Positions 1 to 64,000 of a stretch of 64,000 bases of DNA are shown one piece after another (positions within the stretch are counted from its first letter, which is position 1; each line of letters opens with the position of its first letter). This stretch comes from Paraconexibacter algicola. GTDB taxonomy: Bacteria > Actinomycetota > Thermoleophilia > Solirubrobacterales > Solirubrobacteraceae. The position numbers were made by a program, and so were the translations under genes. The stretch is taken from NCBI RefSeq assembly GCF_003044185.1, contig NZ_PYYB01000004.1, positions 248,001-312,000 of the forward strand, given 5' to 3'. The notes beneath the pieces were generated by a model that saw only the letters and a list, made by a program, of their open reading frames with translations, ran no database searches and was not told the origin of the DNA.

Positions 1-356
1 CGACCGCCGCCGTTGGCGTCGATCGTCGTGGTGCCGGCCGCTGCGCCGCGGATCGTCACCTCGCCGGCGGTGACGACGAGGTCGCTGGTGCCGCCGCCGG
101 TCGCGGCCGCGAGAGCGTAGGTGCCGGCCGAGACGACGACGGTGTTCGCGCCGGGGGTGGCGCCCGGGCAGTCGGCCGCGGCGGACGCGGGGGCCTGCGC
201 TGCGGCGATCGCCTCGCGCAGCGAGCAGCCCGCGGTGGCCGGATCGTCGTCGGCGTGGTCGACGGTGATGGTGCCGGCGAGGGCGCTGGAGGGCGCGAGG
301 GCGCCCGCGAGCAGGCAGGCGGCGAGAAGCGCCCGGGGGCGCGGGGTCTGGACCAT
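1..356 (-). CDS. Secreted CSLREA-domain protein, N-terminal part (cut by window edge)
   Basis: The minus-strand frame opens at ATG 356 and runs off the window, so only about 118 N-terminal residues are visible. Residues 1-27 form a signal peptide: RPR, then a Leu/Ala core, ending near ALA-G. Next comes TITVDHADDDPATAGCSLRE; the CSLREA motif is the hallmark of the CSLREA domain, which leads long extracellular proteins, often right-handed beta-helices. The visible remainder (TVVVSAGTYALAAATGGGTS, then a VTIRGA stretch) is typical of beta-helix rungs. It is probably a large secreted or surface protein. The body and any anchor domain lie outside the window, so the function is unknown. Another minus-strand gene lies directly upstream. 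Confidence 0.8.
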   Translation of the reverse strand, partial: MVQTPRPRALLAACLLAGALAPSSALAGTITVDHADDDPATAGCSLREAIAAAQAPASAAADCPGATPGANTVVVSAGTYALAAATGGGTSDLVVTAGEVTIRGAAAGTTTIDANGGG

Positions 357-436
357 GGCCGGATGTTCTACTGCGAAGTGCGACGGCGCGTCGCGTGACC
401 GAAGTCAGACGCGGGCCGCCCGCGGCGCGTGCCCGT

Positions 437-1924
437 CTACGCGGGCACGGCGGCGGAGTCGGCCGCGGGCGGCATCTGCGGGGCGGGGGGCCGACGCAGG
501 AAGACGGCGACGGCGATCGCCAGGACGGTGAGGCCGACGCCGTAGGTCAGCGCGCGCTGGATGCCCTCCGACAGCGCGTCGGGGTTGGCGGTCCCGGCGT
601 CGGAGACGGCGGTCGCCCGGCGGGTCATCACGGTGATGAAGATCGCGGTGCCCGCGGCACCGGCGACCTGCTGCATGGTGCTGACGATCGCGCTGCCGTG
701 CGAGTAGAGCTGCGGCGGGACGGCGCCGAGCGCGGTGGTCAGCAGGGGGGTGAACATCATCGCCAGGCCGGCGCTGAGCACGACGTGGGCGAGCACGACG
801 ACGGCGAGCGAGGAGCCCTCGTCCAGGGTGGTCATGATCAGCAGCGAGGCGCTGACGACGACGGCGGCGGGGATGACGAGCGGCCGCGGGCCGACACGGT
901 CGTACAGGCGTCCGACGACGGGGGAGAGGAGGCCCATGACCAGGCCGCCGGGCAGGAGCAGCAGGCCGGTCGTGAGCGTGGAGACCTCCTGCACGTCCTG
1001 GAGGTACATCGGCAGCAAGATGATGGCGCCGAACAGCGCCATCATGCTCACGGCCATCAGCGCGGTCGCGACCGAGAAGATCGGGTTGGTGAAGCAGCGG
1101 ATGTCCAGCAGCGCCCGCTCGCGCAGCGCCAGCTGCCGCATCCCGAAGCCGAGCAGGCCGACGACGCCGACGGTGATCGGGATCCACGGGGCCAGCAGCG
1201 TCTCGCCCTGCGCCTGCTCGCCGATGCTCGAGAGCCCGTAGACGATCCCGCTGAAGCCCAGTGCGGACAGGCCGACCGACACGGCGTCGATGCGCATGAC
1301 GCGCGGCTCGGTGACGTTCTCCACCCAGCGCGCGCCGAGGGCGAGCGACAGGAGCGAGATGGGCAGGACGATCCAGAACATCCAGCGCCAGTCCAGGCCG
1401 CTGAGGACGAGGCCGGAGATCGTCGGGCCGATCGCGGGGGCGACGGAGATGACGATCGAGACCGTGCCCATCATCGCGCCGCGCCGGGCCTCCGGCACGA
1501 GGTTGAGGATCGTGGTCATCAGCAGCGGCATCATCAGCGCGGTGCCGATCGCCTGGATGATCCGTCCGACCAGCAGGACGACGAATCCGGGGGCGAGGGC
1601 GGCGACCAGGGTGCCGGTGCTGAAGGCGATCATCGAGCCGAGGAACACCGTGCGCACGTGGAACCGCTGCAGGAGGAAGCCGGTGACCGGGATGACGACG
1701 GCCATGGTCAGGAGGAACGCGGTCGTCAGCCACTGCGCCGTGGTGGCGGGGATGTCGAGGTCGTCCATGAGCCGCGGGAGCGCGACGCTCATGATCGTCT
1801 CGTTGAGGATCACGACGAACGTCGAGGCGACGAGCAGCGCGATGAGGCGCTTGTGCCCGGCGGGCAGCTCGGGGGCGTCGGTGGGGGCTGTGGCGGCGGA
1901 GGGACTCATAACGCTGCGCGCCAT
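437..1924 (-). CDS. MFS transporter, DHA2 (14-TM) drug:proton antiporter family
   Basis: A 495-residue multi-pass membrane protein, probably an efflux pump for a drug-like compound driven by the proton gradient. About 14 hydrophobic segments can be counted. A motif-A-like loop (GFLLQRFHVRTVF) follows TM2, and the antiporter motif C region reads SVAPAIGPTISG near residue 160. The start is ATG 1924 (MARSVMSPS); an internal ATG at 1909 is possible. The C-terminus ends in a short Pro/Ala tail. The gene is divergent from a TetR gene 48 bases away, with a perfect palindrome between them just upstream of its start. That is the classic layout of a TetR-repressed efflux pump. The substrate cannot be told from sequence. 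Confidence 0.9.
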   Translation of the reverse strand: MARSVMSPSAATAPTDAPELPAGHKRLIALLVASTFVVILNETIMSVALPRLMDDLDIPATTAQWLTTAFLLTMAVVIPVTGFLLQRFHVRTVFLGSMIAFSTGTLVAALAPGFVVLLVGRIIQAIGTALMMPLLMTTILNLVPEARRGAMMGTVSIVISVAPAIGPTISGLVLSGLDWRWMFWIVLPISLLSLALGARWVENVTEPRVMRIDAVSVGLSALGFSGIVYGLSSIGEQAQGETLLAPWIPITVGVVGLLGFGMRQLALRERALLDIRCFTNPIFSVATALMAVSMMALFGAIILLPMYLQDVQEVSTLTTGLLLLPGGLVMGLLSPVVGRLYDRVGPRPLVIPAAVVVSASLLIMTTLDEGSSLAVVVLAHVVLSAGLAMMFTPLLTTALGAVPPQLYSHGSAIVSTMQQVAGAAGTAIFITVMTRRATAVSDAGTANPDALSEGIQRALTYGVGLTVLAIAVAVFLRRPPAPQMPPAADSAAVPA

Positions 1925-1926
1925 GA

Positions 1927-1941
1927 TGGCACACTGTGCCA
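1927..1941. promoter_or_regulatory. Palindromic operator, probably for the adjacent TetR repressor
   Basis: Perfect 7-1-7 palindrome TGGCACA-C-TGTGCCA, two bases upstream of the MFS start and overlapping the expected -35 region of the divergent TetR gene. Its position allows one bound dimer to control both genes. Binding by this TetR is inference. Confidence 0.7.
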
Positions 1942-1959
1942 AGTAGGCAGGGGCTGCGG

Positions 1960-1965
1960 TACGAT
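1960..1965 (+). promoter_or_regulatory. -10 box of leaderless TetR gene
   Basis: TACGAT with 7 bases to ATG 1973, so the transcript probably starts at or next to the start codon. No Shine-Dalgarno sequence is visible, which fits leaderless translation. Confidence 0.5.
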
Positions 1966-1972
1966 CCCCGGG

Positions 1973-2605
1973 ATGGCCGCCGTCGACTCCCTCGACCTCC
2001 GCGAGCGTCGGCGCCTGCAGACGACGCGGGAGATCAGCGACGCGGCGCTGGGTCTGTTCGAGTCGGTCGGCGTCGACGGCACGCGCATCGAGGACATCGC
2101 GCGCGAGGCCGGCATCTCGCCCCGCACGTTCTTCCGCTACTTCCCGACGAAGGAGCGCGCGGCGTTCTGCTCGGATCCGGAGGTCGAGCAGCTCGTCGAC
2201 GGGATGGCGGCGACGCTGGACCCGGGCACGCCGCTGCTGCCACAGGTCGAGGCGATCTACGCGGCCGCGATGGCCGCCTACGACAACGGGCGCAGCCCGG
2301 GGGGACGGCGGGTCCTGCGGATGTGGCGGCTGGTCGATCGCGAGCCGACGCTCCGCGCCGCGGGCGTGGCCTACGAGGAGGAGCGGGCGCGGGCGCTCGC
2401 CGCCCGGCTGCGCGAGGCGCTGGGGACGGACGAGCGCGACCTGCGGCCCGAGCTCGTCGTCGAGGTGGTCGGCGCGAGCGCGCGGGTCGCGTTCCGCCGC
2501 TGGGCGGTCCTGCACGAGGCCGGCCGCGAGGCGGACCTCGTCACGCTCTACGAGGAGGCACGGGACCTGCTGCGCTCCCTCCCGGGAACTCCACCAGGCG
2601 CATAA
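1973..2605 (+). CDS. TetR/AcrR family transcriptional regulator
   Basis: A 210-residue TetR-type repressor. The N-terminal helix-turn-helix spans roughly residues 28-65 and includes TRIEDIAREAGISPRTFFRY, a textbook TetR recognition region. The C-terminal helical ligand-binding domain is variable and gives no ligand hint. ATG 1973 was chosen because it follows a -10 box by 7 bases and no RBS exists for other starts. It is divergent from the MFS pump and most likely represses both itself and the pump through the palindrome at 1927-1941. The stop codon overlaps the left arm of the next inverted repeat (2604-2630). Confidence 0.9.
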   Translation: MAAVDSLDLRERRRLQTTREISDAALGLFESVGVDGTRIEDIAREAGISPRTFFRYFPTKERAAFCSDPEVEQLVDGMAATLDPGTPLLPQVEAIYAAAMAAYDNGRSPGGRRVLRMWRLVDREPTLRAAGVAYEEERARALAARLREALGTDERDLRPELVVEVVGASARVAFRRWAVLHEAGREADLVTLYEEARDLLRSLPGTPPGA

Positions 2606-2630
2606 CATGAACGTTGTGTATGTTCATGTT
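2604..2630. promoter_or_regulatory. Inverted repeat, probable operator of the 2677-3689 operon
   Basis: AACATGAAC, 9 bases, GTTCATGTT: perfect 9-base arms upstream of the membrane protein-TetR gene pair. The spacer holds an AT-rich TGTGTAT stretch that could be part of the -10 region. Likely the autoregulatory site of the TetR encoded at 3048-3689; a role as terminator of the upstream gene is less likely because no T-run follows. Confidence 0.55.
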
Positions 2631-2676
2631 GTTGCGCGGTGATCAGCGCCGCGCCCGACCCAGGGGAGACCTCGCC

Positions 2677-3051
2677 ATGAGCACCACCCGCCTCGCCCTC
2701 GGCGCGACCCGCGCCCTCGTCGGCCTTGCCGCCTGGACCGCCCCGGACCAGACCGTGACCGTCTTCGGCATCGACCGCGAGCGCCACGACCGCTTCGTCA
2801 GCCGACTCTTCGGCGCCCGGGACTTCGCGCTCGGCGCGTCGGTCCTGGCGGCCGATCCGCAGCACCTACGTGCCGCCACGACCGTCGGGGTCCTCGTGGA
2901 CTCCGTCGACGCGATCGCGGGCTTCGACGAGTACCGCCGCGGCACGCTCTCCACGCGCGCGTTCGTGCTCGGGCCGTGCGGTGCCGTCCTGCTGGCGGTC
3001 CTCGGAGTCCTCGTCCTGCGCGAGGAGTCCGCGGGTACCGTGGCCGGGTGA
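2677..3051 (+). CDS. Small four-helix membrane protein, DUF4267-like
   Basis: 124 residues with about four hydrophobic helices (ATRALVGLAAWTAP; FGARDFALGASVLAA; TVGVLVDSVDAIAG; AFVLGPCGAVLLAVLGVLVL). The RLFGARDxALG and VDSVDAIAGF signatures resemble small actinobacterial membrane proteins of the DUF4267 kind; the assignment is from memory and tentative. ATG 2677 was preferred over an upstream in-frame start at 2614 because the upstream stretch is arginine-rich and lies in the operator. It overlaps the next gene by GTGA, so the two are translationally coupled. Function unknown; the paired TetR suggests response to a small molecule. Confidence 0.65.
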   Translation: MSTTRLALGATRALVGLAAWTAPDQTVTVFGIDRERHDRFVSRLFGARDFALGASVLAADPQHLRAATTVGVLVDSVDAIAGFDEYRRGTLSTRAFVLGPCGAVLLAVLGVLVLREESAGTVAG

Positions 3052-3689
3052 CCGCGCCGCTGCCGTACCGCCATCTCCTCAAGCGCGAGCCGACGCAGGC
3101 GCGCAGCCGTGCCCGTGTCGAGGCGATCCTCGACGCGGCCGCGGGCCTGCTCGCCGACGGCGACCGCGAGGCGGTGACGGTTCGTGACATCGCTGCGGGC
3201 GCGGGCGTGCCGACCGGGACCCTCTACCAGTTCTTCGAGGACAAGCCGGCCGTGCTGCAGGCCCTGGCCGTGCGGTACGTGCACCGCACGCCCGACGTGC
3301 TCGGCGCGGCGCTCGCGCGCCCGGACCGCGACTGGCGCACCGTGCTGCCGGCGGTGGTCGACGGCTTCGCCGAGCTGCTGCGCCGCGAGCCGGCGATGCG
3401 CGTGCTGTGGCTCCACAGCACCCTGGACGCGGCCACCGTCAGCCTCGCCGACGCCGCCGACGACCAGCTCGCCCGCGATCTGGCGCGACACCTGCGTCAG
3501 ATCGCGCAGGCGCCGGACGCCGAGCCGGAGACCGCGCCGGGCTGGCGGGTGCTGATCAGCGTCGTGTCGAGCCTGCTGCGCGGCGCCTTCCTGCTGGACC
3601 CGGCCGGTGACGAGGCGACCCTGCGCGAGGCGCGACGGGTCGCCACCGTGTACGCGGGCACGCTCCTGGGCCTGGTCGCCCAGCCCTGA
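3048..3689 (+). CDS. TetR/AcrR family transcriptional regulator
   Basis: 213 residues from a GTG start that overlaps the upstream stop (GTGA). The helix-turn-helix lies near residues 40-72 (AVTVRDIAAGAGVPTGTLYQ, then FFEDKPAVL). The C-terminal domain carries an Arg/Leu-rich helical region of the TetR_C type. Co-transcribed with the small membrane protein, it probably autoregulates through the inverted repeat at 2604-2630. Ends 11 bases before the convergent DHFR-like gene. Confidence 0.85.
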   Translation: MTAPLPYRHLLKREPTQARSRARVEAILDAAAGLLADGDREAVTVRDIAAGAGVPTGTLYQFFEDKPAVLQALAVRYVHRTPDVLGAALARPDRDWRTVLPAVVDGFAELLRREPAMRVLWLHSTLDAATVSLADAADDQLARDLARHLRQIAQAPDAEPETAPGWRVLISVVSSLLRGAFLLDPAGDEATLREARRVATVYAGTLLGLVAQP

Positions 3690-3700
3690 GCGGGCTCCCG

Positions 3701-4279
3701 CTAGGAGACGCCGCCCCGATCGGCCGGCGGGCGGGCGACGCGATAGCGCTCGTAGATCACCTGGTCGAACGTCCGGACCTCGACGAGGGTGAGCGGCACC
3801 CGGCGGTCCACCGCGGGCAGCAGCGGGGTCCCGCCGCCCAGCACCGCGGGACCGCGGAACAGGCGCAGCTCGTCGACGAGCCCCTGGGCGAACGCCTGCC
3901 CGGCGAGATCCGCACCGCCGATCTCGACGTCGCCACCGGTCTCCCGCGTCAGGCGGGCGAGCTCCTCCTCGAGCGTCCCGGCCGCCAACCGCGTGTTCGT
4001 GCCCTGCACGGCATCCAGCGTGCGGCTGAACACGACCTTCGGGAGCGCCGCCCACGTGTCGGCGAACGCCGCGTCCGCCGCGGTCCGCCGCATCGCGGGA
4101 TCGGTCTCCCAGACCAGCATCGTCTCGTAGAGCCGCCGACCCAGGAGCATCGCCCCGAGCTCACCGACCCGTTCGAGATGGAAGGCGAACAGCTCGTCGC
4201 TCGGGACGGACCAGTCGATCGCGCCGTCGCGGTCGCTGATGAAGCCGTCGACGGACACGCCCATGGAGACGAGCAACAT
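3701..4279 (-). CDS. Dihydrofolate reductase family protein (RibD C-terminal-like)
   Basis: 192 residues with the RibD_C/DHFR-like fold: SMGVSVDGFISDRDGAIDW at the start, LLGRRLYETM near residue 46, the nucleotide-binding EIGGADLAGQAFAQGLVDEL near 127-146, and a closing ELRLFRGPAVLGGGTPLL. The family consists of NADPH-dependent reductases, mostly of unknown substrate; it is not the essential FolA or a full RibD, since no deaminase domain is present. ATG 4279 fits the family N-terminus. It stands alone between a convergent TetR gene and the divergent toxin-antitoxin pair. Confidence 0.85.
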   Translation of the reverse strand: MLLVSMGVSVDGFISDRDGAIDWSVPSDELFAFHLERVGELGAMLLGRRLYETMLVWETDPAMRRTAADAAFADTWAALPKVVFSRTLDAVQGTNTRLAAGTLEEELARLTRETGGDVEIGGADLAGQAFAQGLVDELRLFRGPAVLGGGTPLLPAVDRRVPLTLVEVRTFDQVIYERYRVARPPADRGGVS

Positions 4280-4510
4280 CAGACGGACCTGCGCGGACGC
4301 GGTGCAGCAGAACGGGACATCATGCGGAAGGGCTCCTTCGGTCGGTGAGGCGGTCGAGAGTCAGGACCGCCGAACCCGCAGGATCTCATCGGCCGGCGCG
4401 CCAGCTCCCAGTACTCGCGACGGGGGTTAGGTGTCGGCGTGAAAACTGACCTGCCGCTCGCATCGCGCCCCTGACGGCAGGTTCGCGTCCAGAGCCCTCG
4501 CCGCGCGTGC

Positions 4511-4539
4511 TGGACTAGGTGGACTAGCAGAAGTATCCT
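4511..4539 (+). promoter_or_regulatory. Promoter and direct repeats ahead of the toxin-antitoxin pair
   Basis: A -35-like TGGACT (4511-4516), 17-base spacer and -10 TATCCT (4534-4539) end 6 bases before ATG 4546, giving a leaderless transcript. GGACTAG occurs twice (4512-4518 and 4521-4527), 9 bases apart across the -35, a likely antitoxin binding site. The rest of 4280-4510 shows no gene. Confidence 0.5.
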
Positions 4540-4545
4540 GGGGCG

Positions 4546-4770
4546 ATGAAGCCGGTGAAGATGCATGAAGCGAAGACCAACTTCTCGAGACTGATCGCGC
4601 TTGTGGAGTCGGGTGAGGAGGTCGTGGTGCAGCGCGGTGACCTTCCCGTGGCACGCATCGTTCCGTACTCCGAAGCGACGGAGCGCCGCGCTGGCGCTTT
4701 GAAAGGCCAGATCACGATTGGGTCGGACTTCAAGGAGATCCCCGAGGGGTTCGAGGACGACCTAACGTGA
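4546..4770 (+). CDS. Phd/YefM family antitoxin
   Basis: 74 residues. The opening KPVKMHEAKTNFSRLIALVE and the following GEEVVVQRGDLPVARIVP are diagnostic of the Phd/YefM (prevent-host-death) antitoxin family: a DNA-binding N-terminal half that usually autorepresses, and a flexible C-terminus (GSDFKEIPEGFEDDL) that binds and blocks the toxin. Overlaps the downstream PIN gene by GTGA. Base composition is visibly less GC-rich than in neighbouring genes, as is common for laterally moved toxin-antitoxin modules. Confidence 0.92.
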   Translation: MKPVKMHEAKTNFSRLIALVESGEEVVVQRGDLPVARIVPYSEATERRAGALKGQITIGSDFKEIPEGFEDDLT

Positions 4771-5147
4771 GCGCCTGGCTCGTCGATACTCACGCGCTGT
4801 TGTGGTTCCTGGCCGACGACTCGAACCTCTCGGCCGCCGCGAAGACCACGATGGAATCAGGGGCCGAGGTGCTGTTGGTGAGCACGGCATCCTTGTGGGA
4901 GATTGCGATCAAGTCGGCGCTCGGGAAGGTCGTTGTCCCGGACGACCTGCCGGGCATTGTGCGAGCCGAGGGCTTCCAGTCGCTCGCGGTCACTCCCGCG
5001 CACGTCTGGGCAGTTCGAGACCTCCCGGTCGGGCCGCACAAGGACCCGTTTGACCGGCTTCTCGTTGCGCAAGCGCGCACGGAAGGTCTGTCGATCATCA
5101 GTAGTGACGAGCGGTTCGACCAGTACCCCGTCACGCGTCACTGGTGA
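4767..5147 (+). CDS. PIN-domain ribonuclease toxin (VapC-like)
   Basis: 126 residues from GTG 4767. It opens with SAWLVDTHALLWFL (first acidic residue, Asp7), followed by SLWEIAIKSALGK (Glu45), KDPFDRLLVAQA and SSDERF: the four acidic positions of PIN nucleases, all present. This subtype (VDTHALLW, PHKDPFDRLL) is the one usually paired with Phd/YefM antitoxins. Expected to act in the cytoplasm as a Mg-dependent RNase, held inactive by the overlapping upstream antitoxin. It looks intact. Confidence 0.92.
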   Translation: MSAWLVDTHALLWFLADDSNLSAAAKTTMESGAEVLLVSTASLWEIAIKSALGKVVVPDDLPGIVRAEGFQSLAVTPAHVWAVRDLPVGPHKDPFDRLLVAQARTEGLSIISSDERFDQYPVTRHW

Positions 5148-5253
5148 TCTCGGCGGAGGCGGCCCGACTCGGCTGTGGCGCCACACGGGCACTGGTTTCC
5201 GTCGAGGCGTTACATAACATCGATTATCGAGCGTAAACTCTGCCTCGCAGCCG

Positions 5254-5286
5254 GTGTCGGCGCGGACGCCCTGCAGCGGCCGACAC
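5254..5286 (-). terminator. Hairpin downstream of the large TolB-propeller gene
   Basis: GTGTCGGC / GCCGACAC, 8-base perfect stem with a 17-base loop, 22 bases beyond the minus-strand stop at 5308. No T-run. An AT-rich patch at 5211-5239 with the 11-base palindrome TCGATTATCGA (5220-5230) lies between it and the toxin gene. Confidence 0.4.
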
Positions 5287-5307
5287 GGACCCCCACCGCG
5301 ACGACGG

Positions 5308-8300
5308 TCACTCGATCAGCCCGAAGCCGAGCTCCGCGTCGGGGTTGTTGACCGGCGCCGGACCGGTGAACGTGATCGGCTTGCCCTTCGTCTGGAAGAA
5401 GACGGGCTTCGAGAAGCGCGCCCGTCCGTCCACGCCCGTGCAGCCGACGACCGCGTTCTGCTCACGCGGCACGTCCGTGAAGACGGCGGTGCGCTCGTCG
5501 ATGTCCACGGACTGGCTCGTGGTGCGCCCGTCCTTCAGCTTCAGCAGGGCCGACACGCGCACGAGATCGTCGTCCTCGCGCTTCCAGGTCAGGCGGATCG
5601 TCGAGCCGCGCCGACGGACCCGGCAGGTCTCCATCGGATCGACCTCGCTGACGCGCCCCAGGCGGAACCGCGTCACCGGGACCTCGTACTGCGGGACGCC
5701 GTCTGCGTCGTCGACGAGCGCCACGACCGTGTGCAGCCCGGTCGTCGGGAGTGGCGTGAACGTCCGGGTGCTCTTGGCCAGCGTGCTGGTCCCCAGCTCC
5801 TGCTGCTGATCACCGACGCGCTCGACGTACCGCAGCCGGCGCCCCTCGCCCTTCTCGACCGCGAACGTCAGCTTCGCGTCCCCGTCGCTGCCGAGCCGGA
5901 CGCGGCCGTCGACCTCGGGCTCCGGAGCGGGCTCGGCCTCGCCGATGCTCGCGAGCGAGTCGGAGCCGGGAAGCAGCTCGACGTTCCATGTGCCGGCCTG
6001 CGGCTTGAACAGCGTGACGACGGTCGCCCGGTTGGCCGGGTCCTTGGAGAGCATGAACCGGCCGTCGAGGACCCCGCCGTCCGGCGCCTCGGGCGTCTCC
6101 ACCCGCTGACCGCCGGGGCCGACGAGCGCGATGCGCGGCGGCGCGGTCGCGCCGACGAACTCGAAGGTCTTCGCGTCGAGCCCGGCCACAACGGTGAGCG
6201 GCGTCGGCCCCGCCTGGGCGGCGCGGGCGCGTGCCGGCCGGCGCTTGGCCGGGCGCATCCCGCACGCCCGCGACATCACGCGGACCTCCCCCGTCTCCCA
6301 CATGTACGCCGACCCGGCCTGGAAGCCGACCGGGCCGACACAGGAGACGAGCGCCTTGTCGCTGATCCGGACGTGGACCGCCATCGGGACGCCGAAGACC
6401 GTCACCTTGCCGGTGCCGGCCCCGAAGAACGCCTTCGGGGTGACGTACCCGCGGACCTCGAGATCCAGGGACGGGAGGAAGCCCAGCCGCAGGACCTGCG
6501 GCGGAAAGCCGAAGCCGCCGCTGAACGAGGTCGATTCGGGCGTGATCGCCAGACGGCCCTGCGCGATCGTGAACAGGCCGAGCTTCAGGACGGCCGGCCC
6601 GAACGTCAGCTCGCTCGGGATCGGCCCGTCACCCTGGCGGTACCCGGCGGTCACCGAGGCGTCGAGGCTCGCGACCTCCAGCCGCGCCCCGACCGGCCGG
6701 AAGAAGATCGACGGCCCGAACGTCACACCGGCGGAGCCCGTGAGCGAGAACGGGTCGACGGTGGCGCCGATCCCGAGCCGCTGGAGGAAGATCGGCAACG
6801 GCGCGGCGAACGGGATCGGCTTGTTGAGCCCGTCGAGCTGCACCGCGGCGCCCTTCAGGCCCCAGTTCGCGAACTCCCACGTCCCGGTGACGGTCGGTGA
6901 GCGGTCCAGGACGGCCTGTGCGGTGCCCGGCGCCCGGACGGCCACCTCGGCCCGGACGGTGGCGCTGAGGTCGGTCGAGGCCGTGATCGACGCGTCACGC
7001 AGCTCGAGCGTTCCCATCGAGATGCGCGCGAAGCGCGTCGTCGGGCCGCTGAACCCCACCTTGCCCTTGAGGTCCACGCCGCCGGCGTTCGTCGCGAGGA
7101 TCGTGACCTCGGTGCCGAGCTCGAGGCCCGTCGGGAGCTTCGCGCCGAACACCTTCTCGGGCAGCGGCGGCGTGACGCCGACCGTGAGCGACACCCGGCC
7201 GGTGCCGTAGGCGCCGTCATGGGTGAACTCGAACGCGGGTCGCACGTTCGTGAGCAGCATGCTCTTGAAGAACCCGACCTTCCCGCCGGGCGCCGGCGCC
7301 TGCACGAGGTCCTTCGTGTTCACCGGCGGCATCGGCAGCTCGACGGTCCGGCCCGACGTCAGCGGGATCCCGTTCAGGCGCCGGCTGAACGGCAGCTCCA
7401 TGCGGACGCCCCGATCGGTGGAGATCACCGGGAACCTGTTGTTCGCGTCGACCGGATAGTCGCCGGGGATCGCCCGCAGGAAGATGCGCACCGGTCCCGT
7501 CGAGCTCAGCGTGTCGCCCTGCTGGTTCAGCACGATTCGTCCCGACTGCGGGACGAGCTCGAGGCCGTTGAGCCGCACGAGCGTCGGGGACTCGTAGCTC
7601 GCCTTCTCCGGGTCGAAGATGAAGCAGTCCGAGAACGCCTCGATCGGGCCGAGCTGGACGCTCTTGGTCTTGTCCCACTCCTCGCAGGTGGTCTTGCGCG
7701 CCGGGCCGCTGCTGCGGTCGCAGCGGCGGTAGAAGAGCGCGGACTGCTCGGGCGTGCCGTACGAGTTGGCGTGGTTGCTGCAGTAGCCGCTGGGTTCGAA
7801 GTCCGACGCGTTGCCCTGGTAGGGCCGGAAGCCGGAGGCCCGCGCCCGGACGCTGCGGCTCCTGGCCCGGGCGGGCTGGCGGTCCAGGAAGCTGAAGGTC
7901 ACGGGCTTGCCCTCGACCGGCGCGCAGCCCTCGGCCGACGCCTTCAGGGCGAGCTTGACGCTCAGCGGCTCGGTCAGGCCGGCGAGCCGCTTGCGGGCGC
8001 TGGCCTTCAGCGGCAGGGTCAGGGTCTCCTCCCCGTCGCCGGTCGAGATCATCGAGCCGCTCGCGAGCGTCCCGAGGCCCTTGGCGGTCACCTCTCCCGA
8101 GATCCGCCAGCCGATCCCGGCGACGTCCATGTCGACCTCGAGCTCCCGGTCGCCGACCGCGAAGTCGGTGCGGTACGCGCCGGGCACCCAGAGGCTGACG
8201 CCCGACGGGCAGGCGGGAGCCGGCGGACGCGACGTCGGTCCGGGGCCCGGAGTCGGGTCGGCGCCCGGGCCGGGCGTGGGCTGCGGGGTCGGCGCGGGCG

Positions 8301-9252
8301 GCGTCGGGAGCGCGCTGCGCTCCGCGGTCTGCCAGTCCGGCTGGAAGTCGCCGGCGATCGGCTTGTTCGTGAGGTTCGTGACGCCGGTGCCGTCGGCGTT
8401 CATCGCGTAGATCTCGTAGTCGCCGTCCCGATCGGACGAGAACAGGATCTTCCTGCCGTCCGGCGACCACGACGGCTCGAAGTCGGTGTCGGACGCGTTG
8501 CTGGTGATGTCGACCGGGTTCGTGCCGTCGGCGTTCATCACGAAGACGTCGTAGTCGGGGCCGTTGCGCTCGCTGGTGAACGCGAGCTTCGTGCCGTCCG
8601 GGGACCAGGCCGGGTGGATGTCGTAGCCGGCCGTGAGGGTGAGGTGGTGGAGCTCTCCCCCGTTCGGGTCCATCGTCCAGATGTCGTAGTTCCCGGCGAC
8701 GAGGCGGTCGGAGATGAACGCGATCCGGGAGCCGTCGGGCGACCAGGTGGGGTTCTCGTTGGATCCCGGGCTGTCCGTCAGCTGCCGCAGATCGGTCCCG
8801 TCGGCGGCGATCGTGTAGATCTGGTTGCTGCCCGTGCGGTTGGAGTAGAAGACGATGCGGGACCCGTCGGGCGACCAGCTGGGCGAGAACTCCGCGGAAG
8901 CGGGCAGGTTGGTCACGTTCACGGGCGCCGAGCCGTCCGCCGCGACGGTGTAGATCTCGCGGTTCCCGTCCCGCGTCGTCTGGAACGCGAGCCTCGTCCC
9001 GTCCGGCGACCATCGGGGCGAGAAGTCGTCGGCGGTGTTGGTCGTCAGCCGCGTCTGCCCCGTGCCGTCCGCGTTCATCGTGTACAGCTCGCGACCGCTG
9101 TGGTCCCGGTTCGAGGTGAACGCGATCTTCCCGTTGGTCCCCGGGACCACCCGGGCGTGCGAAGCGGCCGGGGACGCCGGGGCGTCGCCCACGCCGAGCG
9201 CGGCGAGGAGCAGGGCGGCGAGGGCTGGACCGGCACTCGGGAGAAGGCGCAC
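5308..9252 (-). CDS. Very large secreted protein with N-terminal TolB-like beta-propeller
   Basis: 1314 residues from GTG 9252, chosen because it gives a clean signal peptide (VRLLPSAGPALAALLLAALG, cleaved near SHA) and sits 6 bases after a -10 box. Residues of about 30-310 hold six PD40/WD40-like repeats, each carrying a WSPDGxxxAF or similar core and an ExYxMNADGT core, as in TolB and the C-terminal propellers of peptidases. A Pro/Gly/Thr linker follows. The remaining roughly 950 residues match no family I recognise; they contain a Cys-rich stretch (SGYCSNHANSYG ... FYRRCDRSS ... KTTCEEWDK), beta-rich segments and a C-terminal Ig-like region. There is no sorting signal. Probably an exported matrix or surface protein. 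Confidence 0.8.
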   Translation of the reverse strand: MRLLPSAGPALAALLLAALGVGDAPASPAASHARVVPGTNGKIAFTSNRDHSGRELYTMNADGTGQTRLTTNTADDFSPRWSPDGTRLAFQTTRDGNREIYTVAADGSAPVNVTNLPASAEFSPSWSPDGSRIVFYSNRTGSNQIYTIAADGTDLRQLTDSPGSNENPTWSPDGSRIAFISDRLVAGNYDIWTMDPNGGELHHLTLTAGYDIHPAWSPDGTKLAFTSERNGPDYDVFVMNADGTNPVDITSNASDTDFEPSWSPDGRKILFSSDRDGDYEIYAMNADGTGVTNLTNKPIAGDFQPDWQTAERSALPTPPAPTPQPTPGPGADPTPGPGPTSRPPAPACPSGVSLWVPGAYRTDFAVGDRELEVDMDVAGIGWRISGEVTAKGLGTLASGSMISTGDGEETLTLPLKASARKRLAGLTEPLSVKLALKASAEGCAPVEGKPVTFSFLDRQPARARSRSVRARASGFRPYQGNASDFEPSGYCSNHANSYGTPEQSALFYRRCDRSSGPARKTTCEEWDKTKSVQLGPIEAFSDCFIFDPEKASYESPTLVRLNGLELVPQSGRIVLNQQGDTLSSTGPVRIFLRAIPGDYPVDANNRFPVISTDRGVRMELPFSRRLNGIPLTSGRTVELPMPPVNTKDLVQAPAPGGKVGFFKSMLLTNVRPAFEFTHDGAYGTGRVSLTVGVTPPLPEKVFGAKLPTGLELGTEVTILATNAGGVDLKGKVGFSGPTTRFARISMGTLELRDASITASTDLSATVRAEVAVRAPGTAQAVLDRSPTVTGTWEFANWGLKGAAVQLDGLNKPIPFAAPLPIFLQRLGIGATVDPFSLTGSAGVTFGPSIFFRPVGARLEVASLDASVTAGYRQGDGPIPSELTFGPAVLKLGLFTIAQGRLAITPESTSFSGGFGFPPQVLRLGFLPSLDLEVRGYVTPKAFFGAGTGKVTVFGVPMAVHVRISDKALVSCVGPVGFQAGSAYMWETGEVRVMSRACGMRPAKRRPARARAAQAGPTPLTVVAGLDAKTFEFVGATAPPRIALVGPGGQRVETPEAPDGGVLDGRFMLSKDPANRATVVTLFKPQAGTWNVELLPGSDSLASIGEAEPAPEPEVDGRVRLGSDGDAKLTFAVEKGEGRRLRYVERVGDQQQELGTSTLAKSTRTFTPLPTTGLHTVVALVDDADGVPQYEVPVTRFRLGRVSEVDPMETCRVRRRGSTIRLTWKREDDDLVRVSALLKLKDGRTTSQSVDIDERTAVFTDVPREQNAVVGCTGVDGRARFSKPVFFQTKGKPITFTGPAPVNNPDAELGFGLIE

Positions 9253-9258
9253 CCGCGC

Positions 9259-9264
9259 ACTATA
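9259..9264 (-). promoter_or_regulatory. -10 box of the large TolB-propeller gene
   Basis: TATAGT on the minus strand, 6 bases before GTG 9252; supports that start and a leaderless transcript. Confidence 0.5.
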
Positions 9265-9377
9265 GGCCCACCTTCCGGACGATCGCGAACCGTCGTCCGG
9301 CACACGGCCTGGCCCGACCGCGCGCCGGGAAGCTCCGACCCGTCGCAACCTGCCCGGCGCCCTACGATCATCGGCCG

Positions 9378-10235
9378 GTGCGACATCGACCTCTCCCCTC
9401 CCCGCCGCTCTCCGGCCAGGTGCTCCTCGTCAGCGGGGCCGCCGGCGGGATCGGCGCGGCGACCGCCCGCGCGCTCGCGGCGCGCGGGGTCCTGCTCGCG
9501 CTGACCGACCGCGACGAGGCCGCCGTCCGCGCGCTCGCCGCCGGGCTTCCCGGCGCGAGCGCCCACGTGCTCGACGTGACCGACCGGTCGGCCTGCATCG
9601 ACGTCGTCGCCGCCGTGACCGCCGCGCACGGACGGCTCGACGCGGTCTGGGCCAACGCCGGGATCTCCGTGTACGGGCCACTGGACCTCGTCGACGCCGA
9701 CACGTGGGACGCCGTGCTGGACGTCAACCTCCGCGGCGCGGCGAACCTCGTCCGCGCCGCGCTGCCCGCCGTGATGCAGGCGCGCGGGTACGTCGCGCTC
9801 ACCTGCTCGGTCGCCTCGTTCGTCCACCAGCCCGGGCACACCGCCTACGCCGCGTCCAAGGCGGGCCTCGAGGCGCTCGGCGACAGCCTGCGCAGCGAGC
9901 TGACCGGCACCGGGGTCCGGGTCGGCACCTTCCACCCGGGCTGGATCGCCACCTCGCTCGTGGCCGAGAAGGAGGACCACCAGCCCGCCTTCCGGCGGTT
10001 CCGCGAGGCCGTCCGCCCGCCGTTCAACACGATCCACCCCGTCGACGCGATCGTGCCCGAGATCGTCGGCGCGTTCGAGCACCGCCGCGCGCGGCTCGTG
10101 TTCCCGCGCGTGCACTGGCTCGCCCACGCGCTGCGGCCCGTCGCGCACACGCGCGCGCTCAGCGCGGGCGTGCGCGCCGCCGCCCCGGAGATCCGGCGGC
10201 TGTACGCCGAGCAGCTCCAGGCCCGGCAGCGCTGA
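9378..10235 (+). CDS. Short-chain dehydrogenase/reductase (SDR)
   Basis: 285 residues, classical SDR. The cofactor motif is SGAAGGIGAA (about residues 19-28), NAG appears as WANAGIS, the catalytic Ser lies in TCSVAS, and the active site YAASK is at TAYAASKAGLEAL. The acidic residue ending beta2 (LTDRDEAAV) favours NAD(H). The C-terminal tail (RPVAHTRALSAGVRAAAPEI) is longer than in a minimal SDR and Arg-rich. A -10-like TACGAT at 9363-9368 precedes GTG 9378 by 9 bases. The substrate is unknown. It is divergent from the large secreted protein. Confidence 0.88.
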   Translation: MRHRPLPSPPLSGQVLLVSGAAGGIGAATARALAARGVLLALTDRDEAAVRALAAGLPGASAHVLDVTDRSACIDVVAAVTAAHGRLDAVWANAGISVYGPLDLVDADTWDAVLDVNLRGAANLVRAALPAVMQARGYVALTCSVASFVHQPGHTAYAASKAGLEALGDSLRSELTGTGVRVGTFHPGWIATSLVAEKEDHQPAFRRFREAVRPPFNTIHPVDAIVPEIVGAFEHRRARLVFPRVHWLAHALRPVAHTRALSAGVRAAAPEIRRLYAEQLQARQR

Positions 10236-10530
10236 ACGGGCACCGTCACCCGGCGCTCGCCGAGGTCACCGATCCCGCATCCTCGGTGGTCCGATCGAGC
10301 TTGCCCGAAGTACCGCAGGTCCTCTCCTGAGAAGGCCCGGCCGTCCTCGGCGGCCGCCGCGCGCGGCTTGCTCACCAGGGCGTCCGACGACCCGTATGCG
10401 CCACTTCGGCCCGGCGAGCACGGTGCCCGCCCTGCGCCTGCGACGGGCGGGCCGCCCTGCGCCTGCCGGAGATCCCGCTGCGGCCTGCCGACGACACCAC
10501 CGCGGCGGCCGGGCAGATCTGACGCGGCGG
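10236..10530. other. Intergenic stretch, no gene seen
   Basis: Between the convergent SDR and ELWxxDGT genes. No frame with plausible start, RBS or protein character; a CCGCCCTGCGCCTGC-like segment occurs twice near 10430-10470 without an evident role. The only clear element is the hairpin at its right edge. Confidence 0.5.
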
Positions 10531-10532
10531 CG

Positions 10533-10561
10533 CGGCGGGCGGGCGACTCGCCCGCCCGCCG
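10533..10561 (-). terminator. Very stable hairpin ending the ELWxxDGT gene
   Basis: CGGCGGGCGGGCGA / TCGCCCGCCCGCCG, 14-base perfect arms with one base between, 12 bases past the stop at 10573. Without a T-run; may also stop transcription from the convergent SDR gene. Confidence 0.6.
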
Positions 10562-10572
10562 CCCGCTCGCGG

Positions 10573-13500
10573 CTACCGGCGCTTCGCCGCCGGACGGCGG
10601 AGCTTCAGCGTGCGGGTCACGCTGGTCCTCCCGATGGTCGCGGTCGCCGTCACGGCGGTCGTCCGCCCGGCGCGCACGAGCTTGCGGCCCTGCGCGTTCA
10701 GCGTCAGGCGGACGCTGACCGTGCCGCCGGCCGCCGCCCGGAACGCGGCCCGGGCGACCGTCACCCGCACGGTCCGCCGCTTGCCCTTCACCCGCTGCGT
10801 GGCGCGGACGGTCAGCGTGACGGTGCCGGCGCACACCGTCGTGCCCGTGCACCGCAGCGCCACCGCCGCGCGGTTGCGCGCGTCGAGGCGCAGCGTCGAC
10901 GGTCCGCCGAACGCGAACGCCGTCCGCGGCGGGGTCGTCGTGCCGCCGCCCGGCGTCGTGCCGCCGCCACCGGCCGGGGGCGACCCGGTGCCGGTGCCCG
11001 TGCCGGACCCGGGATCGGTCGGCGGGGTCGGCGGCGCGGGCGGCGCCGGCGGGACCCGCGCCGGCACCGTGAACAGCTCGCGGCCCGGGATGTCCTGGGT
11101 GGCGACGAGGACCACGCGGTCACCCGCCTGCGCGAAGCCGCGCGGGGTCGAGGACTCGCTCCCCGGACGGATGTCCGTCGGGGTGGTGCTCGCGGGCGTG
11201 CCGTCGCTGGTCCACAGCTCCTCGCCGACCGCGGCCGTGCGGGCGCCGAAGTGCAGGCGGTCACGGATGACCCGCAGGCCGGTCACGCCACCGTCGGTCG
11301 TGCCCGGGGCGGTGTCCGCCAGCAGCGAGGTGCCCGCCGCGGTCCCGTCGGTGACCCAGGGCTCGATGCCCGCCGTCGGGGTGCGGATCAGGAACACGAG
11401 CCGGTCCCCGACGACCGTCAGGGAGCCCGGGAAGGTCCCGGCGGTGGGCGTCGGGATGTCGGTGACGCGGACGGTCCCGGCGGCGGTCCCGTCGCTCTTG
11501 AAGATCTCCCAGCCCTCCGGCCCCCCGTCGTTGGCGGCGAAGAACACCGTCGAGCCGACGGCGACGAGCTCGTAGGGACTGGACCCGCCCACCCCGGGGC
11601 GGATGTCCTTGACGCGCACGGTGCCCGCCGCGGTGCCGTCGCTCTTCCAGAGCTCGGTGTCGCGCCCGTCGAGGCCGTCACCGGCGGAGGCGAAGAAGAG
11701 CGTCGACCCGACCGCCACCATCTCCCCGCTCCCGGCCGCCACGGGACCCGCGTCGGTCGGGCGCTGGATGGGCCTGATCTTGACCGGCTCGCTCGCGCCC
11801 CTCGGCAGCTTCCAGAACGCCGCGGCGTCGGTCTGGTCGGAGCCGAAGAGGTACAGCGCGTCGCCCATGACCGTCAGCGAGATGGGAAAGAACCCGAAGG
11901 TCGCCGGTGCCGCGGGCGGCACGCTCTTCACGATCGAGACCCCCGTGCCGTCGCTGGCGCGCAGATCGACCTGCGAGCCGCTGGGCACGGCCGGGACGAC
12001 CACGCCGAAGTAGAGCTTGCCGTCGAAGGCGACGGACGACGTGATGCTCGGGCTCTGCGCGCCCGGAACCTGGTCGGCGACCAGGCGGGTGCCGTCGGTC
12101 GTGCCGTCGGTCACCCACAGCTCCGTCCCCGTCGCGCCGTCGTTGGCCGTGAAGAACAGCTTCGACCCGACCGCCCGCAGCGGCCGCGGGTCGCTCCCGG
12201 TGGCTCCGGGCCGGATGTCCCGCAGGAGCCTCGTGCCGTCGCCGGTGCCGTCGGTCACGTGCAGCTCCGGGCCGAGGCCGCCCGTGTCGGCGACGAAGTA
12301 CGCCTTGTCGCCCGCCGTGGTCAGGAACGGGTCGACGCCGTCGCGGAAGGTCGAGGGCGTCCGCTGGTTGAGGTCGCGCACGAGCCGGGTGCCCGCCGTC
12401 GTCCCGTCGGAGACCCACGGCTCCCCGCCCGTCGACGGCGTGCTGGTGCGGAAGTAGACGCGATCGCCGAAGCTCACCGCGGCCCGCGGCGCCCCCGACG
12501 GGTCGAGCTGGCGGGTCCCCGCCGCGGTCCCGTCGCTGAACCACAGGCCACCGGAGGCCGTCGGACCCTCGGCCGCGAAGACGACCCCGTTGGGCACCGC
12601 CAGCAGCGCGCGACCCTGACCGAAGTCGGGGGTCGGGTTGTAGGCCACCGAGGTGACGGTCGTCGTGCCGCCGGACGTGCCGTTGGAGACGTAGAGGCGC
12701 ACGCCGGTGCCGTCGTTGGCGAGGAAGAACAGCTTGTCGCCCACGACGACGAGGCTTTCCGGGTTGGACGCCCCGACGTCCGGGTTGATGTCCTTCACGA
12801 GCGTCGTGCCGGCCGCGGTGCCGTCGGAGGTCCACAGCTCCCGCTCGGTCGTCTCGTCCCCGGCGTGGAAGTACAGCTTGCCCTGGAGCACCACCGGGAA
12901 CCGGGGGTCACCGCCGTCGGGACCCTGGCGGATCTCCTTGACCAGCGCGACGGTCGGCGTCGCCGTGGCGAGCCCGTCCACCTTCCAGAGCTCGTTGTTG
13001 TTGGGCGCGTCGCTGGCGTTCAGGTACAGGACGCCGTTCAGCACCACGGGACTGCTCGGGTCGCTGGAGCCGGGTCCCGGGTTGATGTCGGTCAGCCGCT
13101 CGGTGCCCGGGGCGGTGCCGTCGGTACGCCACAGCTCCCGGCCGTTGATGCCGTCGTCGGCGGTGAAGTACACCTTCGAGCCGATGCGCATGAGGTCCTG
13201 CGGCCCGGAGCCGTCGGGGCCGGTGCGGACCGGCAGTGGCGTCGTGCCGGACGCCGTGCCGTCGCTGATCCACAGCTCGCGGCCCTCGTTCGGCGCCTCG
13301 GCCGCGAACACGAACGTCGAGCCGTCACCGAGCGCCGTGAACTGGTCGGGGTTGCTGTCGCCGGACGCGAGGTCCTTCAGCTGGAAGGTCCCGGTGGCCG
13401 TGCCGTCGGTGCGCCACAGCTCGCGGCCGCCCGTGCCCTCGTTGGCGGCGAAGTAGACGACGTCCCCGGACGGCGTGGTCACCGTGCCGAACGACGTCGG

Positions 13501-13815
13501 GTCCGCGGCCGCGGTCCCCGTGCCGATCGCCTTCACGAGCGTCGTGCCCGCGGCGCTGCCGTCGGTGATCCAGATGCCCCGGTCCCCGCCCGGGATCCCG
13601 GCGGTGAAGACGTGACGCGTGCCGAGCTTCGCGAACCCCGACGGGTCCGACGACCCCGGGGGCGTGAGCCGGAAGTCCTTCAGCAGCGTGGGCGGCCCCT
13701 CCAGCGTGACCGCAGCGGATGGCGCGGGCGCGGCGAGACCGAGCGCGACGAGTGGCGCGAGCGCGCGGACGGCGAGACGACGCGTCGGCGACGCGCCGCG
13801 ACGAAGAGACGACAT
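10573..13815 (-). CDS. Secreted ELWxxDGT-repeat protein
   Basis: 1080 residues. A signal peptide (RRLAVRALAPLVALGLAAPAP) follows a well-placed RBS (AGGGGG, 4 bases before ATG 13815). The body is about 16 copies of a roughly 50-residue beta-propeller-like repeat, each ending in ELWxxDGTxxGT or a close variant (ELWRTDGTATGT, ELWTSDGTAAGT, EPWVTDGTAAGT) and containing a VFFAANDG-type core. A Pro/Gly/Thr linker then leads to a C-terminal domain with VALRCTGTTVCAGTVTLTV, a C-x5-C-x-G pattern shared with other secreted proteins here. ELWxxDGT proteins are extracellular and of unknown function. A strong hairpin terminates the gene. Confidence 0.9.
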   Translation of the reverse strand: MSSLRRGASPTRRLAVRALAPLVALGLAAPAPSAAVTLEGPPTLLKDFRLTPPGSSDPSGFAKLGTRHVFTAGIPGGDRGIWITDGSAAGTTLVKAIGTGTAAADPTSFGTVTTPSGDVVYFAANEGTGGRELWRTDGTATGTFQLKDLASGDSNPDQFTALGDGSTFVFAAEAPNEGRELWISDGTASGTTPLPVRTGPDGSGPQDLMRIGSKVYFTADDGINGRELWRTDGTAPGTERLTDINPGPGSSDPSSPVVLNGVLYLNASDAPNNNELWKVDGLATATPTVALVKEIRQGPDGGDPRFPVVLQGKLYFHAGDETTERELWTSDGTAAGTTLVKDINPDVGASNPESLVVVGDKLFFLANDGTGVRLYVSNGTSGGTTTVTSVAYNPTPDFGQGRALLAVPNGVVFAAEGPTASGGLWFSDGTAAGTRQLDPSGAPRAAVSFGDRVYFRTSTPSTGGEPWVSDGTTAGTRLVRDLNQRTPSTFRDGVDPFLTTAGDKAYFVADTGGLGPELHVTDGTGDGTRLLRDIRPGATGSDPRPLRAVGSKLFFTANDGATGTELWVTDGTTDGTRLVADQVPGAQSPSITSSVAFDGKLYFGVVVPAVPSGSQVDLRASDGTGVSIVKSVPPAAPATFGFFPISLTVMGDALYLFGSDQTDAAAFWKLPRGASEPVKIRPIQRPTDAGPVAAGSGEMVAVGSTLFFASAGDGLDGRDTELWKSDGTAAGTVRVKDIRPGVGGSSPYELVAVGSTVFFAANDGGPEGWEIFKSDGTAAGTVRVTDIPTPTAGTFPGSLTVVGDRLVFLIRTPTAGIEPWVTDGTAAGTSLLADTAPGTTDGGVTGLRVIRDRLHFGARTAAVGEELWTSDGTPASTTPTDIRPGSESSTPRGFAQAGDRVVLVATQDIPGRELFTVPARVPPAPPAPPTPPTDPGSGTGTGTGSPPAGGGGTTPGGGTTTPPRTAFAFGGPSTLRLDARNRAAVALRCTGTTVCAGTVTLTVRATQRVKGKRRTVRVTVARAAFRAAAGGTVSVRLTLNAQGRKLVRAGRTTAVTATATIGRTSVTRTLKLRRPAAKRR

Positions 13816-13960
13816 GGAACCCCCTGGTTGGAACCGACCACACCGACCGCACCCCTGCGGGCCGGTGCACCACCGTGAATTCCATCACACCGGAATGCGC
13901 GGCGTGCCATCGACGCCCCGGCCACCGGTGCCGGGCGCGTCGGCGCTCGCGGCCACCCGC

Positions 13961-14188
13961 TCAGGCCGGGGGCGGCGTCCAGCCGGCGCGCAGCCGGTCG
14001 GCGTAGGCGGCGAGCCCACGCGCGGCCGGGGTCTCCTCCCCCAGCGTCCACGCGTGCGCGGCGAGCGCGGCCGCGAGCTCGTCGGGACCGTCGCCGAGGT
14101 CCAGCCGGGCGCGGATCAGGTCCTGCAGTGCCCGGCCCGGGTTGGCGGCGGCGATCGCCGCGTCCAGCGCCTCGTCGAGATCGTCCAT
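13961..14188 (-). CDS. Small hypothetical protein
   Basis: 75 residues, acidic and helical (MDDLDEALDAAIAAANPGRA ... DGPDELAAALAAHAWTLGEE). No family recognised, no signal peptide or membrane segment. The start at ATG 14188 lies back to back with the chagasin-like gene (41 bases apart), so the two share a promoter region. Codon use (G/C third positions) matches true genes here. A cytoplasmic protein is likely. Confidence 0.6.
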   Translation of the reverse strand: MDDLDEALDAAIAAANPGRALQDLIRARLDLGDGPDELAAALAAHAWTLGEETPAARGLAAYADRLRAGWTPPPA

Positions 14189-14216
14189 CGCGGTCCCATC
14201 ATCGCGCAGACGCGGC

Positions 14217-14222
14217 TAGGGT
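14217..14222 (+). promoter_or_regulatory. -10 box of the chagasin-like gene
   Basis: TAGGGT, 7 bases before ATG 14230, no RBS; leaderless layout. Confidence 0.45.
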
Positions 14223-14229
14223 CGGCGCC

Positions 14230-14661
14230 ATGACCGCCCGGCCCGCCCGTCGTCTCGTCGTCCTCGCCCTCCCCGCCGCGCTCGCGTGCGGCGCGACCCC
14301 GGGGCCCGCGGTCGCGGCGGCGCCCACCGGGACGACCGTGGTGACGCAGGCGCGCTCGGGCGACGTCGTCACGATCGCGCGCGGACGGACCCTCGAGCTG
14401 CGGCTCACCGCCTGCCTGGCGAGCTGCGGCTTCCGCTACGAGACCGAGCGGCGCCCCGACCCGTCGGTGCTGCGGTTCCGCTCCTCCCGCGTCGAGACCC
14501 CCGAGCAGCCGCAGGACGGTCCGCCGGTCGTCGGTGGGTCCAGCACCAAGGTCGTGCGCTATCGCGCGACCGGCCGGGGGACGACACGGCTGGCCCTGCG
14601 ACTCGTCGGCCCCGAGGGGACCGTCGACCAGCGCTTCCGGCTGACCGTCCGCGTGCGCTGA
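14230..14661 (+). CDS. Secreted chagasin-like (inhibitor I42-type) beta protein
   Basis: 143 residues with a signal peptide (residues 1-29, ...GPAVAA-AP). The mature part follows the plan of the I42/chagasin fold: GDVVTIARGRTLELRL, then LASCGFRYE where cysteine-protease inhibitors have NPTTGYxW, then STKVVRYRATGRGTTRLALR and a final RFRLTVRVR strand. Two cysteines in TACLASCGF replace the canonical loop residues, so inhibitory activity is doubtful. Exported; target unknown. The family call rests on pattern, not alignment. Confidence 0.5.
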   Translation: MTARPARRLVVLALPAALACGATPGPAVAAAPTGTTVVTQARSGDVVTIARGRTLELRLTACLASCGFRYETERRPDPSVLRFRSSRVETPEQPQDGPPVVGGSSTKVVRYRATGRGTTRLALRLVGPEGTVDQRFRLTVRVR

Positions 14662-14704
14662 GCGCCGCTTCCGGGCCCGTCCCGGGAGCGGTCACCCCCA
14701 CCTT

Positions 14705-14746
14705 GACGCTACGAGTTGACACGGTGGAAAGTCGAGCTGTAGCGTC
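14705..14746. promoter_or_regulatory. Promoter with inverted repeat ahead of the CYP153 operon
   Basis: A -35 TTGACA (14716-14721), 18-base spacer and -10 TAGCGT (14740-14745) form the best promoter in the window. It is framed by a perfect 8-base inverted repeat, GACGCTAC (14705-14712) and GTAGCGTC (14739-14746), whose right arm covers the -10. A TGACAC element inside recurs at the promoter of the TetR gene of this cluster. Confidence 0.6.
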
Positions 14747-14800
14747 TGCCGCGGAGAGGCCCCGCACCGCGCGGGCACGGACCAGCGAGAGAGGGAGACG

Positions 14801-15121
14801 ATGGGCACCATCACGTTCGTCGAGTACGACGGCACCACGCACGAGATCGAGCTCGTGGACGGGTCGTCGCTCATGCAGCTCGCGACGAGCAACGGCGTCC
14901 CCGGCATCGACGGCGACTGCGGCGGCGAGGCCTCGTGCGGCACCTGCCACGTCATCGTCGACGAGGCGTGGGCCGCGAGGACCGGCACCCGCTCGGAGGA
15001 GGAGAGCCAGATGATCGAGATGTCCCCCGAGTGCGCGCCGAACTCGCGCCTCGCGTGCCAGATCACGGCGACCCCGGACCTCGACGGTCTGACGGTCCGC
15101 CTCCCCGAGTTCCAGATGTAG
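14801..15121 (+). CDS. [2Fe-2S] ferredoxin of the CYP153 system
   Basis: 106 residues, adrenodoxin/putidaredoxin type. The cluster ligands are Cys40, Cys46, Cys49 and Cys86 in the arrangement GDCGGEASCGTCHV ... RLACQ. It should carry electrons from the ferredoxin reductase encoded two genes downstream to the P450 next to it. A good RBS (GAGGGAG) precedes ATG 14801. First gene of the operon, 37 bases before the P450. An extra Cys78 is not a cluster ligand. Confidence 0.93.
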   Translation: MGTITFVEYDGTTHEIELVDGSSLMQLATSNGVPGIDGDCGGEASCGTCHVIVDEAWAARTGTRSEEESQMIEMSPECAPNSRLACQITATPDLDGLTVRLPEFQM

Positions 15122-15158
15122 CGCAACGGCACCCCGACCGAGGCAGGCGAACGCAGAC

Positions 15159-16601
15159 ATGACCCCCATCGACACCGTGCTCGACCAGGCGCTGACCCGC
15201 GTCACCGACAAGGTGCAGGCGACCATCCCCGTCGACCGGCAGGTGCGCGCGGCGCACCTCGTGAAGAAGGCGAAGCGCTTCGCGGGTCTCGAGACCCCGC
15301 TCGTCTTCACCGAGGAGCCGATCCCCGACCCCGCCGACGTGCCGCTGACCGAGATCGACCTCAGCAACCCGTTCATGAACCGGCAGGGGAAGTGGTACCC
15401 GTACTTCGCGCGGCTGCGCGACGAGGCGCCGGTCCACTACCTGGCCGACAGCCCGTTCGGCCCGTTCTGGTCGATCACGCGGTACGCGGACATCCAGGCC
15501 GTCGACTCCAACCCGAAGGTCTTCTCCGCCGAGCCGTACATCGTGCTCGGGCAGCCGCCGCTGGAGATCGAGATGTTCATCGCGATGGACCCGCCCAAGC
15601 ACGACGTGCAGCGCAAGGCCGTCCAGGGCGTCGTCGCGCCGCGCAACCTCAAGGAGATGGAGGGCCTCATCCGCGAGCGGGTGCAGGAGGTCCTCGACTC
15701 CCTGCCGACCGACGAGCCGTTCGACTGGGTCGACCGTGTCTCGATCGAGATCACCGGCCGCATGCTCGCGACGCTCCTGGACTTCCCCTACGAGCAGCGC
15801 CGCAAGCTCACCTACTGGTCGGACACCATCAGCGGGACCGCGGAGGGCACCGGCGGCACCACGCACCAGGACGAGATGTTCGCCGCCGGCGAGGAGCTCG
15901 CCCGCAGCTTCGTCGCGCTCTGGCACGACAAGGCGGCGCGCCGGGCCGCGGGCGAGCCCGACGGCTTCGACCTCATCACGCTGATGCAGACCTCCGAGGA
16001 CACGAAGGACCTGATCAAGAAGCCGATGGAGTTCCTCGGCAACCTCACGCTCCTGATCGTCGGCGGCAACGACACCACGCGCAACTCGATGACCGGCGGC
16101 GTCCTCGCGCTCAGCCAGAACCCCGACCAGTTCGAGAAGCTGAAGGCCGACCCGTCGGTGATCCCGAACATGGTCTCGGAGATCATCCGCTGGCAGACCC
16201 CGCTGGCCTACATGCGTCGCGTCGCCAAGGAGGACGTCCACTTCGGCGGGCAGTTCATCCGCAAGGGCGACCAGGTGATCATGTGGTACGCGTCGGGCAA
16301 CCGCGATGAGCGCAAGTTCGAGAACCCCGACGCCTTCCTCATCGACCGCCCGAACGCGCGCAACCACATGTCGTTCGGCTTCGGCGTGCACCGCTGCATG
16401 GGCAACCGCCTGGCCGAGATGCAGCTGCGGATCCTCTGGGAGGAGCTGCTCGCGCGGTTCGACCGCATCGACGTCGTCGGCGAGCCCGAGTACGTGCAGT
16501 CGAACTTCGTCAAGGGCTACTCGAAGATGATGGTGCAGCTGACCGCCCGGAGCGCGCCGCAGGAGAGCGCCGAGCCCGCCGAGGAGCCGGCCGCCGCCTG
16601 A
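15159..16601 (+). CDS. cyp153: Cytochrome P450, CYP153-type alkane terminal hydroxylase
   Basis: 480 residues, cytosolic class I P450. The I-helix segment LLIVGGNDTTRNSMTGGV and the following PNMVSEIIRWQTPLAYMRR are signatures of the CYP153 family, which hydroxylates medium-chain n-alkanes at the terminal carbon. The K-helix ExxR is in SEIIRW, and the haem loop FGFGVHRCMGN gives the axial ligand at Cys413. The acidic Ala/Glu/Pro tail (residues 465-480) is unusual but harmless. Flanked by its own ferredoxin and reductase, so it is a self-contained hydroxylase. The chain-length range cannot be read from sequence. Confidence 0.92.
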   Translation: MTPIDTVLDQALTRVTDKVQATIPVDRQVRAAHLVKKAKRFAGLETPLVFTEEPIPDPADVPLTEIDLSNPFMNRQGKWYPYFARLRDEAPVHYLADSPFGPFWSITRYADIQAVDSNPKVFSAEPYIVLGQPPLEIEMFIAMDPPKHDVQRKAVQGVVAPRNLKEMEGLIRERVQEVLDSLPTDEPFDWVDRVSIEITGRMLATLLDFPYEQRRKLTYWSDTISGTAEGTGGTTHQDEMFAAGEELARSFVALWHDKAARRAAGEPDGFDLITLMQTSEDTKDLIKKPMEFLGNLTLLIVGGNDTTRNSMTGGVLALSQNPDQFEKLKADPSVIPNMVSEIIRWQTPLAYMRRVAKEDVHFGGQFIRKGDQVIMWYASGNRDERKFENPDAFLIDRPNARNHMSFGFGVHRCMGNRLAEMQLRILWEELLARFDRIDVVGEPEYVQSNFVKGYSKMMVQLTARSAPQESAEPAEEPAAA

Positions 16602-16629
16602 GCGGCGCCGTCGACGGAGGGCAGCAACG

Positions 16630-17871
16630 ATGGGCGCGGAGCGGATCGTCGTCGTCGGCGCAGGCCACGCCAGCGCGCAGCTGTGCGCGAGCCTGCGCCA
16701 GGACGGCTGGGCCGGCGAGATCCTGCTCGTCGGCGACGAGCCCTCCCTCCCCTATCAGCGACCGCCGCTGTCGAAGACGTACCTGGCCGGGGCCACGTCC
16801 CTCGACGAGCTGCTGATCCGCCCGGCGGACTTCTACGACAAGCAGCAGGTCACGTTCCGGCAGGGCCGCGTCACCGCGATCGACCGTGCGGCCCGCACGG
16901 TCGCGCTCGACGACGGCGGGACGCTCGCCTACGACCGGCTCGTGCTGTGTCTCGGCGCGCGGCCGCGCCGGCTGACGATCCCCGGCAGCGACCTCGCCGG
17001 GGTCCACCAGCTGCGGGACGCCGCGGACATCGAGGCAATCCGCGGGAGCCTCGCCGACACGCGGCGCGCGGTGATCGTCGGCGCCGGCTACATCGGCCTG
17101 GAGGCGGCCGCGTCGCTGCGCAAGCTCGGCGTCGACGTGACCGTGCTGGAGGTCGCCGACCGGGTCCTGCAGCGCGTCACCGCACCGGAGGTCTCCGCGT
17201 TCTACGAGCGCGTGCACCGCGAGGAGCAGGTCGACGTGCGCGTCGGAACCGCGGTGCAGGCGCTCGAGGGCGACGGCCGCGTGCGCGGCGTGCGGCTCTC
17301 CGACGGCTCCACGCTCGACGCCCAGCTCGTCATCGTCGGCATCGGCGTGGTGCCGAACGTCGAGCTCGCCCGGGACGCCGGACTCGCCGTCGACGACGGC
17401 ATCGCCGTCGACGCGCACGGTCGCACCGAGGATCCGGCCGTCTTCGCGGCCGGGGACTGCGCGAGCGGCTTCCACGCCCGCTACGACCGGCGCCTGCGCC
17501 TGGAGAGCGTGCCGAGCGCCGTCGAGCAGGCGAAGCTCGTGTCGGGCGCGATCTGCGGCATCGAGAAGCCCGGCGGGGCCCTCCCCTGGTTCTGGTCGGA
17601 CCAGTACGACCTGAAGCTCCAGATCGCGGGCCTCAGCACCGGCTACGACGAGGTCGTGCTGCGCGGCGATCCTGCCGAGGGCCGGTCGTTCGCCTGCTTC
17701 TACTACCGCCGCGGTGCGCTGATCGCCGCCGACTGCGTGAACCGGCCGCAGGAGTTCATGTTCAGCAAGCGCGCGATCGGGCAGGGCCTCTCGCCGCAGC
17801 CCGCCGAGCTCGCCGACCCGGACACCGCGCTGGCCGCCCTGCTGCGCGCCCCGGCCGCCGGCGCCGGCTGA
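16630..17871 (+). CDS. FAD-dependent ferredoxin reductase of the CYP153 system
   Basis: 413 residues, putidaredoxin-reductase-like. It has an N-terminal FAD-binding motif (VVVGAGHASAQL), a second Rossmann motif for NAD(P)H (VIVGAGYIGLEAA, then VTVLEVADRVLQR; the Glu favours NADH), the FAD-contact FAAGDCAS, and a C-terminal domain starting near PWFWSDQYDLKLQIAG, typical of these reductases. It passes electrons from NADH to the ferredoxin at 14801. An RBS (GGAGGG) lies 8 bases before ATG 16630. Last enzyme gene of the operon; the TetR gene follows with its own promoter. Confidence 0.92.
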   Translation: MGAERIVVVGAGHASAQLCASLRQDGWAGEILLVGDEPSLPYQRPPLSKTYLAGATSLDELLIRPADFYDKQQVTFRQGRVTAIDRAARTVALDDGGTLAYDRLVLCLGARPRRLTIPGSDLAGVHQLRDAADIEAIRGSLADTRRAVIVGAGYIGLEAAASLRKLGVDVTVLEVADRVLQRVTAPEVSAFYERVHREEQVDVRVGTAVQALEGDGRVRGVRLSDGSTLDAQLVIVGIGVVPNVELARDAGLAVDDGIAVDAHGRTEDPAVFAAGDCASGFHARYDRRLRLESVPSAVEQAKLVSGAICGIEKPGGALPWFWSDQYDLKLQIAGLSTGYDEVVLRGDPAEGRSFACFYYRRGALIAADCVNRPQEFMFSKRAIGQGLSPQPAELADPDTALAALLRAPAAGAG

Positions 17872-17896
17872 GCGCCGCCGCAATCTGACACCCCGT

Positions 17897-17927
17897 CTTG
17901 TCACTGCGACAAGCCGGGCAGTACGCT
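17897..17927 (+). promoter_or_regulatory. Promoter and operator of the CYP153-cluster TetR gene
   Basis: -35 TTGTCA (17898-17903), 18-base spacer, -10 TACGCT (17922-17927), 6 bases before ATG 17934. CTTGTC-ACTGC-GACAAG (17897-17913) is an inverted repeat over the -35, well placed for autorepression. TGACAC with N8 and GTC occurs both here (from 17886) and at the ferredoxin promoter (from 14717). Confidence 0.6.
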
Positions 17928-17933
17928 CTACCG

Positions 17934-18524
17934 ATGGCCGTTCTCTCCCGTCGCGCGCAGGTCGCCGGAGCGCGTCGCGCGACCGAGGACGCGCTCCTCG
18001 AGGCGACCCTCAGCCTGCTCGCCGAGGGTCTGCCCTTCGCCGAGCTGTCGATCGACCAGATCGTCAAGCGCGCCGGCCTGTCGCGGCCGACGTTCTACTC
18101 GTACTTCCGCGACAAGCGGGCGCTGGTCCTGCGGCTCGGCGTCGAGTTCGAGGAGGACCTCGCGAAGGTCGCGGTGCCGTGGCTGGAGTCCGCCGACGGG
18201 GACGTGCGCGACACGCTCGAGGGCGTGCTCGCCGTCTTCCAGAAGCACGCGACGACGCTCAGCGCCGTGGTCGAGGCCGCGACCTACGACGCCGACGTCG
18301 CCGAGTTCTGGGGCGCCTTCCACGCCCGATTCCGCCCCGGCGGCGAGGCGCGCGTGCGTGCAGGCAACCCGGACCTCGACGAGGAGTCGGTCCGCGCCCG
18401 CGCGTACACGCTGATCTACATGACCGAGAGCTCGATCACGACGCAGGTGCTGCGCCCAGCGGTCGACGCCGACGCGCTCATCACCCAGCTCGCGTTCATG
18501 TGGGACGCGGCGACCGGCGGCTGA
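17934..18524 (+). CDS. TetR family regulator of the CYP153 cluster
   Basis: 196 residues from ATG 17934, which lies 6 bases after a -10 box; an upstream in-frame start at 17898 would sit inside the operator. The helix-turn-helix at about residues 34-66 includes LSIDQIVKRAGLSRPTFYSY then FRDKRALVL. The C-terminal part (RARAYTLIYMTESSITTQVL) resembles TetR_C domains near P450 and lipid genes. Likely senses an alkane, alcohol or fatty acid and represses itself and the ferredoxin-P450-reductase operon; this is inference from context. Confidence 0.85.
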   Translation: MAVLSRRAQVAGARRATEDALLEATLSLLAEGLPFAELSIDQIVKRAGLSRPTFYSYFRDKRALVLRLGVEFEEDLAKVAVPWLESADGDVRDTLEGVLAVFQKHATTLSAVVEAATYDADVAEFWGAFHARFRPGGEARVRAGNPDLDEESVRARAYTLIYMTESSITTQVLRPAVDADALITQLAFMWDAATGG

Positions 18525-18538
18525 GCCGCACCGCGCGC

Positions 18539-18570
18539 CGGCGGGACCCCGGGCGACCGGAGCCCCGCCG
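18539..18570. terminator. Hairpin between convergent genes
   Basis: CGGCGGG / CCCGCCG arms around an 18-base loop between the TetR gene and the convergent secreted-protein gene; could serve both directions. No T-run. Confidence 0.35.
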
Positions 18571-18580
18571 CACCGCCGGG

Positions 18581-19585
18581 CTAGATGAAGCGGCGGGTGA
18601 CCCGGAAGCCGAGCGTGATCGTGCCCGGGGCCACGAGCGCCGAGCCCTGGAACTCCGCGCGCAGCTGGTAGCGGCCCGACGACCGCGCCGTGAAGCGCTT
18701 GGTCAGCACGCCGTTCTTCGCCGTGACGGTGCCGATCGTGCGGTACTTCCCGGACTTGCGCAGTCGCAGCCGGACCTTGCCGTTGACGTTCTCCCGGAAC
18801 TTCAGCCGGATCCGGTAGCTCGGACCGCGGTTGTCGATGTAGCGGGTCGAGTCGAGGTCGAACGGGCCCTTCACGTCGACGAACTGCGGCGCCGTCCACG
18901 GCGTGTACGCCGGCGTGGAGCCGCCCTTGGCGCGGGTCGTGAACGTGTAGCGGCCGGGTGCCGGGAACGTCACCTGGGCGGCCCCGTTGAGCGAGAACAG
19001 CGAGTCGGTCGGCGTGGCGCCCGAGATCCCGACCGTCGGGTCGAAGACGCCGAAGTTCTTGTAGAGGATCTCCTGGCGGGCGTTGACGGTCACGCCGGTC
19101 GGGAACGAGTAGGTCTTGCGCGCGAACGAGCCGGGGTCGCGCGTCAGCAGCGGCGTCGTCGGCGTCTGGATCGCGGCCGCCGCGTTGATCGTGAACTGGC
19201 CGGTGGCGCCGCCCGTCGTGGGCGTCGCGCACGCGTTGTCGCTGTAGAGCGTCGTCGTCATCGTGTACGTGCCGTTGCCGACGTACTGGACGAGCCGGGC
19301 GATCGGCCCGAACTGGAGCTTCAGGCACGCGTTGTCGACCGCGACCGGCGCCCCGTTCGGCCCGACCACCGTGTACTTGTAGTACTTGGGCAGGTCCTCG
19401 CTGGCCGCGACGATCGTCACCCGCGGCTCGACGTTGGTGATCGCGAGGCCCGGTGTGATGTTCGTGTAGACGCTGCCGTCGTTCTGCACCTGCTGGGTGA
19501 CGGTCGCGGAGGCGGCGGCGGGGACGGCGAGGGTCAGGATGCCGGCGGCGAGCGCCGCGCGGCGGATGGGGGAACAGGTGGGCAC
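18581..19585 (-). CDS. Secreted beta-rich protein of unknown function
   Basis: 334 residues from GTG 19585, which has a good RBS (GAAGGAG). A signal peptide (PIRRAALAAGILTLAVPAAA-SA) is followed by beta-rich sequence in two blocks: residues of about 27-150 with two Cys (ACLKLQF ... NACATP), and a C-terminal block (RYIDNRGPSYRIRLKFRENV ... GRYQLRAEFQGSALV) rich in Arg/Lys and beta strands, resembling Ig-like domains of exported proteins in this group. No anchor or catalytic motif is seen. A TAGCGT box around 19615-19622 on the minus strand is a plausible -10. Confidence 0.75.
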   Translation of the reverse strand: MPTCSPIRRAALAAGILTLAVPAAASATVTQQVQNDGSVYTNITPGLAITNVEPRVTIVAASEDLPKYYKYTVVGPNGAPVAVDNACLKLQFGPIARLVQYVGNGTYTMTTTLYSDNACATPTTGGATGQFTINAAAAIQTPTTPLLTRDPGSFARKTYSFPTGVTVNARQEILYKNFGVFDPTVGISGATPTDSLFSLNGAAQVTFPAPGRYTFTTRAKGGSTPAYTPWTAPQFVDVKGPFDLDSTRYIDNRGPSYRIRLKFRENVNGKVRLRLRKSGKYRTIGTVTAKNGVLTKRFTARSSGRYQLRAEFQGSALVAPGTITLGFRVTRRFI

Positions 19586-19690
19586 CTGAGCTCCTTCTCA
19601 CGTGGTTTGGTCGGCACGCTACAACCCCGTTTTGCGCAGCGAGTCGCGGTCGCCGACGGATGCTGACGCGCCATCTGCGCGGGGGCTGGC

Positions 19691-20077
19691 TCAGCCCGTG
19701 TGGGTGCCGGCCGCGTCGGCGGCCAGCGCGAACAGCTCGCCCATCGCCTCCGCGGGCGACTCGTCCTCCCCGGGGACCCAGCGGCCCTCGGCGACCGCCT
19801 CGCGCGCGGCGCGCACCCGGTCCTCGAGCGCCCCCGGCGCGGGCGGGGCCGCGCACCGCATCGCCGTCCACACGAGCTGCTCGGCGACCGTGCGTCGCGT
19901 CCCGGCGGACACGCCGTCGGCGGCCAGCACGCCGCCCAGCACGGCCGCGGCGGCGGTCAGCTGGACCGCGCCCGCGTCGGCGTGGAGCGCGAGCGCGGCG
20001 ACGAGCGGGTCGGGCCAGCCGTCGTGGGTGGCGGCGTCGACCTGCTCCATCGCGGCGGCGGCGAACGAGACGTCCAT
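19691..20077 (-). CDS. Alanine-rich hypothetical protein
   Basis: 128 residues, helical, very Ala-rich (FAAAAMEQVDAATHDGWPDP ... AVQLTAAAAVLGGVLAADGV), without signal peptide or known motif. ATG 20077 is preceded by TATCCG (20089-20084, minus) at 6 bases, the leaderless layout seen elsewhere here. Back to back with the DUF1330-like gene. Cytoplasmic; function unknown. Confidence 0.6.
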   Translation of the reverse strand: MDVSFAAAAMEQVDAATHDGWPDPLVAALALHADAGAVQLTAAAAVLGGVLAADGVSAGTRRTVAEQLVWTAMRCAAPPAPGALEDRVRAAREAVAEGRWVPGEDESPAEAMGELFALAADAAGTHTG

Positions 20078-20083
20078 CGCAGG

Positions 20084-20089
20084 CGGATA
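20084..20089 (-). promoter_or_regulatory. -10-like box of the 19691-20077 gene
   Basis: TATCCG on the minus strand, 6 bases before ATG 20077. The sixth base is not T, so this is a weaker match. Confidence 0.35.
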
Positions 20090-20163
20090 CGGGCGCGGCC
20101 CGGACGGGGATCGGCGGGCCGTCCACGCGGGGCGGGTCGGTGACCGGGGCGGCCAGGCCGGGG

Positions 20164-20169
20164 TAGGGT
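20164..20169 (+). promoter_or_regulatory. -10 box of the DUF1330-like gene
   Basis: TAGGGT, 6 bases before ATG 20176; same sequence and spacing class as at 14217. Confidence 0.5.
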
Positions 20170-20175
20170 CGCGCC

Positions 20176-20508
20176 ATGGCTCCCGTCTACGCCCTGAACC
20201 TCTTCGACCTCGCTCCCAACGACGACTACAAGGCGTACTCGCGGCGCTCCGTCGACGCGGTCGGCAAGCACGGCGGGCGGGTCGTCGCGCTGGGCCGGCT
20301 CTCCGAGGACACCGCCAGCAGTGGCGACGTGCCGCCCCGTCAGGCGATGGTGCTCGTGGAGTGGCCGAGCGCCGCGGCGTTCGAGGCGTTCAAGGCCGAC
20401 CCCGACCACGAGGACCTGCACCCGCTGCGCGAGGGTGGGACCGAGCACTACCTCTGGTGGGCCTACGACAAGCTCGAGGACCTGCGCCCGCTGCTCAACG
20501 ACCGCTGA
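20176..20508 (+). CDS. DUF1330-like dimeric alpha-beta barrel protein
   Basis: 110 residues. APVYALNLFDLAPNDDYKAY, GRVVALGRLSE, the VEWPSAAAFEAFKADPDHED segment and a final EHYLWWAYDKL follow the DUF1330/ferredoxin-like dimeric alpha-beta barrel plan. These small proteins are of unknown function; some are stress- or monooxygenase-related. Cytoplasmic. Leaderless start. A hairpin follows 63 bases after the stop, so it is probably not part of the mycosporine operon. Confidence 0.65.
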   Translation: MAPVYALNLFDLAPNDDYKAYSRRSVDAVGKHGGRVVALGRLSEDTASSGDVPPRQAMVLVEWPSAAAFEAFKADPDHEDLHPLREGGTEHYLWWAYDKLEDLRPLLNDR

Positions 20509-20570
20509 GCTGAGGCTCCCGGCGGGCCCGTCGCGACGACACCGACGGCCGTCGATGCGCCAGGTGACGA

Positions 20571-20588
20571 ACCGGTCGGGAGACCGGT
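20571..20588 (+). terminator. Hairpin after the DUF1330-like gene
   Basis: ACCGGTC-GGGA-GACCGGT: perfect 7-base stem, tetraloop. Separates the DUF1330-like gene from the mys cluster. Confidence 0.4.
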
Positions 20589-20861
20589 GTGTCGTCCGGG
20601 TCGTCGCGCCACCGCCTGGCCGTACAGATCGTCCGGACAGGTCGTCCCGCAGGGCGGAAGCGTCGACCACGACGACAGTTTTCGCGCCCTCCCCGCATCC
20701 CCGGGCACCCGTGAGGACCGCGAGCGCGTCCTCGGCCCGCCCCCGGGCGCAGGGCCGTCGGCGGGCGTCGTCCGTCCACCACCGCGCAACGTCCGGGCGA
20801 TCCGCCCTCCGGGACGCGCCGTACCCGGGCCATTCCGTCCCGCCGTTCCCGAGGAGAGCAC
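20589..20861. other. Leader/promoter region of the mys cluster, no gene seen
   Basis: No convincing frame. I could not pick out a clear -35/-10 pair; GTACAGAT near 20624 and GTACCC near 20820 are weak candidates. A strong RBS (GAGGAGAG) sits 4 bases before ATG 20862, so this operon, unlike many here, has a 5' leader. Confidence 0.4.
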
Positions 20862-21527
20862 ATGCCGGCCCTGCTGTTCGGCTCCATCAGCACCGTCGCG
20901 GACACGTCCGAGATCCAGCGCGAGGCGTTCAACGCGGCCTTCCGCGAGCACGGCCTCGACTGGCACTGGGACCGCGACGCCTACCGCGAGCTGCTCGCCT
21001 CCAGCGGCGGTGAGCAGCGCATCGCCGACCAGGCCCGGGCCAGCGGCGAGACCGTCGACGCCGCCGCCGTCCACGCCACGAAGACCGCCCGCTTCCAGCA
21101 GCTGCTCGCCGAGGCGCAGCTGCGACCGCGGGCCGGCGTCACCGAGACCATCCGCGACGCCAAGGCCAGCGGCTTCGGCGTGGCGTTCGTGACCACCACG
21201 TCGGCCGCCAACGTCGCCGCCGTCCTCGCCGCCGTGCAGGACGACCTGCCCGCCTCCTGGTTCGACGTCGTCCTGGACCTCTCGCACGTCGAGCACCCCA
21301 AGCCCGACGGCGACGCCTACCGGCACGCGCTGCGCGCCCTCGGCGAGCCCGTCGAGCAGTGCCTCGCGATCGAGGACAACGTCGGCGGCGTCGCCGCCGC
21401 GGCCGACGCCGGCGTGCGCTGCGCCGCGTTCCCCAACGCCAACACGGCCGGACACGACTTCACCGCCGCGACCGCCGTCGTGGACCACCTCGCCTTCGAC
21501 GACCTGCGGGCCCTCCTCCCCGCCTGA
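20862..21527 (+). CDS. HAD-fold protein with degenerate active site, leading the mys cluster
   Basis: 221 residues with a HAD subfamily IA layout. The motif I region reads [20 protein letters not shown] where active enzymes have FDxDGTLxDT: the nucleophile (position 7) is Gly and the acid/base Asp (position 9) is Ile. The cap helices ([20 protein letters not shown]), motif II (AFVTTTS), the motif III Lys (HPKPDGDAY) and motif IV ([17 protein letters not shown]) remain. It should not act as a normal phosphatase; a binding, regulatory or altered role is possible. A strong RBS precedes it; the stop is 40 bases before mysA, so they are probably co-transcribed. Confidence 0.8.
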
Positions 21528-21567
21528 CCCCACCCTCCCTCTCCCCCTCGAGAAAGAGCCCCCCACC

Positions 21568-22797
21568 ATGAGCAGCAGCACGCCGCAGGCGACCTTCACC
21601 GCGACCGACCGCGCCTTCCACGTCGAGGGCTACGAGCGGATCGACTTCAGCCTCCTCTACGTCGACGGGGTCTTCTCCGCCGAGAACCCCGAGCTGGCCG
21701 ACACCTACCGGTCCTTCGGCCGCTGCCTGATGGTCATCGACGAGAAGGTCCTCGGGCTCTACCGCGACCAGATCGACGCGTACTTCGCCCACCACGACAT
21801 CGCGCTGACGCTCGTCCCGGTCGGCATCCGCGAGACCGAGAAGTCGCTGCGGACGCTCGAGCGGATCGTCGACGCCTTCGGCGAGTTCGGGCTGCTGCGC
21901 AAGGAGCCGGTGCTCGTCGTCGGCGGCGGCCTCACGACCGACGTGGCCGGCCTGGCCTGCGCCACGTACCGGCGCGGCACGAACTACATCCGCATCCCCA
22001 CGACGCTCATCGGCCTCGTCGACGCGAGCGTGGCGATCAAGGTCGCGGTCAACCACGGGCACTACAAGAACCGGCTCGGCGCCTACCACGCCTCGCAGCA
22101 GGTGCTGCTCGACTTCTCGTTCCTCGCGACGCTGCCGGAGGACCAGATCCGCAACGGCATGGCGGAGCTCGTCAAGATCGCCGTCGTCTCGCACGAGCCA
22201 TTGTTCCGGATGCTCGAAGAGCACGGCGAGGCGCTGCTCGAGTCGCACTTCGGGTTCGTCGGCGGGACGCCGGAGCTGCGCGAGATCGGCCACCGCGTCA
22301 CCTACGACGCGATCCACGCGATGCTCGAGCTCGAGGTCCCGAACCTCCACGAGCTCGACCTCGACCGCGTCATCGCCTACGGGCACACCTGGAGCCCGAC
22401 GCTCGAGCTCGCGCCGCAGGAGCCGATGTTCCACGGCCACGCGGTGACGATCGACATGGCCTACTCGGCCACCGTCGCGCAGCAGCTCGGGCACATCACG
22501 GTCGAGGACCGCGACCGCGTGCTGGCGCTCATGAGCGGCCTCGGCCTCGCGATCGACAGCCCGTACCTGACGCCAGATCTCATCGCCCGCGGCACCGAGT
22601 CGATCACCCAGACCCGCGACGGTCTCCTGCGCGCCGCGCTCCCGAGCCCGATCGGCACGACGTTCTTCCTCAACGACGTCACCCACGAGGAGCTCACCCG
22701 CATGCTGCACGTGCACCGCGAGCTCTGCGCGGCGCTCCCGCGCGAGGGCGACGGCGTCGAGATGTGGACCTCGGCGCCCGCCGGCGAGCCACGGTAG
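21568..22797 (+). CDS. mysA: 2-Demethyl 4-deoxygadusol synthase (sugar phosphate cyclase)
   Basis: 409 residues, dehydroquinate-synthase fold. It binds NAD at [15 protein letters not shown] (GGG 119-121) and zinc through Glu200 in MAELVK, His273 in [11 protein letters not shown] and His289 or 291 in [15 protein letters not shown] and [20 protein letters not shown] distinguish C7-cyclitol synthases (DDGS or EEVS, substrate sedoheptulose 7-phosphate) from ordinary AroB. The next genes (methyltransferase, two ATP-grasp ligases) fit DDGS, the first step of mycosporine synthesis, rather than EEVS. Cytosolic; RBS GAAAGAG before ATG 21568. Confidence 0.85.
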
Positions 22798-22807
22798 GGC
22801 CCCGACG

Positions 22808-23632
22808 ATGACCGGCCGGACCGACGCCGCGACCGCACCGCGCCCCGTCACGCCGGGCGGGATCCTCGCCGCCCGGCTCGCGGAGGTCTGCGAGCGGGTC
22901 GCGGCATCGGGCGGGCAGGACGACGCGCTGCTCGCCGAGCTGCGGGAGCTCCGCGACCTGGCCGCCGGCCTGGACCCGTACGTGGAGGCGGTGACCACCC
23001 CGGAGTCCCCCGCCCTCGCCGCGCTCGCCCGGCGCACCCGTGAGCACGACTGGGACGCCCTCGACGGCCCGCTGGAGCAGGAGATGCTCTCCGGGCACGT
23101 CGAGGGGCAGTTCCTCAAGACGCTCGTGCACGCGACCCGCGCCCGCTCGATCCTCGAGGTCGGGCTCTTCACCGGGTACTCGGCGCTCGCGATGGCCGAG
23201 GCGCTGCCGGAGGACGGGCGGCTCGTGGCGCTCGAGCTCGACTCGGGCGTCGCGGCGCTGGCCCAGGAGTGCTTCGCGGCCTCCCCCGCCGGCGCGCGGA
23301 TCGAGGTCCGGGTCGGACCGGCCGCGGACGGCCTGGCGGACCTCGTCCGGGCCGGCGAGCGGTTCGACCTCGTGTTCGTCGACGCCGACAAGGGCGGCTA
23401 CCGCGCCTACCTCGACGCGCTGCTCGACGGTGACCTGCTCGCCGAGAACGCACTGGTCTGCGTCGACAACACGCTCATGCAGGGCGAGCCGTGGACCCGC
23501 GATGGCGCGGACGCCTCGCCCAACGGCGCGGCGATCGCCGCGTTCAACGCCGCGGTCGCCGCCGATCCGCGCGTCGAGCAGGTGCTCGTGCCGCTGCGCG
23601 ACGGCGTCACGCTGATCCGCCGGGTGGCGTGA
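22808..23632 (+). CDS. mysB: SAM-dependent O-methyltransferase forming 4-deoxygadusol
   Basis: 274 residues, class I methyltransferase of the caffeoyl-CoA/catechol type. SAM motif I is LEVGLFTGYSALAMAEAL; metal-binding residues lie in FVDADKGGY and VCVDNTLMQGEPW. In mycosporine pathways this enzyme methylates the DDGS product to 4-deoxygadusol. Starts 10 bases after mysA and overlaps mysC by GTGA, so the four enzyme genes form one tight unit. Confidence 0.85.
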   Translation: MTGRTDAATAPRPVTPGGILAARLAEVCERVAASGGQDDALLAELRELRDLAAGLDPYVEAVTTPESPALAALARRTREHDWDALDGPLEQEMLSGHVEGQFLKTLVHATRARSILEVGLFTGYSALAMAEALPEDGRLVALELDSGVAALAQECFAASPAGARIEVRVGPAADGLADLVRAGERFDLVFVDADKGGYRAYLDALLDGDLLAENALVCVDNTLMQGEPWTRDGADASPNGAAIAAFNAAVAADPRVEQVLVPLRDGVTLIRRVA

Positions 23633-24972
23633 GCGGCACGCTGCGCACCGACGCGCGCACCGCGGCGACCCTCGGGCTGCTGACCCTCGCCCTGCCGCTG
23701 AACGCCGCGCTGACCGGCGCGGCGCTCGCCCGCGGCGCGATCCGCCGGGCCCGCGGCGTCCCCGCACCACCACGGGCGACACCGGCCGCCCGGCCGCGCA
23801 CGGTGCTGCTCAGCGGCGGGAAGATGACGAAGGCGCTGCAGCTGGCCCGTTCCTTCCACGCCGCCGGGCACCGCGTCGTGCTGGTCGAGGCCCCGAAGTA
23901 CCGCTGGAGCGGCCACCGCTTCTCCGCCGCGGTCGACGTCTTCCGCACCGTCCCGCCCCCGGAGGACCCCGGCTACGTCGACGCGCTCGTGCGGATCGTG
24001 CGCGAGGAGGGCGTCGACGTGTACGTGCCCGTCTGCAGCCCGGTGTCGAGCCTGCACGACGCGCGCGCCCGGGCCGCCCTGGACGGGCTCTGCGAGGTCG
24101 TCCACGGCGACGAGGAGACGATCGCCGGCCTCGACGACAAGGCGTCGTTCACCGAGCTCGCCGCGTCGCTCGGCCTGCCGGTCCCCGAGGCGCACCGCAT
24201 CACCGATCCCGCGCAGGTCCTCGACGTGCCGGCCCCGCAGGACGGCGGCCACTACGTCCTGAAGAGCATCCCCTACGACCCGGTCCACCGGCTCGACCTG
24301 ACGCCGCTGCCGCGCCCCAGCCGGCAGGAGACGCGCGCGTTCGTCGCCGACCTCCCGATCTCCCCGGAGCAGCCCTGGGTGCTGCAGCGGTTCGTCGACG
24401 GCCAGGAGTACTGCACCCACACGACCGTGCGGGACGGTCGCGTGCGCGTGCACCTGTGCTGCGAGTCCTCCGCCTTCCAGCTCAACTACGAGATGGTCGA
24501 CGTGCCCGAGATCGACGCGTGGGTCCGCGAGCTCGTCGGGCGGCTGCGGCTCACCGGGCAGTACTCGTTCGACTTCCTGCGCTCGCGCACCGACGGTCGC
24601 GTGTACGCGATCGAGTGCAACCCGCGCACGCACTCGGCGATCACGATGCTGCACGACCACCCCGACGTGGCGCGCGCCTACCTGGAGGACGACGACCTGC
24701 CGCCGGTCCGGCCGCTGCCCGGCAGCCGCCCGACCTACTGGCTGTACTGGGAGCTGTGGCGGCTGCTGTCCCGGCCGCGGACAGCGCCCGAGCGCCTGCG
24801 CACCCTGTGGCGCGGCACCGACGCGATCTTCGACTGGGACGACCCGCTGCCGTTCCTGCTCGTGCACCACCTGCAGATCCCGTCGCTGCTGCTGGGAAAC
24901 CTCCGCGCGCACCGGCCGTGGGTGCGGATCGACTTCAACATCGGCAAGCTCGTCGAGCCCGCCGGGGACTGA
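23629..24972 (+). CDS. mysC: ATP-grasp ligase making mycosporine-glycine
   Basis: 447 residues from GTG 23629 (GTGA overlap with mysB). An N-terminal hydrophobic segment (LGLLTLALPLNAALTGAALA) suggests membrane association. The ATP-grasp core includes VLLSGGKMTKALQLARSFHA, YVLKSIPYDP, QRFVDGQEY, and the metal-binding YAIECNPRTHSAITMLHDHP. The C-terminus LVHHLQIPSLLLGN ... RIDFNIGKLVE is, as I recall, very close to cyanobacterial MysC. The family joins glycine to 4-deoxygadusol with ATP. Length matches the family. Confidence 0.9.
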   Translation: MSGTLRTDARTAATLGLLTLALPLNAALTGAALARGAIRRARGVPAPPRATPAARPRTVLLSGGKMTKALQLARSFHAAGHRVVLVEAPKYRWSGHRFSAAVDVFRTVPPPEDPGYVDALVRIVREEGVDVYVPVCSPVSSLHDARARAALDGLCEVVHGDEETIAGLDDKASFTELAASLGLPVPEAHRITDPAQVLDVPAPQDGGHYVLKSIPYDPVHRLDLTPLPRPSRQETRAFVADLPISPEQPWVLQRFVDGQEYCTHTTVRDGRVRVHLCCESSAFQLNYEMVDVPEIDAWVRELVGRLRLTGQYSFDFLRSRTDGRVYAIECNPRTHSAITMLHDHPDVARAYLEDDDLPPVRPLPGSRPTYWLYWELWRLLSRPRTAPERLRTLWRGTDAIFDWDDPLPFLLVHHLQIPSLLLGNLRAHRPWVRIDFNIGKLVEPAGD

Positions 24973-24976
24973 CCCG

Positions 24977-26005
24977 GTGCCCGTGCGCGTCCTGCATCTC
25001 GTCGGCTCGGCGCAGAGCCCGTTCCTGGAGGAGCTCTCGCACCTCTACGCGCGCGACGCCCTCGAGGTCCTCGACGTCCCCGGCTACGAGCACCACGTCG
25101 CCGCGGTCGCCCCGGACGGGTCGTGGCGGTTCCCCGGCGCGACGCTCGACCCCGACGCGCTCGCCGCCGCCCCGGCGCTTCCCGTCGCCCGCGCGCTCGC
25201 GCGGATCGCGGAGCTGGCGCCCGACGTCGCCGTCCCGCAGATGTTCTGCCGCAGCGGCATGACCGACCACCGCGCGCTGCTGCGCGTGCTCGGCGTGCCG
25301 GTGCTCGGCAACCCGCCGGAGGCGATGGCGCTGACCGCCGACAAGGCCCGCGCGAAGGCGGTCGTCGCCGCCGCCGGCGTGCGCGTCCCCGCCGGGGTCG
25401 CGCTGCGCGCCGGCGATCCGCTGGACGGGCTGCCGGAGCTGCCGGTGGTGGTGAAGCCCGCGGCGGCCGACAACTCGCACGGCGTCGCGCTCGTCCGTCA
25501 CCGCGACGAGCTGGCCGGGGCGGTGGCCGCCGCCTTCGCGCACGACGACGAGGTGCTCGTCGAGGCGTACGTCCCGCTCGGCCGCGAGGTCCGCTGCGGC
25601 ACGCTCGTGCGCGACGGCGAGCTCGTGGTCCTGCCGGTCGAGGAGTACGCGCTGGACGAGATCCGCACGGCGGACGACAAGCTCGGACGGCGGGACGACG
25701 GCGACCTGGCGCTCATGGCGAAGACCGAGGACCGGGCGTGGATCGTCGCCGCCGACGACCCGGTCCTCCCGGCGGTGCACGAGGCGGCCCGCCGCTGCCA
25801 CCGGGCGCTCGGCTGCCGCCACTACGGGCTCTTCGACCTGCGGATCGACCCGGCGGGCGAGCCGTGGTTCCTGGAGGCCGGGCTGTACTGCTCGTTCGCG
25901 CGCAGCAGCGTGCTCGCCGTCATGGCCCGGGCGGCCGGGATCGACGGACCGCAGCTGTTCGCCACCGTGCTCGCGCAGGCCCGGCGGGACGGCTCGGCCG
26001 CCTAG
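24977..26005 (+). CDS. mysD: D-Ala-D-Ala ligase-like ATP-grasp enzyme, second amino acid addition
   Basis: 342 residues from GTG 24977, four bases after mysC. It opens with VRVLHLVGSAQSPFLEELSH, followed by ATP-grasp elements: LPVVVKPAAADNSHGVALV, VLVEAYVPLGREVRCGTLV, FDLRIDP and WFLEAGLYCSFARSS. MysD enzymes condense serine, threonine or another amino acid with mycosporine-glycine to give shinorine- or porphyra-334-like products. The amino acid used cannot be told from sequence. Last gene of the cluster; 7 bases separate it from the convergent gene. Confidence 0.85.
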   Translation: MPVRVLHLVGSAQSPFLEELSHLYARDALEVLDVPGYEHHVAAVAPDGSWRFPGATLDPDALAAAPALPVARALARIAELAPDVAVPQMFCRSGMTDHRALLRVLGVPVLGNPPEAMALTADKARAKAVVAAAGVRVPAGVALRAGDPLDGLPELPVVVKPAAADNSHGVALVRHRDELAGAVAAAFAHDDEVLVEAYVPLGREVRCGTLVRDGELVVLPVEEYALDEIRTADDKLGRRDDGDLALMAKTEDRAWIVAADDPVLPAVHEAARRCHRALGCRHYGLFDLRIDPAGEPWFLEAGLYCSFARSSVLAVMARAAGIDGPQLFATVLAQARRDGSAA

Positions 26006-26012
26006 CGGCGCC

Positions 26013-28436
26013 TCAGCGGGCGCGCCGGACGATGCGGCTGGCCACCGTGCGGCCGCGGACGTCGCGGACGACGACCCGGACCGTGCGGTGGCGCCCGGGA
26101 ACCCGCAGGCGGACCGTCACGGTGCGGGCGCGGGAGGCCCGGAACGGCCGCGCGGCGAGTCGGCGACCGGCGGTCGTGCGGACCTCGACCCGGCCGCGGC
26201 ACGCGCGGCGGCAGCGGACCGCCGTCGTGACGCCGGTGGCGGTCCGCCGCGCGGAGCGCAGGCCGACCGTCGGCGGCAGCACCTGGACGGTGGCCGTGTC
26301 GCCGAGGACGCTGCCGGGACCGGCGGTGGCGGTGGTCGTGACCGTGGCGGTGTTCGTGACGGTCCGGGACGCGGGCGAGCCGTCGACGGTGCGGACCCCG
26401 AGGCACAGGAGGTGCAGCGTGCCGGAGCGCTCGACGCCACCCGGGTTGTCGAGGCGGAAGACGCGGACCTTCGGCTGCGGGTCGTTGCCCAGCGCGTGCA
26501 GCCCGTCGTCCAGCCGCCAGCCGGCCACGATGCCCTTCTCGGCGTCCCCGCAGGACACCGTCACGTCGCGGCGGGCGCCGGCCGGCACGGTGACCGGCTG
26601 CGTCACGGGCCGCAGCGACAGGGTCGCCGTCCGCCCGTCGACCGCGGTCGTCGTCGGCGACAGGCACCGCACGGCGACCGTGACCGTGGCGCCGGCGGGC
26701 GCGACGTCGAGGTGCAGGACGCGCCCGGCGAGGCCGTCAGGCACCGACGCCGCGACCGTCGCGGTGCCGCTCACGACGCGCACCGACGGGGCGATCGCGA
26801 TCCGCCCGGCGACGCAGGCCACGGGCACCGTCGCGCGACCGGCGGGCAGCGTGCGCGTGACCTCGACCGGCGCCGAGGCCACGAGTGCCCGGCCGCCCGT
26901 CGTGCGCTGCGGCAGGCAGACGACCAGGAGCTTGCCCTGCGCCTGCCCGGTGGTGCCATTGCGCACCTCGACCGTGTAGCGGCCGTCGCTGCCGAGCGTC
27001 GGACCGAGCACCGCGACGTCCGCCGCAGCGCCCGCGCCCTGGTCGGTCGCGTCGAGGCGGAAGGCGGCGTCGGAGGGGAAGCTGCCCGGGGCGCACCCGA
27101 GCGTCGCCGTCGCGGTCGACCCGCCGGCGACGGAGACGTGCTGCTCGGCCTTGGCGACGGTCAGCTCGTCCCCGGCCCCGCCGGTCGGGAGCGCGTCGGC
27201 GCGGGCGGTGACGGTCACGGCCCGCGACGCGCCGGGCGTGAGCGTGCCGAGGGCGCAGCGCACCGCGTTCGCCGACCGGGTGCACGGGGTCGAGACGGCG
27301 GTGACCGTCAGCCCGTCGGGCACGTCGTCGGCGACGCGCACGTCGGTCGCGTCGGCGGTGCCCGTGTTGCGCACGGTGATCGTGAACGTCACGGTCTCGC
27401 CGGCGGGCACCGCGGAGCGGTCGGCGACCTTCGTCGTCGTGAGCACAGCCTCTGCCACGGGCGTCGGGGTGGGCGTCGGGGTCGGCGTGGGCGTCGGGGG
27501 TGCGAGCGCGGGGACGCACCCGGCGGTCGGGAACTCGTAGCGGTGCGTCTCGAAGTTCGAGCGGAACGACGCGGCGATGACCTGCCCGTTGTTGTGCCCG
27601 ACCGCGGACGCGACGACCGCGGCGCGCGGTGCGAGGACCGTGCCGCCGAAGGCCGAGCCCGTCCGCAGGTCGACCGCGGTGGCGTCGGGCAGGTTCCAGA
27701 TCGTCCGCGCGACGCGGTCGGCGACGGGCGCGTCGTCGGGCTGGCGGAACGTGGCACCGTCGCGGAAGCGGGTCTCCCCCTCGATCGTCACGGACCCCGC
27801 GCCGACGACGGTGATCAGCGCGGTCGCACCGGCGGGGACGTCGACGAACGTCGCGCGGATCCCGGTGAGCTGGGCCGGGGTGACGCGGAAGAGGTTCAGC
27901 CGCGGGTCGCTGCCGCGCAGCCACAGCACGTTGCCGCCCAGCGCGGTGCCCGTCGTGACGGAGTCGACGACGTCCGCGGTCCCGGTCGCGGCGAGCGCGC
28001 CCCAGGCGTCGGATCGCGCGCGCAGGTCGGTGAAGGCGGCGGCGAAGTCGATCGGGTTCGCCGCGAGGTACGAGCCGCCACCGTTGAAGTTGACGTTCCC
28101 GGTCCGGGTGCCGATGAACGCGCTGCCGCGCTGGAGGTTGAACGAGCCGCCCGTCCCGGCGACGACGAGCGTCGGGACCGACGGTCCGCCGGTCAGCCGC
28201 GTGCCGACGGTCATCCCGCCGGCGGGCAGGTTGCCGCCGTAGGCGATCGATCCCTCCGACTCCGATCCGCGCTGGCCGTCGCCGGCGACGAACTCGGTCC
28301 AGCCGGTCGCGGCGCCCAGCGGCGTGGAGCCCGCGAGGCAGTCGGGCGCCACGGCGGAGGCGGGCGCGGAGGCGAGCACGAGGGCGAGCGCGAACGCGCA
28401 CGTCGTGCCCGTGAGGGCGAGGAGGAGTCGGAGCAT
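26013..28436 (-). CDS. Secreted choice-of-anchor A protein with DUF11-like repeat
   Basis: 807 residues from ATG 28436, which yields a clear signal peptide (RLLLALTGTTCAFALALVLA ... APASA). Residues of about 30-300 form a choice-of-anchor A domain (GSIAYGGNLPAGGM ... GGNVLWLRGSDPRLNLF ... RTIWNLPDATAVDL ... GTVLAPRAAV). A Thr-Pro repeat linker leads to a DUF11-type Ig-like domain (VPAGETVTFTITVRNTGTAD), several beta domains and an Arg-rich C-terminus with RCRRACRGRVEVR. Such proteins are exported and surface-associated; a role in the matrix is inferred. Convergent with mysD. Confidence 0.85.
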   Translation of the reverse strand: MLRLLLALTGTTCAFALALVLASAPASAVAPDCLAGSTPLGAATGWTEFVAGDGQRGSESEGSIAYGGNLPAGGMTVGTRLTGGPSVPTLVVAGTGGSFNLQRGSAFIGTRTGNVNFNGGGSYLAANPIDFAAAFTDLRARSDAWGALAATGTADVVDSVTTGTALGGNVLWLRGSDPRLNLFRVTPAQLTGIRATFVDVPAGATALITVVGAGSVTIEGETRFRDGATFRQPDDAPVADRVARTIWNLPDATAVDLRTGSAFGGTVLAPRAAVVASAVGHNNGQVIAASFRSNFETHRYEFPTAGCVPALAPPTPTPTPTPTPTPVAEAVLTTTKVADRSAVPAGETVTFTITVRNTGTADATDVRVADDVPDGLTVTAVSTPCTRSANAVRCALGTLTPGASRAVTVTARADALPTGGAGDELTVAKAEQHVSVAGGSTATATLGCAPGSFPSDAAFRLDATDQGAGAAADVAVLGPTLGSDGRYTVEVRNGTTGQAQGKLLVVCLPQRTTGGRALVASAPVEVTRTLPAGRATVPVACVAGRIAIAPSVRVVSGTATVAASVPDGLAGRVLHLDVAPAGATVTVAVRCLSPTTTAVDGRTATLSLRPVTQPVTVPAGARRDVTVSCGDAEKGIVAGWRLDDGLHALGNDPQPKVRVFRLDNPGGVERSGTLHLLCLGVRTVDGSPASRTVTNTATVTTTATAGPGSVLGDTATVQVLPPTVGLRSARRTATGVTTAVRCRRACRGRVEVRTTAGRRLAARPFRASRARTVTVRLRVPGRHRTVRVVVRDVRGRTVASRIVRRAR

Positions 28437-28441
28437 GATCT

Positions 28442-28465
28442 GGACCGCGGCCGCTTGGACGGTCC
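28442..28465. promoter_or_regulatory. Inverted repeat in the divergent region 28437-28558
   Basis: GGACCG, 12 bases, CGGTCC, immediately upstream of ATG 28436. Either an operator or a leader hairpin; no partner protein is obvious. Confidence 0.3.
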
Positions 28466-28558
28466 GCTCGCCGCAGCGTGGCACGCGTTCGGGCGTCGGA
28501 CGGCAGGACGACGGTATGAATGGCGTGAGAGGCGCGCCGTCGGGGTATGGCGCCCGCG

Positions 28559-29623
28559 ATGCGACGCCCCCTCCCGCTCCTGCTCCTCGCCGCCCTGCTG
28601 CTGCTCGCGGCCGGTGGCACCGCCTCACCGGCCAGCGCCGCCTGCACCCAGGGCTCCAAGAGCGACGCCGCCAAGGTGCAGCTCTGGGCCGAGAAGGGCT
28701 GCGGCGGCCAGACCATCCAGGTCGGCTTCACCGGGGAGGACGACCGGCCCGACTTCCGCGCGTTCCTCGCGCGCTCGGGCGAGACGAGGAACGTCAACAA
28801 CGACCGCTCCTCGCTCGGCGTCGCGGGCGGCTGGTGCGCGCGCCTGTTCGACCCGCTCAACTACGGCGACGGGGACACCGGCTCGTTCTGCGCGGTCGGC
28901 CGCACCACCTACTTCGACATCGGTGCGCTCAACGACCGCGCGTCGTCGATGCGCGTCTGTCCCGAGACCGACCGCGGCCTCTGCAACCGCGTCCCGAAGA
29001 GCAGCACCACCCCGGAGCCGGAGCCGACCCCCACCCCCACGCCGGAGCCGTGCGCCGACCCGACGGTCTGCGAGGTCCCGCCGGACCCGTGCCTCGAGGA
29101 CCCCACGGTCTGCGAGAGCCCGCCGTGCGCCGACCCCTCCTGCGACCCGGGGACCGACCCCGGAAGCACCGAGGAGCTCGGTCCCAACGACGGGCTGCGC
29201 TTCGACCGGCCGGGCCGCGGCTGCCGCGGCGGGTCGAGCTCCGGCGCCCGCGCGCTGCGGACCTGGCTGCGCGAGGAGAGCGGCGTCCCGATCCGCCGGA
29301 TCGAGCAGATCTACCGCTGCGGCAAGCGGCCGCGCAAGGGGCAGCGCCGTGACCTGCACTCCGAGGGCCGGGCGGTCGACGCCGTCCCGACCTCCGAGGC
29401 GGGGGCGCTCGACCTGATCGAGCAGCTGCTCGCCGACGACTACTCCCTGGCCCGCCGCATGGGCGTGCAGGAGATCATCTACGACGGTCGCGTCTGGTCC
29501 TCGGCCAACCCGACGCGGCAGCTGCGCCGCTACCGCGGCCGCTCACCGCACCGGCGCAGCGTGCACATCGGCCTGAACAAGAAGGGCGCCGCGATGCGCA
29601 CGTCGTTCTGGGACGGCCGCTGA
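28559..29623 (+). CDS. Secreted protein: crystallin-like domain plus DxH/SxGRAxD peptidase-like domain
   Basis: 354 residues from ATG 28559 (MRRPLPLLLL); ATG 28547 is in frame, but GGTATGGC lies 7 bases before 28559 as a -10-like box, the same pattern as at 48105. A signal peptide ends near ASPASA-A. Residues 25-140 resemble a beta/gamma-crystallin-like fold (VQLWAEKGCGGQTIQVGFTG ... DRASSMRV). A Cys/Pro/Glu-rich linker with four-fold CADPTVCE-like repeats follows. The C-terminal 130 residues include RDLHSEGRAVDAVPTSEAG and MGVQEIIYDGRVWSSANP, like catalytic regions of the D,D-carboxypeptidase M15 superfamily. A cell-wall role is possible but unproven. Confidence 0.7.
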   Translation: MRRPLPLLLLAALLLLAAGGTASPASAACTQGSKSDAAKVQLWAEKGCGGQTIQVGFTGEDDRPDFRAFLARSGETRNVNNDRSSLGVAGGWCARLFDPLNYGDGDTGSFCAVGRTTYFDIGALNDRASSMRVCPETDRGLCNRVPKSSTTPEPEPTPTPTPEPCADPTVCEVPPDPCLEDPTVCESPPCADPSCDPGTDPGSTEELGPNDGLRFDRPGRGCRGGSSSGARALRTWLREESGVPIRRIEQIYRCGKRPRKGQRRDLHSEGRAVDAVPTSEAGALDLIEQLLADDYSLARRMGVQEIIYDGRVWSSANPTRQLRRYRGRSPHRRSVHIGLNKKGAAMRTSFWDGR

Positions 29624-29696
29624 GCGGCGGGCGCGTGCGCCACGTCGCCCGCGCCGCAGGTGTCGGACGACCGGGGATCGGGGTAGAGCGGCCCGG

Positions 29697-31085
29697 ATGC
29701 GCTCGATCCTCGCCGTCTCCCTCGCCGTCTGCGCCGCGCTGCTGACCGCCGTCGCACCCGCGTCGGCCGGCACGCTCAGCCGCAGCGGCAACGTCTACAC
29801 CTTCACCGCCGCGCCCGGCGAGACGAACCAGATGAGCGCCTACACGACGTTCTCCCGGGGCCAGTGGGACGTGGTGATCAACGACACCAACCCGATCACG
29901 CCCGCCGCGGGCAGCGGCTGCGCGGCCGACGCCTCCCCGTCGGGCCGCTCGATGCGCTGCCAGTTCGGCACGAACCCGAACGTCCACCCGGGCTTCGCGA
30001 TCGACCTCGGCGACATGGACGACGCCGCCACGCTCACCAGCCCGGGTGACCCGGGCGCGATCGCGGGCGGCCCCGGCAACGACACGCTCGCCTCCTACGG
30101 CGGCGCCGACGTCCTCGACGGCGGGCCGGGCGACGACACCTTCTATCCCGAGAACGGGGTCGGGTCGACCGTCGTGCCCCCGACCCGCGGCGCCGACACC
30201 CTGATCCCCGGCGACGGCCGCGACGAGCTCGTCTACACGGCGACCGGCCAGCCGCTGACGCTGACCTTCGACGGCAAGCCGGGCGACACCCCCGACGGCG
30301 ACAACGTCTTCCCCGGCTTCGAGCGCGTCACCGGGACCGAGTTCGACGACACGATCGTCGGCACCGAGGCCGACGACTACGTCGAGGGGGCCGCGGGCAA
30401 CGACGTGCTCGTCGGCGCCGGCGGCGCCGACAACCTCATCGGCGGGGCCGGGAACGACACGCTCGACGGCGGCGCCGGCCGCAACTCCCTGATCGGCGAG
30501 GGCCAGGACGATCGCATCATCGGCGGCCCCGACTCCGACTTCGTCTTCGGCGACGGACCGAACACCCCGGCCGGGCAGGAGGGCAACGACCGCCTCGAGC
30601 TGCGCGACGGGGTCGGCGAGACGGCCGACTGCGGGCCCGGCACCGACGTGCTCGTCGCCGACCAGAACGACCGCGACCAGGGCACGACCTGCGAGACGAT
30701 CGACCGCGCGACCGTGCCGACGCCGCCCCCGGCGGCCACCCCGCTGCCCGGCCCCGGGACGACCCCGACCGCGACCGGCGGGATCGTCCTGCGCTCCACG
30801 ACGCTGCGCCGGCCCTCCAGCCGCCGGATCCGCGTCGCGCTGCGCTGCACCGCCGTCACGACGTGCGTGGGGCGGCTGACGGTCCGCACGCGCGGCACCC
30901 GCCCGCGGACGATCGCGACCCGCACCTACCGCCTGGCCGCCGGACGCGCGTCCACGGTGACCCTGAAGGTCGGCCCCGGCGGGCGCAGCCGCCTCGGCTC
31001 CGGGCGCGCCCGCCGGGTCGCGGTGAAGCTCACGCCGCGCGGCGGCCGGTCGATCCTGCGGCGCGCCGTGGTGCGCCGCTCCTAG
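29697..31085 (+). CDS. Secreted RTX-type calcium-binding repeat protein
   Basis: 462 residues with a signal peptide (residues 1-24, ...APASA-GT). Residues of about 120-300 carry RTX nonapeptide-like repeats: GGPGNDTLASYGGADVLDGG, GAAGNDVLVGAGGADNLIGG, AGNDTLDGGAGRNSLIGEG. They bind calcium and fold outside the cell. A Pro/Thr linker leads to a C-terminal Arg-rich domain with VALRCTAVTTCVGRLTVRT, the C-x5-C-x-G module seen in the ELWxxDGT protein. No protease or lipase domain is present. TAGAGC at 29684-29689 sits 7 bases before the start. Confidence 0.85.
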   Translation: MRSILAVSLAVCAALLTAVAPASAGTLSRSGNVYTFTAAPGETNQMSAYTTFSRGQWDVVINDTNPITPAAGSGCAADASPSGRSMRCQFGTNPNVHPGFAIDLGDMDDAATLTSPGDPGAIAGGPGNDTLASYGGADVLDGGPGDDTFYPENGVGSTVVPPTRGADTLIPGDGRDELVYTATGQPLTLTFDGKPGDTPDGDNVFPGFERVTGTEFDDTIVGTEADDYVEGAAGNDVLVGAGGADNLIGGAGNDTLDGGAGRNSLIGEGQDDRIIGGPDSDFVFGDGPNTPAGQEGNDRLELRDGVGETADCGPGTDVLVADQNDRDQGTTCETIDRATVPTPPPAATPLPGPGTTPTATGGIVLRSTTLRRPSSRRIRVALRCTAVTTCVGRLTVRTRGTRPRTIATRTYRLAAGRASTVTLKVGPGGRSRLGSGRARRVAVKLTPRGGRSILRRAVVRRS

Positions 31086-31135
31086 GCGAGCCGGGCGGGC
31101 GCGCGCCCGCCCACCCGCTCCTCGATGATGCAGGG

Positions 31136-32320
31136 GTGCGCGACGTCGACGTGGTGATCATCGGGGCCGGCGCGGCCGGTCTCATGTGCGCGCTGACCGC
31201 CGGCCGGCGCGGCCGCCGCGTGCTCGTGATCGAGCGGTCCAACAAGCCCGGCAAGAAGATCCTCATGTCGGGCGGCGGGCGCTGCAACTTCACGAACATG
31301 TACGCGGAGCCCGCCAACTACTTCTCCCAGGCGGAGAACCCGCACTTCTGCAAGTCCGCGCTGGCCCGCTACACGCCCTGGGACTTCGTCGCGCTCGTCG
31401 CCGAGCATGGCGTCCCCTACCACGAGAAGAAGCTCGGGCAGCTGTTCTGCGACAACCGCTCCAAGGACATCCTCGGCCTGCTGCTCGAGGAGTGCCGGCG
31501 CGCCGCGGTCGAGCTGCACGTCTCCACGTCGGTGCAGCGGATCGAGCGCCACGAGGACGGCTACCGGCTCGAGACGGACCTCGGCCCCGTGCGGGCCCCG
31601 TCGGTCGTCGTCGCGACCGGCGGCCTGTCGATCCCGACGCTCGGCTCGACCGGGTTCGGCTACGAGATCGCCGAGCAGTTCGGGCACCGCGTCCTCCCCA
31701 CCCGAGCGGGCCTCGTGCCGTTCATCATCACCGACCAGCTCAAGGAGCTGTGCGTCGAGCTGACCGGCACGTCGGTCGCCGCCGTCGTGCGCTGCGGCGA
31801 GCACAGCTTCCGCGAGAACGTCCTCTTCACCCACCGCGGCCTCAGCGGGCCGGCGATCCTCCAGATCTCCTCGTTCTGGCACCTCGGGGACGCCGTCGAG
31901 ATCGACCTGCTGCCCGACCGTGACGCGCTCGACTGGCTGCAGGAGCGCCAGGCCGCCCGGCCCGACGGGGAGCTGCGGACCGTCCTGGCGGAGGTCTTCA
32001 CGAAGAAGATGGCCGCGCAGCTGGCCGACCGCTGGTTCGGCTCGCGCCCGATGAAGCAGCACACGCCCGCCGAGCTGCGGGAGATCGCCGGGCGTCTCGC
32101 GCACTGGGAGGTCGTCCCCGCCGGAACGGAGGGCTACCGCACCGCGGAGGTCACGCTCGGCGGCGTCGACACCGCGGAGATCTCTCCGCGCACGATGGAG
32201 TCGCGCCGCGCGCCCGGCCTCTACTTCGTCGGCGAGGTGCTCGACATCGCCGGGCACCTCGGGGGCTTCAACTTCCAGTGGGCGTGGGCCTCCGGGCACG
32301 CCGCCGCGCAGGTGGTCTAG
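31136..32320 (+). CDS. NAD(P)/FAD-dependent oxidoreductase, BaiN/YhiN (HI0933) family
   Basis: 394 residues from GTG 31136. Its N-terminal FAD motif is VVIIGAGAAGLMCALTAGRR, followed by the family signature GKKILMSGGGRCNFTN. FTHRGLSGPAILQIS and the C-terminal GLYFVGEVLDIAGHLGGFNF are hallmarks of HI0933-like flavoproteins. The physiological substrate of most members is unknown. The long upstream frame extension was rejected because it runs into the RTX gene. Precedes purK by 21 bases but purK has its own -10. Confidence 0.9.
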   Translation: MRDVDVVIIGAGAAGLMCALTAGRRGRRVLVIERSNKPGKKILMSGGGRCNFTNMYAEPANYFSQAENPHFCKSALARYTPWDFVALVAEHGVPYHEKKLGQLFCDNRSKDILGLLLEECRRAAVELHVSTSVQRIERHEDGYRLETDLGPVRAPSVVVATGGLSIPTLGSTGFGYEIAEQFGHRVLPTRAGLVPFIITDQLKELCVELTGTSVAAVVRCGEHSFRENVLFTHRGLSGPAILQISSFWHLGDAVEIDLLPDRDALDWLQERQAARPDGELRTVLAEVFTKKMAAQLADRWFGSRPMKQHTPAELREIAGRLAHWEVVPAGTEGYRTAEVTLGGVDTAEISPRTMESRRAPGLYFVGEVLDIAGHLGGFNFQWAWASGHAAAQVV

Positions 32321-32328
32321 GCCCCCCA

Positions 32329-32334
32329 TAAGAT
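32329..32334 (+). promoter_or_regulatory. -10 box of purK
   Basis: TAAGAT, 7 bases before ATG 32342, no RBS: leaderless layout. Confidence 0.5.
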
Positions 32335-32341
32335 CGGGCGG

Positions 32342-33469
32342 ATGTCCAAGCGCTCCGCCCCGCCCACCGCCCGCGTCGGACTCGTCGGCGCCGGACAGCT
32401 GGCCCGGATGTCCCACCAGGCCGCGATCGGCCTCGGCGTGCAGGTCGTCGCGCTCGGCTCCGCCGCCGACTCCGCCGCCGGCGCCGCGGGCGCCCGGCTG
32501 ATCGAGGGCTCCGGGCACGACGCCGGTGACCTGCGCGCGCTCGCCGAGGCGGTCGACGTCGTCTCCTACGAGATCGAGCACGTCGACCTCGACGCGCTCG
32601 AGGCGCTCGCGCAGGAGGGCGTCGTCGTGCGACCGCACCCGCGGGTCATGCGCCTCGCCGCCGACAAGGCGCACGCGCGCGCCGAGTTCGTGCGGCTCGG
32701 CTTCCCGGTGCCCGACCACACGCTCGTCGACGACGCGCAGCAGCTCGCCGCGGCCGGCGACACGCTCGGCTGGCCGCTCGTGCTGAAGACCCCGACGGGC
32801 GGCTACGACGGGCGCGGCGTGTGGGTCTGCGACGACCTCGCCGAGGCGACCGGCGTGCTCGAGCAGGTCGGTCGCACGATGCTCGCCGAGCGGCTCGTCG
32901 CGATCGACCGCGAGATCGCGGTCATCGTCGCCCGCCGACCGGGCGGGCAGGTCGCCACCTTCCCCGTCCTGCGCACCTACCAGGAGGACGGCATCTGCCG
33001 CGAGGTCGTCGCCGCCGCCGGCGACGCGGAGCCCGCCGCGGTCGCGCTCGCCGAGCGCCTCGCCGAGGCGGTCGGTCTCGAGGGCCTGATGGCGGTCGAG
33101 CTGTTCGACGAGGGCGGCGAGCTCCTCATCTGCGAGCTCGCGCTGCGCCCGCACAACACCGGGCACCTGTCGATCGACGGCTGCGTGACCTCCCAGTTCG
33201 AGCAGCACCTGCGCGCCGTCCTGGACTGGCCGCTCGGCGACCCGGCGCTCGTCGCGCCGGCCGCCGCGATGGTCAACGTGCTCGGCCCCGCGGACGGTGG
33301 TGACCCGGCGCGCGGCCTCCCCGACGCGCTGGCGGTCCCCGGGGCGCACGTGCACCTGTACGGGAAGGCGCCGGCCGCGGGCCGTAAGCTCGGCCACGTG
33401 AACGCCACCGGCCCCGATCCCGACACTGCCCTCGCGACGGCCCGTGCGGCCGCGGAGGCCCTGGCATGA
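32342..33469 (+). CDS. purK: 5-(Carboxyamino)imidazole ribonucleotide synthase
   Basis: 375 residues, ATP-grasp. [20 protein letters not shown] is the PurK N-terminal signature; ATP binding follows at [17 protein letters not shown], and the C-terminal core reads [28 protein letters not shown]. It carboxylates AIR with ATP and bicarbonate to N5-CAIR in de novo purine synthesis. Overlaps purE by ATGA, coupling the two consecutive steps. Confidence 0.97.
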
Positions 33470-33969
33470 GCGCCCCGCGCGTCGGGATCGTCATGGGCAG
33501 CGACTCCGACCTGCCGGTCATGGAGAAGGCCGCCGTCGCACTGGCGGAGCTCGGGATCCCCCACGAGGTGCGGGTCGTGTCCGCCCACCGCACGCCGCAG
33601 GCGATGATCGAGTACGGGGAGCAGGCCGAGGCGCGCGGCCTCGAGGCGATCATCGCCGGGGCCGGCGGCGCCGCGCACCTCCCGGGCATGCTGGCGGCCG
33701 TCACCGTCCTCCCGGTCATCGGGGTGCCCGTGCCGCTGCGCTACCTCGACGGCCTCGACAGCCTGCTGTCGATCGTGCAGATGCCCGGCGGGGTCCCGGT
33801 CGCGACCGTCGCGGTCGGCAACGGCCGCAACGCCGGGCTGCTCGCCGCGCGGATCCTCGGCGCGACCGATCCGGCGCTGCGCGAGCGCCTGCGCGAGGTG
33901 GCGCAGGCCAGCGCGCAGGTCGCCACCGACGCGGACGCGCGCGTCCGCGAGCTGCACCCGCCGGGCTGA
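33466..33969 (+). CDS. purE: N5-carboxyaminoimidazole ribonucleotide mutase
   Basis: 167 residues, class I Pur[46 protein letters not shown] and [13 protein letters not shown] are the conserved active-site segments (the Ser-Asp-Ser, His and GGAAHLP loops). Converts N5-CAIR made by PurK to CAIR. It assembles as an octamer in known members. Four-base overlap with purK. Confidence 0.97.
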
Positions 33970-33979
33970 GCGGCCCCGC

Positions 33980-34594
33980 TCAGCGGGCGGCCGCCCAGAC
34001 CGCCCAGAGCGGGTCGCCGTCGCCGTGGGGTGGCGTGCGCAGGTCGGCGCTCGGTGGCCCGAAGCCGTCGGTCAGCTCGAAGTAGCGGCGCACGATCGCG
34101 ACGCGCTCGGACTCGCGCGCGGCGAGCCATCCCCGGATCGCCTTCGTCGGGAAGCAGCGGTTGGAGAACGTGCAGACGAACAGGCCTCCGGGGCGCAGCA
34201 CCTGGGCGACCTCGGCGAAGACCTCCAGCGGCGAGGTCAGGTAGTCGACGCTCAGGCAGCAGACCGCGTGGTCGAAGCTGTCGGCGTCGAACGGCAGGTC
34301 CGGCACGGCGTTGAGGTCGTGCACGACGCAGCGGGACGCGGCGCCGTTGGCGCGCAGCTCCGCCTCGTTCATCCCGAGCACGACGAGCTCCTCCGGCGGC
34401 ACGTGGAAGTGCGAGACCCACGAGGACATGAGGTCCAGCACGGTCCCGCGATCGACCCCGAGCTCCTCGTACAGATCGCCGACCGCGCGGACCGCCTCGT
34501 CGTCGATGTGGTGCACGAGCCGCTCGGGCAGGTAGAACGCCGCGTCGGGCGTCGGGTCGAGCCGGTCGAAGAACCCGGGAGGAAACGCGCTCAT
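33980..34594 (-). CDS. Class I SAM-dependent methyltransferase (Methyltransf_11 type)
   Basis: 204 residues from ATG 34594 (MSAFPPGFFDRLDPTPDAAF). SAM-binding elements are TVLDLMSSWVSHF (a divergent motif I lacking the usual GxGxG) and LNAVPDLPFDADSFDHAVCC, with VLRPGGLFVCTFSNRCFPTK downstream. The substrate is unknown. An upstream frame extension to 34720 would overlap the neighbouring promoter region and lacks family character. It is divergent from the csbD-like gene. Confidence 0.8.
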   Translation of the reverse strand: MSAFPPGFFDRLDPTPDAAFYLPERLVHHIDDEAVRAVGDLYEELGVDRGTVLDLMSSWVSHFHVPPEELVVLGMNEAELRANGAASRCVVHDLNAVPDLPFDADSFDHAVCCLSVDYLTSPLEVFAEVAQVLRPGGLFVCTFSNRCFPTKAIRGWLAARESERVAIVRRYFELTDGFGPPSADLRTPPHGDGDPLWAVWAAAR

Positions 34595-34722
34595 CCCTCC
34601 AGGGTCGCGGACGCGGGGCGCGCCGACGCGCCATCGACGCCCGCCACCCCGGTTGGTTGCGCGTGCAAGCGGGTACTCCTCGATCGTCGCATCCCCCTCA
34701 TCACGACACCGAAGGAGCACCC

Positions 34723-34878
34723 ATGACGGATCTCGCAGGCAAGGCCAAGGAGACCACCGGCAAGCTGACCGGTGACGACGATCTCAAGCGCGAGGGCCAG
34801 GTCGACCAGGCGGTCGACAAGGTCAAGGAGACCGCCGAGAAGGTCACCGACAAGGTCAAGGACGTCCTCGGCAAGTAG
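34723..34878 (+). CDS. CsbD family stress protein
   Basis: 51 residues, lysine- and glutamate-rich amphipathic helices: LAGKAKETTGKLTGDDDLKR and DQAVDKVKETAEKVTDKVKD. This is the CsbD signature (KAKETxGKLTGDxxLKxEG). Members are induced by general stress in Bacillus and others; their molecular role is unknown. A strong RBS (AAGGAG) 6 bases before ATG 34723 decides the start. First of a run of five small genes. Confidence 0.92.
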   Translation: MTDLAGKAKETTGKLTGDDDLKREGQVDQAVDKVKETAEKVTDKVKDVLGK

Positions 34879-34951
34879 CCCGTCGTCCCGGGTCGGCGGC
34901 GCCCCGTCCGGCGCCGCCGCCCGCCACCTCTTCCCCCATCAGGAGGCCACC

Positions 34952-35098
34952 ATGTACCAGCTGCTCGGACGCATCACCTGGAAGATCCTCAAGCTCGTCG
35001 CGCCGCCCCTGGCGCGCAAGCTCCAGTACCGCCTGACCGGCGAGCACCCGCCCCGCCGCTCGCTGCTGCGCCGCGTGACGGCGCGGGGTGCGCGGTGA
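34952..35098 (+). CDS. Small basic amphipathic protein
   Basis: 48 residues, MYQLLGRITWKILKLVAPPL then ARKLQYRLTGEHPPRRS. One hydrophobic stretch near the N-terminus and a basic tail suggest a membrane-associated peptide, close to the DUF4235-like small membrane proteins in character. An excellent RBS (AGGAGG) precedes ATG 34952. Overlaps the next gene by GTGA. Confidence 0.75.
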   Translation: MYQLLGRITWKILKLVAPPLARKLQYRLTGEHPPRRSLLRRVTARGAR

Positions 35099-35400
35099 GC
35101 CTGCTGCGGCGTCCCGCCTCGCGGGTCGCGGCCAAGCGGGTCGTCCCGTGGCTCATCGCCCTGGACGTCGGCCGCGAGGCCCACTCGCACGTCACCTCGC
35201 GCCTGTCCCCCACCGAGCGGCGTCAGCTGTTCGAGCTCGTCAAGCGCAGCGGCGGTCGCCCGAGCACGCTCTCGGCGCGCGACCGCCGGCAGCTGCAGCG
35301 GCTCGTCGACCGGCTCGACCTCAGCGGCCTGGCCAAGCACTCGGTCGGCGCCGCGATCACCGGGCGACGGCACCACGGCCGCGGCCGTCGCCGCCGCTGA
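35095..35400 (+). CDS. Hypothetical basic protein
   Basis: 101 residues from GTG 35095, coupled to the upstream gene. Arg-rich throughout; SRLSPTERRQLFELVKRSGG and LSARDRRQLQRLVDRLDLSG form a tandem of similar helical segments (xLSxxxRRQLxxLV), possibly an internal duplication. The C-terminus ends in a run of Arg. It may bind nucleic acid or the membrane surface. No family recognised. Confidence 0.65.
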   Translation: MSLLRRPASRVAAKRVVPWLIALDVGREAHSHVTSRLSPTERRQLFELVKRSGGRPSTLSARDRRQLQRLVDRLDLSGLAKHSVGAAITGRRHHGRGRRRR

Positions 35401-35461
35401 GCCCCTCGTCGGCCCGGTCCGGTGACCGGGCCGGCCCCCGTCCACCGTCGCGTACCATCGG

Positions 35462-35857
35462 ATGATCGCCAGCCTCGCCGCCCGCACCCCCGACGACCTC
35501 GAGGACGAGCTGCAGGACGCCCGCTCCTCGCTCCGCTACTGGGAGCGGCGCCTGCGTGCCACCGGCCGGGGCCCGCGCCACCGGCGCCGCCGCCGCGAGG
35601 CGCAGCAGCACGTGGTCCGCTGGACCGCGCGGGTGCACGAGCTCGAGCGCCGGCGGTTCGGCACCGGGGCGCGCGGCGCGCTCGTCCAGCTGGTCGAGGA
35701 GCAGCGGCTCCCCGCGGTCGTGCGGCACCGCGGGCGCACGGTCGCGCGCCGCACCCGCACCGTGCTCGTCGTCGGCTCGGTCGCCGTCGGCGTCACCCTG
35801 CTGGCGGTTCTCGCGGCCGTGCTCGTGACGGCGCTCCGCGTCGTCGGCGTGCTCTGA
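35462..35857 (+). CDS. Hypothetical membrane-anchored coiled-coil protein
   Basis: 131 residues. The N-terminal two thirds are charged and helical (TPDDLEDELQDARSSLRYWE, then RHRRRRREAQQHVVRW), likely a coiled coil; residues of about 100-130 form one C-terminal transmembrane helix (VLVVGSVAVGVTLLAVLAAV). A tail-anchored topology with the basic part in the cytoplasm is likely. No family recognised. Confidence 0.65.
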   Translation: MIASLAARTPDDLEDELQDARSSLRYWERRLRATGRGPRHRRRRREAQQHVVRWTARVHELERRRFGTGARGALVQLVEEQRLPAVVRHRGRTVARRTRTVLVVGSVAVGVTLLAVLAAVLVTALRVVGVL

Positions 35858-35966
35858 CTCCACGAGCGCTCAAGGTTCGCCCGGCGGCTGCCGACACCGG
35901 CAGGGACGGCCGGGACGACCAGCCCGGCGGTCACCGACCACCGTTCCCCCTCCGAGAGGTCTCCCC

Positions 35967-36077
35967 GTGTCGCTCGCCCTGATCGTCGTCGTGCTGCTGA
36001 CCGTCGCCCCGCTGCTGCTGCTCGTCTGCGACCTCGTCTCGCCGGTCAAGCCGACCCTCGGCGACCGCTCCGCCTAG
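35967..36077 (+). CDS. 36-residue single-span membrane peptide
   Basis: GTG 35967 to TAG 36077 encodes 36 residues: a hydrophobic helix (SLALIVVVLLTVAPLLLLVC) and a short polar tail ending TLGDRSA. An RBS-like GAGAGG lies 8 bases upstream. Its place at the end of a run of small membrane or stress genes and the clean helix support a real gene, but it is short and unconfirmed. Confidence 0.5.
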   Translation: MSLALIVVVLLTVAPLLLLVCDLVSPVKPTLGDRSA

Positions 36078-36098
36078 CGCCCGGCCGTTCCGTCGCGC

Positions 36099-38636
36099 TC
36101 AGGTCCGGCCGAACGCGACGGTCCGGACCACCGGCTCTCCCGCGAGGTCCGAGGCGTCGAGGTCGACGCGCACGAGCAGCGAGAAGTCCTGGTTGGCGTC
36201 GGGGTCCAAGAGGATCTGGCGCACCTCCCACTCCTGCGGGCCGCGCGTCACGAGCAGCAGCTCGGGCGAGCGGGCGTCCGGCCCGGTCTCGATCCACTCG
36301 TACTCCTCCCAGAGGGCGTCGAGACCCGCGGCGAAGTCGGCGCGCGTCACCGTCGGCCGGGTCGGCGGGTCGGTCAGCTGCCCGGCCGCCGCCTCCAGCG
36401 CCGCGAGCCCGTCGGCGTCATCGCGCGCGATCAGCTGCACGCGCTGGAACAGCGCGTTGCGGACCATCCGGGTGAACGCCCGCTCGTTGCCGGTGATCGG
36501 TCGCGGGGGCGGCGCCGGGGCGCCGGCCGCCGCGCGCTCGACGGCGTCCGGGTCGGTGAGCGCCTCCCACTCGTCCAGCAGGCTCGAGTCGGTCTGGCGC
36601 ACGGTCTCGCCGAGCCAGTCGATCAGCTCGTCGAGCTCCGCGGTGCCGAGCTCGTCGGGGATCGTCTGGCGCAGCGCCCGGTACGCCCCGCTGAGGTAGC
36701 GCAGCACGAGCCCCTCCGAGCGGGCCAGGCCGTAGGCGGCGACGAGCTCGGTGAAGCTGCGGCCCGACTCCCACATGTCGCGGACCACGGACTTCGGGGA
36801 GAGGTCGGACTCGCGCAGCCACGGTCGCGTCTCGCGGTAGGCGCGCAGCGCGTCGCGCAGGCCCTCCCCGAGCGGCTGCGGGTAGGTGACCTCCTCCAGC
36901 AGCGCCATGCGCTCCTCGTACTCGATTCCCTCCTCCTTCATCGCGGCGATCGCCTCGCCGCGCGCCTTCCCGGCCTGCGCTTTCAGCACCGGGAACGGGT
37001 CGTCGAGGATCGCCTCGACGACCGAGACGAGGTCCAGCGAGTAGGTCTCCTCGTCGGGATCCAGCAGCGTGAACGCGTGCAGCGCGAACGACGCGAGCGG
37101 CTGGTTGAGCGCGAAGTCCTCCTGGAGATCGACGGCCAGGCGCAGCGTGCGGCCGTCCTCGTCGGGTTCGGGCAGCCACTCGAGCACGCCGGCGGCGAGC
37201 AGCTCGTCGCCGAGCGCGACGGCCTGCTCGAGCAGGCGCGCGCGACCACGCTCGTCCTCGTGGTTGTCGGTCACGAGGGCGCGCATCGCCTCGATCGGGT
37301 CGGCCGGCTGGTGGACGACGTTGAGGATCGTGGAGTGGTCGACGCGCAGCTTGGACTGCAGCGGCTCGGGTGCGGCCTCCCGCAGCCGGTCGAACGTCTC
37401 CTCGGTCCAGGAGATCTCGCCCTCCGCCGGCTTCTTCGTCTGGACCTTGCGGCGCTTCTTCGGGTCGTCCCCCGCCTTCTGCAGCGCCCGGTACCGCTCG
37501 ATCACGTGGTCGGGGGCCTGCACGACCACGGTGCCCGCGGTGTCGAACCCGGCGCGGCCCGCGCGCCCGGCGATCTGGTGGTACTCGCGCGCCTTCAGCA
37601 GCCGTGACTTCGTGCCGTCGTACTTCGCGAGGCTCGTGAGGACCACGGTGCGGATCGGGACGTTGATCCCGACCCCGAGCGTGTCGGTGCCGCAGATGAC
37701 CTTCAGCAGCCCCTGCTGCGCGAGCTGCTCGACGAGCCGCCGGTAGCGCGGCAGCATCCCCGCGTGGTGGACGCCGATGCCGCCCCGCACGAGCTTCGAC
37801 AGCGTCCGGCCGAAGCCCGCGGTGAAGCGGAACGCGCCGAGCTCGTCGGCGATCGCGTCGCGCTCCTCGCGGCTGCAGAGCTTCGCCGACAGGAGCGCCT
37901 GGGCGCGCTCCATCGCGGCGGCCTGCGTGAAGTGCACGACGTAGATCGGGGCCTGGTCCTCGGCGACGAGGTCCTCGAGCAGCTCGTGCAGCGGCTCCAG
38001 CGACCAGCGGTGCGTCAGCGGCACGGGCCGCGGCGCGTCGGCGATCAGCGCGGTCTCGCGGCCGGTGCGGCGCGTGAGGTCGTCGGCGATGGCGCGGACG
38101 TCACCGAGCGTCGCGGACATCAGCAGGAACTGCGCGTCGGGGAGCGTCAGCAGCGGCACCTGCCACGCCCAGCCACGCTGCCCGTCGGCGTAGAAGTGGA
38201 ACTCGTCCATCACGACCTGTCCGACGTCCGCTCCCGCGCCCTCGCGCAGCGCGATGTTCGCGAGCACCTCGGCGGTGCAGCAGATCACCGGGGCGTCGGC
38301 GTTGACCGACGCGTCACCGGTGAGCATCCCGACGTTCTCGGCCCCGAAGGTCCGGCACAGCGCGAAGAACTTCTCCGACACGAGCGCCTTGATCGGGGCG
38401 GTGTAGAACGTACGCCGGTCCTCGGCGAGGGCGGCGGCGTGCGCGGCGACCGCCACGAGCGACTTGCCCGAGCCCGTCGGTGTGGAGAGGACGACGTTCG
38501 CGCCGCTGAACAGCTCGATCGCGGCCTCGTCCTGGTGGGGGTAGAGCTCCAGGCCCTCGTCCGCCGCCCAGGCGGTGAAGGCGTCGTAGAGCGCGTCGGG
38601 GGTCGGCTCGTCGGGGAGCGCGTCGAGCAGCGTCAC
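36099..38636 (-). CDS. DEAD/DEAH-box helicase with DUF3516-type C-terminus
   Basis: 845 residues from GTG 38636. Superfamily 2 motifs occur in order: Walker A TPTGSGKS (52-59), TAPIKALVSEKF, DEFHFYAD (motif II, near 143), LLMSATLGDV (III), the long strand with GVGINVPIRTVVLTS, and QIAGRAGRAGFDTAG (VI). The Ski2/Mtr4-like core is followed by a large C-terminal helical region as in actinobacterial DUF3516 helicases, whose members are thought to act on RNA. Upstream, a TACGGT -10 at 38703-38708 (minus) would give a 60-base leader without clear RBS. Not in an obvious operon. Confidence 0.9.
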   Translation of the reverse strand: MTLLDALPDEPTPDALYDAFTAWAADEGLELYPHQDEAAIELFSGANVVLSTPTGSGKSLVAVAAHAAALAEDRRTFYTAPIKALVSEKFFALCRTFGAENVGMLTGDASVNADAPVICCTAEVLANIALREGAGADVGQVVMDEFHFYADGQRGWAWQVPLLTLPDAQFLLMSATLGDVRAIADDLTRRTGRETALIADAPRPVPLTHRWSLEPLHELLEDLVAEDQAPIYVVHFTQAAAMERAQALLSAKLCSREERDAIADELGAFRFTAGFGRTLSKLVRGGIGVHHAGMLPRYRRLVEQLAQQGLLKVICGTDTLGVGINVPIRTVVLTSLAKYDGTKSRLLKAREYHQIAGRAGRAGFDTAGTVVVQAPDHVIERYRALQKAGDDPKKRRKVQTKKPAEGEISWTEETFDRLREAAPEPLQSKLRVDHSTILNVVHQPADPIEAMRALVTDNHEDERGRARLLEQAVALGDELLAAGVLEWLPEPDEDGRTLRLAVDLQEDFALNQPLASFALHAFTLLDPDEETYSLDLVSVVEAILDDPFPVLKAQAGKARGEAIAAMKEEGIEYEERMALLEEVTYPQPLGEGLRDALRAYRETRPWLRESDLSPKSVVRDMWESGRSFTELVAAYGLARSEGLVLRYLSGAYRALRQTIPDELGTAELDELIDWLGETVRQTDSSLLDEWEALTDPDAVERAAAGAPAPPPRPITGNERAFTRMVRNALFQRVQLIARDDADGLAALEAAAGQLTDPPTRPTVTRADFAAGLDALWEEYEWIETGPDARSPELLLVTRGPQEWEVRQILLDPDANQDFSLLVRVDLDASDLAGEPVVRTVAFGRT

Positions 38637-38749
38637 GCGGACGGCTCGGGGCGTGGACGGCGCGGGGTCGGGCTGGGTGGGGTCGGGCGGACCACGTCCC
38701 GCACCGTACCGACCGCCACCGGCGGGACGGGTCCGGGAGCCGGCCGCGG

Positions 38750-39760
38750 CTACGCCGCCAGGCGCAGATGGCGGCGCCGCCGCCGGCGCGCGGCGGGCAG
38801 CGGGACGCCGTCGAGCGTCGCGTCGAGCCGGGCGGCGACCGAGGCGTGCGCGGTCTCGAGCACGCGGCGGCTGCGACCCCGGTCCATCGGGTTGAGGCCC
38901 ATCGCGCGGAGGTCCGCGGGGGCGGGCGTCAGGAGCGCCGCGTGCATCCCCGCGGCGCGCAGCCGGTCGAGCTCGCGGCCGGTCCGCGCTGCGGTCGCCG
39001 TCCGGGCCAGGCCGTAGACGGCCGTGTCGAGCAGCGGCCCGCGCTCGCGGGCGGAGAACGGCGTCAGCACGAGGACGGTGTCGAGCGGTTCCCCGGCGAG
39101 CAGGTCCGCGTTCGTCAGCGAGCGGATCCCGCCGTCGACGTAGCGACGACCGCCGATCGTCACGGGCCGGTAGTACGACGGCACGGCGCAGGAGGCCGCG
39201 ACCGCGTCGGCGACGGTGGCCGCGGGCGCCCCGTCCCGGCCGAAGGTCACGAGCCGCCCGGCGCGCACGTCCCAGGTGTGCAGCCACAGGCGCCGGTCCG
39301 CAGGCCAGCCCGGACGTGCCGCCGCGTGCGTGAGCCCGCGGATCTCGTCGCTGCTGCGCACGCCGCGGGGCAGCAGGCCGGTGAGCGCGCCGAGCCGCCG
39401 GCGAGGGCCGCCCCGCAGGAGGCTGCTCGAGGCGAGCCCGAGGGACCCCGGGAGCGGGAGCGCGAGGCCCTCCGGGCCGCGGCCCGCGGTGGCCGCGACG
39501 ATCGCCTCGCGCAGCAGCCCGGGGTCCTCGGCGAAGGCGAGCAGGTCGCACGGGTCGTGTCCGGCGGCGAGCACGGTCGCGGCGACCGCGCCGGCGGACG
39601 TGCCCGCGATCAGGTCGGCGTCCGCCGGGTCGTAGCCGTGCTCCCGCAGGGCACGGAGGGCGCCGGCGAGCCAGGCGATCCCGGTGATGCCGCCCGCTCC
39701 AAGGACGAGCCCGACCCGCGGGCGGGCGGTGCGGGGACGGACGGGAGCACGCAGCGGCAT
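38750..39760 (-). CDS. Patatin-like phospholipase
   Basis: 336 residues. The oxyanion loop GLVLGAGGITGIAW, nucleophile elbow GTSAG (Ser55) and catalytic DGG in RRYVDGGIRSL (near 211) make a complete Ser-Asp dyad. Probably cytosolic or membrane-peripheral; hydrolyses acyl esters of lipids. The Arg-rich C-terminus (ARRRRRRHLRLAA) could bind membranes. Lies 113 bases upstream of the helicase gene, on the same strand. Confidence 0.9.
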   Translation of the reverse strand: MPLRAPVRPRTARPRVGLVLGAGGITGIAWLAGALRALREHGYDPADADLIAGTSAGAVAATVLAAGHDPCDLLAFAEDPGLLREAIVAATAGRGPEGLALPLPGSLGLASSSLLRGGPRRRLGALTGLLPRGVRSSDEIRGLTHAAARPGWPADRRLWLHTWDVRAGRLVTFGRDGAPAATVADAVAASCAVPSYYRPVTIGGRRYVDGGIRSLTNADLLAGEPLDTVLVLTPFSARERGPLLDTAVYGLARTATAARTGRELDRLRAAGMHAALLTPAPADLRAMGLNPMDRGRSRRVLETAHASVAARLDATLDGVPLPAARRRRRRHLRLAA

Positions 39761-39832
39761 GAGCTGCGGTATCCCGCGGCCCGGACGTGGTTACCGGCCG
39801 ACCCCCGACCGGGGGGATCGTGGCGTCGGCGT

Positions 39833-40633
39833 TCAGCCGACGATCGCGCCCACGACCGACAGGAGCGCCCCGATCCCGGCCGTGACGCCGGCGGCGATCA
39901 GGCCGAGCCGGGCGCGCCCCGCGCTCTTGAGGCTCTCGCCGAGCCGCTCCTCGACGGTGCCCTCGCAGACCTGCAGCCGGTGCTCGGCGTCGGCCACGAG
40001 CGTGGTGCCCGCCATCCGTCCGGCGACGAGGACCGGCACCCCGTCGGGCAGCACGTCGATCCGGGTCTCGACGTAGTGGTCCCGGCGGTCGGCGGTCATC
40101 TGCGTGAGCCCGGCGAGGATCGTGGCCGCCAGCCCGCCCTCGCCCGAGGCGGCCCCGGCGGAGGCGGCGACCCGGTCGGCGCGCGACTGCAGCAGATCGC
40201 CCTCGACGTCGAGGTCGCGCAAGGTGATCGTGAGGTCCCGGCCGCCGTCGCGCACGACGAACGGCGCGGTGCTCTCGCGGCTGGAGATCGTGTTGGAGCG
40301 CTCCTCCCAGCGATGGTCCGGACCGCTGTCGTTGCCGCTGCGGTTCACCCGCACGCGCTCCTCCCAGTGCTCGGTGACGGTCTCGCGCCACCAGGCGGCG
40401 GGCGTGCCGAGCGTCGGGTCCTTCTGCGGCGCGCCGTCCGGGCCGGCGGGCGCGACGGTCGTGCCGGTGACCGCCACGGCGATGCCGTCGCCGGCGTCGA
40501 GCGCCGTCTCGATGTCGACGGCGGCGACCGCGGTCCACCAGCCGGCCGTCTTGTCGGAGGACCGCTTCCAGAAGAAGCACACGACGGCGGCGACGACGCC
40601 GACCGCCAGAAGGGTGAGACCGATGGCGAGCAC
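39833..40633 (-). CDS. Membrane protein with GIDE-like (E3 ligase-related) domain
   Basis: 266 residues. An N-terminal transmembrane helix (AIGLTLLAVGVVAAVVCFFW), then a soluble domain of the GIDE/DUF3592-like plan: GIAVAVTGTTVAPAG, WWRETVTEHWEERVRV, STAPFVVRDGGRDLTITL, VLPDGVPVLVAGRM. A C-terminal helix (GLIAAGVTAGIGALLSVVGA) closes it. Bacterial GIDE-domain proteins have no RING and no known activity. No operon partner. Moderate certainty. Confidence 0.6.
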   Translation of the reverse strand: MLAIGLTLLAVGVVAAVVCFFWKRSSDKTAGWWTAVAAVDIETALDAGDGIAVAVTGTTVAPAGPDGAPQKDPTLGTPAAWWRETVTEHWEERVRVNRSGNDSGPDHRWEERSNTISSRESTAPFVVRDGGRDLTITLRDLDVEGDLLQSRADRVAASAGAASGEGGLAATILAGLTQMTADRRDHYVETRIDVLPDGVPVLVAGRMAGTTLVADAEHRLQVCEGTVEERLGESLKSAGRARLGLIAAGVTAGIGALLSVVGAIVG

Positions 40634-40663
40634 GCGCGCAGTGTCCCAGACCGTCCGGTGGGC

Positions 40664-40669
40664 TAGCGT
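40664..40669 (+). promoter_or_regulatory. -10-like box of the 40678 gene
   Basis: TAGCGT, 8 bases before ATG 40678, no RBS. Confidence 0.4.
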
Positions 40670-40677
40670 TCGCGGCG

Positions 40678-41034
40678 ATGACCGAGCTCCCGCAGTGGCC
40701 CCCGGACTGGGTGGAGGAGCACGCGCTCGCCGCCGAGCAGACGATCGCGGCCACCGACGACCTGGCGCTCGCGACCGCGCTGCGCGCCGACGATCGCGTG
40801 CTCATCTCGGTGAGCTGGCCGGGCGGACGGCGCTACCTGTACGTGGATCCGGTCGGGGCCGAAGCGCCGCGCGCGCTGCGGGCCGGCGACGAGCCGCAGG
40901 ACGCCGAGCTGCGCCGTCAGCTCGACGCGATGTGGTCGCAGGCGCTCGGGCTCGCCAAGCAGTTGATCGACGGCGATCTGCAGGTCGGGCCGGACGGCCC
41001 GCAGCCCGAGAAGAAGCGCCGCTGGCGCCGCTGA
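40678..41034 (+). CDS. Hypothetical cytoplasmic protein
   Basis: 118 residues. TELPQWPPDWVEEHALAAEQ, ALRADDRVLISVSWPGGRRY and a lysine/arginine C-terminus (PQPEKKRRWRR). Predicted soluble, mixed alpha/beta, no family recognised. Stands back to back with the GIDE-like gene and 61 bases before the ion channel gene, which has its own -10. Confidence 0.65.
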   Translation: MTELPQWPPDWVEEHALAAEQTIAATDDLALATALRADDRVLISVSWPGGRRYLYVDPVGAEAPRALRAGDEPQDAELRRQLDAMWSQALGLAKQLIDGDLQVGPDGPQPEKKRRWRR

Positions 41035-41081
41035 GCGCTGCCGTTGGACAGAAGTCCGAGGATTCCCGCGGCCCATCGCCC

Positions 41082-41087
41082 TAGAAT
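41082..41087 (+). promoter_or_regulatory. -10 box of the CASTOR/POLLUX-like gene
   Basis: TAGAAT, 8 bases before TTG 41096; the strongest support for a rare TTG start. Confidence 0.45.
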
Positions 41088-41095
41088 GTCGCGCC

Positions 41096-43051
41096 TTGTC
41101 CTCCTCATCTCGTCTCCGCCGTCAGCGGGCGGCAGCCGCCTCCACGCCCCTCCGCCGGCCGGCCAAACCCCGACCCGAGCCGAGCTTCGGCCAGCGCGCG
41201 CGGTACGCGTTCGACGCGTCGATGTCGCGCGGCCCGAGCGCCCTGATCGGCTATCTCGGGCTCGCGGTGCTGCTGATGGTCGTCGTGACCGCGGCGGTCG
41301 CGCTGATCTTCGGCGCCGGCCCGACGGACAACCCGATCACGGCGGCGTACAACGCGCTGCTGCACACGATCGACTCCGGCACGGTCGCGGGCGACACCGG
41401 CACCGGCTACATCATCCTCGGCCTGTTCGTCACGGCCGGCGGCATCGTGATCTTCAGCGCGTTCATCGGCGTGCTCGCCACGACGCTCGACGAGCGGCTC
41501 GCCGAGCTGCGCAAGGGGCGCTCGAGCGTCCTCGAGAAGGACCACACGCTGATCCTGGGCTGGTCGGACACGATCTTCACGATCCTCTCGGAGCTGTCGA
41601 TCGCCAACGAGAGCGAACGTGACCCGGTCGTCGTGATCCTCGCCGAGAAGGACAAGGTCGAGATGGAGGACGCGATCCGCGAGCGCATCGAGGACATGCG
41701 CGGGACGAAGATCGTCTGCCGCACGGGCAGCCCGATCAACCTGCGCGACCTCGCGATCGTCAACCACCACGACTGCCGCTCGATCATCGTCCTGTCCCCC
41801 GAGGAGGAGGACCCGGACACGAGCGTCATCAAGACGATCCTCGCGCTCACCCGCGGCCCCGACCGCCGCGAGGAGCCGTACCGGATCGTCGCGGAGATCG
41901 AGCACCCCTCGAACATCGAGGCCGCGTACCTCGTCGGCGGCGACGAGGCGGTCATCGTCGACAAGGGCGACACGATCGCCCGGCTGATCGTGCAGGCATC
42001 GCGGCAGGCGGGCGCCGCCGCGGTCTACGTCGAGCTGCTGGACTTCGACGGCACCGAGATCTACTTCCGTGACGACCAGTCGTTCACGGGCCGCACCTAC
42101 GGGGAGGCGCTGCTGGCGTACGAGGAGTGCGCCGTGATGGGGGTGCGCACGGCCCAGGGCGTCACGATCAACCCCGACGCCGCGACGGTCATCGGCGCGG
42201 GCGACGAGCTCATCGCGCTGGCGGACGACGACAGCGTGCTCGTCGCGGCGCAGGCGCCGACCGTCGCGCCGGACGAGGCGCGCGTCGTGCGGGCGGAGTC
42301 CCCGCCGGAGTCCCCCCGGCGGGCGCTGATCATCGGGGTCAACCGGCGGACCGCCCCGGTGCTCCGCGAGCTCAACGCGTTCTCCGCGCCGGGCTCGGAG
42401 GTCGTGCTGCTCGGCCCCGACGAGCAGCGCATGGTCCGGGCGATCGCCCGGGCGGGCACGATGACGAACCTCACGACCTCCACGATCGAGGGCGTCCCGA
42501 CGGACCGCTCGACGCTCGAGGCGGTCGACGTCCCCTCCTACGACCACGTGATCGTGATGAGCGACGACGACCTCGTGCCGCAGCGCGCGGACGCCCGGAC
42601 GCTCGTGACGCTGCTGCATCTGCGCGAGCTGACCGACAAGGCCGACAAGCACGTGACGATCGCGTCGGAGATGCTCGACGAGGGCAACCGCGAGCTCGCC
42701 CAGGTCACGAAGGTCGACGACGTGATCGTCAGCGAGCAGATCGTCAGCCTGATGCTCGCCCAGATCAGCGAGAACGAGCACCTCGCCGAGGTGTTCGACG
42801 TGCTGTTCAGCGCGGAGGGCTCGGAGGTGTACCTGCGGGACGCCTCCACCTACGTGACGCCCGGCGAGCCGGTGTCGTTCGCGACCCTCGTGGCCGCCGC
42901 GCGGGAGCGCGGCGAGACGGCGATCGGCTACCGCGACGCGTCCGCGGCCGAGGACGCCGCGGAGGCCTACGGCGTGCGGATCAGCCCGCCGAAGTCGGCG
43001 CTCTTCCCCTGCACGGGCCGCGACAAGCTGATCGTTCTCGCCGAGGACTGA
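41096..43051 (+). CDS. CASTOR/POLLUX-type ion channel with RCK-like domains
   Basis: 651 residues starting at TTG. Two transmembrane helices (LIGYLGLAVLLMVVVTAAVA; YIILGLFVTAGGIVIFSAFI) flank a pore loop (NALLHTIDSGTVAGDTGTG). That loop lacks the TVGYG filter of K channels and matches the plan of CASTOR/POLLUX/SYM8 proteins. Two large cytoplasmic Rossmann/RCK-like units follow (HTLILGWSDTIFTILSELS; ALIIGVNRRTAPVLRELNAF). Plant homologues conduct ions at the nuclear envelope; bacterial roles are little known. Length and order match the family. Confidence 0.85.
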   Translation: MSSSSRLRRQRAAAASTPLRRPAKPRPEPSFGQRARYAFDASMSRGPSALIGYLGLAVLLMVVVTAAVALIFGAGPTDNPITAAYNALLHTIDSGTVAGDTGTGYIILGLFVTAGGIVIFSAFIGVLATTLDERLAELRKGRSSVLEKDHTLILGWSDTIFTILSELSIANESERDPVVVILAEKDKVEMEDAIRERIEDMRGTKIVCRTGSPINLRDLAIVNHHDCRSIIVLSPEEEDPDTSVIKTILALTRGPDRREEPYRIVAEIEHPSNIEAAYLVGGDEAVIVDKGDTIARLIVQASRQAGAAAVYVELLDFDGTEIYFRDDQSFTGRTYGEALLAYEECAVMGVRTAQGVTINPDAATVIGAGDELIALADDDSVLVAAQAPTVAPDEARVVRAESPPESPRRALIIGVNRRTAPVLRELNAFSAPGSEVVLLGPDEQRMVRAIARAGTMTNLTTSTIEGVPTDRSTLEAVDVPSYDHVIVMSDDDLVPQRADARTLVTLLHLRELTDKADKHVTIASEMLDEGNRELAQVTKVDDVIVSEQIVSLMLAQISENEHLAEVFDVLFSAEGSEVYLRDASTYVTPGEPVSFATLVAAARERGETAIGYRDASAAEDAAEAYGVRISPPKSALFPCTGRDKLIVLAED

Positions 43052-43085
43052 GACGGGCCCCGCCGGGCCGCCGACGCGGTCCGGC

Positions 43086-43721
43086 TCAGCTCGCGCCCGC
43101 GCCGGCGGCAGCGCGCCGGGCGCGCAGCCCGCGGTACAGGAGGAACGCGGCGGTGCCGAGCACCGCGAGCGCCAGCAGCGGCTTGCTCAGCGGGCCGATC
43201 ACGTCGCCGACCTCCTCCCAGCGGGAGCCGAGCGCCATGCCGATGCCGACGAGCACGCAGTTCCAGATCAGCGAGCCGAGCGTCGTCAGCGCCACGTACT
43301 TCACGCGGCCCATCCGCAGGACGCCCGCGGGCAGTGACACGAGGCTGCGCACGCCGGGGATGCAGCGGCCGACGACCACGACGATCGCGCCGCGGCGCTC
43401 GAACCACTCCTCGGCGTGCTCGAGCCGGCGCAGGTCCTGCCGGGCGACCTTCAGGAACCGCTCGGCGAACGGCCGGCCGCCGCGGGCGGCCGCCTCGTAC
43501 AGGAGCATCGCGCCGACGACCGAGCCCAGCGTGCTCGCGAGCACGACCTGCACGAGACCGAACTCGTCGATCGCCACGAGGTACCCGGCGAGCGGCAGCA
43601 CCGCCTCGGACGGGATCGGCGGGAACACGGTCTCGGCGAACATCAGCAGGCCGAGGCCGAGGTAGCCGAGGTCACGGAGGATCTCGGTGATGGACAGGCC
43701 GAAGACGGTGACGCCGAGCAT
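43086..43721 (-). CDS. DedA family membrane protein
   Basis: 211 residues with the SNARE-assoc/DedA fold: GLGLLMFAETVFPPIPSEAV (the E-x3-P-x2-P-x-E re-entrant motif) and FERRGAIVVVVGRCIPGVRS (second motif with the conserved Arg), plus four to five helices. DedA proteins are linked to lipid flipping and membrane homeostasis. ATG 43721. Convergent with the channel gene. A second DedA-like gene lies at 57848. Confidence 0.9.
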   Translation of the reverse strand: MLGVTVFGLSITEILRDLGYLGLGLLMFAETVFPPIPSEAVLPLAGYLVAIDEFGLVQVVLASTLGSVVGAMLLYEAAARGGRPFAERFLKVARQDLRRLEHAEEWFERRGAIVVVVGRCIPGVRSLVSLPAGVLRMGRVKYVALTTLGSLIWNCVLVGIGMALGSRWEEVGDVIGPLSKPLLALAVLGTAAFLLYRGLRARRAAAGAGAS

Positions 43722-43803
43722 CGGGGAGGAAGTGTGGCAGCCCGCGCGCTGGGCGGGCGTGGCGCACCGTCGCGGCCGCGAAGCGCTACCGTCGACGGAC
43801 CCG

Positions 43804-43842
43804 ATGATCGTGCGTCACCGACCCGTCCCGCCCGTCCGATGA
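43804..43842 (+). CDS. Possible 12-codon upstream ORF
   Basis: ATG 43804 to TGA 43842 encodes MIVRHRPVPPVR; its stop overlaps the next start as ATGA. A TACCGT box at 43787-43792 lies 11 bases upstream, so ribosomes may load here and reach 43839 by coupling. Very short; speculative. Confidence 0.25.
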   Translation: MIVRHRPVPPVR

Positions 43843-44150
43843 AGGGCCTGCTCGTCGTCCTCGCGCTGCTGGTCGTCAGCGGCGCCGTCGGACTGCTCGT
43901 CACCCGCGTGCTCGCCGGGCGCCAGCTCGGCACCGGCTCCCCGTACTGGACGATCGGGGAGCGGGAGTCCGGTGGGCTCGTCGTCCTCGCGCTGCTGCCG
44001 CCGGCCAGCGCCCCCGGACCGCCGCTGATCCTCGCCGAGCTCGACCCGTCCGCCGAGGACTTCGACGAGCAGCTCGACGATGCCCGGGCGCGGGCGGCCC
44101 GCGAGGCGGTCGCCCGCAACCGGCCGCTCGAGGCGCTCGAGGGCGCCTGA
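43839..44150 (+). CDS. Hypothetical single-span membrane protein
   Basis: 103 residues. One N-terminal transmembrane helix (LLVVLALLVVSGAVGLLVTR), then a beta/helical soluble part (GSPYWTIGERESGGLVVLAL) and an acidic, Ala/Arg-rich C-terminus with a possible coiled coil (SAEDFDEQLDDARARAAREA). No family recognised. Start at ATG 43839; it may be translated through the tiny upstream ORF. Ends 13 bases before the convergent gene. Confidence 0.6.
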   Translation: MKGLLVVLALLVVSGAVGLLVTRVLAGRQLGTGSPYWTIGERESGGLVVLALLPPASAPGPPLILAELDPSAEDFDEQLDDARARAAREAVARNRPLEALEGA

Positions 44151-44163
44151 GGCCCGCCGCCGC

Positions 44164-45255
44164 TCAGGCGGCGGCGCGCAGCTCCTGCGCCTCCCAGCGC
44201 GCGACCGGCGTGCGACCCCAGCGCGCGCGCACGGCGTGGCGCATGAGCGTGTCGAACACCTCCGGCACCGGCCGCGGGGCGACGCCGATCGTGCGCCCGC
44301 GGGACAGGTCGAAGCTCCCGCGCACCCGGAAGTACGGCAGGAACGCGCCGGCGTACCGCTCGATGTCCGGGGCCTCCCCGATCGCGACGAACCGCGGCGG
44401 CTCGATCCCGAAGTGCCCGACCGCGAGGTCGACGAGGTCCTGCGCGGTCGGCGCGAGCTCGCCCGCGGCGGCGTGGAACGTGCCCGTCCGGCGCTCCTGG
44501 CAGGCCAGGCGCAGCAGGGCGTCGGCGACGACGTCGACGGTCACGACGTCGGCACGGCCTCCAGGGTCGCCGGGGATGACGGGCAGCAGGCCGCGGGAGA
44601 GCGCCTGCAGCGGCCAGTAGATGACGTTGAACGCCGGCGTCCAGCCGGTGTGCGCGTCCCCGACGACGATGCTCGGGCGCAGCACGCAGTGCGGCAGGCC
44701 GCTGGCGGCGACGACCGCCTCCGCCTCGAGCTTCGTGCGCTCGTAGGTGTTGCGCGAGGTCTGGCCGACGTCCCCCTCGTGCTCGTGCGCGACGCCGGGA
44801 CGGTCACCGGCGACGTACGCGGTCGACACGTGCACGACGCGGTCGAGGTCCGGCGCGAGCGCGGCGAGCTCGAGCACCGTCCGGGTGCCGTCGACGTTGC
44901 TGCGCCGCGCGTCCGGCAGCGGCAGCGTGAACGCGACCGACGCGGCGCAGTGGACGACCGTGTCGACCCCGGCGACGAGCGCCCGGCGCTGCGCCTCGCT
45001 GCGGCCGAGGCTCGGCTGCTCGAGGTCGGCGGCGACCGCCCGCACGCGGTGGCGCAGCGCGCCCGCGTCCGGACCCAGGAGCGTGGCGAGCACCGTGTCG
45101 AGCCGCCCCTCGGCGGCCGCGTCGTCGGCCGCGCGCACGGGCGCGAGGACGGTCCGGTCGGTGCGCGTCAGCAGGCGGTGGAGCAGCTCCATGCCGAGGA
45201 AGCCGGTCGCGCCGGTGAGCAGGATCTCGCGCTCGCGCGCGCTGGCAGGCGTCAT
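44164..45255 (-). CDS. Extended SDR, thioester-reductase / fatty acyl reductase-like
   Basis: 363 residues. NADP motif ILLTGATGFLGMELLHRLLT, the region SNVDGTRTVLELAALAPDLD, and the active site STAYVAG ... TYERTKLEAEAVV (Tyr-x3-Lys as YERTK) match the thioester reductase / male-sterility (NAD_binding_4) group. Such enzymes reduce acyl thioesters to aldehydes or alcohols, or modify NRPS/PKS products. It is a stand-alone domain without carrier or adenylation parts, so acyl-CoA or acyl-ACP is the likely substrate. A link to the alkane genes elsewhere in the window is only a guess. Confidence 0.8.
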   Translation of the reverse strand: MTPASAREREILLTGATGFLGMELLHRLLTRTDRTVLAPVRAADDAAAEGRLDTVLATLLGPDAGALRHRVRAVAADLEQPSLGRSEAQRRALVAGVDTVVHCAASVAFTLPLPDARRSNVDGTRTVLELAALAPDLDRVVHVSTAYVAGDRPGVAHEHEGDVGQTSRNTYERTKLEAEAVVAASGLPHCVLRPSIVVGDAHTGWTPAFNVIYWPLQALSRGLLPVIPGDPGGRADVVTVDVVADALLRLACQERRTGTFHAAAGELAPTAQDLVDLAVGHFGIEPPRFVAIGEAPDIERYAGAFLPYFRVRGSFDLSRGRTIGVAPRPVPEVFDTLMRHAVRARWGRTPVARWEAQELRAAA

Positions 45256-45334
45256 GTGCCGCCCACGGCTATCAGGGCGCGGGCGGCCGTGACAGGGCCT
45301 GCGGGCCGAGGACCCGCCGTTCGGATGAGGCCGC

Positions 45335-46249
45335 TCAGCGCGGTGCCGCGTCGCGGACCGCGGCAGCCGCGGCCTCGGCGGCGCTGACCTGCAGCGCGAA
45401 CGGGTCGGCGACGACCGTCCCGTGGGCGAGCGCGAAGACGACGTCGCCGTCGTACGGGGTGGCGACCGGGTGCACGGCGCGCGCCACGCCCGAGGTGGCG
45501 GCGCGGGCGAGCAGCCAGGCGCCGGTGCGGTCGACGGCCGCGTCGGTCATGACGCAGACCAGGACGGTCGCCTCCCGCCCCTCCCCTGGCGGCTGGAACG
45601 CCGTCCCCTCCCGCAGCAGCTCGACGGTCCGCCGCGTGCGCCCGGCGGCGTCGCGCGCCCCGGCCAGGACGGTGCCGTCCGCGGCGACGATCTCCCCGAC
45701 GGGGTTGGCCACCGCGATCGCGGTGACGAGCGCCCCGGCGCTGTCGTCGCTGGCGACGCCGATCCCGGTGCGGGTGAAGCCCTCGGGCCCGAGCAGCTTG
45801 CCGGCCGCCACGCCCGCTCCCGCTCCGACCGGGCCGCGCCCGGGGACGGCGGCGCTCGCCGCGTCGCACGCGGCGCGCCCGGCGGCGGCGTCCGGGCGGC
45901 CCGCCGGGTCCAGCGCCCCCGCATCGAACACGACCGCCGCGGGCACGAGCGGGACGCGGACGCCGCTGCGGGTCAGGTGGCCGTGGTCGCGCTCGGCCAG
46001 CCAGCGCACGACGCCGTCCGCCGCCGCGAGCCCGAAGGCACTGCCGCCGGTGAGCAGGACGCCGTGGACGTCGCGCGGCGCGCTGGAGGGCGCGAGCACG
46101 TCGGTCTCCCGGGTCCCCGGGCCGCCGCCGCGGACCTCGGCGCCCGCGGTGGCGCCGCCGGGCGCGAGCACGACGGTGCAGCCGGTGTGCCCGGCCGGGT
46201 GCGTCCAGTGGCCGACGAGGAAGCCGTCGGGCAGCCGCGTCGCGGTCAC
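45335..46249 (-). CDS. P1 family (DmpA/S58-like) self-processing hydrolase
   Basis: 304 residues from GTG 46249. GHWTHPAGHTGCTVVLAPGG, VHGVLLTGGSAFGLAAADGV (the oxyanion SAFG loop) and the motif EATVLVCVMTDAAVDRTGAW, whose Thr aligns with the autoprocessing nucleophile of the family (usually NTTxxVVATDA). Members cleave themselves into two chains and act as aminopeptidases or amidases. Overlaps the barstar stop (GTGA), last gene of a five-gene operon. Confidence 0.85.
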   Translation of the reverse strand: MTATRLPDGFLVGHWTHPAGHTGCTVVLAPGGATAGAEVRGGGPGTRETDVLAPSSAPRDVHGVLLTGGSAFGLAAADGVVRWLAERDHGHLTRSGVRVPLVPAAVVFDAGALDPAGRPDAAAGRAACDAASAAVPGRGPVGAGAGVAAGKLLGPEGFTRTGIGVASDDSAGALVTAIAVANPVGEIVAADGTVLAGARDAAGRTRRTVELLREGTAFQPPGEGREATVLVCVMTDAAVDRTGAWLLARAATSGVARAVHPVATPYDGDVVFALAHGTVVADPFALQVSAAEAAAAAVRDAAPR

Positions 46250-46638
46250 GGCCCGGTCTGCGGCGGCGGGACGACCCAGACGCCCCAGAACGGGATCCCG
46301 TCCTGCGCCTGGAACTCGGCGGCGTCCTGGAGCACGCCGGCCAGCCGCGGGTCGCGCGGCCCGTCGACGACGACGAGGTACCCGGGCGCCTCGTGCCAGG
46401 AGAGGTCGCGCAGCGCGTCGGTGAGCGCGTCGAGCGTCGAGCCGACCCAGTCGGGGAACTGCAGCGGCCCGGCGAAGCGCGCGACGAGGTCCGCGCTGCC
46501 CGGGTGGTCGTGCAGGTCGACGTCGACGATCGTGAAGCCGAGCTCGTGTGCCTGTGCGCGCAGCGTGTCGAGCCGGTCCTGCAGGACCGGGACGGGCGTG
46601 GAGGTCGCGGCGGTGGCGGGGTCGGTGAGGACGCTCAT
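46246..46638 (-). CDS. Barstar-like ribonuclease inhibitor
   Basis: 130 residues. The barstar core is FPDWVGSTLDALTDALRDLS: Asp70 and Asp74 match barstar Asp35 and Asp39, which plug the RNase active site, and Trp64 and Leu69 fit the fold. A Thr replaces the usual Asn just before LDAL. A C-terminal strand (PFWGVWVVPPP) ends the fold. Cytoplasmic. It overlaps the RNase gene by ATGA and the peptidase gene by GTGA, so dosage with the RNase is fixed by coupling. Confidence 0.88.
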   Translation of the reverse strand: MSVLTDPATAATSTPVPVLQDRLDTLRAQAHELGFTIVDVDLHDHPGSADLVARFAGPLQFPDWVGSTLDALTDALRDLSWHEAPGYLVVVDGPRDPRLAGVLQDAAEFQAQDGIPFWGVWVVPPPQTGP

Positions 46639-47027
46639 GGCAGTTGCTGGCTGGCGATCGGGGCGAAGCTGTCGTAGTGGTCGCGGCTGTAGTAGGAGAC
46701 CTCCGGCGGGTCGCCGCCGGTGACGATCCGCCGGGCGCCCCGGTCCGGCGATCCCGGGGTCGGGACCGTGTACTCGCGGTAGTAGCCGCGCGGGCGCTCG
46801 GGCAGGAGTCCCTCGCGGTTGGCGAAGACGCTGCCGTCCTGGCGGTAGCGGAACGGCCCGCCGCTGCGGATCGCGCGGAGCACGGCGGTCGCCTCGGGCG
46901 GCAGGACGGCGTACTCGGTGGTCGTGGTGGTCGTGCGGCGCCCGTCGCCCCCCGACACCGCGGCGACCACGATGACCGTGAGCGTGAGCACGAGGCCCAG
47001 GACGGTCCGCAGGCTCGTGCGGCTCAC
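46635..47027 (-). CDS. RNase Sa/barnase-type guanyl-specific ribonuclease, membrane-anchored or secreted
   Basis: 130 residues. An N-terminal hydrophobic segment (LRTVLGLVLTLTVIVVAAVS) exports or anchors the protein, followed by a Thr-rich spacer. The catalytic domain follows RNase Sa closely: LPPEATAVLRAI, PFRYRQDGSVFANREGLLP, YYREYTVPTPG, DRGARRIV, YYSRDHYDSF. The active residues Glu85, Arg96, Arg100 and His117 and the guanine-binding Glu72 are all present. The disulfide cysteines of RNase Sa are absent. It should cleave RNA after G. Coupled by 4-base overlaps to the PabC-like gene upstream and barstar downstream. Confidence 0.92.
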   Translation of the reverse strand: MSRTSLRTVLGLVLTLTVIVVAAVSGGDGRRTTTTTTEYAVLPPEATAVLRAIRSGGPFRYRQDGSVFANREGLLPERPRGYYREYTVPTPGSPDRGARRIVTGGDPPEVSYYSRDHYDSFAPIASQQLP

Positions 47028-47656
47028 GCGGCGACCTCGGCGGCGCGCACGCCGTTCAGGGAGCCGACGACGACGAGCTGGTCGGCGCGGCGCAGGGTCT
47101 CGAGCTCGAGCCGCTCGCGACGCGCGACCGGCAGTCGCGCCGCCGCGACGGCGTGGCGGCGGCGGTCGTCCAGCGGCGGGCCGACGAGCGTCCCGTCGCG
47201 CACGATCAGCACGGTCTCGCCGACCGGCTCGAGGACCTCGCCGTCCTCGTCCAGGAGCAGCGGCAGCGCCCCCTCCCCCGCGCGCTCGCGCAGGTCGTCG
47301 GCCAGGCGCTGGTCGGCCCAGTCGTGCGCCCCGAGACCGCCGGGCAGCACGAACGGGACGAGCCGCACCGGCGGGCCGCCCGGAACGGGCGGCCGGAACG
47401 GGCGGGAGCTCACGCGCGTGCGGCCGTCCGGGAGGACGACGACCCGCGCGCGGGCCCCGGCGGCGCCGAGGCCGAGCATGCGCGAGCGCAGCTCCGGGTC
47501 GGGCGCGGTGTCGTACAGGCTGCGGGCGCTCGCGGCGAGGTCGGCGAGGTGCGCGTCGAGCTCCTGCGCCGCGCCGGCGGCGACGAGCACGGTCGCGCCG
47601 ACGCCACGGTCGGGGTCGGGCCGGCCCGGGCCGTCGGGTCGCAGCGCGTCCTGCAC
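47024..47656 (-). CDS. PabC-like (class IV aminotransferase fold) protein lacking the PLP lysine
   Basis: 210 residues from GTG 47656. The sequence resembles aminodeoxychorismate lyase / class IV aminotransferases: DAHLADLAASARSLY, RVVVLPDGRTRVSSRP, then LLLDEDGEVLEPVGETVLIV and ADQLVVVGSLNGVRAAEV. In LPGGLGAHDWADQRL, Asp112 stands where the Schiff-base Lys is expected (GxxHKxxDR-like). If that alignment is right, it cannot form the PLP aldimine. It is shorter than PabC (about 270 residues) and lacks the N-terminal part. Overlaps the RNase gene by ATGA. Confidence 0.65.
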   Translation of the reverse strand: MQDALRPDGPGRPDPDRGVGATVLVAAGAAQELDAHLADLAASARSLYDTAPDPELRSRMLGLGAAGARARVVVLPDGRTRVSSRPFRPPVPGGPPVRLVPFVLPGGLGAHDWADQRLADDLRERAGEGALPLLLDEDGEVLEPVGETVLIVRDGTLVGPPLDDRRRHAVAAARLPVARRERLELETLRRADQLVVVGSLNGVRAAEVAA

Positions 47657-47657
47657 G

Positions 47658-48044
47658 TCAGCTCAACGAGGTCGCCAGGACGGACACGAGCGCCAGCAGC
47701 GAGCTGATCAGCAGCAGGCCGGCGGCCATCGTCTGCAGCAGCCGGTCCTCGTCGCTGAGCCCCAGGCCGACGAGCGCGCGCTGCGCCCGCCAGTAGACGA
47801 GGCCGCTGGCCCCGGCGACGACCGCGAAGACGAGGAACGGACCGGCCGTCCCGCCGATCAGCGCGATCCCGAGCAGCGCGACGAGCGCGACCACGGTCGC
47901 GGCCCCCAGGTAGAGCGCCAGCACGCGGCGCGCGGCGGGCAGCCGCCCGAGGCCCTTCTCACGCCCGGGCTGCGACCGGTCGGGGCGCGGCTCGCGTGGC
48001 GGACGCGGACCGGGCGGACGACGTGCGCGAGAGCGTTTTCCCAT
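47658..48044 (-). CDS. Small membrane protein heading the RNase operon
   Basis: 128 residues from ATG 48044, 8 bases after a TACCGT -10 (48058-48053, minus). A very basic N-terminus (MGKRSRARRPPGPRPPREP) is followed by three hydrophobic helices (VLALYLGAATVVALVALLGI; FLVFAVVAGASGLVYW; MAAGLLLISSLLALVSVLAT). No family recognised. One base separates its stop from the PabC-like gene. A longer in-frame start at 48113 would overlap the divergent gene. Confidence 0.65.
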   Translation of the reverse strand: MGKRSRARRPPGPRPPREPRPDRSQPGREKGLGRLPAARRVLALYLGAATVVALVALLGIALIGGTAGPFLVFAVVAGASGLVYWRAQRALVGLGLSDEDRLLQTMAAGLLLISSLLALVSVLATSLS

Positions 48045-48052
48045 CGCCCGGG

Positions 48053-48058
48053 ACGGTA
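48053..48058 (-). promoter_or_regulatory. -10 box of the RNase-barstar operon
   Basis: TACCGT on the minus strand, 8 bases before ATG 48044; the only promoter seen for the five overlapping genes. Confidence 0.45.
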
Positions 48059-48104
48059 TCGCGCCGGTCGCATGACCGGCGTGCGCCTCGGGTATGCCGC
48101 GCCC

Positions 48105-48647
48105 ATGCGCCACCGGTCCTCCTCGCTCGTCCTCGCGGCCGCCGCTCTCGCCGGCGCGGCCCTCGCCCCCACACCCGCCTCCGCGGCGTCGCGGTCGTGG
48201 TCGGACTGCGGCCGCGCCGCCACCACCGAGGCGGCGGTCCAGGCCGGTCTGCCCGCGCGCCTGGACGCGGACCGCCGGCTGACGCAGCTGCTCGACCCCA
48301 GGCGCCCGTCGACCGTCTACACCACCGCCTCGCAGGCGCTGTGCGCCGACTACGACGGGGACGGCGACGTCGACCGCCTCGCGCTGCTGCGCTGCTGCAC
48401 GGTGTCCTCCCCGTCCCCGTTCGCGGTCCTGCGCAACGACGGCGGGCGCTTCGCGATCGCCTACGCGCGGCTCTCCGACCCGGTGTTCCGGCTCTCGCCC
48501 GGCCGTCGCCGCACGCTCGTCGAGCGGACGCCGGTCTACGCGGCGGGCGACCCGAACTGCTGCCCGTCGCGGCTACGGGAGCGGCGGATCTCGTGGACGG
48601 GCGAGCGGTTCCGCAGCACGACGCGGATCGTGCGGGCGCCGCGCTGA
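48105..48647 (+). CDS. Secreted protein with calcium-binding-like DxDxDG motif
   Basis: 180 residues from ATG 48105, after TATGCC at 6 bases. A signal peptide (SSLVLAAAALAGAALAPTPASA). The mature part has ADYDGDGDVDRLALLRCC, a DxDxDG loop like those in EF-hand, dockerin and VCBS repeats, set in FAVLRNDGGRFAIAYARLSD. Two CC pairs (LLRCCTV; NCCPSR) suggest disulfides. An exported calcium-binding protein is plausible; function unknown. Confidence 0.7.
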   Translation: MRHRSSSLVLAAAALAGAALAPTPASAASRSWSDCGRAATTEAAVQAGLPARLDADRRLTQLLDPRRPSTVYTTASQALCADYDGDGDVDRLALLRCCTVSSPSPFAVLRNDGGRFAIAYARLSDPVFRLSPGRRRTLVERTPVYAAGDPNCCPSRLRERRISWTGERFRSTTRIVRAPR

Positions 48648-48666
48648 CGCCCGCCCGGCCCTGTCG

Positions 48667-48680
48667 GCCCGCGAGCGGGC
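48667..48680. terminator. Small hairpin between convergent genes
   Basis: GCCCGC-GA-GCGGGC directly before the aceF stop; a short GC-rich hairpin possibly shared by aceF and the convergent gene. Confidence 0.3.
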
Positions 48681-49910
48681 TCAGAGCAGCGCGCGGCGCA
48701 GGTCGCCGAGCACGCCCGCGAGGTGGGCGCAGAACCGTGCGGCGGCCGCTCCGTCGATGACCCGGTGGTCGTAGGAGAGCGACAGCGGCAGCATCAGCCG
48801 CGGCTGGAACGCCTCCCCGTCCCACACGGGCTTCATCGCGCTGCGCACGACGCCCAGGACGCACACCTGCGGCGGGTTGACGATCGGCGTGAAGCCGGTG
48901 CCGCCGATGCCGCCGAGCGAGCTGATCGTGAACACCGCGCCGCTCATCTCCTTGGGCGACAGCTTCCCGGCGCGGGCCTTCCCCGACAGCTCGGTCAGCT
49001 CGCCCGCGAGCTCGAGGATGCCCTTGTGCGGCACGTCCCGGACGACGGGGACGACGAGGCCGTTGGGGGTGTCGGCGGCGAAGCCGATGTGCAGGTCCGG
49101 CTTGACGACGAGCTCGTCGCCGTCGAGCGAGGACGCGAACTTCGGGAACGCCCGCAGCGACACCGCGGTCGCCTTCAGCAGCAGGGCGACCATGGTCACC
49201 TTGACGTCGGACTGCTCGGCGTTCAGCTGCTTGCGGAACGCCTCGAGCTCGGTGATGTCGGCGTCCTCGTGGTGGGTGACGTGCGGGATCGTCTGCCACG
49301 CGCCCTGGAGGTTCTTCGCCGACGCCTTCTGGATGCGGGACAGCTCCAGGCGCTGCACCTCTCCGGGCGCGACGTCGGTGCGGACGTGCGTCGTGCCGGT
49401 GCCGACCCCGGCCGCCTCGACGTCGTCGCGGGTGATCCGGCCACCGCGGCCGGAGCCCTTGACGGTCGTGAGGTCGACGCCGAGGTCGCGGGCGACCCGC
49501 CGCGCGATCGGGGAGGCGTGGACGTCGGCGTCGTCGGCCGGCTCGGCCTGCGGCTGCGCCGCCGCTCGCGCGGGGGCGGCGGAGTCCGCGGACGCGGCCG
49601 CCGGCGCCGCTTCGGCGGCCTGCTCGGGCTCCGGCTCCGGCGTCTCGTCCGGTGCGTCGGCGGCCCCGTCGGACGGCTCGAGCATCAGCAGCACGGTGCC
49701 CTCGGAGACCGTGTCGCCGACCTCGACCTTCAGCTCCTTGACGACCCCGGCCATCGGGGCGGGGACCTCGAGCGTCGCCTTGTCGGACTCGATCTCCACG
49801 AGCGGGTCCTCGACGGCGACCGTGTCTCCGACGGCCACGAGGATCGCGACGATCGGGATGTCGGAGAAGTCCCCGATGTCGGGAACGGCTACCTCGGTCA
49901 GCGACGCCAC
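48681..49910 (-). CDS. aceF: Dihydrolipoamide acyltransferase (pyruvate dehydrogenase E2)
   Basis: 409 residues. One lipoyl domain (residues 1-80) with Lys44 in EIESDKATLEV; an Ala/Pro/Glu-rich hinge; an E1/E3-binding domain (HASPIARRVARDLGVDLTTV); and the catalytic domain from about 180, ending with SYDHRVIDGAAAARF, which holds the His and Asp of the active site. Transfers acetyl groups to CoA. The gene overlaps aceE by 13 bases. No E3 (lpd) gene follows, so it must be elsewhere. The DFSDIP region after DIGD is a common AceF variant. Confidence 0.95.
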   Translation of the reverse strand: MASLTEVAVPDIGDFSDIPIVAILVAVGDTVAVEDPLVEIESDKATLEVPAPMAGVVKELKVEVGDTVSEGTVLLMLEPSDGAADAPDETPEPEPEQAAEAAPAAASADSAAPARAAAQPQAEPADDADVHASPIARRVARDLGVDLTTVKGSGRGGRITRDDVEAAGVGTGTTHVRTDVAPGEVQRLELSRIQKASAKNLQGAWQTIPHVTHHEDADITELEAFRKQLNAEQSDVKVTMVALLLKATAVSLRAFPKFASSLDGDELVVKPDLHIGFAADTPNGLVVPVVRDVPHKGILELAGELTELSGKARAGKLSPKEMSGAVFTISSLGGIGGTGFTPIVNPPQVCVLGVVRSAMKPVWDGEAFQPRLMLPLSLSYDHRVIDGAAAARFCAHLAGVLGDLRRALL

Positions 49911-52540
49911 GGGACCTCCAGGTCGGGATCGATGTCGTACTCGGCGATGGCCTTCGCCGCGTCCTGCGCGCGGCCGAGGGCGTGGAGCGCCCCGACGACC
50001 ACGTGGTGGCGGTCCACCTCGAAGAACCGGCGCAGCGCCCGGCGGTAGTCGCTGCGGCCGAAGCCGTCGGTGCCCAGGACCGTGCAGCGGCGACCGTCCA
50101 GCAGCGGCCGGATGAGGTCGGGGACCGCGCGCTGGTAGTCGGTCGCGATGACGACCGGCACGTCGGGGGTGCCGAGCGTCTCCTCGACGAACGACATGCG
50201 CGGCTCGTCGGTCGGGTGCAGGCGGTTGTGGCGCTCGACCGCGTAGCCGTCACGGGCCAGCTCCGTGAACGAGGTGACGCTGAAGACGTCCGCCTCGACG
50301 CCGTACTGCTCGCGCAGCAGCTCGGCGCCCGCGAGCACCTCACGCAGGATCGTGCCGGAGCCCAGCAGCTGCACGGCGGCGGGACCGTCGGCCTCCCGCA
50401 CCCGGTGCATGCCGCGCAGGATGCCCTCCCGGGCGCCCTCGGGCAGCGCGGGCTGCGGGTAGTTCTCGTTCATCAGCGTGATGTAGAAGAAGACGTCCTC
50501 CTGCTCGGCGACCATCCGGCGCAGGCCGTCCTGGACGATCACCGCGACCTCGTAGCCGTAGGCCGGGTCGTACGCGACGCAGTTGGGGATCGTGTGCGCG
50601 ACGAGGTGGCTGTGGCCGTCCTCGTGCTGCAGGCCCTCGCCGTTGAGCGTCGTGCGGCCCGCGGTGCCGCCGAGCAGGAAGCCGCGCGCGCGGCTGTCCC
50701 CGGCCGCCCAGGCGAGGTCGCCGACCCGCTGGAACCCGAACATCGAGTAGTAGATGTAGAACGGGATCATCGGGACGCCGTGGTTGGCGTAGGAGGTCGC
50801 GGCCGCGATCCACGAGGCCATCGCCCCGGCCTCGTTGATGCCCTCCTGGAGGATCTGCCCGGCCTTGTCCTCCTTGTAGAACATGAGCTGGTCGGCGTCC
50901 TCGGGCTGGTAGAGCTGCCCGACCTGGCTGAAGATCCCGAGCTGGCGGAACATGCCCTCCATGCCGAACGTGCGGGACTCGTCGGCGACGATCGGCACGA
51001 CGTGACGGCCCAGCGCCTTGTCGCGCACGATCGCGGCGAGGACGCGCACGAACGCCATCGTGGTGGAGATCTCGCGGTCGCCGCTGCCGTCCAGGACGGT
51101 GCGGAACGCCTCGAGATCCGGGACCTCCAGCGGCTCGCCGGTCGGCTTGCGGACCGGCAGGCTGCCGCCGAGCAGCTTGCGGCGCTCGGCGAGGTACTGC
51201 ATCGTCGGCTCGTCGGCGTCGGGCTTCACGAACACCTTGCGGCGGACGTCGTCGTCGCTGATCGGCAGGTCGAAGCGGTCGCGGAAGGCCAGCAGGGCCT
51301 CGTCGTCCATCTTCTTCTGCTGGTGGGTGATGTTCTGGCCCTCGCCGGCCTTGCCCATCCCGTAGCCCTTGACGGTCTTGGCGAGGATCACGGTCGGCTG
51401 CCCGGTGTGCGCGACGGCGGCGGCGTAGGCGGCGTGGATCTTCGCGGGGTCGTGCCCGCCGCGGTTGAGCGCCCAGATCTCCTTGTCGCTCATGTCCTTG
51501 ACCATCTCGCGCAGCTCCGGCGAGGCGCCGAAGAAGTGCTCGCGCACGAACGCGCCGTCGCGCGCCTTGTAGGCCTGGTAGTCGCCGTCGAGCGCCTCCT
51601 GCATGCGGCGGCGCAGCAGCCCGTCGGTGTCGCGCTCCAGCAGCGCGTCCCAGCGCGACCCCCAGATGACCTTGATGACGTTCCAGCCGGCCCCGCGGAA
51701 GTTCGTCTCGAGCTCCTGGATGATCTTCCCGTTGCCGCGTACGGGGCCGTCGAGCCGCTGCAGGTTGCAGTTGACGACGAAGACGAGGTTGTCGAGCTTC
51801 TCGCGGCCGGCGAGGGACAGGGCGCCCATCGACTCGGGCTCGTCCATCTCCCCGTCGCCCATGAACGCCCAGACCTTGCGCGCGGTCGTGTCGCTCAGGC
51901 CGCGGCCGCTGAGGTACTTCATGAACCGCGCCTGGTAGATCGCCATCAGCGGGCCGAGGCCCATCGAGACGGTCGGGAACTGCCAGAAGTCCGGCATCAG
52001 CCACGGGTGCGGGTACGACGACAGCCCCGGGCTGCGGTGGTCGCTCTCCTGGCGGAAGCGGAGCATCCGCTCCTCGGGGATGCGGCCCTCGAGGAACGCG
52101 CGGGCGTAGATCCCGGGCGAGGAGTGGCCCTGGATGTACACGAGGTCGCCGCCGTGCGCGGCCGACGGCGCGTGCCAGAAGTGGTTGAAGCCGACCTCGT
52201 AGAGCGTCGCGGCCGACTGGAACGAGGCGATGTGGCCGCCGAGCTCGGAGGACTCGGCGTTGGCGCGGAGCACGAGCGCCATCGCGTTCCAGCGGATCAG
52301 CGAGCGGAGGTCGTGCTCGACCTGCGGGTCGCCGGGCATCGGCGGCTCGGCGGCGACCGGGATCGTGTTGACGTACGGCGTGCTCAGGTGGTTGCGCAGG
52401 GGGACGCCGACCTCGTGCGCGGCGTTGCGCACCGCGTCGAGCAGCGTGCGGGCGCGGTCGGCGCCGTCGCGGGCGACGACGTCCCGCAGCGACTCGATCC
52501 ACTCCTGCGTCTCCTGGGGGTCGATGTCTGGCTCGCTCAC
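49898..52540 (-). CDS. aceE: Pyruvate dehydrogenase E1 component, homodimeric
   Basis: 880 residues from GTG 52540, usual AceE length. The ThDP/Mg motif is MGDGEMDEPESMGALSLAGR with NCNLQRLDGPVRGNGKI; the family markers VYIQGHSSPGIYARAFLEGR and KTVKGYGMGKAGEGQNITHQ are intact, as is RTFGMEGMFRQLGIFSQVGQ. Decarboxylates pyruvate and acetylates the E2 lipoyl group. TAACGT at 52554-52549 (minus), 8 bases upstream, supports a leaderless GTG start. The frame continues upstream but that part is antisense to alkB and not protein-like. Divergent from alkB. Confidence 0.96.
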   Translation of the reverse strand: MSEPDIDPQETQEWIESLRDVVARDGADRARTLLDAVRNAAHEVGVPLRNHLSTPYVNTIPVAAEPPMPGDPQVEHDLRSLIRWNAMALVLRANAESSELGGHIASFQSAATLYEVGFNHFWHAPSAAHGGDLVYIQGHSSPGIYARAFLEGRIPEERMLRFRQESDHRSPGLSSYPHPWLMPDFWQFPTVSMGLGPLMAIYQARFMKYLSGRGLSDTTARKVWAFMGDGEMDEPESMGALSLAGREKLDNLVFVVNCNLQRLDGPVRGNGKIIQELETNFRGAGWNVIKVIWGSRWDALLERDTDGLLRRRMQEALDGDYQAYKARDGAFVREHFFGASPELREMVKDMSDKEIWALNRGGHDPAKIHAAYAAAVAHTGQPTVILAKTVKGYGMGKAGEGQNITHQQKKMDDEALLAFRDRFDLPISDDDVRRKVFVKPDADEPTMQYLAERRKLLGGSLPVRKPTGEPLEVPDLEAFRTVLDGSGDREISTTMAFVRVLAAIVRDKALGRHVVPIVADESRTFGMEGMFRQLGIFSQVGQLYQPEDADQLMFYKEDKAGQILQEGINEAGAMASWIAAATSYANHGVPMIPFYIYYSMFGFQRVGDLAWAAGDSRARGFLLGGTAGRTTLNGEGLQHEDGHSHLVAHTIPNCVAYDPAYGYEVAVIVQDGLRRMVAEQEDVFFYITLMNENYPQPALPEGAREGILRGMHRVREADGPAAVQLLGSGTILREVLAGAELLREQYGVEADVFSVTSFTELARDGYAVERHNRLHPTDEPRMSFVEETLGTPDVPVVIATDYQRAVPDLIRPLLDGRRCTVLGTDGFGRSDYRRALRRFFEVDRHHVVVGALHALGRAQDAAKAIAEYDIDPDLEVPWRR

Positions 52541-52548
52541 GGTCTCTG

Positions 52549-52554
52549 ACGTTA
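52549..52554 (-). promoter_or_regulatory. -10 box of aceE
   Basis: TAACGT on the minus strand, 8 bases before GTG 52540, without RBS. Confidence 0.45.
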
Positions 52555-52595
52555 CGGGACCCGTGGGACCGGCCGTGAAGGATTCCTGCAACCGA

Positions 52596-52621
52596 TTTAC
52601 ACGAGTGGGGTACTGTGTCAA
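52596..52621. promoter_or_regulatory. Inverted repeat and promoter region of alkB
   Basis: TTTACAC, 12 bases, GTGTCAA: near-perfect arms (6 of 7) covering TACTGT (52611-52616), a likely -10. Suited to the TetR encoded at the end of the alkB operon. ATG 52673 has GAGGGAG 11 bases upstream, so this transcript has a leader. Confidence 0.5.
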
Positions 52622-52672
52622 GCGAGCCGACGGAGAGCGGCTCATCTGTCCACACGAGGGAGCAGCCGTCCG

Positions 52673-53872
52673 ATGGCCACCGCCACCCACGACCACCACC
52701 ATCACCACCACCACGACGACGACGCCGAGGCAGTGCCCACCCCGGCCTGGACCGACGGCAAGCGCTACGCGTGGCTGCTCGGGCTGATCGTCCCGCTGTC
52801 CCCGTTCATCGCCTGGGGCGTCGACGCCGCCTGGTCGGTCCCGGCGATCTGGTTCATCGGCCCGGTGCTCGTGTTCGTCCTGATGCCGATCCTCGACACG
52901 GCGATCGGCACCGACGAGGAGAACCCGCCCGACAGCGTCATCAAGTGGCTCGAGAACGACCGCTACTACCGCTGGTGCACCTACGCGTTCCTGCCGCTGC
53001 AGTACGGCGCGCTGATCCTGGCCGGCGCCCTGTGGTCCTCCGGCGACCTCGGTCCCGCCGCGCTCGTCGGCCTCACCTGGACCGTCGGCCTCGTCAACGG
53101 CATCGGCATCAACACCGCCCACGAGCTCGGCCACAAGCGCGCGAGCCTCGAGCGCTGGCTCAGCAAGGTCGCGCTCGCCCCGACGTTCTACGGGCACTTC
53201 TTCATCGAGCACAACCGCGGCCACCACGTCCGCGTCGCCACCCCCGAGGACCCGGCGTCCTCGCGCCTGGGCGAGAGCTTCTGGGCGTTCCTGCCGCGCA
53301 CCGTCGCCGGCTCGTTCAGCTCGTCCTGGGAGCTCGAGAAGGAGCGCCTGGCCCGCACCGGCCGCGGTCCGTGGACGATCCACAACGACATCCTCAACGC
53401 GTGGCTGATGACCGTCGTGCTGTTCGGCGGCCTCGCCGTCGCCTTCGGCCCCGTCGTCCTCCCCTACCTGCTGGTCCAGGCGGTGCTCGGCTTCTCGCTG
53501 CTGGAGGTCGTCAACTACCTCGAGCACTACGGCCTGCTGCGCGAGAAGCGCGAGGACGGCCGCTACGTGCGGACCGCCCCGGAGCACAGCTGGAACGCCA
53601 ACAACGTCGCCTCCAACGTGTTCCTCTACCACCTGCAGCGCCACAGCGACCACCACGCCAACCCGGTCCGCCGCTACCAGGCCCTGCGCCACTTCGAGGA
53701 GGCCCCGCAGCTGCCCACCGGGTACGCGGGCATGATCGTCCTGGCCGCGATCCCGCCGCTGTGGCGCCGCGTCATGGACCCGCGCGTGCTCGCCCACTAC
53801 GACGGCGACGTGACGCGCGCGAACATCCATCCGCGCAGGCGGGCGAAGGTCCTGGCACGGTACGGGGCATGA
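52673..53872 (+). CDS. alkB: Alkane 1-monooxygenase, integral membrane di-iron
   Basis: 399 residues with about six membrane helices. The histidine motifs of AlkB are all there: NTAHELGH (His150, His154), EHNRGHH (180-185), LQRHSDHH (324-328) and the AlkB-specific NYLEHYGL (281-288). It hydroxylates n-alkanes at the terminal carbon using O2 and electrons from rubredoxin, encoded by the next gene (ATGA overlap). Oddity: residues 6-17 are HDHHHHHHHDDD, a natural poly-His run before the first helix, perhaps a metal-holding tail. Confidence 0.95.
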   Translation: MATATHDHHHHHHHDDDAEAVPTPAWTDGKRYAWLLGLIVPLSPFIAWGVDAAWSVPAIWFIGPVLVFVLMPILDTAIGTDEENPPDSVIKWLENDRYYRWCTYAFLPLQYGALILAGALWSSGDLGPAALVGLTWTVGLVNGIGINTAHELGHKRASLERWLSKVALAPTFYGHFFIEHNRGHHVRVATPEDPASSRLGESFWAFLPRTVAGSFSSSWELEKERLARTGRGPWTIHNDILNAWLMTVVLFGGLAVAFGPVVLPYLLVQAVLGFSLLEVVNYLEHYGLLREKREDGRYVRTAPEHSWNANNVASNVFLYHLQRHSDHHANPVRRYQALRHFEEAPQLPTGYAGMIVLAAIPPLWRRVMDPRVLAHYDGDVTRANIHPRRRAKVLARYGA

Positions 53873-54033
53873 GCCGCCACGTCTGCCCCGGCTGCGGGTA
53901 CGTCTACGACGAGACCGCCGGCCACCCACGCGAGGGGTTCCCGCCCGGCACGCCGTGGTCGGCGATCCCCGACGACTGGGCCTGCCCGGACTGCGCGGTA
54001 CGCGACAAGGCCGACTTCGAGCCCGCGGCGTGA
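53869..54033 (+). CDS. rubA: Rubredoxin of the AlkB system
   Basis: 54 residues. Iron ligands Cys6, Cys9, Cys39 and Cys42 in VCPGCGYVYD and WACPDC, with the spacing PREGFPPGTPWSAIPDDW typical of alkane-linked rubredoxins. Passes electrons to AlkB; no rubredoxin reductase gene is nearby. Overlaps alkB (ATGA) and the TetR gene (GTGA). Confidence 0.95.
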   Translation: MSRHVCPGCGYVYDETAGHPREGFPPGTPWSAIPDDWACPDCAVRDKADFEPAA

Positions 54034-54629
54034 GGCGCCGCGCCCCGTACGCGCAGGCCGCCAAGGAGCTGCTGCGCGAGTCGCTGCTCGACGGTGCGCG
54101 CGAGCTGCTCGCCGAGCGCGACTGGGCCGACGTCACGATGGCGCAGATCGCGGCGGCGGCCGGGGTCAGCCGCCAGACGGTCTACAACGAGTTCGGCTCG
54201 CGCGAGGAGTTCGCGCAGGCGCTGGTCGTGCGCGAGGCCGAGCGGTTCGTCGCCGCCGTCCACGAGGCGGTGCGCGCCAACGCCGCGGACCCGGTGAAGG
54301 CGCTCGCCGCAGCGTTCGAGGTGTTCCTGCTGGCCGCCGAGGAGGACCCGCTCGTGCGCGCGGTGCTCACCGGCCAGGGGAGCGAGGAGCTGCTCGCGCT
54401 CGTCACCACGCAGGGCGAGCCGGTGCTCCAGCGCGCCACCGAGCAGCTGCAGGCGGTCGTCCTCGAGCACTGGGACGGCCTGCGCCCGGCGCAGGCGCGG
54501 CTGCTGTCCGAGGCCGTCGTGCGCCTCGCGATCAGCTACGCGACGCTGCCGAGCGGTCCGTCGGCGATGACCGCCGCGCAGGTCAGCGCGCTCCTCGGCC
54601 CGTTCGTGCGCGACGCCCTCGGCACCTGA
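54030..54629 (+). CDS. TetR regulator of the alkB operon (AlkX-like)
   Basis: 199 residues from GTG 54030, coupled to the rubredoxin gene. The helix-turn-helix lies at about residues 30-62 (DVTMAQIAAAAGVSRQTVYN then EFGSREEFAQAL). An alkB-rubredoxin-TetR order is known in actinobacteria, where the TetR protein represses its operon and is relieved by alkanes or fatty acids. The inverted repeat at 52596-52621 is the best candidate site; this is inference. Confidence 0.88.
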   Translation: MRRRAPYAQAAKELLRESLLDGARELLAERDWADVTMAQIAAAAGVSRQTVYNEFGSREEFAQALVVREAERFVAAVHEAVRANAADPVKALAAAFEVFLLAAEEDPLVRAVLTGQGSEELLALVTTQGEPVLQRATEQLQAVVLEHWDGLRPAQARLLSEAVVRLAISYATLPSGPSAMTAAQVSALLGPFVRDALGT

Positions 54630-54654
54630 CCGCCCGCCCCGGGGCCGGGCCCGG

Positions 54655-55671
54655 TCAGAGTGCCGCGCGGATGGCGGTCTCGAAGCTGCGGAAGCCGAAC
54701 GAGCCCTCCAGGCGTGCCGCCACCGTGCCGTCGCGGCGGATCGTGAACAGCCACGGCTCGGTCGGCAGGCCGAACGCCTCCAGCGGCGGGCGCAGCCCCT
54801 TGGAGAGGTCGTTGTCGACGTAGACCTCCTGGTGGATGAAGGCCATCCGGTCCCCGTACTTGGCCTTGAGCTGCAGCTCGATGTCGACGACCGGGCCGCA
54901 GACGCGCGACTGGCACAGCTGCGGCGTGGCGAACAGGAGCGCGACGGGCCTCTTGCCCAGGACGTCCTTCAGGGACTCGTCGTGCAGGTCCGACGGCGGG
55001 ATGCGCGTGTCGATCGACGCGACGTCCCCGCCCGCGGAGGCGACGGTGTCGGTCTCGACGGCGGGCGCCTTCTCGCCCGGGGCGACGACCGGGTCCTTCG
55101 CCGGGTCGATGACCTCGATCTGCGAGGGCGCCCCGACGAGGTCGCCGTTCACCTCGCTGACGACGAGCACCCGGTAGGCCCCGGGCTGCGCGGCCTGCAC
55201 CTGCGCGGTGTACACGGCCGCGAACGGGTCCTTCTCGCTGGCGGCCTGCCGGCTGCGGAACGGCGGGTCGGTGACGAGCAGGTCGGCGGGCGCCGGGAAC
55301 GGCCCGATCGCCTTCGCGTTCTCCGACCGGGCGAGGTACACGACCGTGGGCGCGTAGACGAACGCGTTCTCGCCGTCGATGACCCCGAACGCCAGCCGCG
55401 GCTTCGGCGTCGGGAAGATCGTCGTCGCCAGCCCGACCGTCGTGCCGGTCCCGTCGAGGCCGTCGGCGAGCTCGCGCAGCGTGCGGCCGTCGGCCTGCGG
55501 GAAGCGGGACACGTCGACGTTCGTCGCCTTCGCGAGCTCGGCCCGCAGCGTCGCCGATGCGGGTCCGCGCGGGGCGCGGTCGCCGCCCCCGTCGTCGTCG
55601 GAGCCGCAGGCCGCCACCGCGGTCCCACTGAGCGCGGCGAGCAGGACGGCGAGGACGCGGCGTGCGGGCAT
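54655..55671 (-). CDS. Lipoprotein with thioredoxin-like domain
   Basis: 338 residues from ATG 55671. A lipobox (residues of about 13-23, GTAVAAC then GSDDDGGGD) anchors it outside the membrane. The middle part is beta-rich. The C-terminal 130 residues are thioredoxin-like: DESLKDVLGKRPVALLFATP, then CQSRVCGP (CxxxxC rather than CxxC), KYGDRMAFIHQEVY and LPTEPWLFTIRRDGTVAARL. Redox activity is possible but the Cys spacing is unusual. Its long 5' region (to about 55860) is highly structured. Confidence 0.75.
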   Translation of the reverse strand: MPARRVLAVLLAALSGTAVAACGSDDDGGGDRAPRGPASATLRAELAKATNVDVSRFPQADGRTLRELADGLDGTGTTVGLATTIFPTPKPRLAFGVIDGENAFVYAPTVVYLARSENAKAIGPFPAPADLLVTDPPFRSRQAASEKDPFAAVYTAQVQAAQPGAYRVLVVSEVNGDLVGAPSQIEVIDPAKDPVVAPGEKAPAVETDTVASAGGDVASIDTRIPPSDLHDESLKDVLGKRPVALLFATPQLCQSRVCGPVVDIELQLKAKYGDRMAFIHQEVYVDNDLSKGLRPPLEAFGLPTEPWLFTIRRDGTVAARLEGSFGFRSFETAIRAAL

Positions 55672-55689
55672 GGACACATGATCCCTGAC

Positions 55690-55851
55690 GGCCCGGCGTG
55701 ACGGGCCTGTACCCTTGAGGAACGACGGGCCGCCTACTCGACCTGGACCTTCGAGGTCCGACCGCGCCACGCACCCGGCCTCGTGCCGGGTGGCCAGTCC
55801 GGTGGTCGGGAGTGTCACGCCGCCCAGGCAGACACGATCATCAGTCCTGGG
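55690..55851. ncRNA. Structured intergenic region, possible RNA element or leader
   Basis: Three perfect hairpins in a row: GGCCCG/CGGGCC (55690-55707), GGACCT/AGGTCC with a 3-base loop (55745-55759) and CACCCGGC/GCCGGGTG (55772-55792). Then come two crossing pairings, GTGTC/GACAC (55812-55816 with 55831-55835) and CCCAGG/CCTGGG (55823-55828 with 55846-55851), which would make a pseudoknot. On the minus strand it would be the leader of the lipoprotein gene. No known riboswitch class could be matched. High GC makes chance pairing easy, so confidence is low. Confidence 0.3.
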
Positions 55852-55886
55852 ACGTTTGTAGTTCGAGGTGGCCATCGTCGGGCGCC

Positions 55887-55910
55887 GGGCGGGTCCTCCG
55901 GGACCCGCCC
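55887..55910 (-). terminator. Hairpin ending the TetR gene 55937-56575
   Basis: GGGCGGGTCC-TCCG-GGACCCGCCC: perfect 10-base stem and tetraloop, 26 bases past the minus-strand stop. No T-run. Confidence 0.55.
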
Positions 55911-55936
55911 ACAGCCCGCCCGGCCTGCGTCGGCCG

Positions 55937-56575
55937 TCAGGGCGCGAGCAGCCGCATCGCCGCGTCGACCGCGTCCGGGGCGAGGTCCAGGAGCTGCTCG
56001 GGATGGCCGGCGAGCACGCGGTCGTACGCGAGCGCCTCGACGGCGCCGAGGAGCGCGAGGAGCCGCGCCCGCGGCGGTGGCAGGTCCGGGCGGCCGACCC
56101 GCTCGAGCGCGGCGGCGAACACGACGAGGAACTGGTCGAGCGCCTCGGCGCGCCGCTGCAGGGCGACGTTCCCGGCGCCGCGGATCTCGATCAGGAAGGT
56201 CCGCGCCGCGGTCGGGCGCTCGGCGAACCACGCGAAGTACGCGACCGCGGCCTGCTCGATCCCGTCCTCGAGCGTGGTGACCTGGGCCAGCGACCGCCCG
56301 AGGTCGGTCATCAGGGCCTGCACCACCGACTCGTAGGCCTCCAGGAAGCACTCCTCCTTGCCGGGGAAGTGCGCGTAGAAGGTCGACAGCGAGACCCCGG
56401 CCGTCCGGGCGATCTCCCCGACCTTCACGCCCGCGTAGCCGTGCTCGGCCACGAGCTCCACGAGGGCGTCGAGCAGGCGCGTGCGCTGCGAGCTCGCGAC
56501 CACCTGCCCGCCAGGAGAGTGCCGGCCGCGGGGCAGCGGCCGCGGCGGTGGCTCGTCCGGATTGACCGCGCGCAT
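55937..56575 (-). CDS. TetR/AcrR family transcriptional regulator
   Basis: 212 residues from ATG 56575, with an N-terminal Pro/Arg-rich arm of about 25 residues before the DNA-binding domain. The helix-turn-helix contains GVKVGEIARTAGVSLSTFYA then HFPGKEECFLEAY. The C-terminal domain (FAWFAERPTAARTFLIEIRG) resembles TetR proteins of lipid or drug metabolism. It has no divergent partner; the aminotransferase gene upstream is on the same strand (66 bases). A strong hairpin follows. Target unknown. Confidence 0.88.
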   Translation of the reverse strand: MRAVNPDEPPPRPLPRGRHSPGGQVVASSQRTRLLDALVELVAEHGYAGVKVGEIARTAGVSLSTFYAHFPGKEECFLEAYESVVQALMTDLGRSLAQVTTLEDGIEQAAVAYFAWFAERPTAARTFLIEIRGAGNVALQRRAEALDQFLVVFAAALERVGRPDLPPPRARLLALLGAVEALAYDRVLAGHPEQLLDLAPDAVDAAMRLLAP

Positions 56576-56641
56576 CGTGCGACATTTGACCAGACCCGGA
56601 GGTCGGGACGGCCAGGACCTCCGGATTGGCGCGGACGACCT

Positions 56642-57793
56642 CTACCCGAGCGCGTGCCCGAGCCGCTGCAGCGCCTCGTCCAGCTCGGCGTCCGGGAGGG
56701 CCAGCGACAGGCGCGCCCAGCCCGCCCCGCGCGCCCCGAACCCCTCCCCCGGTGCGACCGCGACCCGCGTGCGATCGAGCAGCCGCCGGGCGCTCCAGCC
56801 CTCCGGCAGCCGCCACCACGCGTAGAACGTGCCCTGCGGCGGCTCGATCCCGGGAAGCCCGGCCGCGACGAGCCGGTCGCGACGCGCCGCGTAGACGGCC
56901 GCGCGGTCGGCCACCGTCGCCTGGTCGCCGTCGAGGGCCGCCGCGAGCCCGTGCTGCAGGGCGGTGAAGACGCCGGCGTGCATGTGGTCCAGGAGCAGCT
57001 GCACGCGCGCCACGACCTCGGCGTTCCCGACGACGAAGCCGATCCGCCAGCCCGCCATGCCGTGGACCTTGGAGGCGGACCACAGCTCGACCGCCACGTC
57101 CGCCGCCCCGTCGAGCTCGAGCACGCTCCGCGCCCGGCGCCCGTCGAAGGCGAGGAACCCGTAGGCGAGGTCGTGCACGAGCGTCAGGCCGTGCGCGTGC
57201 GCGCGCTCGACCGCGGTGCGCAGCGTGGCGTCCGTCGCCAGCACGGCGCAGGGGTTGGACGGGTAGTTCAGCACCGCGACGGTCGCCGCGGCGAGGTCCG
57301 CGGCGGCGACCGCGTCCCAGTCGGGCTGCCAGCCCGCGCGCTGCTCCAGCGGCAGCGCGACCGTGCGGGCACCGGCGAGCGCGACGCCGCTGGGGTAGTC
57401 CGGGTAGCCGGGGTCGGGCAGCAGGACGGCGTCGCCGCGCTGGGCGAGCGCGAGCGCGAGCAGCGTGATCGCGGTCTTGGTGCCGGGCACGACCGCGACC
57501 TGGCGGTCGGGGTCCAGCGTCACGCCGTGGTCGGCCGCGTAGCGCCGGGCGATCGCCTCGCGCAGGGCGCGCTGACCGTCGAAGGGCGGGTAGCCGTGGA
57601 CCGCCGGGGTGGCGGTCTGCCCGAGCGCCTCGGCGACCGCGGCGAGCGCGTGGGCGGGCGGCGGCAGGTCGGGGTTGCCGCGACCGAGGTCGATCACCGG
57701 CGGGCCGGGCGTGGCGCGCGCGGCGGCCACCGCGGCGAGGATCCCGGTGAAGAACTGCGGGGGCAGGCGCTCCAGCCGGTCGGGTCGGGGCAC
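56642..57793 (-). CDS. PLP-dependent aminotransferase, class I/II
   Basis: 383 residues from GTG 57793, 6 bases after a TAGGTT -10. Fold type I: substrate/PLP segments GRGNPDLPPP, PGTKTAITLL, YPSNPCAVLA (Asn binding PLP), HDLAYGFLAF (Asp-x-Ala-Tyr) and WSASKVHGMAGWRIGF with the Schiff-base Lys. Closest in feel to aspartate/LL-diaminopimelate or N-succinyl-DAP aminotransferases; the amino donor and substrate cannot be fixed. The opening RLERLPPQFFTGILA matches DapC/DapL-like enzymes. Confidence 0.88.
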   Translation of the reverse strand: MPRPDRLERLPPQFFTGILAAVAAARATPGPPVIDLGRGNPDLPPPAHALAAVAEALGQTATPAVHGYPPFDGQRALREAIARRYAADHGVTLDPDRQVAVVPGTKTAITLLALALAQRGDAVLLPDPGYPDYPSGVALAGARTVALPLEQRAGWQPDWDAVAAADLAAATVAVLNYPSNPCAVLATDATLRTAVERAHAHGLTLVHDLAYGFLAFDGRRARSVLELDGAADVAVELWSASKVHGMAGWRIGFVVGNAEVVARVQLLLDHMHAGVFTALQHGLAAALDGDQATVADRAAVYAARRDRLVAAGLPGIEPPQGTFYAWWRLPEGWSARRLLDRTRVAVAPGEGFGARGAGWARLSLALPDAELDEALQRLGHALG

Positions 57794-57799
57794 CCCGGC

Positions 57800-57805
57800 A
57801 ACCTA
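57800..57805 (-). promoter_or_regulatory. -10 box of the aminotransferase gene
   Basis: TAGGTT on the minus strand, 6 bases before GTG 57793. Confidence 0.45.
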
Positions 57806-57847
57806 GCGTTCACGAGATCCGGTCGTGCGCCTGCCAGCCTGCCGGGG

Positions 57848-58579
57848 ATGCGGTCCCTCGGACACCTCCCGGTGCTCGCGCTCGCGCTCGCCGGGGCCGC
57901 CGGGGTCGTCGTCCTCGCCGGGGTGCTGCCGCTGCCCGACCCGTACCCGGCGGCGCGCGACGCGGTCGACGAGCTGGGCGCCTGGACCTACCTGCTCGTC
58001 GGGGCGGTCGTGCTGCTGGAGACGAGCGTCGGGCTGGGGATGCTCTCGCCCGGCGAGGCGGTGATCGCGGTCGCGGGTGCGGCGGCGGCCGCGGGCGTCC
58101 TGGACCCGGTGGTGCTCGTGGCGGTCGCCTGGTGCTGCGGCGTCGCGGGCGACACGCTCAGCTGGGCGCTCGGCCGCCGCTACGGGCAGGCCGCGCTGCC
58201 GCGCATCGGCCGGCGGGTCGGGCTGACGCCCGCGCGGGTGGACCGCGTCGCCGCGCGCGTGGCGCGGGGCGGCGGCTGGGTGCTGATCGCCGGGCGCTTC
58301 GTCGGCCCGGTGCGCGTGCTCGCCCCGTTCCTGTGCGGCGCCAGCGGCATGCGCTACCGGAAGTTCCTCCCGTTCGACGTGGTCGGGATCGCGCTGTGGG
58401 CGGGCACGTACCTGGCGATCGGCTGGGCGTTCTCCGACGCGCTGGAGTCCGCGACCGGGCGCGCGGGGCAGATCGGCATCGCCGTGCTGCTCGCGGGCGG
58501 GATCGTGGTGCTGGCGCTGCGGCGCGTCAGCCCGGCGCCGGGACCGTCGCCGACGCCGGATCCGGCTCGCCCCGCCTGA
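57848..58579 (+). CDS. DedA family membrane protein
   Basis: 243 residues. TYLLVGAVVLLETSVGLGML then SPGEAVIAVAG gives the first DedA loop (E-x..-P-x-E, with GLGMLSPGE instead of the PPIPSE of the other copy at 43086); VLIAGRFVGPVRVLAPFLCG is the second loop with its Arg. Four to five helices plus a Pro-rich tail. Probably a membrane lipid transporter. Its last 53 bases overlap the end of the convergent Abhydrolase_9 gene. Confidence 0.85.
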   Translation: MRSLGHLPVLALALAGAAGVVVLAGVLPLPDPYPAARDAVDELGAWTYLLVGAVVLLETSVGLGMLSPGEAVIAVAGAAAAAGVLDPVVLVAVAWCCGVAGDTLSWALGRRYGQAALPRIGRRVGLTPARVDRVAARVARGGGWVLIAGRFVGPVRVLAPFLCGASGMRYRKFLPFDVVGIALWAGTYLAIGWAFSDALESATGRAGQIGIAVLLAGGIVVLALRRVSPAPGPSPTPDPARPA

Positions 58580-60113
58580 GCGCCCGCAGCCGCGCGCCGC
58601 GCGCGACCTCGCGCTCGATCAGCCGGTCGGCGAGCTGCTGCGCGGCGTCCGGGGGCAGGTGGTGGCCGAGCGCGAGGTTGACCGCCAGCGGCAGCTCGAC
58701 GCGGTAGTCGTGCGCGGCGGCCTGCGGCAGGTCGGACGTCCAGCGGGTGGCGCGCAGGAGGTCGAAGACGAGCTGCAGGAACGTGATGCCCGGCACCCAG
58801 CGCAGCCCGTCCGGGCCGCCGTCCTCGTGCAGGCGCTCGTCGAGCCACTCCGGTCGCCGCCACAGGACGTCGAAGCCGCTGAACAGCACGACCGGGTCGA
58901 CCCGCCGGTCCAGGAACGCGAAGCGCAGCGCGCGGGCGGCGGCCGGGTCGGCGTCGAGCAGCTCCCGTGTGGAGACGAGCGCGACCCGCTCGTCGCGGGG
59001 CACCCGGTCCTTCTGGAACGCGCGGCGCAGCCCGGAGAAGAACGGCGTGCCCGCCCACAGGGCGCGGTCGACCCCGGCGGCGTCGAGCGCGGCGACCCCA
59101 CCGTCCTTGAAGACCTCCTGGCTGGCCCACGCGCCGAGGCTCTCGCCGTAGACGACGACCTCCGGGCGGTGCGGCCGGTCCGCCAGCCGGGCGGCGAGCT
59201 CGGCCAGCACGGCGCGGTGCGTGTCGCGCGCGACCGGCACCTTGAACGGCATCGCGAGCGTCGGGCGGTCCCAGTACTGGACGCAGACGCTCGCCACGTC
59301 GCCGCGGCAGAGCACCTCCTCGGCGTCCAGCGGCACGGGGTTGACGAACCCGCGCAGGGTCGCCGACCAGACGACGACCCGCCCGCGGTCCAGGCCGCCG
59401 AGCCGCTCGAGCTCGTCGATCGCGAGCCGCGCGCGCTCCTGCACGGTCGGGGCGCTGCCGACGCCGACGAACACCCGGACGGGATCGACCGCCGGGCCCC
59501 CGTCGGGCCGAAGCGCGCGGATGTCCGCGGCGGGGACCGCGCAGGCGAGGAACCGCGTGCCCTCGAAGTCCAGGCCCTCGCGCGGGACGGCGCTCCCGGC
59601 GCCGCCGGAGACGGTGGGCAGGAACGTGCCGCCCACGGGCGGGTAGGCGGTCATCCGCGGTCGCTGGCGGCGCGGGTCGGTGCGCTTCCACGCCCACCAG
59701 CCGCTCGCGCCGAGCGCGACCGCGCCCGCGAGCGCCACCCGGTCGACCGGCTCGCGTCGCTCGCGGACGGGGGCGAGCGCTCCGAGCAGCGCGCCGATCC
59801 CGGCGACGCGGGCGCCCGTGCCGACCGCGGCGACGAGGTCCGACGGGCTGGACGGCAGCTCCGCGAGGGTCGCGGCGGCCCCGATCCCGGCGACCGCCAG
59901 CCGGGCCTCGGACTCGCTGCCCAGCCGCTCGGCCAGGCGCAGCACCGCGACCTCCGTCACCGCGCCCGCCCCGGCGCCGAGGACCACCGCGCCGGCCGTC
60001 ACGGCCGCCTGGTCGCGGCGGCGACGGCGCAGCAGCGACGGCGTGAAGGAGGCGGCGAGCGCGACCGCGGCCATGATCCGCGCGGTGTCGCGGCGCTCGA
60101 AGGTGGTGCTCAC
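58527..60113 (-). CDS. Membrane-anchored alpha/beta hydrolase (Abhydrolase_9 family)
   Basis: 528 residues from GTG 60113 (an ATG at 60074 is possible). The N-terminal half is hydrophobic with several helices (AAVTAGAVVLGAGAGAVTEV; GAGIGALLGALAPV; ALAGAVALGASGWWAW), as in Abhydrolase_9_N. The C-terminal half begins near TAYPPVGGTFLP and has the nucleophile elbow VVYGESLGAWASQ with Ser, and ALWAGTPFFSG. Family members are membrane proteins of unknown substrate. Tail-to-tail 53-base overlap with the DedA gene. Confidence 0.82.
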   Translation of the reverse strand: MSTTFERRDTARIMAAVALAASFTPSLLRRRRRDQAAVTAGAVVLGAGAGAVTEVAVLRLAERLGSESEARLAVAGIGAAATLAELPSSPSDLVAAVGTGARVAGIGALLGALAPVRERREPVDRVALAGAVALGASGWWAWKRTDPRRQRPRMTAYPPVGGTFLPTVSGGAGSAVPREGLDFEGTRFLACAVPAADIRALRPDGGPAVDPVRVFVGVGSAPTVQERARLAIDELERLGGLDRGRVVVWSATLRGFVNPVPLDAEEVLCRGDVASVCVQYWDRPTLAMPFKVPVARDTHRAVLAELAARLADRPHRPEVVVYGESLGAWASQEVFKDGGVAALDAAGVDRALWAGTPFFSGLRRAFQKDRVPRDERVALVSTRELLDADPAAARALRFAFLDRRVDPVVLFSGFDVLWRRPEWLDERLHEDGGPDGLRWVPGITFLQLVFDLLRATRWTSDLPQAAAHDYRVELPLAVNLALGHHLPPDAAQQLADRLIEREVARGARLRALRRGEPDPASATVPAPG

Positions 60114-60170
60114 GGCCGCGATGCTGCCACAGGACGCGGCGCCGGCGGTTAGCCTCCGCCGAACGCCGGC

Positions 60171-60192
60171 GTTCACCCGGTGTTCACCCCGG
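60171..60192 (+). promoter_or_regulatory. PHO box (PhoP direct repeats) upstream of phoD
   Basis: Two adjacent 11-base direct repeats, GTTCACCCGGT (60171-60181) and GTTCACCCCGG (60182-60192). This equals the actinobacterial PhoP site as known from Streptomyces (11-base repeats of GTTCACC-type). It lies 32 bases before the phoD start, the expected place for activation under phosphate starvation. Confidence 0.8.
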
Positions 60193-60224
60193 TCCCCCGC
60201 CTTCTCTGACAGGTTCCCGCGCCC

Positions 60225-61808
60225 GTGAGCGATCTCTCCTCCCCCGTCACCCGCCGCACCGTGGTCGGCGGCGCCCTCGCCACCGGCGGCGCCGTGCTGC
60301 TCGGCGGCCCTGCCGCGCTCGCCGCGAAGCCGCCGCGCCGCCGCATCCGCGAGCCGCTGCTCACCGACGGCGACTTCCACCTCGGGGTCGGCTCGGGCTT
60401 CCCGGGCACCGACGAGATCACCCTGTGGACGCGCGTCGAGGGCGTCGAGCGCAACAGCCGCGTCCGCCTGGAGGTCGCCCGCGATCCCGACTTCCGCCGC
60501 ACGGTGCTGCGCCGCGACGTGCGCGTGCCCGTCGTGCGCGACGCGACCGTCCACGCGCGGCTGAAGGGCGGGCCGCTGCGGCCCGGCGAGGAGTACTACT
60601 ACCGCTTCACCACGCGGCGGACCGCGTCGGACGTCGGCCGCTTCCGCACCGCGCGCCCGGCCGACTCACGCGAGCCGGTGCGGATCGGGTTCTTCTCCTG
60701 CCAGGACTACCAGGCGGGCTACTACCCGGCGCACGCGGCGCTCGCCGCGCAGGACGACCTCGACCTCGTCGTCTGCCTGGGCGACTACGTCTACGAGCAG
60801 ACCTTCTACGACGGCCCCGCCGACCGCAAGGACACGCTCGGCGCGGCGAAGGACGGCTTCGTCCTGACGCTCCCCGAGTGGCGGGAGAAGTACCGCCTCT
60901 ACAAGGCCGACCCGAACCTCCGCAAGCTCCACGCGGCGCACCCGTTCATCGCGATCTGGGACGACCACGAGGTCGAGGACAACTACGCCGGGGAGCGGCG
61001 CGACACCGCCAAGGGCCAGGACGCCCCGTACGACATCCGCGAGCGGCGCCGCAACGGCTACCTCGCGTTCTTCGAGTACATGCCGCGGCTGCGCGCCAAG
61101 CCGGTCGACTTCCGCATCTACGGCAGCGTGCCGCTCGGCGCCACCGCCGAGCTGTTCCTGCTCGACCAGCGTCAGTACCGCGACCCGCAGGCGTGCACGG
61201 GCCAGATCGTCGTGCCGTGCCCGGACGCCGAGACGGGACGGCGCACGTTCCTCGGGGCCGAGCAGAAGGCGTGGTTCAAGCGCGCGGTCACCGACTCGCG
61301 GGCGCAGTGGAAGGTCGTCGCCAACCAGCTGATGATCATGGCCGTCGACTCGGTCCCCGGCACGACCATCAACGTCGACGCGTGGGACGGCTACGGCGCG
61401 GAGCGGCGCGAGATCCTCGAGCACTTCCGGGCCCGCGGCGTGCGGGACCTGACGTTCATCACCGGGGACATCCACACGTTCTTCGCGGGGACGGTCCACA
61501 CCAACGGCCGCGCGAACACGCCGGCGGTCGGGACGGAGTTCGTCGGCGGCTCGATCACCTCGCTCGGGTTCGAGGACATCATCCCCGAGGCCACCGCGCG
61601 CGAGACGATCAAGGCGGCGCTGCGCACCACCAACCCGCACATCTCCTACGCGGACTTCCAGCACCGCGGCTTCGGTCGGCTGGAGGCCCGCACCGACGGG
61701 CTGCGCGTGGAGTACCACTCCGTCGACGCGCAGGACCCGGCCGCCCGGCCGGTGCGGCAGGCCGCGTTCTCGGTCGCGCCGGGCGACACGACCGTGCGCC
61801 CGGCCTGA
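60225..61808 (+). CDS. phoD: PhoD-family alkaline phosphatase/phosphodiesterase, Tat-exported
   Basis: 527 residues from GTG 60225. A Tat signal (SPVTRRTVVGGALATGGAVL ... ALAA) starts the protein. The PhoD N-terminal domain (LGVGSGFPGTDEITLWTRVE) is followed by the metallophosphatase core: IGFFSCQDYQAGYYPAH, VVCLGDYVYEQ, FIAIWDDHEVEDNYAG, and FITGDIHTFFAGTVH. These supply the Asp/His metal ligands of the Fe-Ca site. It releases phosphate from phosphate mono- and diesters outside the cell. Regulated by the PHO box just upstream. Confidence 0.95.
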   Translation: MSDLSSPVTRRTVVGGALATGGAVLLGGPAALAAKPPRRRIREPLLTDGDFHLGVGSGFPGTDEITLWTRVEGVERNSRVRLEVARDPDFRRTVLRRDVRVPVVRDATVHARLKGGPLRPGEEYYYRFTTRRTASDVGRFRTARPADSREPVRIGFFSCQDYQAGYYPAHAALAAQDDLDLVVCLGDYVYEQTFYDGPADRKDTLGAAKDGFVLTLPEWREKYRLYKADPNLRKLHAAHPFIAIWDDHEVEDNYAGERRDTAKGQDAPYDIRERRRNGYLAFFEYMPRLRAKPVDFRIYGSVPLGATAELFLLDQRQYRDPQACTGQIVVPCPDAETGRRTFLGAEQKAWFKRAVTDSRAQWKVVANQLMIMAVDSVPGTTINVDAWDGYGAERREILEHFRARGVRDLTFITGDIHTFFAGTVHTNGRANTPAVGTEFVGGSITSLGFEDIIPEATARETIKAALRTTNPHISYADFQHRGFGRLEARTDGLRVEYHSVDAQDPAARPVRQAAFSVAPGDTTVRPA

Positions 61809-61823
61809 CCTCCGCGGCGCGGC

Positions 61824-63065
61824 TCAGGGGCGGCGCAGCGCGATCGTGCGCGTGCGCCGGACGCCGCGCAGCACGAACCGCACGGTCAGGGTGCGCGCCC
61901 CGGGCGCGACCCGCACGGTGACCGCCCGGCCGCTGCGGACCGTCCGCCCGCCCGGGAGGACGAGGCGCCGCGTCACGCTGCGGCGGGTCCCGTCGGCGGC
62001 GAGCAGCACCAGCCGCGGCGTGAACCGCACGAAGCCGCCGCGGACGGTCACGCGCGACGGCGTGAGCAGCACGCGCGGCGCGGTCGGGCCGTCGGCGGGC
62101 GTCGCCGCCGCGCCGGCGGCGGGGACGGGCGCGAGCGCGGCGCCGGTGACGCGCGCGGACGGCAGCTCGGCGATCACCCCGTCGAAGCCGACGCTGAAGA
62201 GGCGCCCGGCGGAGAAGCCGCTGCGCCCGTGCCCGAACGCGACGGCGCTCGGGGTGCGCAGCCCGGTGGCGATCGTGCAGAACCGCGGCGCGGCCGTGTC
62301 GACCCGCCAGACCTCCCCCGGGACCTGGGCGGCGACGTAGAGCCGGTCGGCGCCGTCGATCGTCATGCCGTCGAGGCCGGCGGCGATCCCGTCCGGCGGC
62401 GGGGTGGCGAAGGTCCGCACCTGCGAGGAGTCGCGCAGGTCGATCCGCGTGATCGCCGCGGGCTGGAAGGTCTGGGCGGCGTAGAGGTGGCGCTGCGCAC
62501 GGTCGATCGCCAGGCCGTTGGCGCTGAACACGGACGCCCAGCGCAGCTGGACGGTGCCGTCGGGGCCGACGCGGTCGATGCCGAACCCGACGTCGCTGGA
62601 GGCGTACACGGCGCCGTCGTCCGCGCGCACGATCCCGTTGACCATCTGCAGGCCGGAGGCGACGGTCTCGACCACGCGCGTGGTCGGGTCGACGCGCAGC
62701 AGCCGGGCGACCGGTCGCAGGTTGCCCTGGAGGCCGGGCACGAGCCCGTCGCCCTGGCCGACGAGGATCCGGCCGCGCTCGTCGATCGCGAGCCCGCCGG
62801 GCGCGTCGATGCCGCTGGCGATCGTCTCGGGTGCCGCTCCGGGCGCGTCGAGGCGGCGCAGCTCGCGGGCGGTCGTGTCCGTGTAGTAGAGGCGCCCGTC
62901 GGCGTCGACGATCGCCGACTCGAGCACCCCCTGCCCGGTGAGGACCGGGGTCGCGGGCGCGGCGCCCTCGGGGCAGCGGTCGATCGCCTGCGCGGCCGGG
63001 GTGGCGAGCGCCAGCAGGCCGGCGGTGGCGAGGAGCGACCGGCGGACGGTGCGGATCGGGGTCAT
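61824..63065 (-). CDS. Secreted SMP-30/gluconolactonase-like beta-propeller protein
   Basis: 413 residues from ATG 63065, with a signal peptide (RRSLLATAGLLALATPAAQA). The body is a six-bladed propeller of the SMP-30/NHL type: LESAIVDADGRLYYTDTTAR, PGGLAIDERGRILVGQGDG, VNGIVRADDGAVYASSDVG, ANGLAIDRAQRHLYAAQT, DGMTIDGADRLYVAAQVP. A C-terminal basic beta domain follows (ARTLTVRFVLRGVRRTRTIA). Catalytic metal ligands of lactonases are not certain. Overlaps the thioesterase gene by ATGA, an odd pairing of secreted and cytosolic products. Confidence 0.8.
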   Translation of the reverse strand: MTPIRTVRRSLLATAGLLALATPAAQAIDRCPEGAAPATPVLTGQGVLESAIVDADGRLYYTDTTARELRRLDAPGAAPETIASGIDAPGGLAIDERGRILVGQGDGLVPGLQGNLRPVARLLRVDPTTRVVETVASGLQMVNGIVRADDGAVYASSDVGFGIDRVGPDGTVQLRWASVFSANGLAIDRAQRHLYAAQTFQPAAITRIDLRDSSQVRTFATPPPDGIAAGLDGMTIDGADRLYVAAQVPGEVWRVDTAAPRFCTIATGLRTPSAVAFGHGRSGFSAGRLFSVGFDGVIAELPSARVTGAALAPVPAAGAAATPADGPTAPRVLLTPSRVTVRGGFVRFTPRLVLLAADGTRRSVTRRLVLPGGRTVRSGRAVTVRVAPGARTLTVRFVLRGVRRTRTIALRRP

Positions 63066-63880
63066 CGGGCCTCCACGTAGAGGGACTGGGCGCTCGTGCC
63101 GAGCGCGCCGTGGAGGTCGGAGAGCCGCGAGGCGGCCAGCCCGATCCCGGCGCCGTCGATCACCGTGCGGGCGTCGAGCTGCACCCACTCCCCCACGGGC
63201 TCGCGCTGGAGCTGCACGGTCAGGTCGGTGTTGACGAACAGGTGGGTGCGGAAGTCCAGGGCGCTCGAGACGCCGTTGCCGAAGTCCGCGGCCATCGCGA
63301 CGAGCGCCAGCGGCGAGGCCGCCTCGTCGTCGACGAGCGGCCGGGCGGCACGGAACCAGGTGACCGCGGGACCGGGCTCCAGGAAGTCCCCGTGCACGAA
63401 CCGCAGCTCCATGCCCGTGACGCCGAAGCCGGTGTCCGCCTCCCCCATCGGGACCATCGGCGCGAGCGGGTGCGCGAGCGGGTCGGGGCCGCCGGGGACC
63501 TCGGCGGGGCCGGTCGCGCGCGCCGCGTCGGGGACCGGGACGGGCGGGTCGGCGACGCGGTGGCGCACCGCTCGCGCCCGCAGCACGACGGGGCCGCCCG
63601 CGACCGCGAGCTGCGCCTCGACGAGCTGGAAGCGACGGCCCGGCTTGACCAGCGCGGCGGAGACGGTCAGCGGGGCGAGCGGGACGGGACCGAGGAACTC
63701 GTAGGCGAGCCGCAGGACCGCCATGCGCGTCCCGTCGGTGCCGGAGGGCACCGCGGCGATCTCCCGGGCGAGCAGGCCGGCGGGCGCGCCGCCGTGGAGC
63801 TGCGCGTCGTCCCACGGGCCGCGGGCGTGCCCGGACGGCACGTAGGTGCCGCCCTCACGCGTGAAGATCGGCTCGGTCAC
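63062..63880 (-). CDS. Thioesterase family protein (acyl-CoA thioesterase-like, double hotdog)
   Basis: 272 residues from GTG 63880. GPWDDAQLHGGAPAGLLARE, MAVLRLAYEFLGPVPLAPLT, RRFQLVEAQLAVAGGPVVLR and, in the second half, PLVDDEAASPLALVAMAADF and DLTVQLQREPVGEWVQLDAR are typical of the TesB-like/4HBT_3 family of actinobacterial acyl-CoA thioesterases. Two hotdog folds in tandem. Coupled by GTGA to the gene upstream and by ATGA to the SMP-30-like gene. Confidence 0.85.
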   Translation of the reverse strand: MTEPIFTREGGTYVPSGHARGPWDDAQLHGGAPAGLLAREIAAVPSGTDGTRMAVLRLAYEFLGPVPLAPLTVSAALVKPGRRFQLVEAQLAVAGGPVVLRARAVRHRVADPPVPVPDAARATGPAEVPGGPDPLAHPLAPMVPMGEADTGFGVTGMELRFVHGDFLEPGPAVTWFRAARPLVDDEAASPLALVAMAADFGNGVSSALDFRTHLFVNTDLTVQLQREPVGEWVQLDARTVIDGAGIGLAASRLSDLHGALGTSAQSLYVEAR

Positions 63881-64000
63881 GCGTCCTGCGCGCCGAGGGC
63901 CTTGCGGCGCATCGACCACATCTGGGCCGAGCGCTCCATCTCCAGCGCCGCGCCCCAGGGCAGCGCGGGCGGCCCGAGCTCGGTGCGCAGGGACAGCGTG
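63877..64000 (-). CDS. C-terminal end of a protein cut by the window edge
   Basis: The last 40 residues before TGA 63877-63879 read TLSLRTELGPPALPWGAALE then MERSAQMWSMRRKALGAQDA. They resemble the helical C-terminus of enoyl-CoA hydratase/isomerases, and the coupled thioesterase gene would suit that, but the fragment is too short to assign. It overlaps the thioesterase start by GTGA, so it belongs to the same operon. Confidence 0.5.
   Translation of the reverse strand, partial: TLSLRTELGPPALPWGAALEMERSAQMWSMRRKALGAQDA

What the first reader, a model, noticed from the sequence alone, without database searches (positions are those of the whole stretch)
20862..26005. Mycosporine-like amino acid (UV sunscreen) cluster in a probable Solirubrobacterales genome
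Seen: a C7-cyclitol synthase ([17 protein letters not shown]), an O-methyltransferase, a MysC-like ATP-grasp protein with CNPRTHSAITM and a RIDFNIGKLVE tail, and a MysD-like ATP-grasp protein, with gaps or overlaps of 10 bases or less between the four. Known: mysA-mysB-mysC plus mysD or an NRPS make shinorine- or porphyra-type sunscreens in cyanobacteria and a few actinobacteria. Inferred: this lineage makes such compounds. The extra lead gene and lack of NRPS set it apart.
Basis: partly seen in the sequence, partly recalled or inferred. Interest (0 to 1): 0.85.

Follow-up and report, generated by a model that had tools for sequence, protein, structure and literature searches.

The report
Sunscreen operon led by dead phosphatase
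This is a genuine five-gene bacterial operon for a UV-absorbing mycosporine sunscreen (most likely shinorine), of a kind already known from other actinobacteria; the unexpected part is that its lead gene, found in every actinobacterial cluster examined, encodes a sugar-phosphatase relative whose catalytic aspartates have been replaced in the same way everywhere.

Summary
In detail: 20862-26005 holds five co-directional genes, HAD-mysA-mysB-mysC-mysD, spaced by +40, +10, -4 and +4 bases. MysD carries the L-A omega-loop pattern reported for shinorine-preferring enzymes, so shinorine is the predicted product. Its lead gene and lack of NRPS do not set the cluster apart: all 22 actinobacterial clusters seen here have the same HAD gene, HAD co-occurrence was published in 2025, and mysABCD is reported in Paraconexibacter (Solirubrobacterales). 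Two points are less ordinary. (1) The HAD is a CbbY (xylulose-bisphosphate phosphatase) fold whose catalytic DxD is G-S-I in 22 of 22 clusters; one loss explains this and the gene is under purifying selection, so it looks like a conserved pseudo-phosphatase. (2) The TauD oxygenase found with 19 of 21 comparable clusters is absent from this whole genome, yet the HAD stays, so the HAD goes with the core pathway. That the HAD binds a sugar phosphate or helps MysA is inference only.

The parts
20862..21527 (+). HAD-fold protein, CbbY relative, with the catalytic DxD replaced by G7-S8-I9 (predicted pseudo-phosphatase); first gene of the operon
   Evidence: Pfam PF00702/PF13419; best PDB match CbbY 4uat, E 5e-42; model pLDDT 95.6, CbbY-XuBP complex 4uau Z 29.3; G-S-I in 23/23 members against D-x-D in 20/20 CbbY-like relatives
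21568..22797 (+). mysA: desmethyl-4-deoxygadusol synthase (DDGS), sedoheptulose 7-phosphate cyclase
   Evidence: 590 bits to 5TPR (Anabaena) against 263 bits to ValA EEVS 4P53; DDGS clade 100/99
22808..23632 (+). mysB: O-methyltransferase (4-deoxygadusol formation)
   Evidence: PF01596, E 8e-47; 55% identity to the O-methyltransferase beside mysA in Nostoc sp. HK-01
23629..24972 (+). mysC: ATP-grasp-like ligase (predicted 4-deoxygadusol + glycine to mycosporine-glycine)
   Evidence: NF005315 420 bits, over cut-off 406; 57% identity to the Nostoc HK-01 gene that follows mysB; CNPRTHSA and DFNIGKLV invariant in 13 aligned proteins
24977..26005 (+). mysD: D-Ala-D-Ala-ligase-like ATP-grasp ligase (predicted mycosporine-glycine + serine to shinorine)
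   Evidence: PF07478 69.9 bits over cut-off 24; 50% identity to Nostoc HK-01 MysD; omega-loop residues L and A at the Np.MysD 249/257 positions (rule from PMC11983340)

Best explanation
An actinobacterial-type MAA operon. MysA (DDGS) turns sedoheptulose 7-phosphate into desmethyl-4-deoxygadusol, MysB methylates it to 4-deoxygadusol, MysC adds glycine (mycosporine-glycine), and MysD adds an amino acid, most likely serine, giving shinorine, a UV-A absorber. With no TauD in the genome and no PhyH (MysH-type) gene linked to the cluster, conversion to palythines is not predicted. The lead HAD is a CbbY-fold protein that has lost the nucleophile and acid/base aspartates but kept other phosphate- and metal-site residues. 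It most likely acts without hydrolysis, binding a sugar phosphate or a partner such as MysA to steer or regulate entry of sedoheptulose 7-phosphate. Shown by sequence: gene identities, DDGS clade, gene order, loss of DxD, co-occurrence, purifying selection, TauD absence. Inferred: each chemical step (from characterised homologues), the shinorine product, and the role of the HAD (weakest, about 0.3). The stated confidence is for the MAA operon plus the HAD being no ordinary phosphatase.
For: MysA is in the DDGS clade and far from EEVS. MysB, MysC and MysD have the expected families, and the same A-B-C-D genes occur in Nostoc HK-01 without the HAD. The HAD and mys genes are found together in 22 genomes. 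The MysD L-A pattern predicts shinorine. The G-S-I HAD occurs in exactly the genomes that have the cyclase: 7 of 399 in the class sample and 7 of 396 in the phylum sample. G-S-I replaces D-x-D in 23/23, with one origin at 100/99, while K147, E171, D172, R53 and K74 are kept. dN/dS of the HAD is 0.15-0.32 in the closer pairs. PF02668 is absent from G000, and the HAD is kept in both clusters without linked TauD (window, L025).
Against: No chemistry was done, so product and activity are unproven. The MysD rule was derived from cyanobacterial enzymes and mapped through Nostoc HK-01 numbering. A G-S-I HAD also occurs on a Roseobacter litoralis plasmid outside any MAA cluster, so the family's function may not be specific to MAAs. 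Cyanobacterial clusters such as that of Nostoc HK-01 do without the HAD, so it is not required for the chemistry. Two clusters keep the HAD with a very different cyclase (L027, L028), which weakens a role specific to DDGS.
Confidence: 0.8

Rival explanations
1. The HAD is still an enzyme: with the G-S-I loop it uses another residue (for example Ser8) or another chemistry to remove phosphate from, or otherwise process, a pathway sugar.
For: K147, T111, E171 and D172 are invariant; the fold is intact; the gene is under purifying selection.
Against: Both catalytic aspartates are gone in 23/23, together with E16 to S and H19 to Q, each invariant in the 20 D-x-D relatives. MAA chemistry as established in cyanobacteria needs no such step, and the Nostoc cluster has no HAD.
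Confidence: 0.15
2. The HAD works with the TauD oxygenase in making palythines and is a relic in this cluster.
For: HAD and TauD are reported as highly co-localised (PMC11888242); 19 of 21 clusters where it could be seen have TauD.
Against: The window and L025 (G594) keep an intact, full-length HAD with G-S-I although G000 has no TauD gene at all and those of G594 are far away. A relic would be expected to decay.
Confidence: 0.12
3. [quoted passage not shown]
For: DDGS and EEVS share fold and substrate; ValA is the second-best PDB match.
Against: 590 against 263 bits; the DDGS side of the tree at 100/99; DDGS-type residues throughout (GHTWSPTLE against GHSFSPSVE); MysB, C and D are alongside.
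Confidence: 0.03
4. The end product is porphyra-334, another amino acid conjugate or a mixture, and not mainly shinorine.
For: Characterised MysDs are promiscuous (PMC11983340).
Against: L-A pattern at the two specificity positions, shared by the 11 other actinobacterial MysDs aligned here, whereas Nostoc HK-01 has F-S.
Confidence: 0.25

Closest known systems
Actinobacterial MAA clusters with HAD and TauD (GATOR-GC, PMC11888242; Rhodococcus fascians D188 operon cited there)
   Same: Same HAD, mysA, mysB, mysC, mysD genes
   Different: This copy has no TauD beside it or anywhere in the genome; the loss of the HAD's catalytic residues does not come up in the passages read there
Paraconexibacter sp. 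AEG42_29 mysABCD (PMC11737030)
   Same: mysABCD in the order Solirubrobacterales
   Different: Reported as not found outside Paraconexibacter among the genera compared; the window's genome is in a different genus (g1) from its nearest relatives with the cluster (g8), though names are withheld
Cyanobacterial mysABCD (Nostoc sp. HK-01, L051; Anabaena DDGS 5TPR)
   Same: DDGS, O-methyltransferase, MysC and MysD at 50-66% identity
   Different: No HAD in HK-01; MysD omega-loop pattern F-S in HK-01 against L-A here
CbbY xylulose-1,5-bisphosphate phosphatase (4UAR-4UAU)
   Same: Fold (Z 29.3, 38-40% identity) and residues R53, K74, K147, E171, D172
   Different: Both catalytic aspartates lost, E16 to S and H19 to Q; sits with mysA and not with Rubisco genes

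Membership tests
MAA biosynthetic cluster (mysABCD) | MysA in the DDGS clade of sedoheptulose 7-phosphate cyclases | tested here: met
MAA biosynthetic cluster (mysABCD) | MysB O-methyltransferase next to mysA | tested here: met
   PF01596; 55% to Nostoc HK-01
MAA biosynthetic cluster (mysABCD) | MysC ATP-grasp-like ligase | tested here: met
   NF005315 over cut-off; 57% to Nostoc HK-01
MAA biosynthetic cluster (mysABCD) | MysD (Ddl-like) or MysE NRPS as last condensing enzyme | tested here: met
   PF07478; 50% to Nostoc HK-01 MysD
MAA biosynthetic cluster (mysABCD) | Production of 4-deoxygadusol, mycosporine-glycine or a disubstituted MAA | not testable with these tools
   needs expression and LC-MS
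Actinobacterial HAD/TauD-type MAA cluster | HAD-family gene in the operon | tested here: met
Actinobacterial HAD/TauD-type MAA cluster | TauD/TfdA oxygenase linked to the cluster | tested here: not met
   PF02668 has no match in G000; no homologue in the window
CbbY phosphatase (HAD superfamily) | CbbY fold | tested here: met
CbbY phosphatase (HAD superfamily) | DxD nucleophile and acid/base motif | tested here: not met
   G-S-I
[quoted passage not shown]

The most novel reading that the evidence does not exclude
The HAD is a dedicated pseudo-phosphatase of actinobacterial sunscreen synthesis: a CbbY-derived protein that lost catalysis once, kept a sugar-phosphate pocket, and now binds sedoheptulose 7-phosphate (or MysA) to commit pentose-phosphate carbon to MAA synthesis.
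Probability: 0.3. Interest if true: 0.65.

Novelty: new member of a known kind. Interest (0 to 1): 0.42.

Why it matters
The operon extends a known sunscreen pathway to a further actinobacterial genus. The analysis also gives a testable answer about a gene left open in the literature: the MAA-linked HAD, described by its Pfam domain in the passages read, lacks both catalytic aspartates, needs only one loss to explain this, and stays when TauD is absent. That moves the question from 'which phosphate does it remove' to 'what does a dead sugar-phosphatase do for MysABCD', and this natural TauD-less cluster is a clean place to ask it.

Tried and rejected
EEVS assignment of the cyclase: rejected by score and tree. 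The HAD as an ordinary phosphatase: disfavoured by the lost DxD. The HAD as a TauD partner only: disfavoured by two clusters without linked TauD. Recent acquisition of the cluster: GC is 74.0% against 74.3% for the window, so there is no compositional sign; five genomes of the same genus lack the cyclase, but two flanking genes searched in those genomes did not show a shared empty site, so gain or loss is undecided. A scan of genome contigs with mysA returned one named relative only, Aeromicrobium endophyticum. No paper found treats the MAA-linked HAD as a pseudoenzyme, within an open-access library only.

Full report
Observation. The stretch 20862-26005 holds five co-directional genes: a HAD-family gene, a sedoheptulose 7-phosphate cyclase, an O-methyltransferase, a MysC-like protein and a Ddl-like ATP-grasp ligase. 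The spacings are +40, +10, -4 and +4 bases.

The cyclase. Against solved structures the best match is 5TPR (590 bits, E 1.7e-176); ValA (4P53, EEVS) scores 263 bits and dehydroquinate synthases 123 or less. A maximum-likelihood tree with references, the genome's own AroB and relatives puts the window's protein among the DDGS sequences with 5TPR and Nostoc HK-01, separated from ValA and other EEVS-like proteins (100/99). That 5TPR is the DDGS of Anabaena variabilis is my own knowledge; the PDB record calls it 3-dehydroquinate synthase.

The other core enzymes. MysB is an O-methyltransferase (PF01596) and MysC passes the curated cut-off of NF005315. MysA, B, C and D are 65, 55, 57 and 50% identical to the neighbouring genes of Nostoc sp. 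HK-01. For MysD, two omega-loop residues are reported to set the product: L-A gives mainly shinorine and F-S mainly porphyra-334 (PMC11983340). At those positions Nostoc HK-01 has F249 and S257, and the window and the 11 other actinobacterial MysDs aligned have L and A. Shinorine is therefore predicted. The chemical steps are transferred from characterised homologues and were not tested.

Distribution. In the class sample 7 of 399 genomes have the cyclase at E 1e-60 or better; in the phylum sample 7 of 396, of which five are true DDGS and two are divergent. Five sampled genomes of the window's own genus lack it. Every cluster recovered has HAD, mysB, mysC and mysD where the contigs are long enough (in G098 the HAD sits at the end of another contig; L074 is a 5.8-kb contig in which no mysD was found). 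The HAD is upstream of mysA in the DDGS clusters and between cyclase and mysB in the two divergent ones. The association is not new: a 2025 preprint describes HAD and TauD genes as conserved in MAA clusters of Actinomycetota, Pseudomonadota and Bacillota and absent from those of Cyanobacteriota, and cites unpublished heterologous expression of a Rhodococcus fascians operon that gave shinorine and palythines (PMC11888242). A mysABCD cluster in Paraconexibacter, order Solirubrobacterales, is also published (PMC11737030).

The HAD. Its nearest solved relative is CbbY, the xylulose-1,5-bisphosphate phosphatase (E 5e-42; profile search E 7.5e-56). An AlphaFold2 model (pLDDT 95.6) matches the CbbY-XuBP complex 4uau at Z 29.3, rmsd 2.1 over 218 residues. 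In CbbY the catalytic motif is D-x-D; in the window it is G7-S8-I9. G-S-I is present in 22 of 22 MAA clusters and in one Roseobacter plasmid protein; D-x-D is present in all 20 CbbY-like comparison proteins, which were not seen in MAA clusters. E16 and H19, invariant in the 20, are S (23 of 23) and Q (22 of 23) in the G-S-I group, whereas K147, E171, D172, R53, K74, G49 and G50 are invariant in both. The G-S-I proteins form one side of a single branch at 100/99, so one loss suffices. In the closer pairs dN/dS is 0.15-0.32, like that of mysB and mysD; it is 0.53-0.62 in the two more distant pairs, where mysA too reaches 0.50 for the window pair and synonymous sites are harder to correct. The gene is maintained. 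In both the class and phylum samples the G-S-I HAD occurs in exactly the genomes that have the cyclase (16, 55; the samples share some genomes). The simplest reading is a conserved pseudo-phosphatase. That it binds sedoheptulose 7-phosphate or MysA is inference from the retained residues, the gene order and the pathway's substrate; nothing here tests it.

TauD. A TauD-family gene is found with 19 of the 21 clusters where it could be seen, either after mysD or between mysB and mysC (in L074 on the other strand or out of order). G000 has no PF02668 match in a genome 95.6% complete, and in G594 (L025) the TauD genes are far from the cluster. Both keep the HAD. So the HAD can be uncoupled from TauD and goes with the core pathway. 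G000 has two PhyH-family genes on other contigs; whether either acts like MysH is unknown.

Verdict. A real MAA operon, a new member of a known kind. The points worth following are the lost catalytic residues of the HAD and the TauD-less state of this copy.

Noticed in passing
L027:9289-10539 (- strand, G498) and L028:8987-10279 (- strand, G624): Two MAA clusters (HAD, mysB, mysC, mysD, tauD all present) carry a divergent cyclase only 38-39% identical to the window's MysA, on a long branch sister to DDGS, with the IKVAVNH region changed to SPRTCCDG. Best PDB match of the first is still 5TPR (260 bits). It may make a different ring; assay needed.
   Followed up: partly
L049:8989-9660 (Roseobacter litoralis plasmid pROLI81): A HAD of the same G-S-I type (FGSIGTIVETSEMQRQAFN) lies outside any MAA cluster, beside TrkA/TrkH and an L,D-transpeptidase gene, so the pseudo-phosphatase family is wider than sunscreen clusters.
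   Followed up: partly
L026 (G594:C1:1513829-1514971): The other genome whose MAA cluster has no linked TauD (G594) also has a second cyclase, about 40% identical to the window's MysA, that groups loosely with EEVS-like proteins.
   Followed up: no
20176-20508: A DUF1330 protein gene on the same strand lies 353 bases upstream of the HAD; no counterpart was found in the other clusters, so it is probably not part of the operon.
   Followed up: partly
G000:C1:91136-91762 and G000:C5:133544-134134 (outside the window): Two PhyH-family genes elsewhere in the genome; a MysH-like role was not tested.
   Followed up: no
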